Shown here: in pieces, positions 1 through 39,720 of the stretch
Layout: each line of letters starts with the position of its first letter
Position numbering within the stretch: the stretch's first letter is position 1
DNA from: a bacterium
GTDB lineage: Bacteria > UBP6 > UBA1177
DNA length: 39,720 nt
Reading direction: 5' to 3'
NCBI GenBank assembly: GCA_017645765.1
Contig: JAGCNV010000105.1
Span: 1-39,720, forward strand
The notes under the pieces: model-generated
Databases searched by the model: none
What the model saw: only the letters and a program-made list of their open reading frames with translations
Told to the model about the DNA's origin: nothing
Program-made: the position numbers and the translations under genes

Positions 1-120
1 GCCTACTGCTGCCAGAGTCTTCGTGATCGCTGCCGTCAACGTCGTTTTGCCGTGGTCTACGTGACCTATCGTACCGATGTTTACATGCGGTTTGCTTCTT
101 TCAAATTTCGCTTTTGCCAT
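1..120 (-). CDS. tuf: Elongation factor Tu, N-terminal 40 residues (cut by window edge)
   Basis: EF-Tu is the GTPase that carries aminoacyl-tRNA to the ribosome. Only the first 40 codons are in the window, and the rest lies beyond position 1. The visible part starts [20 protein letters not shown] and contains the P-loop [10 protein letters not shown], which is diagnostic of EF-Tu. The start at 120 is preceded by an AGGAGG ribosome binding site. It begins 14 nt after the fusA stop, so it is the fourth gene of the str operon (rpsL-rpsG-fusA-tuf), the classical order. Confidence 0.97.
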
Positions 121-134
121 TTTTTCCTCCTAAG

Positions 135-2219
135 TTAGAAAGTTATCCCAAATTTTTGTTTCTTAATATTATCAGGAATCTCCCTGTAGTGGGAAAATTC
201 CATCGTAAACGTTCCTCTTCCCTGCGTCTGAGATCTCAGGCTCGTCATATATCCGAACATTTCGGCAAGCGGAACTTCGACATTGATTATTCTGATTCCG
301 CCCGCAGCATCTTCAAAGCCGATAATTTCAGATCTCTTTGCCTGAAGATTGCCCATAACATCACCCAAATATTGTTCTGGAACATTGATTTCGACTTTCA
401 TGACAGGTTCAAGGATCTTCGGACTCGATTTTTCCTCAGCATCTCTAAAACAGTTGAGCGCCGCGACTTTGAATGCCATTTCAGAAGAATCGACTTCGTG
501 AAAGGAGCCGTCAACCAAAGCCACATGAACGTCAACCACCGGAAAACCGTATCTTCCTCCGAAAGCAGCCGTCTGAACGCCTTTTTCTATTGCGCCGACG
601 AACAGCTTCGGAATAATCCCGCCTTTTGTCTGATCTTCGAAAACAATGCCTGAACCTGCTTCAAGCGGCTCGAACTCCATGACAACGTGTGCATACTGTC
701 CTTTACCGCCCGTCTGCTTTACAAGCCTGTGTTCCATTCTGACAGGTTTCGAGAAAGTTTCTCTGTAACTTACCATCGGATTTCCGACATGGGCGTCGAC
801 CTTGAATTCCCTGCGAAGTCTTTCGACAAGAACCTCAAGATGAAGTTCACCCATTCCGGAAATGATGATCTGACCCGTTTCGGTGTCTGCGTTGACTCTG
901 AAACTCGGGTCTTCTTTGGCGAGCTTCTCAAGCGAGAGAGCAAGCCTTTCTTCGTCCGCTTTTGTCTTCGGTTCGATAGCGATGCTGATGACAGGTTCCG
1001 GAAAAGTGATCTTCTCGAAAAGGAACGCATCGTGCTTCTGGCAGAGCGTCGAACCAGTCGTAGCATACTTAAGACCTACTATCGCGCCGATGTTTCCGGC
1101 GGAAATCGAATCAACATCCTCTCTCTTATTGGCGTGCATTCTCAGAAGCCTGCCTATCCTCTCAACCTTGTCGGAAAGAGGATTGTAATACTGCTGACCG
1201 ACTTGAAGTTCGCCGCAGTAGACACGGACAAAACTGAGTTCGCCGACATAAGGATCGGACATTATCTTGAAAATCAAAGCACCGGGGAAAGAATCCGTCG
1301 GTTTGACGAATTTTTCCGACTCGTCTTTGACGGAAGTAACCTTTATCGGAGGAACATCGACCGGAGATGGCAGATAGTCGACAACGGCGTCAAGCAGAAG
1401 CTGGACACCCTTGTTTTTGAAAGAACTGCCGCAAAGGACAGGGAAAATCGAATTGCTGATAACGGCTTTACGCAAAGCAGCGCGGATTTTCGCGGGTTCT
1501 ATCGGAGCACCTTCAAGGAAGAGAGCCATGATCTCTTCATCGTAGTCCGAAAGAGCTTCAAAAAGTTTTTCGCGGCACTTTTCAACCGTCTCGCGGTATT
1601 CTTCGGGAACCGACTGCTCTTCTCTGAAAACTGCGCCCAAAACATCGCTGTCGTAGTAGCGCGTCGTCATGTTGATAATGTCGATGATCCCGCAGAACGA
1701 ATCTTCTTTTCCGACCGGAACCTGCACAGCAACCGCATTTGCACCAAGTTTCGTCTTCATCATTTCGATGACGTGGAAGAAATCGGCACCCGTGCGGTCC
1801 ATTTTGTTTACGAATGCAAGTCTCGGAACTTTGTATTTGTCTGCCTGTCTCCAGACCGTTTCGGATTGAGGCTCGACACCGCTTACCGCGCAGAAAACAG
1901 CGACCGCACCGTCGAGAACTCTAAGTGAACGTTCGACTTCGATAGTGAAATCAACGTGTCCGGGAGTGTCGATAATGTTGATCCTTTTTTCGCGCCAGTA
2001 ACAAGTCGTCGCAGCAGACGTAATCGTGATGCCTCTTTCCTGTTCCTGATCCATCCAGTCCATGACTGCGGTTCCCTCGTGGACTTCGCCCATTTTGCGG
2101 GAAACACCCGTATAGAAAAGTATTCTCTCGGTAGTAGTCGTCTTACCGGCATCGATGTGCGCCATGATACCGATATTGCGGATATCTTCGAGAGCTATGT
2201 GCTTTTCAGCTGCGGACAT
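135..2219 (-). CDS. fusA: Elongation factor G
   Basis: EF-G is the GTPase that drives translocation of tRNA and mRNA on the ribosome and, with ribosome recycling factor, splits post-termination ribosomes. The 694 residues match the usual family length. The G-domain motifs are intact: [12 protein letters not shown] at residues 20-31, [15 protein letters not shown], and NKMDR. Domains II to V follow without interruption, with the conserved GMGELHLEV segment in domain III. A GGAGG sits about 10 nt before the ATG, slightly far away and next to the rpsG stop, which suggests translational coupling. The gap to rpsG is 18 nt. Nothing in it suggests the truncated or specialised EF-G2 form. Confidence 0.98.
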
Positions 2220-2237
2220 GGACTGAACTGCCTCCGA

Positions 2238-2708
2238 TTACCACTTGAAATGAGCGAAAGCCTTGTTTGCTTCTGCCATTTTGTGGGTATCTTCTTTTCT
2301 CTTGAAAGAGTTTCCTCTTTTGTTGAAAGCGTCGTCGATCTCGCCTGCAAGTTTGGCTGCCATGCCTTTCTCGCTTCTTTTGCGGGAGAACATGATCATC
2401 CATTTCATGCCGATCGCCTGGCTGTTTTCAAGAGAAATCTCGGTCGGAACCTGATAGGTCGCGCCGCCGATTCTCGTCGATTTAACCATTACCTGCGGTC
2501 TGATGTTGTCGAGAGCGGCCTTGAAAATGTCGACCGGATTCTCTTTTTTGTTCTGAGCAGCAGTTTCAATAGCATCATAAACTATTGTTTCTGCTACACT
2601 TTTCTTACCGCGAAGCATGATTTTGTTGATGAATTTCTGAAGAAGGACATCTCCGTATTTCGGATCTGCCGGAACTTCTCTTTTTGAAACGCATTTTCTT
2701 CTTGGCAT
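2238..2708 (-). CDS. rpsG: 30S ribosomal protein S7
   Basis: S7 nucleates assembly of the 30S head by binding the 3' domain of 16S rRNA and contacts mRNA and tRNA at the E site. In many bacteria it is also the translational repressor of the str operon. The protein has 156 residues, the standard length, starts MPRRKCVSKREV and contains the family segment RIGGATYQVP. The ribosome binding site is AAGGGAG, 7 nt before the ATG. It lies 16 nt after rpsL and 18 nt before fusA, so it is co-transcribed with both. Confidence 0.98.
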   Translation of the reverse strand: MPRRKCVSKREVPADPKYGDVLLQKFINKIMLRGKKSVAETIVYDAIETAAQNKKENPVDIFKAALDNIRPQVMVKSTRIGGATYQVPTEISLENSQAIGMKWMIMFSRKRSEKGMAAKLAGEIDDAFNKRGNSFKRKEDTHKMAEANKAFAHFKW

Positions 2709-2724
2709 TATTCAACTCCCTTAA

Positions 2725-3096
2725 TTACTTCGGTCTCTTAGCGCCGTATTTCGAACGGCTCTGTTTCCTGTTATTGACACCTGACGTATCGTTCGTGCCT
2801 CTGACGATGTGATAACGAACGCCGGGGAGGTCTTTGACCCTGCCGCCTCTGACGAGAACAACGCTGTGTTCCTGAAGGTTGTGACCTTCGCCGGGGATGT
2901 AGCAGGTAACTTCGAAACCGCTTGTCAGACGGACTCTGGCAACCTTTCTGAGAGCTGAATTAGGCTTTTTCGGGGTTGTGGTGTAAACACGTACACAAAC
3001 ACCCTTTCTCTGGGGACATGATACAAGTGCCGGGCACTTGCTTTTGTTCTGCTGGTCCTTACGACCTTTTCTTATTAACTGATTAATGGTCGGCAT
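2725..3096 (-). CDS. rpsL: 30S ribosomal protein S12
   Basis: S12 sits at the decoding centre of the 30S subunit and controls accuracy. I chose the ATG at 3096, giving 123 residues beginning [13 protein letters not shown], because it has an AGGAG site and matches the family N-terminus. An upstream in-frame ATG at 3195 would add 33 unrelated residues and would place the start inside the promoter. The loop [13 protein letters not shown] (Lys43) and [10 protein letters not shown] (Lys87) carry the residues usual in streptomycin-sensitive ribosomes. Three cysteines (21, 27, 34) occur near the N-terminus; related S12 proteins often have some of these. First gene of the str operon. Confidence 0.97.
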
Positions 3097-3140
3097 TTCT
3101 AAACTACTCCTAATATTACCATTACCAAAAAACCGCAGGC

Positions 3141-3168
3141 ATTGTATGGAGGGAAGTACCATTGTCAA
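3141..3168 (-). promoter_or_regulatory. Sigma-70-type promoter of the str operon
   Basis: On the minus strand a perfect -35 box TTGACA (3163-3168) is followed after 16 nt by TACAAT (3141-3146), one mismatch from the consensus. Transcription would start near 3134 and give a leader of about 38 nt before rpsL. The distance and the strength suit a ribosomal protein operon. Inferred from sequence only. Confidence 0.75.
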
Positions 3169-3314
3169 AGATTTGACGATTTTTTGCCGTAACACAATGA
3201 TTTCACTGATATTTTTCGGAAGGCAAGTTTTTTTGTTTTTTTCTTTTTTCTCATTTTTCGTTAATTTTCACCTTCACAAAAAATCCAATTAAATGAGGAC
3301 AAAACAAGAAATTT

Positions 3315-3755
3315 TCAAGAAAGTTCCTTTGACATCAGAACAGCATTTTCGACAGGATCGCGGTAGTAGTTTTTTCTCAGACCGTTTTCAACAAAACCGT
3401 ACTTTTTGTAATACGCCCGCGCCGGAAAATTTGACTCACGCACTTCCAAAAAAATATGCGAAATTCCGTTTTCCGCACACCAGACGAAAACTTCATCCAT
3501 AAGTTCCGAACCGATTCCGTTTCTTCTCTGACTTTCCGAAACGGCGACTTCAAGAATTTCGGCTTCGTCGAGGACAGCTGAAAGAATCAAAAATCCGGCG
3601 AGCTTTTCTTTGCGCAGAACCGCAAAAACTTCGTGCTGCACCCTTTTATTGATGATATCTTCTATAAATAAAGAAGTGTTTCCGTGAAAAGCGGCATCAC
3701 CGATTCGGGAAATTTCAAACCTTAATTCTGAAAGTAACGAAAAATCGAGAAGCAT
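3315..3755 (-). CDS. rimI: Ribosomal protein S18-alanine N-acetyltransferase (RimI family, GNAT)
   Basis: RimI acetylates the N-terminal alanine of ribosomal protein S18 using acetyl-CoA. The 146 residues are one GNAT domain. The acetyl-CoA pyrophosphate loop is QRRNGIG (residues 76-82), after the beta-4 strand ILEVAVSES. RimI signatures follow: FLEVRESNFPARAYYKKYGF (Glu104, Asn109, Tyr115) and YYRDPVENAVLM. The ATG directly follows the stop of the upstream gene with no gap and lacks a clear ribosome binding site of its own, so translational coupling is likely. About 218 nt separate it from rpsL, which has its own promoter. A close GNAT paralogue acting on another protein is the main alternative. 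Confidence 0.85.
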   Translation of the reverse strand: MLLDFSLLSELRFEISRIGDAAFHGNTSLFIEDIINKRVQHEVFAVLRKEKLAGFLILSAVLDEAEILEVAVSESQRRNGIGSELMDEVFVWCAENGISHIFLEVRESNFPARAYYKKYGFVENGLRKNYYRDPVENAVLMSKELS

Positions 3756-4664
3756 CTATTCAGCCGTTTTCTTTTTTCTGCCTCTTTTTTTAGGTTCTTC
3801 GGCAACAGGACTTTCCGCATTTTCGAAAAACGAACCCTGGACTTCTTCCGCAGGAGCAGCTTTCGGTTCTTCCTTTTTCGTTTCCGGTTTTACTTCGGGA
3901 ACAATTTCCGGCTCGGTCGCTTTTTCGATTTTCACTTCCGCCGGTTCGACGACGTCTTTGATTTTTACGACTTTGTAGGTTTTCTGCGGAACGAGAACTT
4001 TTTCCGGAATTATCGCGCTGTCGCCGTTCGACGCATTTTCGAACCACGATTCGAAATCGACAAGTCCCTCCCCCGAAACAACGCGGCCGCTGTATTTTTC
4101 CTTGAACGCCGAAATCGTCTCTTCAAGTTTTTCCTTCTCTTCGCCGAGCGGAACAAGTTCCGACACGATCCTGACCTCGTAGTTTCCGGGATAAACGCGG
4201 TCGACTTTGTCGATATCGACTTCACCAAGATCGTTTTTGCCGACAACTTCAGTCGTGCCGTCAAGATACATCACGAAATAAACCATCTCTTTCCTCCATC
4301 TCAAAGATTTTATGAAATTCTTTCCCGTTCTTTCACCGAAAACTCCGCAGATCACGTTGTATTTGCAAAAAGTCGAATACGCATTGCAGTCCGACGACGC
4401 CTGTTTTTTCTTCGGGCAGTAGAGCTGCGCCAGTTTTCTTCTTTTGGCAAGCGATTTATTGAGTTCGATTATTTTCATATTCAGCGGACTTTCACGGAGT
4501 TCGATCCACTCAGGGAAAAAAGCCGTAAAAAGCTGCGGCTTCACAGAACAAAACTCCCGCGGACACGAAATACACTGCGAAAGATGGACTTTCGTTCCCT
4601 GCATAAGCCCGAAAAATCCGGGTTCTTCACAAACCGTCCAGCTGCTGTTCAGAAAATTCGCCAT
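3756..4664 (-). CDS. Uncharacterised eight-cysteine protein with acidic linker and AT-hook-like basic tail
   Basis: I do not recognise this family. Read from the ATG at 4664 it has 302 residues. Residues 1-126 hold eight cysteines (12, 31, 34, 39, 83, 93, 100, 106), including CISCPREFC, which could bind zinc or an iron-sulfur cluster. Residues 127-240 are a mixed alpha/beta region. Residues 240-290 are rich in Glu, Pro, Lys and Ala, and the end, PKKRGRKKK, resembles an AT-hook or other nucleic-acid-binding tail. An internal ATG at 4286 (codon 127) has a strong GGAGG site and would give a 176-residue product without the cysteines. A promoter at 4692-4719, about 20 nt before the long start, favours the 302-residue form, but both may be made. 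It is directly followed by rimI. Confidence 0.7.
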   Translation of the reverse strand: MANFLNSSWTVCEEPGFFGLMQGTKVHLSQCISCPREFCSVKPQLFTAFFPEWIELRESPLNMKIIELNKSLAKRRKLAQLYCPKKKQASSDCNAYSTFCKYNVICGVFGERTGKNFIKSLRWRKEMVYFVMYLDGTTEVVGKNDLGEVDIDKVDRVYPGNYEVRIVSELVPLGEEKEKLEETISAFKEKYSGRVVSGEGLVDFESWFENASNGDSAIIPEKVLVPQKTYKVVKIKDVVEPAEVKIEKATEPEIVPEVKPETKKEEPKAAPAEEVQGSFFENAESPVAEEPKKRGRKKKTAE

Positions 4665-4691
4665 TCCAAACTCTAAAAAACGACCCGGATG

Positions 4692-4719
4692 AGTTTATCT
4701 GTCAGATTTTCAATTTCAA
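4692..4719 (-). promoter_or_regulatory. Predicted promoter of the eight-cysteine gene and rimI
   Basis: Minus strand: TTGAAA (4714-4719), 16-nt spacer, TAAACT (4692-4697). The predicted start near 4685 leaves a leader of about 20 nt before the ATG at 4664. The site lies back to back with the promoter at 4742-4769 on the other strand. Confidence 0.5.
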
Positions 4720-4741
4720 GAGATTTCAACAAAAATAACCT

Positions 4742-4769
4742 TTGACAAAAAAAACTGTTGCATTATTAT
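4742..4769 (+). promoter_or_regulatory. Predicted promoter of the surface protein gene
   Basis: A perfect -35 TTGACA (4742-4747) and TATTAT (4764-4769), one mismatch from consensus, are separated by 16 nt. The start would be near 4777, giving a leader of about 47 nt that ends in a GAGGTG ribosome binding site. Confidence 0.65.
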
Positions 4770-4823
4770 TACCGGCGTTTTTTTGTAATGTATTTTTAAC
4801 ATTTTTCATTTTGAGGTGATTTA

Positions 4824-7800
4824 ATGAGTAAAAAATTTCTTATTTTGGTTCTTTTGGCATTCCTCATGCCATTTGCAGCAGGCGCCAAAGCCATCGGTCC
4901 CAATGTATCTGTCTACCGCGACAAAGAATTGAAGTGGGAAGACGGAGCTTACGGTTATCACGTAATGTTCAAATCGCTCCTTGAAAACAAGGAAACCAAT
5001 AACAAAGAAAAAGATGAATTTGGCAATGTGATCAACCCGCAGGGAGACACTTGCAAGGATTCCAGCACATACACGCTCGACATGAGCCACATCCCACCTG
5101 ATGCGATCATCGAGGATGCTTACCTTGTCTGGACAAGTGCGGTTCCTGTCGCTAAGAAAAACGACCCGACAGACAACGAAGTTTCTTTTTCTTTCGTTTC
5201 TGATGACGGCACGATACAGCACTCCGATACGATAAAGGGAAAAAAGGCATACAAAGTAGCGGATGCAGGTGTCGTTTCATTTGAATTCGACGCTTACAAA
5301 GATACCGATGATCCTAACAAAAGCTGGTTTACCTACCGTGTAAACGTCCGTGATTTCTTCCAGAAGATCCAGGAAAAAGGCAGAGCCGGCGCAAAAGAAG
5401 GAGCATCTTTTTATGACGGATACTCCCTCATCGGAAACTATACTCTCTCCGGTCTTGAATGCGCCAACGACGAGGTTTACAAAGGTTCGACCGAAATGGT
5501 TGCGGACTGGTCGGTAATTCTTATTTATTCTTCAGTTAAAATCAGCCCGAAAAAAATCTACCTGTATGACGGCTTCCAGGCGTATTTCCATACTCTTTCC
5601 GAAATCAAAGTAACAGGCTTTGAATTTCCTATAGATCCCGAAATCAGAATCACGCTCGCTTCACACGAAGGTGACCCGGGACTCTTTGAACTCGAACCGG
5701 AAAGCGGTATTCTCGTTCCGGAAGGTATTCAGGTTCAGGGCGATCTGCCTGACTGGCTGCTTCTTTCAAATGAATGCAACCCGCCTGCCTACGGTAGCAA
5801 CGGATTCATCAACTTAGACTACACAGAAATTTTCAACTCGATTTCTTCGGTTTACGGTTGGGATGAAACCAATCCCACCTGCATCGGAGGAATACCGCCT
5901 GTTTTTGAATTCGATAAGATCGAATACGGTATGGATGTCGACACTTTCATAATGGATTCATACACCGACGGTTCTTATGCCGCACATTTCCACAAAGGCG
6001 GACAGGAAATCAAGCTGAGAGTCGGCGCGAACCAGGATCAGGTAATAACAAACTACATGATAGTTTCGGTTGATACGAAAGCTCCGCAGTTCGATATTCC
6101 TGGACAACCTGAAAAAGTCGCATGCACGCCTGCAAGCGATCGTTTCGATTCCACCGCTCTTGAAGGAAAGTGGTGTCAGAACGGTCTTGAGCACACTTTC
6201 GCACTCAGGATCCAGAACTGGGGAACCGATTCGACGAATGCCGTAACTGTTCAGGATACAATTCCGGCAGGTATGGAATATGTTCCAGGTTCGACAGAAT
6301 ATGCAACAAGCTTCAAAGTTGAAAACGGCAAAAAAATAGCGACCCGCTGGATGCCGATACCCGACAACGGCGGTTTCCCGCTTGAAACCGGCTTTAAAGT
6401 TACAGACTCACTCAATTTCTGCCCGGACGGCAGCGATTACCTTGCCTGCGAAGACATGGTAATGGTCCGCTTCAGAGCAAAAGTAAAAGGTGAAACACCG
6501 AAAAACCATGTAATTGAAAATACTGCCACATACAAAAGTGCAGGAGTCAATGACTACAAAACCAACCTCGGTATTCCTGTAAAACTCAGAATGATTTCGT
6601 CAGGCTGTGTAAATTCTCAGGATGCTGTTGATCTTTCAGACTGCGGCGGAGTAGGTGCTGCTGCATGTACGAAGAACGAAGACTGCGGCGAAGGATTCAT
6701 CTGTGATGCTGCAAGCGGTGCATGTGTCGAAGATCCTTCAATGGTCAAATGCAACAACAGTGAAATTACGGCAAGCATCGGCAAAAACAGCCCGAACAGC
6801 AAGGTTATTTTCATCAGCAATCCTCAGACTGATCTGGTCATCGGTCAGCTCGAACTTGCCGGCAGCGGTGAAAACTGCTACATGAACCTTGAATCACTCA
6901 ACCTCAAGTTCAGCATAAAAGACAACAACATCTCGATTTCCAACATTAAGATGTACAAAGACAACAACAGCAACGGTGTTGTCGATGCTGAAGACACCCT
7001 TCTTGCAACAGCTGAAGCGGTCGCTGATTCCGGATACGCATCTTTTTCACCTTCGAAACCTGAAAACATACTTTGGGACAACAAGAAGAACAACATCCTC
7101 TTCACGGTTGATGCAAGTTATACAGAAGGTGCCGTAATCCAGAACAGCGCAACATTCACGGCATTAGTCGAAAGCGACGGAGGAGTCTCTCTCTCCGGAT
7201 CACCTGCTATCAAAGGTCTTCCGGTAGATTTCAGCACATTCCAGTTCGAACCTGCTGAAGGCTTCATCGTAACAAAAGGTCCGCACGATCCTGAAGTTCC
7301 GGCAAAATCGGAAATGAACAGATTCCAGGATGTACTTCAGCTCAGAATAACGGCAAAAGGTGCTGACGAAACGATCAAAAAGATGACGATCAAAGTTCCG
7401 AAATCCAATATGGTTTCTTTCGGCAACGGCATCAACAGACTTGCCGTTTACGAAGACACCGACAACGACGGCAAAGGTGACACTGAACTTGTTTCGACGA
7501 CTTCTTTCGACGGAACGCAGAAACATCAGTTCACCCTCAATTTCGACGTTCCGAAGGATACCGACAAATATCTTACGATCAAAGCAGAACCTTCCCTCGG
7601 CGACGGGCAGATTTTCCAGATTCAGGTTTCGGCTATCTCGGTCAACAGCCTTGACGTTCTCGGTCTGCCGGTAGATTCAAGACCTTACGAATACTCATGC
7701 GACCCGAACCTTGAAGACTGCGGCGGAGACGGCGGATGCTCGATAGTTGCAGCTGAAGAGACTGACAACACTGCACTTTTCGCTGTTGTCGCAGCTCTTA

Positions 7801-7844
7801 CACTTTTCCTTTCGGCGATCGCTTTCAGAATGAGAAAAAATTAA
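4824..7844 (+). CDS. Large secreted surface protein with DUF11-like domain, calcium-loop motifs and a C-terminal sorting-like tail
   Basis: A 1006-residue exported protein of unknown function. Residues 1-21 are a signal peptide (basic MSKK, hydrophobic LILVLLAFLMPFAAGA). Residues ~430-590 resemble the DUF11 surface repeat, with VTVQDTIPAGMEYVPGS and a following ENTATYKSAG. Residues ~612-640 are a small cysteine-rich module, CTKNEDCGEGFICDA. Two Asp/Asn-rich loops like dockerin, EF-hand or TSP3 calcium sites occur near 713 (DNNSNGVVDAED) and 878 (DTDNDGKGD). The end is CGGDGGCS (Cys972), a hydrophobic helix at 984-1001 and RMRKN. This layout recalls MYXO-CTERM-type sorting tails, where a glycine-cysteine motif precedes a membrane helix and basic residues. 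It stands alone under its own promoter. Adhesion or a surface-layer role is a guess. Confidence 0.8.
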   Translation: MSKKFLILVLLAFLMPFAAGAKAIGPNVSVYRDKELKWEDGAYGYHVMFKSLLENKETNNKEKDEFGNVINPQGDTCKDSSTYTLDMSHIPPDAIIEDAYLVWTSAVPVAKKNDPTDNEVSFSFVSDDGTIQHSDTIKGKKAYKVADAGVVSFEFDAYKDTDDPNKSWFTYRVNVRDFFQKIQEKGRAGAKEGASFYDGYSLIGNYTLSGLECANDEVYKGSTEMVADWSVILIYSSVKISPKKIYLYDGFQAYFHTLSEIKVTGFEFPIDPEIRITLASHEGDPGLFELEPESGILVPEGIQVQGDLPDWLLLSNECNPPAYGSNGFINLDYTEIFNSISSVYGWDETNPTCIGGIPPVFEFDKIEYGMDVDTFIMDSYTDGSYAAHFHKGGQEIKLRVGANQDQVITNYMIVSVDTKAPQFDIPGQPEKVACTPASDRFDSTALEGKWCQNGLEHTFALRIQNWGTDSTNAVTVQDTIPAGMEYVPGSTEYATSFKVENGKKIATRWMPIPDNGGFPLETGFKVTDSLNFCPDGSDYLACEDMVMVRFRAKVKGETPKNHVIENTATYKSAGVNDYKTNLGIPVKLRMISSGCVNSQDAVDLSDCGGVGAAACTKNEDCGEGFICDAASGACVEDPSMVKCNNSEITASIGKNSPNSKVIFISNPQTDLVIGQLELAGSGENCYMNLESLNLKFSIKDNNISISNIKMYKDNNSNGVVDAEDTLLATAEAVADSGYASFSPSKPENILWDNKKNNILFTVDASYTEGAVIQNSATFTALVESDGGVSLSGSPAIKGLPVDFSTFQFEPAEGFIVTKGPHDPEVPAKSEMNRFQDVLQLRITAKGADETIKKMTIKVPKSNMVSFGNGINRLAVYEDTDNDGKGDTELVSTTSFDGTQKHQFTLNFDVPKDTDKYLTIKAEPSLGDGQIFQIQVSAISVNSLDVLGLPVDSRPYEYSCDPNLEDCGGDGGCSIVAAEETDNTALFAVVAALTLFLSAIAFRMRKN

Positions 7845-7905
7845 TCCCCTAAAATTCCCTAATCCCTAAACACCATAAATTCCCTAAACTCCCTACTCCC
7901 CAAAC
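7843..7905. repeat. CCCTAAA-type degenerate tandem array
   Basis: Just after the stop of the surface protein gene the sequence consists of imperfect ~10-nt units of the form ATTCCCTAAA or CTCCCTAAA. The same unit, in the same orientation, recurs at 11071-11090, 12061-12110 and 13283-13310, always between genes. Confidence 0.7.
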
Positions 7906-7912
7906 TTTTCAT

Positions 7913-7940
7913 TTGCATTTTCGGACTCTTTGAGTATAAA
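7913..7940 (+). promoter_or_regulatory. Predicted ppdK promoter
   Basis: TTGCAT (7913-7918), 16-nt spacer and TATAAA (7935-7940). The predicted start near 7948 gives a leader of about 60 nt ending in a GGAGG ribosome binding site. Confidence 0.55.
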
Positions 7941-8010
7941 AGCGCGTTTTTAAGTTTTTTGGAAAAAATGATGTTTTTAACCGTTAATATTTGAATTTTT
8001 GGAGGAAAAA

Positions 8011-10929
8011 ATGGCAGCAAAGAAATTCGTTTACTTCTTCGGCCCTCAAGGTTCGGAAGGAAACGCATCAATGAAGAACACTCTCGGCGGAAAGGGCGCC
8101 AACCTCGCCGAAATGTGCAACATGGAAATTCCGGTTCCCGCAGGTTTCACCATTGCAACCGATATGTGCACCGTTTACTATAAAAACGACAGGAACTATC
8201 CGCCTGAACTCGCAGAGCAGGTAGATGAAAACCTTAAAAAAATAGAAGAAGTTATGGGCAAAAAGTTCGGAGATCCGCAGAATCCGCTCCTTCTTTCAGT
8301 CCGCAGCGGCGCTCGTGCTTCGATGCCCGGCATGATGGACACGATTCTCAACCTCGGTCTTAACGAAAATACGCTTCAGGGACTTATCAAAACCGACAGT
8401 GATACCCGTTTTGCATGGGACAGCCTCCGCCGTTTCATGCAGATGTACGGAAACGTCGTTATGGGGATCAAAGGCGAGCACTTCGAGCACGCAATCACAA
8501 CTCTCAAGGACAAATACGGCATCAAAAACGACCTCGAAATGACTGTCGAAAACCTGAAAGAGCTCGTTGAAGCGTACAAAACCATCGTCAAAGAGCAGAC
8601 CGGAAAAGAGTTTCCGACCGATCCGAAAGAACAGCTCTGGGGCGCGATCGACGCGGTTTTCGGAAGCTGGATGAACGAAAGAGCTATCGTTTACCGCAAA
8701 ATGAACGGCTTCTCCGATGACTGGGGAACCGCTGTAAACGTTCAGGCCATGGTTTTCGGAAACATGGGCAATGACTGCGCGACAGGCGTTGCTTTCACGA
8801 GAAATCCGGCAACAGGCGAACACGTTTTCTTCGGCGAATACCTCATCAACGCTCAGGGTGAAGATGTCGTTGCAGGTATCAGAACTCCGCAGCAGATCAC
8901 TCTTTCCGGCAGCAGAAAATGGGCTGACGACCACAACATCAGTGAAGAAGAAAGAGCTTCGAAATATCCTTCGCTTGAAGAATATATGCCCGAAGTTTAC
9001 GAAAATCTCTGCAACATCTACAAAAAACTCGAACTTCACTACCGCGACATGCAGGATATCGAGTTCACGATCGAAAACAGAAAACTCTGGATGCTCCAGA
9101 CGAGAAACGGCAAAAGAACGGCTGCGGCAGCTGTAAAAATCGCTGTAGACATGGTTGACGAAGAGCTCATCACGAAGGATGACGCACTTCTCAGAGTCAC
9201 TCCGGATCAGATCGACCAGCTTCTTCACCCGCAGTTCGTCAAAGAGAGCAAAAAGAGCGCAAAACTCATTGCGAAAGGTCTTCCGGCAAGCCCGGGCGCT
9301 GCAACAGGTCAGATCGTATTCAACGCTGAGGATGCAGCAGCTTGGAAAGCAAACGGTCTTGAAACAATACTCGTCAGACTTGAAACCAGTCCTGAAGACA
9401 TCACCGGCATGGTCGCTGCAAACGGCATTCTCACCGGACGCGGCGGAATGACTTCACACGCTGCCGTTGTTGCAAGAGGCATGGGCAAATGCTGTGTCAG
9501 CGGATGCGGCGGACTCAACATCAGCGTTGACGAAAAGACGATAAAAGCAGGCGATCTCGTTCTTAAAGAGGGCGACTGGATTTCGATAGACGGCAGCACG
9601 GGCGAAGTTCTTCTCGGCAAGGTCGCGACAGAGACTCCGCGCTTCAACGAAGGATTTGAAAAGCTCATGAACTGGGCTGACAACCGCCGTATGCTCAAGA
9701 TCAGAACAAACGCCGACACGCCGAGAGATGCCGCTCAGGCACGCAAATTCGGTGCTCAGGGAATCGGACTTTGCAGAACAGAACACATGTTCTTCGAAGG
9801 CGACAGGATCAAAGCTGTCAGAGAAATGATCCTCGCAGACGATCTCGAAGGAAGAAAGGCTGCGCTTGCAAAGCTCATTGGACACCAGAGAGACGACTTC
9901 TACGCGATTTTCAAAGAGATGCAGGGACTTCCTGTAACGGTCAGACTTCTTGACCCGCCGCTTCACGAGTTCCTTCCGAGCGAACCGCAGCAGATCAAGG
10001 AAATGGCTGAGATCATGGGCTGCTCAGAGGAAATAATCAACGACAAGATAAAAGCTCTTCACGAAATCAACCCGATGCTCGGTCTCAGAGGATGCAGACT
10101 CGGAATCACCCGCCCGGAGATCACCGAAATGCAGACGAGAGCCATTATCGAAGCTGCATGCGAACTCACAAAAGAAGGAATAAAAGTATTTCCCGAAATC
10201 ATGGTTCCGCTTGTAGGTAACGTAACTGAATTCAAGTATCAGGAAAGAATTATCCGTGAAACCGCTGCAAAAGTCTTCAACGAGAAAGGCATCAACGTCG
10301 AATATCTTGTCGGCACGATGATCGAAGTTCCGAGAGGCGCTCTCACCGCTGACGAAATCGCTGAACACGCTGAATTTTTCTCATTCGGAACCAACGACCT
10401 CACTCAGATGTGCCTCGGTTACAGCCGTGACGATGCAAACAAGTTCATCTATCAGTATATCGACAAAGGAATCCTTGAGAAAAACCCGTTCCGCTCGATC
10501 GATCAGACCGGTGTCGGCCAGCTTGTTGAAATCGCGGCAAAACGCGGCAAAAAGGCAAGACCGAACATCAAACTCGGCGTATGCGGCGAACACGGCGGAG
10601 ATCCGGCTTCAATAGACTTCTTCCACAGAGTAGGTCTCCAGTATGTCAGCTGCTCACCTTACAGAGTTCCTATCGCAAGACTCGCTGCGGCTCAGGCAGC
10701 AATCAACAACGATGTAGTCCGCCAGATCAAACAGACTGCCGAAGACGCTTACTCAAAAGCCGAAACCACCGCAAAAGATGTCTACAACACTGCGAAAGAC
10801 GCATATTCAAAGGCTGAAAGCGGGCTCAAGAACTTCAAAGAAACCGTTGAAAACAGCGAACTCAAAAAGAGTGTCGAAGAAGGTGCAAAAAAACTTTTCG
10901 GCGACATTAAAAAGAAAATCAAAAAATAA
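8011..10929 (+). CDS. ppdK: Pyruvate, phosphate dikinase with extra C-terminal amphipathic tail
   Basis: PPDK interconverts pyruvate, ATP and phosphate with phosphoenolpyruvate, AMP and pyrophosphate. In anaerobes it often replaces pyruvate kinase or feeds gluconeogenesis. The start at 8011 (MAAKKFVYFFG) is preceded by GGAGG; an in-frame TTG at 7999 overlaps that site and is not used. The N-terminal ATP-grasp domain is complete. The phosphohistidine domain has GGMTSHAAVVARGMG with catalytic His483, and the TIM barrel has VCGEHGGDP with Cys858. The protein is 972 residues, whereas family members are usually about 870-890. The excess is a tail from ~900 to 972 rich in Lys, Ala and Glu, with AEDAYSKAETTAK and AKDAYSKAES repeated, resembling LEA-type amphipathic helices. 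Apparently a single-gene transcription unit. Confidence 0.96.
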   Translation: MAAKKFVYFFGPQGSEGNASMKNTLGGKGANLAEMCNMEIPVPAGFTIATDMCTVYYKNDRNYPPELAEQVDENLKKIEEVMGKKFGDPQNPLLLSVRSGARASMPGMMDTILNLGLNENTLQGLIKTDSDTRFAWDSLRRFMQMYGNVVMGIKGEHFEHAITTLKDKYGIKNDLEMTVENLKELVEAYKTIVKEQTGKEFPTDPKEQLWGAIDAVFGSWMNERAIVYRKMNGFSDDWGTAVNVQAMVFGNMGNDCATGVAFTRNPATGEHVFFGEYLINAQGEDVVAGIRTPQQITLSGSRKWADDHNISEEERASKYPSLEEYMPEVYENLCNIYKKLELHYRDMQDIEFTIENRKLWMLQTRNGKRTAAAAVKIAVDMVDEELITKDDALLRVTPDQIDQLLHPQFVKESKKSAKLIAKGLPASPGAATGQIVFNAEDAAAWKANGLETILVRLETSPEDITGMVAANGILTGRGGMTSHAAVVARGMGKCCVSGCGGLNISVDEKTIKAGDLVLKEGDWISIDGSTGEVLLGKVATETPRFNEGFEKLMNWADNRRMLKIRTNADTPRDAAQARKFGAQGIGLCRTEHMFFEGDRIKAVREMILADDLEGRKAALAKLIGHQRDDFYAIFKEMQGLPVTVRLLDPPLHEFLPSEPQQIKEMAEIMGCSEEIINDKIKALHEINPMLGLRGCRLGITRPEITEMQTRAIIEAACELTKEGIKVFPEIMVPLVGNVTEFKYQERIIRETAAKVFNEKGINVEYLVGTMIEVPRGALTADEIAEHAEFFSFGTNDLTQMCLGYSRDDANKFIYQYIDKGILEKNPFRSIDQTGVGQLVEIAAKRGKKARPNIKLGVCGEHGGDPASIDFFHRVGLQYVSCSPYRVPIARLAAAQAAINNDVVRQIKQTAEDAYSKAETTAKDVYNTAKDAYSKAESGLKNFKETVENSELKKSVEEGAKKLFGDIKKKIKK

Positions 10930-10944
10930 CCTCACCCTTTAATT

Positions 10945-10965
10945 CCCTCTCCAGCGTGGAGAGGG
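10945..10965. repeat. Short perfect palindrome (CCCTCTCCA / TGGAGAGGG)
   Basis: Nine-base arms with a 3-nt loop lie 15 nt after the ppdK stop. No T-run follows on either strand, so it is not a typical intrinsic terminator, though it could stabilise an mRNA end. A related but imperfect copy lies at about 13408-13437. It resembles the REP-like intergenic palindromes found in many bacterial genomes. Confidence 0.6.
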
Positions 10966-10989
10966 ACATATCCCATTTAATTTATTGGT

Positions 10990-11080
10990 ATTTTTTGTCG
11001 AAATGTCGTAATTTCGAAATTTCGATTTTCGAGGCGGCGAATCGAAATAATCGAAAAAAACACCTCCGCCGCTCCCTAAA
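10990..11080 (+). repeat. Direct repeat, copy 1, downstream of htpX
   Basis: A ~91-bp copy of the sequence also present at 11971-12067. The two begin with ATTTTTTGTCGA, differ in a middle tract of TTTCGAAAT-type palindromes by an 8-nt indel and a few substitutions, then share a core of about 48 nt, nearly identical, from GAGGCGGCGAATCGAAATAA to GCTCCCTAAA. The ends GCGGCG and CGCCGC can pair. It ends 16 nt from the htpX stop and is followed by CCCTAAA units to 11090. Confidence 0.85.
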
Positions 11081-11090
11081 TTCCCTAAAT
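11071..11090. repeat. CCCTAAA-type units (two copies)
   Basis: Two 10-nt units (CTCCCTAAAT, TCCCTAAAT) form the tail of direct repeat copy 1, next to the htpX stop codon. Confidence 0.6.
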
Positions 11091-11096
11091 TTGAGA

Positions 11097-11945
11097 TTAC
11101 TTCCTCAAATTGTTGATCCTTTCTTCAAGACCCGGATGTGTCGAAAAGATTTTGAAAAGAAAATTCGATTTCGGCGAATAAATGAACATGTGCGCCGTCG
11201 AAGCCGAAATTGCGCTTCCATGCTGCGCCTCTACGATCCTGTCCTCTGCACCAGAAATCCTGCAAAGAGCGTTGACAAGGTATTCGCCGCTTCCCATCAG
11301 CTTTCTGCTGTAGTCATCAGCCATATATTCGCGTGAACGGCTTATCGCAGCCTGAATCAGCATCGCGGCAACCGGAGAAAGAAGTGCCACGAAAATCCAG
11401 CCTATTGCGTTTCCGTCACGCCTGTCGCTTCCGCTGCCGCCTAAAATACCGAACCAGCGCGTCATCGAAGCGATCCACATGATAGCCGAAGCCATCGACG
11501 CAACTATCGTCTGAATAAGAATATCGTAATGTTTGACGTGTCCGAGTTCGTGTGCGATTACAGCCGCGACTTCATCGTGCGGAAGAGCATCCAGCAGCCC
11601 CTGTGTAACTGCAACGACCGCGTGTTTCGGGTTTCTGCCGGTCGCAAAAGCGTTTGGTTCCGCAATCGGAATAACGTAAAGTTTCGGAATTACAGGAAGT
11701 TCAGCTGCGTTTGCCAATTTGGTAAGAGCCTCGAAAAGCCATGCATGCTCCTGAGCATCCGCAGGCTGTGCGTGGTAAGCCGCAAGAACGATCTTGTCAC
11801 TGAAAAAGTAGCTGAAAAAGTTGAAAGCAAGCGAAATTATGAAAAAAATGAACGCGCCGTCAGGCCCGCCGGTCATATAACCGACAAAAACCAGAAAAAC
11901 CGACATCAGAACAATCAAAAATCCGCTTTTGATAATGTTGAGCAT
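11097..11945 (-). CDS. htpX: HtpX-type membrane zinc metalloprotease (M48)
   Basis: HtpX is an inner-membrane protease that helps clear damaged membrane proteins under envelope stress. The start at 11945 (MLNIIKSGFLIV) has a strong AGGAGG site and gives 282 residues, close to the usual 280-295. An in-frame ATG at 12146 would add 67 residues encoded largely by the repeat element and is rejected. Two N-terminal membrane segments lie at about 5-24 and 28-50. The zinc site HELGH is at 132-136, with a second-ligand glutamate in SREYMADD (Glu206), and two further hydrophobic segments lie between them. The gene stands between two direct repeat copies. No convincing promoter was found within the upstream repeat. 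Confidence 0.95.
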   Translation of the reverse strand: MLNIIKSGFLIVLMSVFLVFVGYMTGGPDGAFIFFIISLAFNFFSYFFSDKIVLAAYHAQPADAQEHAWLFEALTKLANAAELPVIPKLYVIPIAEPNAFATGRNPKHAVVAVTQGLLDALPHDEVAAVIAHELGHVKHYDILIQTIVASMASAIMWIASMTRWFGILGGSGSDRRDGNAIGWIFVALLSPVAAMLIQAAISRSREYMADDYSRKLMGSGEYLVNALCRISGAEDRIVEAQHGSAISASTAHMFIYSPKSNFLFKIFSTHPGLEERINNLRK

Positions 11946-11970
11946 ATAAACCTCCTTTTTCGCCGCAGCC

Positions 11971-12067
11971 ATTTTTTGTCGATATTTCGTAATTTCGTAA
12001 TTTCGAAATTTCGACATTTCGAGGCGGCGAATCGAAATAATCGAAAAAAACCTCCGCCGCTCCCTAA
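11971..12067 (+). repeat. Direct repeat, copy 2, in the leader of htpX
   Basis: A ~97-bp copy of the element at 10990-11080, same orientation, beginning 26 nt upstream of the htpX start codon. The two copies lie 981 nt apart and enclose only htpX. It includes a tract of alternating TTTCGAAAT and TTTCGTAAT palindromes. Confidence 0.85.
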
Positions 12068-12110
12068 AATCCTTAGACACCCTAGATTCCCTAGACTCCC
12101 TAAACTCCTT
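12061..12110. repeat. CCCTAAA-type degenerate tandem array
   Basis: About five imperfect units (CTCCCTAAA, ACCCTAGAT, TCCCTAGAC and similar) continue from direct repeat copy 2 toward tilS. Confidence 0.6.
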
Positions 12111-12204
12111 ATATTTCCCGAAAGTGAAAAAACAACCCGAAACCACTAAATAATTGCCTTTTTCGCCGCAAATATTAAAAATTCACGGTTTTTGGGAGTA
12201 AAAA

Positions 12205-13239
12205 ATGGATTTAAAAGAAAAATTTCGGACAAATTTTAAAGAAATCATCGAAAAAACAGGTTTTTCAGGAAAAAATTTTTCGATCTTAGTCGCCTGTTCC
12301 GGTGGTGCGGATTCTCTCGCCCTTCTCTATTTTCTTCATGAAATAAAAAAGGATTTCGGTTTCACACTTGCGGCAGCTTACGTCAATCACAGGCTCAGAA
12401 ATGAAGCGGATGACGAAGCCAAATTTGTTGACAAAATTTGTCAAGATCTTGAAATCACTTATTTTTCGCTTGAGTTTGAACCCGACTTCTGGGATTCTGA
12501 CAAAAAAAATATCGAAGAACGGGCAAGACTCAAGCGCTACGAACTTCTATTTGATTTGGTAAAATCCAATAAATTCAACATGTTGGCAACAGCGCACCAT
12601 CTTGACGACCAGGTTGAGACAGTTCTGATGCGCATTTTTGACCGCGGCACGGGTTTAAAAGGCTTAAGCGGCATAAAAACAATAAATTCAAGCTGCGATT
12701 TTTTATCGAATACACAAAACGGTGATTTTTTTGTAATTCGCCCGCTGCTGAATATCGCCAAACAAGAGATTTCAGCCTTCATGAACGGGCGACAATTTTT
12801 GTCAGACCCTTCAAATTATTACGAAAAATACCGCAGAAACTACTACCGTCACAAAATTCTGCCCGCCCTTGATTCTCTTCTGCCCGAAATTCCCTACAAA
12901 GAAAATATCGCGCGCCTCGCAGAAAACGCCGCACGCGAAAGCGAAATCATGCGCGAACTCATGGACGATTTTTGGCGGAATCTCACGGCAGAAAATGCCG
13001 AAAACACGATTTTCATTCCAAGAAATACAATAAAATCAAAAAGTTACGATTTCTGGCTTACAGCTTTTTCATATCTTTTTTCGTCAACGATTTTTGTCAG
13101 ATCCGGTTTTCACCGATCACCGTCAACAAAAACTCTGCACGACATCGTCGATTTTATCTTCAAAACTGACCCGGGAAATGCCAGCTACAACCCGTTCGTG
13201 CTGGAACGCACGAAAGAAGGCGTAAAAATTCACCAATAA
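12205..13239 (+). CDS. tilS: tRNA(Ile)-lysidine synthase
   Basis: TilS uses ATP and lysine to convert cytidine 34 of the CAU-anticodon tRNA(Ile) to lysidine, so that it reads AUA and is charged with isoleucine. It is essential in most bacteria. The N-terminal PP-loop ATPase motif SGGADS is at residues 32-37 (VACSGGADSLALLYF). Family segments AAYVNHRLRNEADDEA and LATAHHLDDQVETVLMRI follow. The 344 residues are shorter than the ~430 of E. coli, so the C-terminal domain is reduced, as in many other bacteria. The ribosome binding site is GGGAG. A weak TTGCCT box lies at 12154, but no clear -10 matches it. Confidence 0.95.
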   Translation: MDLKEKFRTNFKEIIEKTGFSGKNFSILVACSGGADSLALLYFLHEIKKDFGFTLAAAYVNHRLRNEADDEAKFVDKICQDLEITYFSLEFEPDFWDSDKKNIEERARLKRYELLFDLVKSNKFNMLATAHHLDDQVETVLMRIFDRGTGLKGLSGIKTINSSCDFLSNTQNGDFFVIRPLLNIAKQEISAFMNGRQFLSDPSNYYEKYRRNYYRHKILPALDSLLPEIPYKENIARLAENAARESEIMRELMDDFWRNLTAENAENTIFIPRNTIKSKSYDFWLTAFSYLFSSTIFVRSGFHRSPSTKTLHDIVDFIFKTDPGNASYNPFVLERTKEGVKIHQ

Positions 13240-13254
13240 AATCGCCGTATTTCT

Positions 13255-13283
13255 GTAGAGACGTCATAATATGGCGTCTCTAC
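13255..13283. repeat. GTAGAGACG palindrome, copy 1
   Basis: Arms GTAGAGACG (13255-13263) and CGTCTCTAC (13275-13283) are perfectly complementary around an 11-nt loop. A near copy is at 14663-14691, so the pair brackets the two pilin genes. Similar palindromes are known as dispersed elements in many genomes; whether this one is mobile, or a terminator for tilS, cannot be seen. Confidence 0.7.
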
Positions 13284-13310
13284 TCCCTAAATTCCCTAAA
13301 TTCCCTAAAA
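13283..13310. repeat. CCCTAAA-type tandem array (three near-perfect units)
   Basis: Three consecutive 9-10-nt units, CTCCCTAAA then TTCCCTAAA twice, directly abut the palindrome copy at 13255-13283. This is the cleanest example of the array in the window. Confidence 0.75.
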
Positions 13311-13339
13311 ACAAAAAAGATGAGACGTGTCAGTAAGAG

Positions 13340-13440
13340 CTGGCTCGTAGAGCCTGAGGGGTCAGAACAGGAACGCCACGCAGGGCGTTCCCTACGGTGT
13401 AAATTCCCCTCGCCACACTGGAGAGGGATCAGGGGTAAGG
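13340..13440. repeat. REP-like cluster of short inverted repeats
   Basis: This intergenic stretch between tilS and pilA holds GGAACGCC (13370-13377) pairing with GGCGTTCC (13384-13391) around a 6-nt loop, and a CCCCTC/GAGAGGG element at about 13408-13437 that resembles the palindrome at 10945. No open reading frame here has a ribosome binding site. It looks like a landing zone for small dispersed repeats. Confidence 0.5.
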
Positions 13441-13449
13441 TCAGAAGTC

Positions 13450-13477
13450 AAAAAAAAACCCCGCCGGAGCGGGGTTT
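13450..13477 (-). terminator. Intrinsic terminator of pilA
   Basis: On the minus strand, AAACCCCGC and GCGGGGTTT form a 9-bp stem with a 4-nt loop (13456-13477), followed by a run of T residues (13450-13458 on the plus strand as A). It lies about 23 nt after the pilA stop codon. Confidence 0.9.
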
Positions 13478-13499
13478 GAAAAATCAAGCAAGGTCAAAC

Positions 13500-14006
13500 T
13501 TACTTGGTGGTGTGGTTAAGGTTGAAACCTTTGTCCATGCAAGCTTTTCCCCAGTTGTTGGTTGCTGTGGTGTCGGTGTTCGGAACCTGATTAGCGTCAA
13601 TTGCTTCTGCATAAGCGATTGAAGTAGCTTTTGCTACCGTACCACTTGCACACTGATCTTTTACATCAGTTGTGTAAGCATAGAAAGCTCCGCATGCCCA
13701 CGGATCTGTTGCAGCTCCTGCAGTGGTGCCTTTGCAACCAGCAACATCAGAAGCAGTTTTGCCCGAACTGGTTTTGTAACCGATCGAGTTAATTAAAATT
13801 GCGAATTCAGCTGTTGATTTGCCGCCTTTGTCCGGATCTTCCTTCCAAAGGATCTGCATCTTTACAACTTCTTTAAGGTTGGTAGCAACCTCAGAAGTTC
13901 TCGATTTTTTGGTGTAGTCGCTGTACATAGGAATAGCAACTGCTGCAAGAATACCGATGATTGCGATAACAATCATGAGCTCGATAAGTGTGAAACCTTT
14001 TTTCAT
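13500..14006 (-). CDS. pilA: Type IV pilin, likely major pilin PilA
   Basis: Structural subunit of a type IV pilus, which serves twitching, adhesion and DNA uptake. The class III leader is very short: MKKG, then [20 protein letters not shown], with prepilin peptidase cleavage expected between Gly4 and Phe5 and the conserved Glu at mature position 5. The 168 residues include four cysteines in the globular half that may form disulfide loops. The ribosome binding site is AGGAGAG. A sigma-54-type promoter lies at 14080-14096 and a strong terminator follows, so it forms its own transcript, which suits an abundant major pilin. The assembly genes (pilB, pilC, pilD, pilQ) are not in this window. Confidence 0.92.
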
Positions 14007-14079
14007 CTTTCTCTCCTTTTGATGAAATTAATAAAATAACGTCGTCTGACTATCAAACAACAAATTCCGATTGACATAA

Positions 14080-14096
14080 AGCAAAAAGCGTGCCAA
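14080..14096 (-). promoter_or_regulatory. Sigma-54 (-24/-12) promoter of pilA
   Basis: The minus strand reads TTGGCACG CTTT TTGCT, an essentially perfect match to the RpoN consensus TGGCACG-N4-TTGC, with the required 10 nt between the GG and GC. The start would be near 14069, giving a leader of about 63 nt. The element begins 3 nt after the stop of the upstream pilin gene. It implies control by an enhancer-binding activator such as PilR, which is not in the window. Confidence 0.85.
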
Positions 14097-14098
14097 AA

Positions 14099-14581
14099 CT
14101 AATGCCCCGAACCGTGCTTATAAAAAAAATCACTGCTCATGCAGCCGGCACGAAAATCTGCGTGCAAAACTGTATCATTTATACCCAAAGCCCATGCAAA
14201 GTTGCCTATGCCGTTGTCTGCGCATGACATGGTTGCAGGATTGTCTGTGGAATAAGCGTAATAATTACTGCATGAATAAATATTCGTACTGTCGTTTGCA
14301 GTATTTGTTGAGCTCAGACACGCTTCCGGAGTCGAAGCAAAAGTGCCTTTGCTTGTTCTGACACCAATAGATGCTAGTCCGGTCGCAAATTTTCCGCCGC
14401 TGCCGGGATATTCCTTGTAAATAAACTGAAATTTAACAACATCCTTAAGAATTACCGGAACTTCCGATGCTTTTGCCTTTGAGTTGTAATTAGAGTACAT
14501 CGGAATGGCGATTGCCGCAAGAATGCCTATCAAACCAATAACAATCATAAGTTCTATAAGTGTGAAGCCTTTCAATTTCAT
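14099..14581 (-). CDS. Second type IV pilin, paralogue of PilA
   Basis: A 160-residue pilin starting MKLKG, then [20 protein letters not shown]; cleavage is expected after Gly5. I chose the ATG at 14581 because it gives a normal class III leader; an in-frame ATG at 14626 lies inside the predicted promoter. No strong ribosome binding site precedes the chosen start. Beyond the N-terminus it still resembles the neighbouring pilin ([18 protein letters not shown] against [18 protein letters not shown]), so the pair is a tandem duplication that has diverged. It has its own sigma-54-type promoter. It may be an alternative or minor pilin; which of the two is the main subunit is inferred from ribosome binding site strength only. 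Confidence 0.88.
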
Positions 14582-14621
14582 AACATAACACCATAAAAAA
14601 ACACAAAAACCTGCCAAATCA

Positions 14622-14638
14622 TGCAAATTTTATGCCAA
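14622..14638 (-). promoter_or_regulatory. Sigma-54 (-24/-12) promoter of the second pilin gene
   Basis: Minus strand: TTGGCAT AAAAT TTGCA. The GG and GC pairs are again exactly 10 nt apart. It departs from the consensus at the last two positions of the -24 box, so it may be weaker than the pilA promoter. The start would be near 14611, about 30 nt before the ATG. Confidence 0.7.
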
Positions 14639-14662
14639 TTGACCTCTCTCCCTCATCTCCAC

Positions 14663-14691
14663 GTAGAGACGTCGTACCATGGCGTCTCTGT
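14663..14691. repeat. GTAGAGACG palindrome, copy 2
   Basis: GTAGAGACG (14663-14671) faces CGTCTCTGT (14683-14691); the inner seven bases pair. The sequence is closely similar to 13255-13283, including the centre (GTCATAATATGG against GTCGTACCATGG). It lies between the pilin and recB promoters. Confidence 0.65.
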
Positions 14692-14712
14692 AACGGCACC
14701 TTTGTAAAAAGA

Positions 14713-14740
14713 TTGCACAAAAAAATTTTTTTCTTATAAC
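14713..14740 (+). promoter_or_regulatory. Predicted promoter of the recB-recD-activase operon
   Basis: TTGCAC (14713-14718), 16-nt spacer, TATAAC (14735-14740). The start near 14748 would leave a leader of about 18 nt that contains the AGGGGAAG ribosome binding site. Confidence 0.55.
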
Positions 14741-14765
14741 ACCAAAGGATATTTTAGGGGAAGAA

Positions 14766-17700
14766 ATGACTGCGGAATATAAAAAGTTCGATGTTTTGAA
14801 CGTGGATCTTGCCGGAGAAAACCTTATTGAAGCGGCTGCGGGAACGGGAAAAACCTATTCGATCGCGATAATGGTCCTCCGCTGGATTTTGAGCACGGAT
14901 CACCCGGTCGATTCTGTTCTTGCCGTGACTTTCACGAACGCTGCGACCGCCGAACTCAAAGAGAGGATCCTCAATTTTCTTGAAAAAGGGCTCGAATTTT
15001 TCAAAAAACCGGAAAACTGCAAAGATGAAACTATAAAAAAAGTATGCAGCGGAATAACCGATAAAGAGAAAGCGGCCGCGAAACTGAAAAAAGCAATAAA
15101 CGACTTCGACACCGCTTCGATATTCACGATTCACGGTTTTTGCCAGAAACTTATCAGGGAACACGCTTTCGAGCTCGGGATCGACTTCAAAATGGAATTT
15201 TCCGAAGATGCAGATCCCAAAGCGGATGCCGCGACGACTTTTTTCAGGCAGAATCTCGCGGACTGCGAAACGGAAGGACTTCTGGATGACAAAAAAAGCA
15301 GAGAAAAGATTTCCTTAAAAAAGCTGAAAGAGTTCATTTCAAAGGCGGGGCTCGGCATCGAAAACAAAAATATAAGATTTGACTCCCCGGGCATTCCTTT
15401 TTCGGGTGAAATCGCTGAAATTTATAAGGATTTAGCCGAAAAAGCGCCTGAAATAGCCAGAAACAACCGCAACAGAAAAAACGTCATGGGGTTTGACGAT
15501 ATTCTGCTCATAATCTACGACGCCCTGAAAAACAACGGAAGCGGCGCCGAACCGATCCAAAAAATCATGGAAGAGCGTTACTCGCTTGTTTTGATTGACG
15601 AATTTCAGGATACAGACCCGATTCAATACTTCATTTTCCAAAAACTTTTCTGCAACGGCAGGCACACAGTATTTTTTATCGGAGACCCGAAACAGTCGAT
15701 TTATTCTTTCCGTGACGCCGATATTTTTTCATACATCGGGGCAAAGGAAAATGTCCGGAACATTTACGGAATGGAGAAAAATTACAGGTCTTCGGCTGCG
15801 GCGGTGGAAGCTACGAACGAAGTCTTCGGCAAAGCTGACAGTTTCGGCGACAATTCGCTGATAAAATATCAAACCGTATCGGCTGACAAAACTCCCGATG
15901 AGTACTCTTTTACAAAAAACGGGAAACCGCTTCCTGGAATGCTTGTTCATGAAATCCGTGAAACCAAGATCAAAAAAGAGCTCCTTCAGGCACAGATATG
16001 CAGCCATATTTCGCAGTCGATCCGTGAAATAACGAAAAAAGGATCGCCCTTCAAAATCAACGAAGACAAAACTGAAAGAGCGGTCAAACCTTCCGATATC
16101 GCAGTTCTGGTTGCAAAAAACGATTTTGCGCTTGAAGTGTGCGAAACGCTGAAAAAAGCGGGTATTCCGGCAACAGTTGAAACAGAAACGGCAAAACGGC
16201 TCTCGATATTTTATTCGGAAGAAGCTCTTGCAGTGCAGAAACTTCTCTCAGCCGCTTCAACAGGCGGATTTGCGGAGTTCAAAGCGCTTATTCTGACATT
16301 TTTCTACAACAGGACCGTTGACGACATTGCAGACAAAAACAAAATTTCCGAACTTTCCGAACTTTCCGAACTTCATAAAAAATTCAATTCATGCTTCGAA
16401 AATTGGGAAGATCATGGTTTTTTTGCCTCTTTTTCGAAATTTCTTGAAGACGAAAGCATCCTCGCCTGCATCGCGGCAAAAGGAGAGAAAACAGCAAGTA
16501 TTATTCATCAGTTAGCCGAATTAATCCACAAACAGGAGTTGTCTGAAGGCACTTCTCCGCTCCAGATTACAAAATGGTTCAGCGGCAAGATAAAATCAAA
16601 AAGCAGCGCTGAAGAGGAAATCATCCGCACGGAAAGCGAAAAAACCGAAACCGTAAGAATAATGACTCTGCACAAAAGCAAAGGTCTTGAATTCAACATA
16701 GTCTTTTTCCCTTTTATATTCAACACTGAAAGAGGTGAAAAATGGGTGTTTCAGCACAGCAGAAAAACATCCGGCGGATACGAAAGGGAAATGATTTTAG
16801 AAAAAGCCTCGGAAACTAAACGGCACGGAGATCTGCCGAACGACGACGAACTTGAAGAGAAACGCCGGATATATGTCGGCGTAACGCGGGCAAAATATCT
16901 GACTGTCTGCTATACGCAGGATCCCAGTGGAAGAAAAAAACTTCTTGAACCGACAAATCTCTTCAAGAACGCAGCTTCAAAATTCGTCATGAGCGACGAT
17001 CTTTTAATCCAAAACAGCACAAACATGACAACTGACGGAGAACAACAGAATACGCAGGAAACGAAGCTGCGCTCTCCAGAACAGGCGAAAGGTCCGATAA
17101 TGCCCGCTTGGGCGCTGACAAGTTTCAGCGGAATCGCTTCACGAGGACAAAGCAGCGAAGAATCGCCGGCAAGCGAAGAGGAAGATATCGACAACAACAA
17201 TGATCTCTCCGTGCGTAGCGATAATGAAAAAGAACCGTCCGTTCCGATGGCGGATTTTCCAAGCGGAACAGATGCCGGAACCGTTCTGCATTCGATTTTT
17301 GAAAATGCCGACTTTTCTTCGGCAGACAACACCGGAATCATCAGAACCATCCTGAAAAAGAAGATGAATTTCAGCTCCGACGAGCTTGAAAAAACTGTTC
17401 CGGCTGTAAACGAATGTCTCAACAATGTCTTATCGGCACCGATTTTCGACGGCGACAGGACCTTGAGAGATGTTCAGAACAGCAAAACACCTGAAATGAA
17501 ATTTTTCCTTTCGATAAAAAACGATCTGCCGGCAGGACAAATCTCTAAAATAATCGAAGATAATTACAAAACAAAGAAACTTGATGATGACAGCGTCAAA
17601 AAAGGCTTTCTCAACGGATCCATCGATCTTGTCGCCCAGGCTTACGGCAAATACTACATCATAGACTGGAAATCGAATAATCTTGGAGACAGTTTCACAG

Positions 17701-17957
17701 ATTACGGGTGTGAAAATATCGAAGCAGAAATGAAAAAACACAACTACTATTTACAGTATATGCTTTATCTTGCCGCGTTTGACAGATACATGAAAAGTGT
17801 CGATAAAAATTATTCTTATGAAAAAAATTTCGGAGGAATAAGATATATTTTCCTGCGCGGAGTACAGGCAGGGAGCTGTGAAACCGGCATTTTTCCAGAC
17901 AGACCTGAAGAATCAGAATTGAGAAAAATCCAAAAACTTTTTGAAGGCGATAAATGA
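14766..17957 (+). CDS. recB: RecB-type UvrD-family helicase and nuclease
   Basis: RecB is the 3'-5' helicase and nuclease subunit of RecBCD, which processes double-strand breaks for recombination. The protein has 1063 residues. Superfamily 1 motifs are present: AAGTGKTYS (24-32, motif I), LVLIDEFQDTDPIQ (II), GDPKQSIYSFRDADIF (III), VRIMTLHKSKGLEFN (V) and YVGVTRAKYLTV (VI). The C-terminal RecB nuclease has GSIDLVAQA (Asp954) and IIDWKSNNLG (Asp967, Lys969), then YLQYMLYLAAF and FGGIRYIFLRGV, typical of true RecB and not of AddA. It is shorter than E. coli RecB (about 1180). The stop overlaps the recD start (ATGA). No recC is in the window; upstream genes are unrelated pilins on the other strand. 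Confidence 0.92.
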   Translation: MTAEYKKFDVLNVDLAGENLIEAAAGTGKTYSIAIMVLRWILSTDHPVDSVLAVTFTNAATAELKERILNFLEKGLEFFKKPENCKDETIKKVCSGITDKEKAAAKLKKAINDFDTASIFTIHGFCQKLIREHAFELGIDFKMEFSEDADPKADAATTFFRQNLADCETEGLLDDKKSREKISLKKLKEFISKAGLGIENKNIRFDSPGIPFSGEIAEIYKDLAEKAPEIARNNRNRKNVMGFDDILLIIYDALKNNGSGAEPIQKIMEERYSLVLIDEFQDTDPIQYFIFQKLFCNGRHTVFFIGDPKQSIYSFRDADIFSYIGAKENVRNIYGMEKNYRSSAAAVEATNEVFGKADSFGDNSLIKYQTVSADKTPDEYSFTKNGKPLPGMLVHEIRETKIKKELLQAQICSHISQSIREITKKGSPFKINEDKTERAVKPSDIAVLVAKNDFALEVCETLKKAGIPATVETETAKRLSIFYSEEALAVQKLLSAASTGGFAEFKALILTFFYNRTVDDIADKNKISELSELSELHKKFNSCFENWEDHGFFASFSKFLEDESILACIAAKGEKTASIIHQLAELIHKQELSEGTSPLQITKWFSGKIKSKSSAEEEIIRTESEKTETVRIMTLHKSKGLEFNIVFFPFIFNTERGEKWVFQHSRKTSGGYEREMILEKASETKRHGDLPNDDELEEKRRIYVGVTRAKYLTVCYTQDPSGRKKLLEPTNLFKNAASKFVMSDDLLIQNSTNMTTDGEQQNTQETKLRSPEQAKGPIMPAWALTSFSGIASRGQSSEESPASEEEDIDNNNDLSVRSDNEKEPSVPMADFPSGTDAGTVLHSIFENADFSSADNTGIIRTILKKKMNFSSDELEKTVPAVNECLNNVLSAPIFDGDRTLRDVQNSKTPEMKFFLSIKNDLPAGQISKIIEDNYKTKKLDDDSVKKGFLNGSIDLVAQAYGKYYIIDWKSNNLGDSFTDYGCENIEAEMKKHNYYLQYMLYLAAFDRYMKSVDKNYSYEKNFGGIRYIFLRGVQAGSCETGIFPDRPEESELRKIQKLFEGDK

Positions 17958-19744
17958 TTTTTGGCAATAAAATCAACATATTAAACGATCTGAAAGAAAA
18001 AAAGCTGATTAGTGGAACGGATGAAAACCTAGCCGAATTTCTGTGCGGACTTGAAAAAAATCTCTCTCCTGAAAAAAAGCAGGTTTTAGCCGCAGCCGCA
18101 GCACTTTTATCCGAATGGGTATCGTCCGGCAGCATATGTCTCACAGAAGAAGAGATCGAAACCTTTGTTGAAACAAACAAAGAGACTCTTTCAGAAACCG
18201 CTTTTCCGGATTGGGAAGAGATAAATTGCGTCCTTTTAAAAAGCTCGTGCTGCACACAGGATCCTGAAAATGATCCAAGACCTCTCGTTCTTTCCGGCGA
18301 TAAAATTTATTTTTACAAATACTGGCTCTACGAAAACTCTCTTGCTTCAAAAGTGCTTAACCTCTCGAAAGATAAAGGAAAATACGCGGAGAATGCTGGC
18401 GAAATAAAGAATGTTTTTGACAAGCTTTTCGACGAAGATGCAAAAAAATACGGCAAGAAAAACTTTGAACAGCAGATAGCAGCAGAAACCGTAATCAAAA
18501 ACCGTTTTTCAGTAATCACCGGCGGTCCGGGAACGGGAAAAACTACAACTGTCGCAAAAATAATCACAGGAATTCTGAGCGTCTGTCCCGAAGAAAAGAT
18601 AATCCTCGCAGCTCCGACAGGCAAGGCGGCGGCACGAATGACAGAAGCGCTCCGCGGAGAAACGGAAAAAAACATAAACGGACTTGTAAAAGACGAAATC
18701 ATCGAAAAAATCAATTCATTAGAAGGCCAGACTCTTCATAGAATCCTTGGAATAATGTTCAATAAACCGGAGAAAAACAGAGAAAATCCGATAAGTGCAG
18801 ACCTTATCATCGTTGACGAAACAAGCATGGTCGACATCGCCATGTTTTCCGCACTGCTTGACGCCGTTTCAGACAAAACCTCACTCATTCTGCTAGGCGA
18901 CAAGGACCAGCTTGCAAGCGTTGATGCAGGAAATGTTCTGGCCGATATATGCGCCAGCAGAGAACTGCTGCCTGAAGGAACCGTGTCGGAACTTAAAACA
19001 AGTCACCGGTTTGAAGAACATCCGGCTATCGGCAGACTGGCCAACGCGGTAAACGGACAGAAAAGCGTTACCGAAATCATCAATATATGCAAAGAAGAGT
19101 GCGATCTCAACTACCGCGAAATAAAAAAGGATAGAAAAAACAAAGAGATGGAAAGCATCGCTGAATATGCTGCAAAAAAATACGAATTTCTTTCCAATTA
19201 TAGTCTAAGCCCGGAAGAAATTCTCAAAAAACTTAATGATTTAGAAATCTTATGCCCGTCAAAAGAAGATTTCTTCGGGGTTGACAATATAAACATCCGG
19301 ATAGCAGAGGCTTTAGGAAAACAAGCCGGCACCGTTTACAACGGACGACCGATAATGATAACCAGAAACGATTACGATAACACAAGTCTCGTAAACGGCG
19401 ACTGCGGAGTCATTCTGGAAAGAAACAGAGAAACAAAAGCCTATTTCCTTCAAGGCGACGCTATAAATTCATTCGATATTTCCAAACTTCCCGCATTTGA
19501 AACGGTCTATACCATGACAATTCACAAAAGTCAGGGAAGCGAATATAAGTCTGTGCTTATCGTTCTTCCCGAAAGAGAAATGCCGATACTCACGAAAGAG
19601 CTGCTTTACACCGCGATAACAAGGGCAAAAGAAAAAGTTGAGATAACTGCTAAAGAAAGCGTTCTGGGATACACTCTCAAAAACTCGGCATCAAGGAACA
19701 GCGGCTTTAAAGAGGCTTTGGAAAAAGCCGGGGAAAGATCATGA
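17954..19744 (+). CDS. recD: RecD-type exonuclease V alpha helicase
   Basis: RecD is the 5'-3' helicase of RecBCD. The 596 residues match RecD (about 608 in E. coli) and are shorter than the stand-alone RecD2. The N-terminal ~170 residues are the RecB-interacting region. Then come the Walker A motif GGPGTGKTTTVAKI (GPGTGKT at 191-197), AAPTGKAAARMTEAL, LIIVDETSMVD (motif II), LLGDKDQLASVDAGNVL, and the C-terminal MTIHKSQGSEYKSV and LLYTAITRAKEKV. The ATG overlaps the recB stop, and the TGA overlaps the ATG of the next gene, so all three should be translated in a coupled way. Confidence 0.92.
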   Translation: MIFGNKINILNDLKEKKLISGTDENLAEFLCGLEKNLSPEKKQVLAAAAALLSEWVSSGSICLTEEEIETFVETNKETLSETAFPDWEEINCVLLKSSCCTQDPENDPRPLVLSGDKIYFYKYWLYENSLASKVLNLSKDKGKYAENAGEIKNVFDKLFDEDAKKYGKKNFEQQIAAETVIKNRFSVITGGPGTGKTTTVAKIITGILSVCPEEKIILAAPTGKAAARMTEALRGETEKNINGLVKDEIIEKINSLEGQTLHRILGIMFNKPEKNRENPISADLIIVDETSMVDIAMFSALLDAVSDKTSLILLGDKDQLASVDAGNVLADICASRELLPEGTVSELKTSHRFEEHPAIGRLANAVNGQKSVTEIINICKEECDLNYREIKKDRKNKEMESIAEYAAKKYEFLSNYSLSPEEILKKLNDLEILCPSKEDFFGVDNINIRIAEALGKQAGTVYNGRPIMITRNDYDNTSLVNGDCGVILERNRETKAYFLQGDAINSFDISKLPAFETVYTMTIHKSQGSEYKSVLIVLPEREMPILTKELLYTAITRAKEKVEITAKESVLGYTLKNSASRNSGFKEALEKAGERS

Positions 19745-22700
19745 AACACTTTTTAGGACTTGATTTGGGCTCGGTGAGCCTTGATTGCGTCATACTCGAT
19801 GAAAATAAAAATATCGTCTATAAAAGTTACCGCCGGACAAACGGAAGACCTTTGAAAGCCGCATCGGAACTTTTTGCCGAAATGGAACAAACCTGTGGAA
19901 ACATTGAGTTTTCAAGCGTATGTGTGACCGGTTCGGGCAAAGAACTTATTGCAGAACAGTTCGGTTTCGGAACGACAAACGAAATCATCGCGCACGCAAC
20001 GGCGGCATGGACGCTTTATCCCGATGTGAAGCACATTTTCGAAATCGGCGGTCAGGATTCGAAATTCATAACTGTCGGCCAAAACGGCAGCGGAAAGCAC
20101 TACCTCAAAGACCACGCTTTCAATGAACTATGCGCAGCAGGCACCGGCGCATTTTTAGATCAGCAGGCACAGAGACTTGGTCTTACCACGGAAGAATTAG
20201 GAATAATCGCGTTTTCGGCGAAAAACGTGCCGAGTGTCGCCGGAAGATGCTCCGTTTTCGCGAAATCGGACATGATCCACTTGCAGCAGAAAGGGGTTCC
20301 TAAGGATGAAATTGCGGCAGGGCTCTGTTTTTCGCTTGCAAGAAACTATCTTTCGGCTTTGTGCCGAGGCAAAATACCGAAGCCGCCGATACTTTTTCAG
20401 GGCGGAGTTGCCGCAAACAAAGGAGTAGTGCGCGCTTTCAGAGAGATTCTGAATCTGAGTGAGAAAGAACTCATAATTCCCGAAAATTTCGGCGTCATGG
20501 GGGCTGTCGGAGCAGCACTTTCAGCTTTGGAAAACAAAGAAAACAAAAAAACTGCCCTTTTGGATATTGCAAAAAACTTCTCTCAAGCATTCGATTTTAT
20601 TGAAGAAAGTAATTTAAGCCCGATAAAATTCGAAAATGTTTCAGAAGTTCGAAACGAAGAAAAACCGAAAGATTTTTCAGCACTTTTTTTGGGAATAGAT
20701 GTCGGCTCGGTCAGCACGAAAGGAGCTCTCATCGACAAAAACAGAAACGTTATAGCCTCCGCATACTTTCCGACAGCGGGAAAGCCGGTTGAGGCAGTAG
20801 AAAAAGTCGTTGCTGAGATAAAAAAACAGGCTGGCGAAAACATTGTTTTTGCGGAAACCGCAGTCACGGGATCGGGCAGACACTTGGCTGCCAAATTTCT
20901 GCAACCATCTGATACTATTGATGAAATCTCAGCTCAATCTATTTCGTGCGGATACTTTTTCCCAGAATGTGACACCATAATCGAAATCGGCGGGCAGGAT
21001 TCAAAATTCATAAAAATGGAACACGGCAGAATCAGCAATTTCAAGATGAACAGAGCGTGCGCCGCAGGAACGGGATCATTTCTGGAAGAGCAGTCGAACC
21101 GCCTTAAAATCAGCATAAGAGACGATTTTGCCAAACTTGCGTTCTCATCGCTTCATCCTGTAAGACTGGGCAGCAGATGCACGGTTTTTATGGATTCAGA
21201 TCTTGTGCATCATCTTCAGCGCGGTGCAAAAACAGAGGATCTCTGCGCAGGCTTAGCCTATGCGACATGCGAAAACTACATCGAAAAAGTCGTCGGCTCG
21301 ATGAAGGTCGGCGAAAGCATAGTTTTTCAGGGCGGAGTCGCAAAAAATAAAGCCGTTGCGGCAGTTTTTGCAAAACTTCTGGAAAAACCTGTGAGCATCC
21401 ACCCCTACCCTGAAATTTCGGGAGCTATCGGAGCTGCGATTTCGGCGATGGAAGAGCATTACGCCGGAAAAAAGGAACAGAAAGAAACTAAAGCGACAGA
21501 CGGTTTTGCAATCCGTGAAGAACTTCTTCTCTCTTACCTCAAAGAATATGAACCGAATGCCGGAACCCCTGACTGCAAAGGTGTGATAGCAATGCCGTTC
21601 GCCCTCAACATGACGGAGCACCTGCCGTTCTGGGCTGCATTTTTCGGCGAACTCAACTACGAGCTCGTTCTTTCGCCTAAAACCGATACTGAAATCGTTC
21701 AATCGGGACTTATCCGCGTTCCGGCAGAGTTCTGCTATCCGATGAAAGTCCTTTTCGGGCACGTCCACACCCTTTTGGACAAAGGCTACAAGCGCATTTT
21801 TATTCCGCATTTACAATTTTTTGCGCCGCCGAAAAAAGGTTTGCAGTATGCCTGCCCCTACACTCAGGCCGCTCCTTACGTCGTCCGGGAAAATATAGAA
21901 ACCGATGCCGAGATTCTGACGCTTCAGTATCCGATTGCCGGAGAAGAAAAATTCTGGACCGAAAACACCGCGAAAACACTCGGACTCACCTTTGAAGAAA
22001 TCGACTGCGCCCTTGCAAAAGCGGGTGCAGCGCAGCGCGAATTTGTGAACAAGTGCCTTGCAAAAGGTCGTGAAATAATTGAAGAATTAGAAAGAACAAA
22101 CGGCCGCGGAGTCGTAATTCTCGGAAGACCTTACAACACAACTGACAGGCACATCAACTTAGATTTGTCAAAAAGGCTGAACGGCTTCGGAATAACGACG
22201 ATTCCGGCAGATTTTCTACCAACGGCTGAAGAAAAACTTCCTCCGATCTGGAGCAGAGTCCGCTGGGGATACGGCAGAAAGCTGATTCAGGCGGCAAGAA
22301 TCCTGAAAAGACACAAAAACTTAGGTGCTATAACCGTCACGAATTTCGGCTGCGGCCCCGATGCCTTCATCGACCAGTATCTTGAATACGAGCTTTCGGA
22401 TACGCCGCACCTCATAGTCGAATTTGACGATCACCGCGCCGAAGCAGGTCTTGTGACAAGAATTGAAGCCTTTTCGCGCAACTTCAAAATTGCAGATAGT
22501 GAAAGATCGGTTGTTGAAGGGATCGACCCTGGAAAGCCGAAAATTCCGCTGAGAGAATATGCATACTACATTCCGAGTTTCATGGATCACGCCCTGGCGA
22601 TAAGCGGCGCACTCAAGGCGAGCGGCTGCAAAGTCGTTTTACTTCCGCCGACAGACGACGAAAGCTGGCAACTAGGGCTCAAATACGCATACGGCAGAGA

Positions 22701-23730
22701 GTGCCACCCCTTTATTTCCTTCATCGGAGACTTGCTGAAAGCGGCAAAACGACCCGATTTCGTGCCAGAAAAAGCGTGCTACTTCGGCCCGTCGTATTTC
22801 GGAGCGTGCCTTCTTCCGCAGTACATCATCGCTATGCACCTGATTTTGAAAAGGATCGGACTCGGCGAAGTCACGATCATGAACATAACCGACGAAACCA
22901 ACATGAAGGAACTGGGGCCCAAATACCTTGCGAGAATGGCTCTCGGAATCTATGCGATCGACCGTTTTTTCAAGTGGAAAACGGAGATAACGCCTTACGA
23001 AGCAGAGCCCGGCGGAGTTGAAAAAGTTTACCGCGATGTTCTTTCAGGGATCGAAAAAGGACTTGAAACCGGCGGATTTTTCAAAGCGGTCAAACGCGGC
23101 GTAAAAGCGATGAAATCGATAAAACTGACTCCGCAGAACGGCTCAAAACCCAAAATCGGCGTCGTCGGCGATGTTTACACCAGAATAAACGCACACTCAA
23201 ACGGGAAACTCTTTGAAAATCTCAAAAACATGGGCTTTGAAGTCTGGCCCTCCTGCTCGATGATCGACCTTACCTTCATGGCGCTCGAACTCAAATCGGA
23301 CGACTTTCTGAAAGACGGGAAAAAGGTTAAAAGTTTTTTGGCTAAAGGTGCGTTTCCCGCCGTCAAAGCGTGCCGTTATCTCATCGACAGATACTTCCCC
23401 AGCACAATCAGAACTCCGCAGGAGAAAGACCTCAACTTCATCAAGAAAACTGTGGGGAAGCACATCGACATCACTATCGACCGCGCTTTGACACTGAATT
23501 TAAGCCGCATTGGAGAACTTCACGAAGCCAAAGCCGACGGAATCCTCAACGTCATGTGCCACAACTGCATGCTCGGTACAGTCACAGAATCGTTAACCTC
23601 GACTTTGAGGAAGGAAACCGGCGACACACCCATCTGCACACTTGTTTACGAAGGCCTGAAGTCGACTCACAATAAAAACCGCCTTGAAGCCTTCGCCCAT
23701 CAGGTGAAACAAAAAATTTCGGAAGAATAA
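19741..23730 (+). CDS. Double 2-hydroxyacyl-CoA dehydratase activase-type ATPase fused to a dehydratase-like reductase region
   Basis: Large proteins of this kind, annotated as acyl-CoA dehydratase activases, couple ATP hydrolysis to electron transfer at very low potential. Two ASKHA ATPase domains lie in tandem: 1-260 (GLDLGSVSLD, EIGGQDSKF, CAAGTGAFL with Cys131, AGRCSVFAKSD with Cys170) and ~315-580 (GIDVGSVSTK, CAAGTGSFL with Cys440, GSRCTVFMDSD with Cys480). In single-domain activases the equivalent cysteines hold one [4Fe-4S] cluster between two subunits; here one chain could supply all four. Residues ~610-1329 match the DUF2229/HgdB-like part, with FGCGPDAFIDQYLEYEL, ECHPF and VMCHNCMLGT. 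The substrate is unknown. The start overlaps the recD stop (ATGA). Length of 1329 is near that of known fused members (about 1400). Confidence 0.9.
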   Translation: MKHFLGLDLGSVSLDCVILDENKNIVYKSYRRTNGRPLKAASELFAEMEQTCGNIEFSSVCVTGSGKELIAEQFGFGTTNEIIAHATAAWTLYPDVKHIFEIGGQDSKFITVGQNGSGKHYLKDHAFNELCAAGTGAFLDQQAQRLGLTTEELGIIAFSAKNVPSVAGRCSVFAKSDMIHLQQKGVPKDEIAAGLCFSLARNYLSALCRGKIPKPPILFQGGVAANKGVVRAFREILNLSEKELIIPENFGVMGAVGAALSALENKENKKTALLDIAKNFSQAFDFIEESNLSPIKFENVSEVRNEEKPKDFSALFLGIDVGSVSTKGALIDKNRNVIASAYFPTAGKPVEAVEKVVAEIKKQAGENIVFAETAVTGSGRHLAAKFLQPSDTIDEISAQSISCGYFFPECDTIIEIGGQDSKFIKMEHGRISNFKMNRACAAGTGSFLEEQSNRLKISIRDDFAKLAFSSLHPVRLGSRCTVFMDSDLVHHLQRGAKTEDLCAGLAYATCENYIEKVVGSMKVGESIVFQGGVAKNKAVAAVFAKLLEKPVSIHPYPEISGAIGAAISAMEEHYAGKKEQKETKATDGFAIREELLLSYLKEYEPNAGTPDCKGVIAMPFALNMTEHLPFWAAFFGELNYELVLSPKTDTEIVQSGLIRVPAEFCYPMKVLFGHVHTLLDKGYKRIFIPHLQFFAPPKKGLQYACPYTQAAPYVVRENIETDAEILTLQYPIAGEEKFWTENTAKTLGLTFEEIDCALAKAGAAQREFVNKCLAKGREIIEELERTNGRGVVILGRPYNTTDRHINLDLSKRLNGFGITTIPADFLPTAEEKLPPIWSRVRWGYGRKLIQAARILKRHKNLGAITVTNFGCGPDAFIDQYLEYELSDTPHLIVEFDDHRAEAGLVTRIEAFSRNFKIADSERSVVEGIDPGKPKIPLREYAYYIPSFMDHALAISGALKASGCKVVLLPPTDDESWQLGLKYAYGRECHPFISFIGDLLKAAKRPDFVPEKACYFGPSYFGACLLPQYIIAMHLILKRIGLGEVTIMNITDETNMKELGPKYLARMALGIYAIDRFFKWKTEITPYEAEPGGVEKVYRDVLSGIEKGLETGGFFKAVKRGVKAMKSIKLTPQNGSKPKIGVVGDVYTRINAHSNGKLFENLKNMGFEVWPSCSMIDLTFMALELKSDDFLKDGKKVKSFLAKGAFPAVKACRYLIDRYFPSTIRTPQEKDLNFIKKTVGKHIDITIDRALTLNLSRIGELHEAKADGILNVMCHNCMLGTVTESLTSTLRKETGDTPICTLVYEGLKSTHNKNRLEAFAHQVKQKISEE

Positions 23731-23755
23731 TTAAAAAAACACCAACACTAAAAAC

Positions 23756-23783
23756 TTGCCGTACACTTAATAAAATATATACT
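23756..23783 (+). promoter_or_regulatory. Predicted promoter of the GAF-mutL-miaA operon
   Basis: TTGCCG (23756-23761), 16-nt spacer, TATACT (23778-23783). The start near 23791 gives a short leader containing the GGAGG site. Lies in the 79-nt gap after the activase gene. Confidence 0.5.
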
Positions 23784-23809
23784 CCGCCGGTTGAACTGAC
23801 GGAGGTCTT

Positions 23810-24694
23810 ATGAAAAATTTAAAAATCTGCACGGCAATCAGAAACAAAACCATTGAAGATGAAATAATCAAGATCATTCAAGATGCCGGTTGGACACATT
23901 CAAACGTCAACATGGATGACGTTGTGAACGAACATAGGTCTGGGAATCAGGTTTTTATCATCGAAGACAACTATTCGCAGATTCTGAATTTGATTGAATT
24001 TCACAATTCGTGCTATCTCAACTTTATTCCTACAATTGTCCTCTCAGCAGTTGATTCCAAGTGCAAAGATTGGGTTAAAGGGGTAAAATTTTCCGAAAAA
24101 TATTTTCACTGCGGTCTGATGAATTTCAGAATGATAGCTACGCAGACCATCGAAACTATGGCTTCTCTGGCTGAAGCGCACAGAAACCTTATAGTGAAAA
24201 AATACAGGGAAGCTACGACAGCTACATTCAAGAAATCAGCTCTCGATTTCAGATCGTTCCTTGACGAAATACTCATCATGAGCCTTGATATGCTTTACGC
24301 CGAAAGAGGTTCGATCATGCTGCTCAACGAAAGAGGCAACCTTGTTATCGAAGCGGCTACAAAAAAGGAGATTGTAGGGATAGAGATTCCGCCTTCAAAT
24401 GAGAACGTCGCATGGACAGTTGTCAATACGATGAAACCGATATTTGTCGAAAACATTGATAACGATCCGAGGTTCAAGAAATCCTCTTCGGGATATAACA
24501 AAGATCATTTCATGTCGATCCCGATATTCCTCAATAAAAAAATCGCCGGTGTTTTCAACTTTTCGGATAAGATGGTCTCTCTTCTTTTTGACAAAAACGA
24601 CTATGACAAGGCAAATGAACTTTTGACTATCCTTGAACCATACCTCTACATCAACAAATTGGCGAACTACATAAGAACGCTGAGAAATCAATAA
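23810..24694 (+). CDS. GAF-domain protein with N-terminal receiver-like region
   Basis: Likely a soluble signalling protein; the ligand is unknown. Residues 1-120 are alpha/beta with the spacing of a response-regulator receiver (VFIIEDNYSQILNLI, IPTIVLSAV), but the acidic pocket and phosphoacceptor are not clearly preserved. Residues ~120-145 are a helical linker. Residues ~147-285 are a GAF domain: DMLYAERGSIMLLNERGNL, then VAWTVVNTMKPIFVENI, DPRF, and IPIFLNKKIAGVFNFSDK. There is no output domain (kinase, GGDEF or HTH), so it may act on a partner protein. The ribosome binding site is GGAGG. The next gene begins 4 nt after its stop and encodes a membrane protein, which could be that partner. 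Confidence 0.8.
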   Translation: MKNLKICTAIRNKTIEDEIIKIIQDAGWTHSNVNMDDVVNEHRSGNQVFIIEDNYSQILNLIEFHNSCYLNFIPTIVLSAVDSKCKDWVKGVKFSEKYFHCGLMNFRMIATQTIETMASLAEAHRNLIVKKYREATTATFKKSALDFRSFLDEILIMSLDMLYAERGSIMLLNERGNLVIEAATKKEIVGIEIPPSNENVAWTVVNTMKPIFVENIDNDPRFKKSSSGYNKDHFMSIPIFLNKKIAGVFNFSDKMVSLLFDKNDYDKANELLTILEPYLYINKLANYIRTLRNQ

Positions 24695-24698
24695 CGGC

Positions 24699-25976
24699 AT
24701 GTCCGAAAAACCGTTGCTTTTAAAAATCGCATCCATTGTAATATACCTTACAGCCTTTATTTCAGTATGCCTTTTCGTAAACACGCAGATGGTGAAATAC
24801 GATTACTTCATCTATCTTTACGGAACATCTACCGCTCCCGGCTCTAAAGCTCTCGTAAAGGTTCTGTCGCGCGACGGCGAACTTGTTTCGAATCCTGTCG
24901 TATTCGTAAACGGCGTGAAACAACCTTCATCCCTCATTGATCTGCGTCCTGACATGAAAGAAATAAAAGTGGTATTCGGCACGACCGATGCCGTTTTTCC
25001 GCTGAAATACAAAGATGTGGCAGACTACAGTTTCAAGCCGCAGAAAAAGCTGAGACCAACAAAGCAGGAAGCGGAAAAAGCAAAGATCGTGAATGCCGGA
25101 AACAGAAAAATTTTCCTTCTTCCTGAAAATTTCAGAGCCGTTTCCGAATTTGAAACAACAGTAGGTTTGTATTGCACAGAAGAGGATAAACCCTGCACCG
25201 ACACTTCGATATTCCTTGACGGTTCGCAGCACGAACTGAAAAACGGATTCATGAAATTTACAACCGTTTTCGGCAAAGATCAGGGAGTCAACGTCTCGTT
25301 TGAAAACGGGGATTCCGGCTATATTCCGATCCCTTACCCCGGAAAAATGTTCAAGTTTTATAAAACTAAAGATTCTATCACTCTCGCCTCCCTCAGCGAC
25401 ATCAAAAGCGTTCACATCGATTGTTTCAATGAGGGAAAATGGGTCGGCACTGACATCGTTTCGGTAAGCTACGAAGGACTTGTCCTGCCGAAAGTATATA
25501 CTCAGTGCGACACTGTTCAGGCAAGTCTGAACTCAGCTTCTCCTGGAACAATGTTCGCAGTTCTGACAAATATAAAAACACCCGTCGGAAAGGTTGATGA
25601 TCCTTATTATTCCGCTTTGTCAAAGGCGTTTCAGCACTTTTCACCCTCGGCGCAGAAATATTTCACATCTTCCTACAACTCATCGTTTTTTCAGCCTCTT
25701 TCGATGATATTTTCGGGTGAAAAACTTGAGAAAGAGTTCAACGCAGCGCGTGACAAGGAGCTTTCAGCGTACCGTATAATGCTTATAATCTCGTCGATTC
25801 TCGGTTTCGCTCTCTTCGCCTACATCATGTTCAAAAACATCAAAGTAGTCGAAGACGAAGACGGCGAAGTGATCTCGAACTCACTTGCGAAACAGCGGGC
25901 TATTGCAATCTGCGCACTTGCGTTTTTTGCGCTTTTCATACTCGGTTTACTATATTTTCTTAACAATTTAGCGTAA
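24699..25976 (+). CDS. Uncharacterised membrane protein with large extracytoplasmic domain
   Basis: I do not recognise this 425-residue protein. One hydrophobic segment lies at about 8-28 (LLKIASIVIYLTAFISVCLF) and two near the C-terminus, ~360-379 (IMLIISSILGFALFAYIMF) and ~401-422. The ~330 residues between them are mostly beta-type with few hydrophobic runs and include two beta-rich repeats. The first contains VLSRDGELVSNPVVFVNGVK and reads like an Ig-type or macroglobulin-like module. The topology suggests a periplasmic domain anchored at both ends. No clear ribosome binding site is present; translation probably continues from the GAF gene 4 nt upstream. mutL follows after 6 nt. Confidence 0.7.
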   Translation: MSEKPLLLKIASIVIYLTAFISVCLFVNTQMVKYDYFIYLYGTSTAPGSKALVKVLSRDGELVSNPVVFVNGVKQPSSLIDLRPDMKEIKVVFGTTDAVFPLKYKDVADYSFKPQKKLRPTKQEAEKAKIVNAGNRKIFLLPENFRAVSEFETTVGLYCTEEDKPCTDTSIFLDGSQHELKNGFMKFTTVFGKDQGVNVSFENGDSGYIPIPYPGKMFKFYKTKDSITLASLSDIKSVHIDCFNEGKWVGTDIVSVSYEGLVLPKVYTQCDTVQASLNSASPGTMFAVLTNIKTPVGKVDDPYYSALSKAFQHFSPSAQKYFTSSYNSSFFQPLSMIFSGEKLEKEFNAARDKELSAYRIMLIISSILGFALFAYIMFKNIKVVEDEDGEVISNSLAKQRAIAICALAFFALFILGLLYFLNNLA

Positions 25977-25982
25977 CGGATC

Positions 25983-27890
25983 ATGGGAATAATCAGACAG
26001 CTTTCCGAAACTATAATCAACAAAATAGCGGCAGGCGAAGTAATCGAGAGACCCGCTTCGATAGTGAAGGAACTCATTGAAAACAGCATCGATGCCGGAG
26101 CAAAAAACATTGAAGTCGAAATCGAGGGCGGCGGGAAAAAACACATTTTAGTACGCGACGACGGCTGCGGAATGAGCGAAGACGACCTTTTCATGGCGCT
26201 GGAAAGCCACGCTACAAGCAAACTCACGAAGATCGAAGACCTCGAAGATATCGCTACGATGGGTTTCCGAGGCGAAGCTGTCCCTTCGATTGCCGCAGTC
26301 ACTAAATTTTCGATTTCAAGCGCACAGAACCACGGAAACGGCTTCAAAATCGAGACGAAAAACAATTCCATCGTCAGAAATCTTCCTGTTTCGATGCCGA
26401 AAGGAACTGAAATAGTTGCAGACGACATATTTTTCAATGTTTCGGCGCGCAGAAAATTTTTGAAGGAAGATAAAACCGAATACGGCAAGATCCGCGAAAT
26501 AGTCACGAATTTCGCAGTTGCATACTACCAGACGGCATTTTCGTTCAAAAGCGACTCCCGGATAATTTTCAGCTACGCCGCGGCAAATTCCCAGCTTGAA
26601 AGGATATCTTCAGTTTGGAAAATATCGAAAGAGCTCATCGGTTCGGCAGAAGCGGCTTATCAAAACACCGTTTCTGTACACGCCTTTATCCCGAGTCCGC
26701 TCGAATCGGTTCCGAATCATTCAGTGATAACGGTAAATGGCAGAATAGTTTCAGACCGCGCGATAAATTCGGCAGTTTTCGGCACATTCAGAGAGGCAGT
26801 AGGGGGCGAATTTAAGTCTCCGGTAATGCTTTTCATAAAAACAGATCCCCACTTTGTCGATGTAAACGTCCATCCGGCAAAACTCGAAGTACGCTTTCTC
26901 AACACATCGCTTGTTACTTCACTGATACGCGAAGCTATGCTCAAAGCCATTCAATCGATAAGGGATTGCAGGAAAAACGAGACAAAAACCGAAGCGGCGT
27001 CATCGCAGAACCCTTTACCAAAGCAGGTTTCACAAAATTTTGAGTACTCCGCCAAAACAGAAGATGCCGTAAAGCCTTCTTTTAACGCACTTCAAGAGAA
27101 AAATGACGGATTCATTCACGGCAAAATTCAGAGCAACCCAGTTTCTCATGCAGGTTTCAGCGGTCATGTCTACGAACCAGTACCGAAAAATTATGTAAAT
27201 CCTTTCAAACTCAGAGAAAACGAACCGCTCTACACACCGGCAAAGCACGAAAACGAAATCTCAGAGCCTGCTTACATTCCCGAACCGGAACACGGAAACC
27301 TTTTCGGGATGAAAATCCGCGATTATAAGAAAATCGGAGTTGTTTTCGGCGTTTATCTCGTTATAGAAATGCAGGATAAAATCGTTTTTTTAGATCAGCA
27401 CGCAGCTCACGAAAGAATAACCTACACCGCGCTGCAAAAGGCGGCATCTATGAATAACGGACTTTCGCAGGAACTCATATCGCCGCTTTTGATAAGGCTT
27501 TCACCGACCGAGGCAGCGACACTTGAAGAAAACAGCGAAAAATTCAAAAAATCGGGATTTATCATCGACATTTTCGATGAAAGTTCGGCAACTTTGAGAG
27601 CTACTCCCGCTCTAGGCTTCGAAACGAACTGGGAAAAAGTTATAAAAGAGATGCTCGGAGAACTTTCGGCTTACAGCGATTCATTCGAACTGGAGAAATT
27701 CTTCCTTTCGCATCTGGCACAGAAAGCGTGCAAATCCTCGGTGAGAAGAAACGATGTCCTTGCCGATGAAGAAATAGATGTGCTGATCGACGCCGTAAAC
27801 AAAAGCGACTTCCTTTCGTGTCCGCACGGCAGACCGTTTTTCTTCGTGATGACTAAAAACGAATTCGAGAAAAAAGTGCAGAGACGATGA
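25983..27890 (+). CDS. mutL: DNA mismatch repair protein MutL
   Basis: MutL links mismatch recognition by MutS to strand incision. The N-terminal GHKL ATPase has ENSIDAGAKNIEVEI, VRDDGCGMS and TMGFRGEAVPSI. A variable linker (~330-430) leads to the C-terminal dimerisation and endonuclease domain with ACKSSVRRNDVL and SCPHGRPFFFV (Cys613). The metal-binding motif reads DQHAAHERITYT (471-482); endonuclease-type MutL has DQHAxxExxxxE, so the last glutamate is Thr482 here. The protein is 635 residues, a normal length. The miaA start overlaps the stop (ATGA). mutS is not in the window. Confidence 0.96.
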   Translation: MGIIRQLSETIINKIAAGEVIERPASIVKELIENSIDAGAKNIEVEIEGGGKKHILVRDDGCGMSEDDLFMALESHATSKLTKIEDLEDIATMGFRGEAVPSIAAVTKFSISSAQNHGNGFKIETKNNSIVRNLPVSMPKGTEIVADDIFFNVSARRKFLKEDKTEYGKIREIVTNFAVAYYQTAFSFKSDSRIIFSYAAANSQLERISSVWKISKELIGSAEAAYQNTVSVHAFIPSPLESVPNHSVITVNGRIVSDRAINSAVFGTFREAVGGEFKSPVMLFIKTDPHFVDVNVHPAKLEVRFLNTSLVTSLIREAMLKAIQSIRDCRKNETKTEAASSQNPLPKQVSQNFEYSAKTEDAVKPSFNALQEKNDGFIHGKIQSNPVSHAGFSGHVYEPVPKNYVNPFKLRENEPLYTPAKHENEISEPAYIPEPEHGNLFGMKIRDYKKIGVVFGVYLVIEMQDKIVFLDQHAAHERITYTALQKAASMNNGLSQELISPLLIRLSPTEAATLEENSEKFKKSGFIIDIFDESSATLRATPALGFETNWEKVIKEMLGELSAYSDSFELEKFFLSHLAQKACKSSVRRNDVLADEEIDVLIDAVNKSDFLSCPHGRPFFFVMTKNEFEKKVQRR

Positions 27891-28813
27891 CACTTGTATT
27901 TATCCTAGGACCCACCGCCTCGGGGAAAACTTCCCTTTCAGTCGAACTCGCAAAAAAGCTGAACGGTGAGATCGTCGGTGCCGATTCCGTGCAGATTTAC
28001 AAAGATCTGGTAATAGGTTCTGCCGCTCCGACTCGTGAAGAAATGCAGGGGATCTCGCATCACCTCATCGGAACAATGGATCTCAAAGACGAAATCAGTG
28101 CCGGGATATACATTTCTTCGGCTCTTCCGATAATCGAAAAAATAGAAAGATCCGGCAAAACTCCGATAGTTGTCGGCGGCACCAATTTTTATGTCGATGC
28201 TCTGATCAACGGTCTTTCGCCTGTTCCCGCGGCAAATGAAGAAACAATGCGGCTTTGGGAAGAAAAATTCAGTACCGTTTCGACCGAAGAACTTTTTTCG
28301 AAACTTTGCGAAGTCGATCCCGAGTGGGCCGCCTGCATATCATCTCCCAATGACAGACAGCGGATAAAACGCGGTCTTTTCGTCGCAAAAACGACCGGCA
28401 GAACACTTTCAGAGTGGAACAGAATGGAGCGGATCAACGCTTATCAAGGCGATTTCATTGCTTTGGGAATCGACATCCCGCGCGAACAACTTTACGAAAG
28501 AATCAACCTCCGTACAAAAATCATGCTCGAATCAGGACTTGTTGAAGAAGTCCGGGCAATCAACGAAAAAGGGTTCAACTCTTCGAACTGCAAGGCTTTG
28601 TGTTCGATCGGATATGCCGAGACAGAACGCTATCTGAAAGGTGAAATCGCATTAGTAGAAGAACTTCAGGAACTTATAGCGCAGAATACAAGACACCTGG
28701 CAAAAAGACAGCTGACATGGCTCAGAAACCGTGATTATGTCGTGTGGAAAAAACCTGAGGAAATTCTAGACGTTTCAGGAAACGTCTCTACAACTGGCAA
28801 ATACGTCGATTAG
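27887..28813 (+). CDS. miaA: tRNA dimethylallyltransferase
   Basis: MiaA transfers a dimethylallyl group to N6 of A37 in tRNAs that read codons beginning with U. The P-loop is GPTASGKTSL (8-17). The substrate motif DSVQIYKDLVIGSAAPT follows, then GGTNFYVDALINGL (usually GGTGLY in the family) and the tRNA-binding segment NTRHLAKRQLTWLRN near the C-terminus. The 308 residues match the family. The mutL-miaA order with a 4-nt overlap is also common elsewhere. The 3' end overlaps the end of the convergent barrel-protein gene by 3 nt. Confidence 0.97.
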   Translation: MTLVFILGPTASGKTSLSVELAKKLNGEIVGADSVQIYKDLVIGSAAPTREEMQGISHHLIGTMDLKDEISAGIYISSALPIIEKIERSGKTPIVVGGTNFYVDALINGLSPVPAANEETMRLWEEKFSTVSTEELFSKLCEVDPEWAACISSPNDRQRIKRGLFVAKTTGRTLSEWNRMERINAYQGDFIALGIDIPREQLYERINLRTKIMLESGLVEEVRAINEKGFNSSNCKALCSIGYAETERYLKGEIALVEELQELIAQNTRHLAKRQLTWLRNRDYVVWKKPEEILDVSGNVSTTGKYVD

Positions 28814-30147
28814 TTAAGTTTCTTGTCGAGTTCGTAGAATACCGAGAGGTAGAGAGCGTTTGAAACCTGCCAGTCGCGGATCGTCGAGAAATCTCTCTTA
28901 ACATTGAGTTCGTAGTTGAAAGCAACATATTCGTGAACGCTGATGTCAAGTCTGAAACGTGTTTCGAATTGTATTGCGTCGCTGTATTTGAAGTTGCCTT
29001 CGCTGTCTCTGTATGTATCTTCTTCAAATACGAAAGGCATGATGACTCTCGACATAAGGTCGTAGGAAAGAACTCTTTTGTGGAGATAGCCTTTAAGAAG
29101 AAGACCTGCTTCGCCACCAAACTCATAAACATCATCAAGAAGTTTAAGAGTAGCTACATTGTCAGTAACATCGGATACGACATAGGATTCGTCGCCGACG
29201 AAAACTTCTCTGCCTGCAAGACCTGCATAGATCTCGAGGTTTGCTTCCTCTTTCTCTACCGGACGTACGAAGATACCGGTTCCTTCATTAAGTGAGAAAG
29301 GTTTACCAGGTTTTGCGGTCTTGTATTTTCTCTCACCAGTAGCAAGTTTCTTAGCAACTTCTTCCTGAGTCTCGCTGCCGTCTTCAGCAATAACGGGAAC
29401 AGTTTCGGTCTCGTCACCGCTTACATAGTCCATATCTTCGCCACGATAGTCATAACCAGGAAGGAAATGGGTCTCAAGACCGGCTTTCAGGTAGTAACCG
29501 GCAACTTTGTGGAACATAAGGTTGTAACGGAAATCTACTTTGAAAAGGTCGTTTGCAATTACCCAGCCGTCAAATGCGGGAGTGTAGCTTACGCCTTCTT
29601 TCCAGTTGAGGTCTGTGATGACTTCGTGCATACCTTTTTTGTAGGTGTAGTTGAAAACGATGTTGGCATCCGTCTGGAAATAGTGACCGTCAGCTTTTCC
29701 AGCAACATAGCGGTTGTGGGTGTAGCTCGCCGAAAGCTGGGGTTTGAAGTAGATGAAGTGATGCGGATCTGCAACCGGAGCTTCTTCAGCCGGTGCATCG
29801 CATGCCGGGCAAGCGGGGCAGTTGTTGTCAGCCGGAGCTTCAGCTGTAGCGTCAGCAGCGGGAGCTTCTTCTTTTGCAGGTTCTTCTGCAGGAGCAGCCT
29901 GTTCAGCAGCAGGTGCTTCTGCCGGTGCAGCTTCTTCTGCAGGAGCTGGTTGTTCAGCAGGTGCTTCTTCTTTTGCGGGTTCTTCAGCCGGTGCAGCCTG
30001 TTCAGCTGCAGGCGCTTCTGCCGGTGCAGCTTCTTCTGCGGCAGCGGGCTGGTTTTCGTCAGCAGCAGGTGCTTCTGCCGGAGCTTCCTGAGCTGTCAAC
30101 GAAGCGAAAATAAAAACGATTGAAAGCAAAAACATAAAACGTTTCAT
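28810..30147 (-). CDS. Exported beta-barrel-like outer-membrane protein with Pro/Ala/Glu repeat linker
   Basis: A 445-residue protein with a signal peptide (MKRFMFLLSIVFIFASLTA) followed by a linker of Ala, Pro and Glu to about residue 125. Within it a 27-residue segment occurs twice, at 38-64 and 71-97, a period of 33 residues. The linker ends in CPACPAC (Cys110, 113, 116). Residues 130-445 alternate polar and hydrophobic residues with many aromatics (FKPQLSASYTHNRY, FKVDFRYNLMFHKV), as in a transmembrane beta-barrel, and end in LYLSVFYELDKKLN. The linker could cross or bind peptidoglycan. The ribosome binding site is AGGAGG under a consensus-like promoter. The precise family is unknown. Confidence 0.75.
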   Translation of the reverse strand: MKRFMFLLSIVFIFASLTAQEAPAEAPAADENQPAAAEEAAPAEAPAAEQAAPAEEPAKEEAPAEQPAPAEEAAPAEAPAAEQAAPAEEPAKEEAPAADATAEAPADNNCPACPACDAPAEEAPVADPHHFIYFKPQLSASYTHNRYVAGKADGHYFQTDANIVFNYTYKKGMHEVITDLNWKEGVSYTPAFDGWVIANDLFKVDFRYNLMFHKVAGYYLKAGLETHFLPGYDYRGEDMDYVSGDETETVPVIAEDGSETQEEVAKKLATGERKYKTAKPGKPFSLNEGTGIFVRPVEKEEANLEIYAGLAGREVFVGDESYVVSDVTDNVATLKLLDDVYEFGGEAGLLLKGYLHKRVLSYDLMSRVIMPFVFEEDTYRDSEGNFKYSDAIQFETRFRLDISVHEYVAFNYELNVKRDFSTIRDWQVSNALYLSVFYELDKKLN

Positions 30148-30185
30148 CTTTTCCTCCTAAAACAAACAAAAAAATAACGGGCGGT

Positions 30186-30213
30186 ATTATAGACAAAAAA
30201 AATATTTTTGCAA
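30186..30213 (-). promoter_or_regulatory. Predicted strong promoter of the barrel-protein gene
   Basis: Minus strand: TTGCAA (30208-30213), 16-nt T-rich spacer, perfect TATAAT (30186-30191). The start near 30179 gives a leader of about 31 nt before the ATG at 30147. This suggests an abundant envelope protein. Confidence 0.7.
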
Positions 30214-30256
30214 ATTTTTTACTCAATTTTTTATTAAGTTTACAGATTTTTTATGA

Positions 30257-30280
30257 AATTATGCTTAATTTTGCATAATT
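30257..30280. repeat. AT-rich inverted repeat AATTATGC / GCATAATT
   Basis: Perfect 8-bp arms with an 8-nt loop, 14 nt after the stop of the 25-residue reading frame and about 44 nt upstream of the -35 box of the barrel-protein gene. There is no T-run, so it could be an operator as well as a weak hairpin. Function not visible. Confidence 0.4.
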
Positions 30281-30294
30281 ATGATTTTTGGGCG

Positions 30295-30372
30295 CTATAT
30301 AAAACCGAATCCGATCAGAACAAGAGTGGACACAAACGAAAGAACTGCCGCCAAAAGCATTCTGATATCCAT
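30295..30372 (-). CDS. Putative 25-residue single-span membrane peptide
   Basis: A short reading frame on the minus strand starts with ATG at 30372 and ends with TAG at 30295-30297. It has a full AGGAGG ribosome binding site 6 nt before the start. The peptide begins MDIRMLLAAVLSF, continues as an unbroken hydrophobic stretch, and ends VLIGFGFI. One charge pair (Asp2, Arg4) lies at the N-terminus, so the topology would be one membrane helix. It sits between the M16 peptidase gene and the barrel-protein gene in a 374-nt interval that otherwise has no gene. Small membrane peptides of this size often regulate or stabilise a membrane complex. No homologue is recognised; the call rests on the ribosome binding site and composition. 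Confidence 0.6.
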   Translation of the reverse strand: MDIRMLLAAVLSFVSTLVLIGFGFI

Positions 30373-30521
30373 GGTTTGCCTCCTAAATAAAAAAAACAAA
30401 CATGCTGACAAGCAAGCCAACTTCTCTTATTTAGTTCCTTAACAGGGCGATTTTTCTGACAAAAATTTCAAAAAAAATAAAAAAATCGCTTAACCGTTTG
30501 ATTTTACGAGAGATTTATTGT

Positions 30522-32957
30522 TTAAACCGCTCCGCTCATGATCCATGTTCCTTTGCCGAGCCATTTTTCGGCGGCTGCGCGGATCATTTCGGGAGTGATG
30601 GCGTTGATTATTTCAAGCTGCTTCATGTAGGTTCCCGCTTTAAGACCGAGAACTTCTTCGATTACGATGTTGCTTGAGTGGAAGCTGCTGCTCTGTATCG
30701 CCTTTGCAAACGATGTTGCCAGCGTGTTTTTGGTTTCATTAAGTCTTTCTTCAAGAAGTTTTCCGTTCCTGATGTCGTCGATCACCTTTTCAAAGACCTC
30801 CTGAACCGCCTGAATCTTTTCGGGGCTCGTTATTGCAATAAAATTAGCGGCACCTCCGACCGGAGTATTGCTTATCGAAAACGAAAATGTGTAGACAAGA
30901 CCGTTTTTCTCGCGAAGTTCGGTGAAAAGCGGAGATCTTTCGCCGTTCAGGTAACATTCAAGAAGACGCATCGTGTCAAAGTCTTTGTCATAGTGCGAAG
31001 GACCTCTGAAAATCTTTGAAATATAGGCCTGATCCTTGCCTTTGACCGAAATTTTTATAGTTTTTCCGCTCAAAGGTCTGAGTTTTGCAGACACAGTTTC
31101 AAGCGTGCTTTTACCCTCTTTGAAGCAGGACAGAAGTTTTCCAGCCGTTTCCTTCTCTGCCGCACCTGAGAGAGCCATGACAAATTCGTTTTTGTTGAGG
31201 AAAACCTCTCTTACTTTCCGCGCATCCGCGACTGTCATCTTTGAAACCGATTCGATAGTTCCGTCGGAAATGTATTCCCACGGAGTACCGCCGAAAAGCT
31301 CTCTGTTTGCCGCCGCACGGATAAAATATTCGGGATATTCCTGCATCATCGAGAGGTTCGAAAGAACGCTAAGTTTCTCTTTTTCAAAATCTTCTTCTTT
31401 GATTTTGTTGTTGAAAAAGCGTTTTACGATATCGACCGCCTCGTCAGCGAAACTGTCGCGCGCCGTAAATTCAAGTCCTGCGTACGAATTGCTGTTAACC
31501 GGCTTTATCCTGATTCCGAATTTGTCGAGGTAGCTGTTTGTCTCATCGAAAGTCATTCCGTCGGCCGATGCGAAAATCGACGACACAGCTAATTTGAAGG
31601 AACCGGGAAGTCCTTTGAGATTCATCTGCGCGCCGCCGCGTTTGAGTATGCAGCCGCTAACAAAAGGGGAACCGTCGAGTTTTTTAACGAAGCATTTGAG
31701 TTTTCCGCTTTTAATAGCGGCGTGATCTTTGTTTCTGTCTGCGCTTTTTGCAACCGGAAATTCAAAGGAATTTATGTCAAAACTGCATCTCGGCGACTTG
31801 GAAAAACCGATAAAAACCTTGTCAAAACCTAAGTATTCTCTTTTGAATCTGTTGAGATCGTCTGCCGTAAGGTGAACAAATTCGTAAAAATAATCGCGGT
31901 CGAGTTTTTCGGCGTCTTTGTAGAGGAGAAAACTTTTCTGCATTATCGCAGGAGTGTTTCCCAAACCTTCCGAATTGAAAAATTCCTTGCTTAAAAGCAC
32001 TTCACGCGCCTTTGCAACCTGACTCTGCGTAAATTCAAGGGAATCCCATACTTTCGCCCACTTTTCGAGCCGCTTTTTCACATTTGCCGCCGGCATCGCG
32101 CAGAGCTGAACATAAGTCGAGCCGAAAACGCCGGTTTCCGTTCCTTCGGTGTAGGTGTCGAACGTATTGTGCTCGTAAACAAGTTCGTTGTAGAGAACTC
32201 CGCTGTCCATGCTGTAAGTTATTGCGCTTATAAGGTTCATCATCGCTTCGATTCTTCCAGTGTGAGGCGGCAGATCCCAGCCGGCAGCGAAGTAACATTT
32301 ATTCTGTCTGTTAGTTATTTCAAAACGCCTAGCCCCTTTCCACGGAGTGAGTTTTCCTTTTTTCCAGTCGTGGCTGACATCAAGTTCCATCGAAGGAGTT
32401 TTGTCATAGCCGCCTGCAATGACCAGGTAAGGCGAATTGAAAACGCGGTTCTTCCAGAAATCTGCAACCGCTTTTTTTGCAGCTTTACCGACAGTAAAGT
32501 TTTCACCTAAAATCTTCTGTCCGTAAGTGTGTTTCGTGTAGATATTGTGCATCAGCGTTTCGTGCAGATTATCGGCGGGATTGTCGTCGTACATCGCCAT
32601 TTCTTCAAGAACGACTCTTCTTTCTTCGGTAAAATCGGCGTCGTCGATCGTCATGAAAGAGGTGTTGAAAATTTTCTCCAAAAACGCGATGACTTCAGCA
32701 ACATAGCGGCTCTGAACCATGATTTCGAAGGCAATAACATCGTGCGAAGTGTAGGCGTTGCTGCTTCCGCCCAAAGCCGAAACGAATTCAAAAATAGAAA
32801 CACCGTTAACTTTGAGCTTGAACGCAAGATGCTCGCAAAAATGTGCAAAACCGAGCGTTTTATCGTCTTCGAGCGAGCTTCCGCCCGGAAAACAGAGGGT
32901 GATTTCAGTGTATGAAAAATCTTTTTTATACTCAATTACAGGAATTTTTTGAATCAT
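30522..32957 (-). CDS. M16-family zinc metallopeptidase (two fused halves)
   Basis: M16 peptidases (pitrilysin, processing-peptidase and PqqL-like) form a clamshell chamber and cut small or unfolded peptides. The first half carries the inverted zinc motif HFCEH (His39, Glu42, His43), and the third ligand is expected about 75 residues later in RRVVLEEMAMYDDNP (Glu118 or Glu119). The second half (~420-811) has the same fold without a zinc site, as is usual. At 811 residues both halves are in one chain. No signal peptide is seen, so it is probably cytoplasmic unless export is by another route. It starts 38 nt after lolA. The ribosome binding site is AGGGG. Confidence 0.9.
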   Translation of the reverse strand: MIQKIPVIEYKKDFSYTEITLCFPGGSSLEDDKTLGFAHFCEHLAFKLKVNGVSIFEFVSALGGSSNAYTSHDVIAFEIMVQSRYVAEVIAFLEKIFNTSFMTIDDADFTEERRVVLEEMAMYDDNPADNLHETLMHNIYTKHTYGQKILGENFTVGKAAKKAVADFWKNRVFNSPYLVIAGGYDKTPSMELDVSHDWKKGKLTPWKGARRFEITNRQNKCYFAAGWDLPPHTGRIEAMMNLISAITYSMDSGVLYNELVYEHNTFDTYTEGTETGVFGSTYVQLCAMPAANVKKRLEKWAKVWDSLEFTQSQVAKAREVLLSKEFFNSEGLGNTPAIMQKSFLLYKDAEKLDRDYFYEFVHLTADDLNRFKREYLGFDKVFIGFSKSPRCSFDINSFEFPVAKSADRNKDHAAIKSGKLKCFVKKLDGSPFVSGCILKRGGAQMNLKGLPGSFKLAVSSIFASADGMTFDETNSYLDKFGIRIKPVNSNSYAGLEFTARDSFADEAVDIVKRFFNNKIKEEDFEKEKLSVLSNLSMMQEYPEYFIRAAANRELFGGTPWEYISDGTIESVSKMTVADARKVREVFLNKNEFVMALSGAAEKETAGKLLSCFKEGKSTLETVSAKLRPLSGKTIKISVKGKDQAYISKIFRGPSHYDKDFDTMRLLECYLNGERSPLFTELREKNGLVYTFSFSISNTPVGGAANFIAITSPEKIQAVQEVFEKVIDDIRNGKLLEERLNETKNTLATSFAKAIQSSSFHSSNIVIEEVLGLKAGTYMKQLEIINAITPEMIRAAAEKWLGKGTWIMSGAV

Positions 32958-32995
32958 TTCAACCCCTTGAAATATTTGGCTGTTTTTTGCTGTTT

Positions 32996-33685
32996 TTAGA
33001 AATCCGTTACTTCGAATCCGGCAGGGATAACTGCTTTGAAATCCTTTTTGTCGAGAGCCGGATTGCGTTTGATGTCGCTGAAAGTGAACTGGGTCATGTT
33101 TTTCATCAGATCGATGATGATGACACTGTCGATCTCATTGTTGATCGCGGTTATGAAAATGTATTTTACCTGCTGGTTCGGCGTTTTCGGGGTGAGTTTG
33201 AGCATTTTCGAGCCGTCTTTTATGACCATTCCGGTCTTTTTAGCTTTCTCTATCGTGCCGGTCGAATCGCCGATCGTGAACTTTTTGCTGACTTCGTTGA
33301 GACCTTTGAGGAAAGCGAGGTATTCAGCAGCTTCGTTCGACGATTTCTTGACCATGACATTCTTTTTCTCGAAGTTGATGATCGAGGTTTTTTCGGAATC
33401 GACGATGATCTGTTCGACCATTTTTCCGCCCATGAGAGCGTCCATTCTGATGTCACTCGGAGCGATGAACATCACTGTTCCATTGTCGTGGCTCTTTTTT
33501 CCTGTCGCGTTCTGTGTCGTGACGCGGTCGAATTTTGCGGAAAAACTTTTGAGATTGTTATACTGACCTAAAATCGCTGCCGCGATGCTTTCGCCGTCGT
33601 TTTTCGGAGCTTCTTTCGGCGCATCGGCTGCAAAAAGCGATGAAACCGCGAAAACCAAAATGAAGAGAATTTTTATAAATTTCAT
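32996..33685 (-). CDS. lolA: LolA-like periplasmic lipoprotein carrier
   Basis: LolA shuttles lipoproteins from the inner membrane LolCDE complex through the periplasm to the outer membrane. The 229 residues begin with a signal peptide (MKFIKILFILVFAVSSLFA), then AILGQYNNLKSFSAKFDRVT, the typical start of the LolA half-barrel, and IAPSDIRMD for the usual P.xxRW segment. The end, FTFSDIKRNPALDKKDFKAV, matches the family C-terminus. It lies 9 nt after a lipoprotein gene, and its AGGAGG site overlaps that gene's stop region. Two lipoproteins precede it in the same operon. A related DUF4292 or LolA-fold protein with another lipid cargo is possible. Confidence 0.85.
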   Translation of the reverse strand: MKFIKILFILVFAVSSLFAADAPKEAPKNDGESIAAAILGQYNNLKSFSAKFDRVTTQNATGKKSHDNGTVMFIAPSDIRMDALMGGKMVEQIIVDSEKTSIINFEKKNVMVKKSSNEAAEYLAFLKGLNEVSKKFTIGDSTGTIEKAKKTGMVIKDGSKMLKLTPKTPNQQVKYIFITAINNEIDSVIIIDLMKNMTQFTFSDIKRNPALDKKDFKAVIPAGFEVTDF

Positions 33686-33694
33686 GTCGTCCTC

Positions 33695-35350
33695 CTATTT
33701 GTAGACTTTTTCAACTTCGTCTTTTGTCATATCATATTCAACAAATCTGCGCGTGAGAGCCGAAAAACCGAAAAATCTCATCGGCGCAGGGCTTTCAATC
33801 TCAGTCATTATGTCGGCTGAAGCAAATCCGACGAACGGGATCCCCTGCCCTATCGTTATATAAAAAGAAGTTTCCGGCTCTGTTGCAAAGCTGTCATCTG
33901 CGCGGCGGATGGCAACTGAAACATAGTCGTCTTCGAATGAAAACGAATCTTCTGAATCGCTGCTGCCAAGTTCAGTCGCCGTGCCGACGAATTCTTTTTT
34001 ACCGAATGTTTCACGTGAAACAGTGTAAGTACCCTTCGTGGAGGATCCTTCGTCATCCAAGCCTTCGTAAACAAATCTGTAGGTCATCGGCGAAGTGATT
34101 CCGCGCGCCGCTTCAATTTTGTCGATAAAAGGTGAATTGTCGTAGGTCGTAACGCTGTTTTTCGGGAATGACGAGTTGCTTGAAGCAAGATAAGGCCTCA
34201 TTTCGAGTTCGTAAGTCGAAGTCGCCTTAGAATCGAAAGGTTCTATCATCCAGCTTGAAGCGGCAAAATCATACGCTCTGACATATCCGTTTTTCATTCC
34301 GATCCAGATTATCTCGCCGCTTTCTGCTTCGACCGTTTCCCAAGAAGATGAGATTTCGGTATTTTCATCGGAAAGAGCCTCTTTTTCCTCGTCACTCAGG
34401 TCTTTTTTGAAAACCTGAACCTTTTGAGAGAGCGCTTCTCCTTCAAATTTCCTGTATTTGTAAGCGGAACCGTACGGAAAAACGTTTACCGCCGAAATAT
34501 CGAAACCTTCTGGCGTTTCGAGTGTATGCAGAGAATTGAGATCGGCATCGAATATTTCAAGTTTGTTCTCTTTGAAAAACGCGAGTTTACCGCCGTAAAG
34601 ACGAACCATCCGCCCTTCAATGTAATCGTCAAGAACTTTCGCTTCTTCAGTTTCCAGATCTTTGTCTGTCGTATAAACCGTACCTGTGAGATCATCGAAA
34701 AGATAGATTTTTTTGCCGATAACGGCAATTTCAGCGACCGGAAAGTCGATTTCGACCCAGTTTCCGTTGCCTTCGGTATCGACGAAACCAATGTAGTAAG
34801 CAGCAAAATCTGAACCGGAGAAGAAAAAGCCTTCATCATTGTAATTTTTCACGATTTCAGGATAAAAATCGAGAAGGAAACTGCGGTTGAACTCTTTGAT
34901 CTGCTCGATTTTGTTGTCGAACTTTCTGAGAACGATCCTTCCTTTGTGGTGAGGCAGATGCATCTCCTCTTTTTTCTTGTCCTTCCAGTGTTCGGAAATG
35001 ACTTGTCCCGTTGATGCAACAGCGACAACAGCCTCTCCGCCTGAGATTATTTTGTCGATCGAAACACCCGTTCCGCCGACATATATCCCGCGTTTCTTAT
35101 CGCGTTTGTCTTTAAAACCTTTGTCTATTTTCTGTTCGCATCCGCTGATTTTCTTTATCCTGGCGCCGTATTTCGGCGAATTGTCAACAACAAAAGCCAT
35201 GTATGAAGTTTTTCCGTTTTTACACTTCATACCGCTCACGGTCGTATATGCCGACGGACTGTCGAAAACATAGTTCGGACCGCTTGAACTGCATGATACG
35301 GCAATGAGAAAAACAGCAAAAACTATGAATAATCCGCAAGTATTTCTCAT
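33695..35350 (-). CDS. Lipoprotein of unknown function
   Basis: A 551-residue exported protein with a lipoprotein signal: MRNTCGLFIVFAVFLIAVSC, lipidated at Cys20, with Ser at +2, which in enterobacterial rules favours the outer membrane. The mature part is rich in short beta-strand and turn repeats with aromatic-glycine ends, and contains LFDDLTGTVYTTD and IIWIGMKNGYVRAYDFAAS, similar to a beta-propeller or WD/PQQ-like fold. No enzyme motif is visible. The start overlaps the stop of the upstream lipoprotein by ATGA, and the ribosome binding site is GGAG. lolA follows after 9 nt. BamB-like assembly factors also have a lipoprotein-propeller layout, but the match is too loose for that name. Confidence 0.75.
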   Translation of the reverse strand: MRNTCGLFIVFAVFLIAVSCSSSGPNYVFDSPSAYTTVSGMKCKNGKTSYMAFVVDNSPKYGARIKKISGCEQKIDKGFKDKRDKKRGIYVGGTGVSIDKIISGGEAVVAVASTGQVISEHWKDKKKEEMHLPHHKGRIVLRKFDNKIEQIKEFNRSFLLDFYPEIVKNYNDEGFFFSGSDFAAYYIGFVDTEGNGNWVEIDFPVAEIAVIGKKIYLFDDLTGTVYTTDKDLETEEAKVLDDYIEGRMVRLYGGKLAFFKENKLEIFDADLNSLHTLETPEGFDISAVNVFPYGSAYKYRKFEGEALSQKVQVFKKDLSDEEKEALSDENTEISSSWETVEAESGEIIWIGMKNGYVRAYDFAASSWMIEPFDSKATSTYELEMRPYLASSNSSFPKNSVTTYDNSPFIDKIEAARGITSPMTYRFVYEGLDDEGSSTKGTYTVSRETFGKKEFVGTATELGSSDSEDSFSFEDDYVSVAIRRADDSFATEPETSFYITIGQGIPFVGFASADIMTEIESPAPMRFFGFSALTRRFVEYDMTKDEVEKVYK

Positions 35351-36720
35351 TCGAGAACTCCGATTTTCTTAATGAATTCTTCCGACATAAGATCTATCGA
35401 ATAGAGATACGCCCTGTCGTCCTGAAAACACGAAACAAAAAGATAACCGGTTGTATTTCCTGTGCTTTTCGTGTAAAGCTGATAAGGATGACACTCTTTT
35501 TTATCATCTTTGTAGGAAATTTCATCTCGGACGGAGTTTCTTGCAGAATCGATGATGATAATTTTTTCATCGGTAGGAGCCGCAACGAAAATCAAGTCTC
35601 CGATACGCTTGGAAGTTTTGCTTTCGTCAGCTTCAGCCGCATCGCTGTCGTCAGTCGTTTCATCGTCAGCCGCTCTGGTTTCAACCTGATCTTCGGAGAC
35701 ATCAGTATCGTCAATTTCGTCGTCGTCAGTCTCGTCGACATCATTTTCTTCCGCAGTATCGCTATCTTCAACCGTCTCATCATCGCTTTCGGCGACTTCG
35801 GAACTGTAAGGCAGAACCGCCATTTCACCCAGATTGCCGCTGACAGCAAGGGTTTTAACTATTTTCAGAGATTTGTCTTCGATTTTGAAAGTGACGATCT
35901 GCGGCGCGGTATCTTCATCATAAGCGTATTCGTAGGTATCTTCATTGTAAGTATTCTGGAAAACGGCATAAAAAAGTTCTCCGTCGCCCGACTGCTTGAT
36001 CGAACGGACGTCAAATCCTTTCGTCGGAAGGTCTATCGGAAGCTGAAGCACTGAAACAACGAAATCTTCGAGAGTCTCTCTTGCCTCAATGAGCGAAATA
36101 TTGCCCGAACTTCTGTGCGAAGCGAGGAAATAACCCGAATTTTTATCGTAAAGTATTTCGGTGACCCCGAATTTGAGTTTTGAAGTCTTTATCACTTTCC
36201 ATTCTTCGGTGTCGATAACCGAAAGCTCGCCGTTCAAAAGGTGCGTGACCATGAGTTTCGATTCATCTTCGTTGAGTGCAAGCGCATAAGGTTCTTTCTT
36301 CGTCTTCAAAATATCCGGGTAGTCATCTTTCGTCCCTTCATCGTATTGAAGCCTGTAACTTCCTGATTTTCCGGCAACTTTCGCTCTGACGACACCGTGT
36401 TTGTCACGCGTCGTTACGAAGACATCCTTTTCATCGGCCGAAACCGCCATTTTACCGGCAATTGAAGGAACAAGAAGCGAATTTTTGAAAACAAGGTCAC
36501 CGGAATCGTCGATTTCCATGAGCACCAGCTCGCCGAAATCGTATTTGCGGTTCATGTTGCTGCTGAGGTAGATAAAACTCTTTCCGTCATCGAAAAAGTA
36601 AAAATCGGTGATGCGGTTTACGACTCCGGCAGGCGGATAGATGTATTTCGTGTCCGAATCGCAGGACATGAACACCGCTGCAAAAGCCGTAATAAGCAGG
36701 AAACGAAAATTTTTCGACAT
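35347..36720 (-). CDS. Beta-propeller-like lipoprotein with acidic Asp/Glu/Thr insert
   Basis: A 457-residue lipoprotein. The signal is MSKNFRFLLITAFAAVFMSC with Cys20, then Asp at +2. The body carries YncE-type repeats: MAVSADEKDVFVTTRD, YALALNEDESKLMVTHLLNG and ELSVIDTEEWKVIK, consistent with a seven-bladed propeller. Between ~310 and 370 a strongly acidic insert runs with SDDETVEDSDTAEE and similar segments; comparable low-complexity tracts occur in the lipoprotein at 39412. Function unknown. The ribosome binding site AGGAG overlaps the stop of the upstream acyltransferase, 9 nt away, and the end overlaps the next lipoprotein by ATGA, so this is a tight operon. Confidence 0.75.
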   Translation of the reverse strand: MSKNFRFLLITAFAAVFMSCDSDTKYIYPPAGVVNRITDFYFFDDGKSFIYLSSNMNRKYDFGELVLMEIDDSGDLVFKNSLLVPSIAGKMAVSADEKDVFVTTRDKHGVVRAKVAGKSGSYRLQYDEGTKDDYPDILKTKKEPYALALNEDESKLMVTHLLNGELSVIDTEEWKVIKTSKLKFGVTEILYDKNSGYFLASHRSSGNISLIEARETLEDFVVSVLQLPIDLPTKGFDVRSIKQSGDGELFYAVFQNTYNEDTYEYAYDEDTAPQIVTFKIEDKSLKIVKTLAVSGNLGEMAVLPYSSEVAESDDETVEDSDTAEENDVDETDDDEIDDTDVSEDQVETRAADDETTDDSDAAEADESKTSKRIGDLIFVAAPTDEKIIIIDSARNSVRDEISYKDDKKECHPYQLYTKSTGNTTGYLFVSCFQDDRAYLYSIDLMSEEFIKKIGVLE

Positions 36721-36729
36721 AAAAATCTC

Positions 36730-37626
36730 CTATTTGTAAACGCCGCGCAGCTCTTCCGGGTGAAGGGACGCGACTTTTTTTCCGAGGTTATCCATAAACG
36801 CCTGCTTAAGCCCCTGATCATCGCCGATTTCGTTAAGAATATCTGACACATACTCAGCTTTTCCGACGTTTATCCTTATATTTGACGGATGAAGTTTTCC
36901 CTGAGATATCGGGAGCATTTTTTCGCCGCCTAAAATAGAAACCGGCTGAACGAGAACATTTTCACCGGTGTCAATCATCCTGTAAACTCCGGCAAGAAAG
37001 TGATCCATACTTCCGTCGCGGCTTCTTTTGCCTTCAGGAAAAACGAGGAACATCTTGACCTTAGCCTTAATGTCTTCCGCAACCTTTGCAGCAGCTCTGG
37101 CGATAACGCGGATCGGATATGCGACAGGCACCGATGCTACAGTCTGCGACTGGGCGATAAGAAGCGAATTGAAGTGCATGCTCGCGAATTTTCTGACAGG
37201 ATGGGAAAAAACTTTCGGACCTGCAATAACTGCAAGTTTTCCGGCAAGTCCCGCTTTAGCGAAGTCGTTGTCGAAAGCCGCAGCAAAAATATTCGCATCG
37301 GAATAACTTACGTGGTTCGCAACGAAAACAAGCCTGTCAGCTTTGCCTTCTGCAAGCAAATTCAAAGCATTATCGAGATTTTCAGTACCTTTGATATCGA
37401 ATTTAAGCATGATATCGAGAACAAGTTTCATAATATTGCGGACAAATTCCGATCCTTCAGAATAACCCCAGTCCTCGCCTGCAACTTCATATTTTTTAAG
37501 AAATTCAGAAACTGCGCTGTCAGGCTGATTGTCGACAAAATTCCGAACTACGGGAACAAGATCATCCGGAAGCGCATCTTCCCATCCTTTAAGCGTTTCA
37601 TAAAGCAGTTCTTTTTCTTCTGACAT
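36730..37626 (-). CDS. PlsC-like lysophospholipid/glycerol-phosphate acyltransferase
   Basis: PlsC-family enzymes move acyl chains to glycerol-phosphate or lysophospholipid at the inner membrane. Motif I, NHVSYSD, gives the catalytic His105 and Asp110, and motif III, FPEGKRSRDG (Glu198), binds the phosphate. I chose the start at 37626 (MSEEKELL, 298 residues) because GGAG lies just before it; the in-frame ATG at 37638 overlaps that site and has none of its own. The ~100-residue N-terminal region before motif I is longer than in classical PlsC and is mostly helical. No transmembrane segment is evident. It heads the minus-strand envelope operon with two lipoproteins and lolA, which suggests a role in lipid or lipoprotein maturation. 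Confidence 0.88.
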   Translation of the reverse strand: MSEEKELLYETLKGWEDALPDDLVPVVRNFVDNQPDSAVSEFLKKYEVAGEDWGYSEGSEFVRNIMKLVLDIMLKFDIKGTENLDNALNLLAEGKADRLVFVANHVSYSDANIFAAAFDNDFAKAGLAGKLAVIAGPKVFSHPVRKFASMHFNSLLIAQSQTVASVPVAYPIRVIARAAAKVAEDIKAKVKMFLVFPEGKRSRDGSMDHFLAGVYRMIDTGENVLVQPVSILGGEKMLPISQGKLHPSNIRINVGKAEYVSDILNEIGDDQGLKQAFMDNLGKKVASLHPEELRGVYK

Positions 37627-37661
37627 AAGTTTCTCCATGTCAATAAATCAAAACCGCGATT

Positions 37662-37688
37662 TTTATATTAAGCACGTTTAAAAATCAA
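37662..37688 (-). promoter_or_regulatory. Weak candidate promoter of the envelope operon
   Basis: Minus strand: TTGATT (37683-37688) and TATAAA (37662-37667), 15 nt apart, which is shorter than ideal. It would start transcription about 28 nt before the acyltransferase ATG. Confidence 0.35.
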
Positions 37689-37778
37689 GTAATGTCGCCT
37701 TTGTCATCGGGATCGCGCCGGTTTTTCGCCGGAACACACAATTTTTACCAAAAAACAGGATTTTTTTTTCGATATAAC

Positions 37779-37784
37779 TATAAT
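37779..37784 (+). promoter_or_regulatory. Candidate -10 box of pepD
   Basis: A perfect TATAAT about 41 nt before the pepD start, but no recognisable -35 element lies at 15-18 nt upstream. It may use an extended -10 or an activator, or be chance in AT-rich DNA. Confidence 0.35.
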
Positions 37785-37824
37785 TTGCCGTTTTCGGTAT
37801 TTAACAATCATTTCGGAGGAAAAA

Positions 37825-39297
37825 ATGAACAACAAAATCCAGGCAGTTCTTGATTTGTTCGCAGAACTCGACAAGGTTCCGCGTCAGAGCAAACATGAGG
37901 AAAAAATCAGCGCATGGCTCGTTGAATGGGCTGAAAAACACGGTCTCAAAGCTGAAAGAGACGAGTCGATGAACGTTTTGATCAAGGCTCCGGCAACTCC
38001 CGGCTACGAAGACAAACCGACAGTAGTCATTCAGGGTCACATGGACATGGTCTGCGAGAAAATCGCAGGCAGCAGCCACGATTTCAGCAAAGATCCGATC
38101 AAATGCATCGTTGACGGCGAATGGCTGAAAGCTGACGGCACGACGCTCGGAGCTGACGACGGCATCGCGCTTGCAATGGGACTTCTTCTTGCAACGGATA
38201 AAGACGTCATTCATCCGCCGCTTGAACTTCTCTTCACAATCGACGAGGAAACAGGTCTTACCGGCGCAAACACCCTTAAACCGGGCTGGCTCACCGGCAA
38301 GATACTTCTCAACATCGACACCGAAGACGAAGGCGTTTTCACGATCGGCTGTGCAGGCGGAAGAGACACGAAAATCGAATTCGAATACGAACCTGTTGAA
38401 GTTCCTGCAGACGATAAATTTTTCTATGAACTCAAAGTCTGGGGACTCTCGGGCGGTCACAGCGGCGTTGACATCAACCTGCCGAGAGGAAATTCCAACA
38501 TCATCGCGGCAAGAATACTCGATGAAGCAGCAAGAAATGCGGCAACAAAACTTATCTCTATCGAAGGCGGCAGCGCACACAACGCTATTCCGCGTGAAAC
38601 CAAAGCTGTTTTCTCGACAGACAAAGATGTTACGGCTGCTCTGGGGGCTCTCCGCGGGAAAATAATCGGTGAAATCGGCTACGCTGAACCGAATATGAAA
38701 ATCGACATAACACCTGTTGCAAACAACTACCGCAACGAGCTCAGCCAGAAAGACACAGAAAAACTCATCGGCATAATGATGGCTATGCCTCACGGGGTAG
38801 CCGCGATGAGCAAGGATGTCGAAGGTCTGCCGGAAACTTCCAACAATTTCGCGACAATCAAAATGACCATGCCGACCGGAAGAGGCGGTCTTCTGAGAAG
38901 TGAAACGGGTAAAGTTTCGATACTTTCAAGCCAGAGAAGTTCCGTTGAAAGCAGACTCGACTGGATTTCGAGAAAAGTCGAGGCAATTGCAAAAGCAGCA
39001 GGCGCAAAAACGGCTACAAGCGACGGTTATCCGAGCTGGGAACCGAATATGGACAGCGCACTCAATAAAAAATGCGTCGAAATTTATACGAAACTTTTCG
39101 GCAAAGCTCCGAAAGTCGAAATCATCCACGCAGGACTTGAATGCGGAATCATCGGCTCGAAGAACGAAGGAATGGACATGGTTTCGTTCGGCCCGACAAT
39201 CAAAAACCCGCACACTCCCGACGAAAGACTTGAAATCGCAACTGTCGGTAAAGTCTGGGATTTCTGCGTAGAACTTCTTAAAGAACTCAGCAAATAG
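37825..39297 (+). CDS. pepD: Aminoacyl-histidine dipeptidase (M20 family)
   Basis: PepD hydrolyses Xaa-His and other dipeptides with two zinc or cobalt ions in the cytoplasm. The M20C motifs are present: VIQGHMDMVCEK (first metal histidine), TLGADDGIALAMG (bridging Asp), TIDEETGLTGA (catalytic and metal Glu), LLNIDTEDEG and GLSGGHSGVDINLPRGN, with VEIIHAGLECGII near the C-terminus. The 490 residues match the family (about 485). The ribosome binding site is CGGAGG. It is apparently monocistronic and divergent from the envelope operon. Confidence 0.96.
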   Translation: MNNKIQAVLDLFAELDKVPRQSKHEEKISAWLVEWAEKHGLKAERDESMNVLIKAPATPGYEDKPTVVIQGHMDMVCEKIAGSSHDFSKDPIKCIVDGEWLKADGTTLGADDGIALAMGLLLATDKDVIHPPLELLFTIDEETGLTGANTLKPGWLTGKILLNIDTEDEGVFTIGCAGGRDTKIEFEYEPVEVPADDKFFYELKVWGLSGGHSGVDINLPRGNSNIIAARILDEAARNAATKLISIEGGSAHNAIPRETKAVFSTDKDVTAALGALRGKIIGEIGYAEPNMKIDITPVANNYRNELSQKDTEKLIGIMMAMPHGVAAMSKDVEGLPETSNNFATIKMTMPTGRGGLLRSETGKVSILSSQRSSVESRLDWISRKVEAIAKAAGAKTATSDGYPSWEPNMDSALNKKCVEIYTKLFGKAPKVEIIHAGLECGIIGSKNEGMDMVSFGPTIKNPHTPDERLEIATVGKVWDFCVELLKELSK

Positions 39298-39338
39298 AGT
39301 TTTTCGCCCGTTTTCAATTAACTAAACAATCCGCTTTC

Positions 39339-39369
39339 TTGCTTTTTTTTCAAAATTCAGTAGTATAAT
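39339..39369 (+). promoter_or_regulatory. Candidate promoter of the last lipoprotein gene
   Basis: Perfect TATAAT (39364-39369) with TTGCTT (39339-39344) 19 nt upstream, which is long for the spacer. The start would be near 39376, about 36 nt before the ATG. Confidence 0.45.
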
Positions 39370-39411
39370 GCGCTATTTTTGAATTGATGTTTTTTACTAT
39401 AGGAGTTTGAG

Positions 39412-39720
39412 ATGAAGAAGTTTTTTGTTGTACTTGTACTTTTTTGTGCAATGTTGTTTTTTGTTTCATGCGGCGACGGCGGCAGTGACAACAACGGCAA
39501 GAAGCAGGGCGAGCTTTACGGTTCCTGCTATCCGAACAAGACCTGCAACGAAGGTCTTGTCTGCGACGAGGAGAACGACGTCTGCCTGCCAGGTGACGAT
39601 TCCGACATTCCGGATACCGCTGTAACGGACGGCGACACGTCAGACACAGGAATGCCTGATGAAGACACCGGTGACACCGAAGAGCCGGACGAAAAGGACG
39701 ATACCGACACATCCGATACC
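39412..39720 (+). CDS. Cysteine-rich, Asp/Thr-rich lipoprotein (cut by window edge)
   Basis: The first 103 codons are visible and the frame stays open to the window end. The signal is MKKFFVVLVLFCAMLFFVSC with lipidated Cys20 and Gly at +2. Next comes a small four-cysteine module, GSCYPNKTCNEGLVCDEEND then VCLP, related in style to the module in the surface protein at 4824. After that an acidic, threonine-rich stalk begins (DTGDTEEPDEKDDTDTSDT). Such stalks usually hold a folded domain away from the membrane; that domain, if present, is outside the window. The ribosome binding site is AGGAG. Confidence 0.85.
   Translation, partial: MKKFFVVLVLFCAMLFFVSCGDGGSDNNGKKQGELYGSCYPNKTCNEGLVCDEENDVCLPGDDSDIPDTAVTDGDTSDTGMPDEDTGDTEEPDEKDDTDTSDT

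Follow-up and report, generated by a model that had tools for sequence, protein, structure and literature searches.

The reverse strand of the window, by which we mean the whole 39,720-nucleotide stretch analysed, carries an open reading frame of 302 amino acids that runs from an ATG at 4664 to a stop codon at 3756-3758. Its product begins with an eight-cysteine domain (residues 1-126, 4664-4287), continues with a core predicted to fold (residues 127-232, 4286-3969) and ends in a variable, probably disordered linker and lysine-rich tail (residues 233-302, 3968-3759). At the border of the first two segments, the Shine-Dalgarno sequence GGAGG (4297-4293) precedes an in-frame ATG (Met127, 4286-4284), from which a cysteine-free frame of 176 residues, comprising core and tail (4286-3756), can be read. 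A first-pass annotation of the same DNA had described both the eight cysteines in residues 1-126, including CISCPREFC, and the internal ATG behind GGAGG; both are present as described, and a cysteine-domain reading frame with an internal start site is a genuine observation. Upstream of the first start, a consensus scan found the candidate main promoter TTGAAA-16-TAAACT (4719-4692), and inside the gene a possible, tentative second one, GTGAAA-18-TAAAAT (4336-4307).

Family distribution and gene neighbourhood

The long protein gave nothing over a cut-off in Pfam, NCBIfam, PHROGs or PADLOC, and a Pfam scan of all 21 members, the full alignment and the core found no family over cut-off either. The earlier description of the protein as unrecognised thus agrees with the lack of an accepted Pfam or NCBIfam match. 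The nearest likeness is to PF13771 (zf-HC5HC2H, PHD-like zinc-binding), a weak match over residues 50-109 (E 0.025) whose 15.2 bits lie under the curated cut-off of 29.1; 11 of the 21 members match this model at E up to 1, the best at 0.0068, and we take the similarity to be one of cysteine spacing. Searches of PDB sequences with profiles gave best E values of 0.54 for the whole protein, 0.13 for the core and 0.68 for the cysteine domain, which we read as chance. We found no report evidently on this gene in literature searches that were not aimed at its sequence.

The protein occurs, at one copy per genome, in 21 of 28 genomes of the candidate phylum UBP6, whose metabolism has been discussed for methanogenic bioprocesses in at least one report (PMC7382037). 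It is present in all 15 genomes of the genus, in 2 of 4 other members of the family and in 4 of 6 genomes from two further families of the order; none of the three genomes of a fourth family of the phylum has it, and such absences may reflect assembly gaps, some genomes being incomplete. The records of the relatives carry mostly ruminant sample names, three of them bear the label UBP6, which is the ground for assigning the phylum, and the genome that includes the window contig measures 2.65 Mb. Both halves were also searched separately, as the first-pass annotation had proposed. A profile of the core (residues 127-232) matched 21 of 386 genomes, the same 21 UBP6 genomes, with no match in the other 358 genomes searched. 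The cysteine-domain profile (residues 1-126) returned these 21 genomes and three weak short hits outside the phylum, which we attribute to chance (E 0.0028-0.030 over 20-44 profile positions, one with stop codons). Among the 386 genomes the two profiles accordingly found no relative consisting of one half only, and none that begins at the equivalent of the 4286 ATG without the cysteine region. None of 39 candidate stretches from viral contigs encodes a relative. The only other hit in the window's own genome, a weak one (E 0.015), was rejected as low-complexity similarity to a lysine-rich linker: it lies in a 236-residue frame (L022, 1405-2112) with an apparent membrane anchor and a linker rich in lysine, proline and glutamate. 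We are thus dealing with a family without an accepted library match, whose copies found here all lie in one candidate phylum. The 21 sequences compared below are the window's own and those of 20 loci from a scan of genome contigs, which used exact peptide patterns and can miss distant relatives.

A GNAT acetyltransferase gene directly follows in the window, with rpsL-rpsG-fusA behind it. The first-pass annotation had proposed a shared operon with rimI; the name rimI is that reader's, and the match obtained for the neighbouring gene is to GNAT. The GNAT gene follows in all 15 loci of the genus, window included, and rpsL in 13, the two loci without it (L044 and L056) ending soon after the GNAT gene; L054 and L055 have the GNAT gene nearby as well. 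Around the gene in L057-L060 no neighbour known from the window was found, the downstream genes there being others, and rpsL, rpsG and fusA were found in none of the six loci outside the genus (L054, L055, L057-L060). The link to ribosomes that had been drawn from the adjacent str operon is not borne out, since the str genes lie downstream only within the genus; we reject a ribosomal role based on synteny, and the neighbourhood, not being general, carries little information on function. In the same six loci, the gene's divergent neighbour encodes a conserved protein that, on inspection of its N terminus, is a putative lipoprotein (beginning ...CNSYDVEGKP in L054 and L060) and without Pfam match in the three complete frames scanned. 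Most loci of the genus have at that place a DUF11-containing protein of about 1000 amino acids.

Cysteine domain, core and tail

The eight cysteines (C12, C31, C34, C39, C83, C93, C100 and C106) are arranged as C-x18-C-x2-C-x4-C followed by C-x9-C-x6-C-x5-C. A check of their conservation had been called for, and all eight proved conserved: seven are invariant in all 21 sequences, and C12 is found in each of the 20 whose N terminus is on the contig. Silent codons vary in this domain (Cys31, for instance, is TGT in 10 sequences and TGC in 11) while the residues are kept, which indicates that the domain is translated and under selection at the protein level. On this comparison, the full-length product is also real, and we reject a gene starting only at 4286. 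The two groups of four conserved cysteines most likely correspond to two metal sites, and metal binding by the domain, as a zinc or iron-sulfur protein, is plausible from its conserved cysteines.

In a model of the full-length protein, the prediction is reliable for about residues 120-228 (blocks near 80), poor for the cysteine domain and below pLDDT 50 over residues 228-302. Modelled alone with AlphaFold2, residues 127-232 reach a mean pLDDT of 85.5 and a pTM of 0.65, with the predicted secondary-structure order b-b-a-b-a-b-b-a-b; the same segment aligns without gaps over 106 columns in the 21 sequences. The core is thus predicted to be an independent folding domain. The first strand spans residues 115-133 in the full-length model, so that a form starting at Met127 would have a shorter first strand, a feature of the model that would count against the short form as a free unit. 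Foldseek searches with both models found no match at E at or below 0.001. VIA-align gave Z scores up to 3.4 for the long model and 3.7 for the core model; the ACT-like folds among its matches, VC0802 (Z 3.4) and aspartate kinase domains (Z 2.6-3.1) for the long model and VC0802 (Z 2.6) for the core alone, lie within the noise of the tool.

The AT-hook is a short basic motif with a GRP core. The tail does contain the PKKRGRKKK that had been likened to it, but KRGRKKK is without the proline of that core, and the 14 of 21 relatives that have it belong to a single genus; the lysine-rich tails of the other clades differ from it. For both reasons we reject the AT-hook label. Any binding to nucleic acid is inferred from the basic tail only.

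The probable internal start site

The arrangement GGAGG-N6-ATG is identical in all 21 relatives, down to 42-45% protein identity. These form five clades: A, with 13 members of the genus including the window; B, two divergent members of the same genus (L056, L061); C, two from the same family (L054, L055); D, three from another family with a GC content of 59-61% (L057-L059); and E, one from a third family (L060). Fourfold sites match between clades in 20-40% of cases, against 19-29% expected at saturation, so that, at silent sites, the clades are for the most part almost independent of one another; comparisons of A with B and of A with D retain some excess of matches.

The codon of Arg124, which completes GGAGG, is AGG in all 21 sequences. 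This choice is kept over loci ranging from about 40 to 61% GC, including those of clade D, where AGG makes up 1-3% of arginine codons. Multiplied over four groups (A and B pooled, C, D and E), the AGG frequencies yield 7.6e-5. Synonymous shuffles produce GGAGG in about 13%, 19%, 28%, 3% and 7.5% of cases for clades A to E, or about 1.5e-5 when multiplied over the five. All 127 between-clade pairs agree in the codon of Arg124, where 48.8 agreements would be expected; the column thereby tops the excess of codon identity among 84 conserved columns of the gene, followed by Ile118; the top five 9-codon windows of codon identity all fall within residues 118-132. Met127 is the sole invariant column among the four internal, non-initiator methionine columns. 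We also noted single codons in all 21 relatives at Ile118 (ATA), in the stretch at window 4307-4313 (reverse strand), and at Cys100 (TGC). It is not obvious why a start site would need either, and for Cys100 we offer no explanation.

Several controls put the Arg124 codon in perspective. Of 30 other Trp-Arg pairs in the same loci, drawn from at most 13 distinct contexts, one uses AGG. In fusA and ppdK taken together, none of 56 invariant arginine columns is all-AGG and only one has a single codon of any kind, while none of 37 invariant isoleucine columns is all-ATA. For fusA we used 16 sequences from 26 genomes matched, and for ppdK 15 of 25, without clade E; partial or split copies, genomes with only a paralogue and genomes without the cysteine gene were excluded. 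Expression of both genes is probably high, and they may disfavour AGG, which makes the AGG control a generous one. In the same material, ppdK is split over two matches in each of two genomes (at G009:C77:7953-10854 and at G001:C4:1158-3972), one with internal stops; these may be assembly errors. Service of GGAGG to another reading frame was rejected, as inspection by eye located no other-frame start codon just behind it. The proposal of a strong internal start at 4286 is accordingly borne out by codon-level conservation beyond the controls, and selection on the internal start at the nucleotide level is our best reading of these sequences. In enterobacteria, conserved Shine-Dalgarno sequences and start codons inside genes are the subject of an earlier assessment (PMC11005335).

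The strength of the site points in the same direction. Its pairing energy with the anti-Shine-Dalgarno sequence is -9.3 in all 21 sequences, the lowest of 206 internal in-frame ATGs in 21 reading frames of the window (the next reaching -7.3), a set that omits the rpsL and M48 peptidase frames, in which Met34 (-6.8) and Met68 (-12.5) were taken as true starts; Met68, if counted as internal, would outscore Met127. In a list of 24 starts the Met127 site ranks seventh. Window reading frames of at least 100 amino acids hold 259 internal in-frame ATGs, of which 3 stand behind a correctly placed GGAGG or AGGAG, namely Met127 and these two. Both other frames look over-extended, because their Pfam matches begin later, at residues 51 and 132. 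The rpsL frame (2728-3195, reverse strand) likely starts at residue 34 with MPTINQL, which we take to be the usual S12 start, behind AGGAG; the M48 frame (11100-12146, reverse strand), listed from a GTG, likely starts at the ATG at residue 68, where AAGGAGG forms the strongest site of the start list.

In 19 of 20 loci the pairing at Met127 is stronger than that at the first start. The first start has an energy of -2.4 in the window and of -2.2 to -5.7 in 18 of the 19 other loci with upstream sequence, that of L059 being ambiguous. The exception is L060, where the first start is the stronger (-11.8), which counts against a two-product reading. In 20 of 21 sequences the openness of the mRNA around Met127 exceeds the median of the gene. 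Set against the mean of synonymous shuffles, it is higher in 9 of 10 sequences, reaches P below 0.05 in only four of the ten and is lower in L054.

The scan for promoters found 6 promoter-like sites against 1.5 expected. The one at 4719-4692 is likely the main promoter: inspection by eye shows a similar pattern, TTGAA with TAAACT or TAGACT, ahead of the gene in every clade but D. A transcript from the internal site would begin near 4300 and carry a leader of some 14 bases that includes GGAGG. Its -10-like hexamer (4312-4307) is TAAAAT in all 13 clade A sequences and L055, TAAGAT in L054 and L056, TACGAT in L057-L059, TAAGGT in L061 and TAAGAG in L060; one of the first three forms is thus found in 19 of the 21 sequences. 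In 12 of the 13 sequences of clade A it is the top-ranking hexamer of the gene; in the other clades it is weaker, and in L060 poor. Once the -35 element is counted in, the site comes first in only 6 of the 21 sequences. These tests were post hoc and used assumed weights. An internal promoter is suggestive on this evidence, and low RNA structure alone could account for the AT-rich stretch.

One gene, two predicted products

We think it likely that the gene has two products read in one frame, a long form of 302 amino acids with the cysteine domain and a predicted short form of 176. The long form would combine a cysteine domain with two metal sites, a folded core of about 105 residues and a disordered lysine-rich tail. 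Ribosomes would also start at Met127, behind the conserved GGAGG, and produce core and tail, perhaps in excess, given the weak Shine-Dalgarno sequence of the first start in most relatives. The long form may use its metal domain and basic tail on nucleic acid. The short form may pair or compete with it through the shared core, the ratio of the two setting activity; this last step is suggested by the known cases of McrB-S, Spa33-C and RpnS. Pfam, Foldseek and VIA-align gave no family or fold match in favour of the proposed function.

The internal promoter, if real, would allow a complete nested gene, in which the DNA of residues 117-127 would encode a segment of the long protein and at the same time act as a promoter and supply both a short leader free of structure and a strong ribosome site. 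The main product would in that case be the short protein, made from its own transcript, while the long form, with its weak start, would regulate the same complex through its metal domain. We hold this fuller version to be possible but doubtful; if true, it would amount to an order-wide two-product system in a candidate phylum.

Other explanations dispense with the second protein. GGAGG could serve as a pause that lets the cysteine domain fold or load metal before the core emerges. Its place at the border between two domains would suit this, as would the rare codons (CGA, AGG) near the site in clade D. A pause, however, could do without an ATG six bases on, whereas all 21 sequences keep both Met127 and the spacing, and the window's two other internal ATGs with such sequences look like true starts of over-extended frames; we regard a pause as unlikely. 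It is quite unlikely, too, that only the long protein is made and that the Arg124 codon is conserved by chance or codon context. Such an account draws on the shuffles for clades A, B and C, where GGAGG arises in 13-28% of cases and is unusual only over all clades, and on a control of about 13 distinct other Trp-Arg contexts; against it stand the near saturation of silent sites between most clades, the joint value for the five clades and the rank of Arg124 as the most codon-conserved of the 84 columns. Finally, the stretch might be mainly a promoter or RNA element for the downstream GNAT gene and str operon, with the Shine-Dalgarno sequence as a by-product. The promoter-like match that ends at 4307, the first rank of the -10-like hexamer in nearly all of clade A and the invariant ATA of Ile118 all fit that idea. 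The stretch is nevertheless kept in L057-L060, where neither the GNAT gene nor the str operon was found downstream, L060 is without the last T of the hexamer, and the -10 tests carry the weaknesses given above, which together make it very improbable.

A codon choice kept across such a range of GC points to a hidden second protein that annotation with one start per gene would miss. If the two-product reading is confirmed, an invariant rare codon that completes a Shine-Dalgarno sequence before an invariant methionine would provide a signature for nested genes, of use in uncultured phyla, where ribosome profiling is hard.

Known internal-start systems offer three points of comparison. In E. coli mcrB, as reported in PMC3874153, an in-frame internal start gives McrB-S, which is without the N-terminal part and can interfere with McrB-L. 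The gene described here would likewise yield an N-terminally shortened form from an in-frame internal start; unlike its predicted products, McrB is a GTP-driven restriction protein, and no family match links the proteins. In the rpn genes, RpnS, the C-terminal product of an internal start, is described as regulating (blocking) full-length RpnL (PMC10327210). A C-terminal product is predicted here as well, but RpnL is a nuclease and RpnS a small variable tail, whereas the core shared by our two predicted forms is the most conserved part of the protein. In Shigella, an internal start within the gene for the type III protein Spa33 leads, according to PMC8211105, to a C-terminal form, which binds full-length Spa33 in a two-to-one ratio. 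Our predicted short form would be a C-terminal product of the same origin, in a different setting and in a protein for which no sequence or fold match to Spa33 was found.
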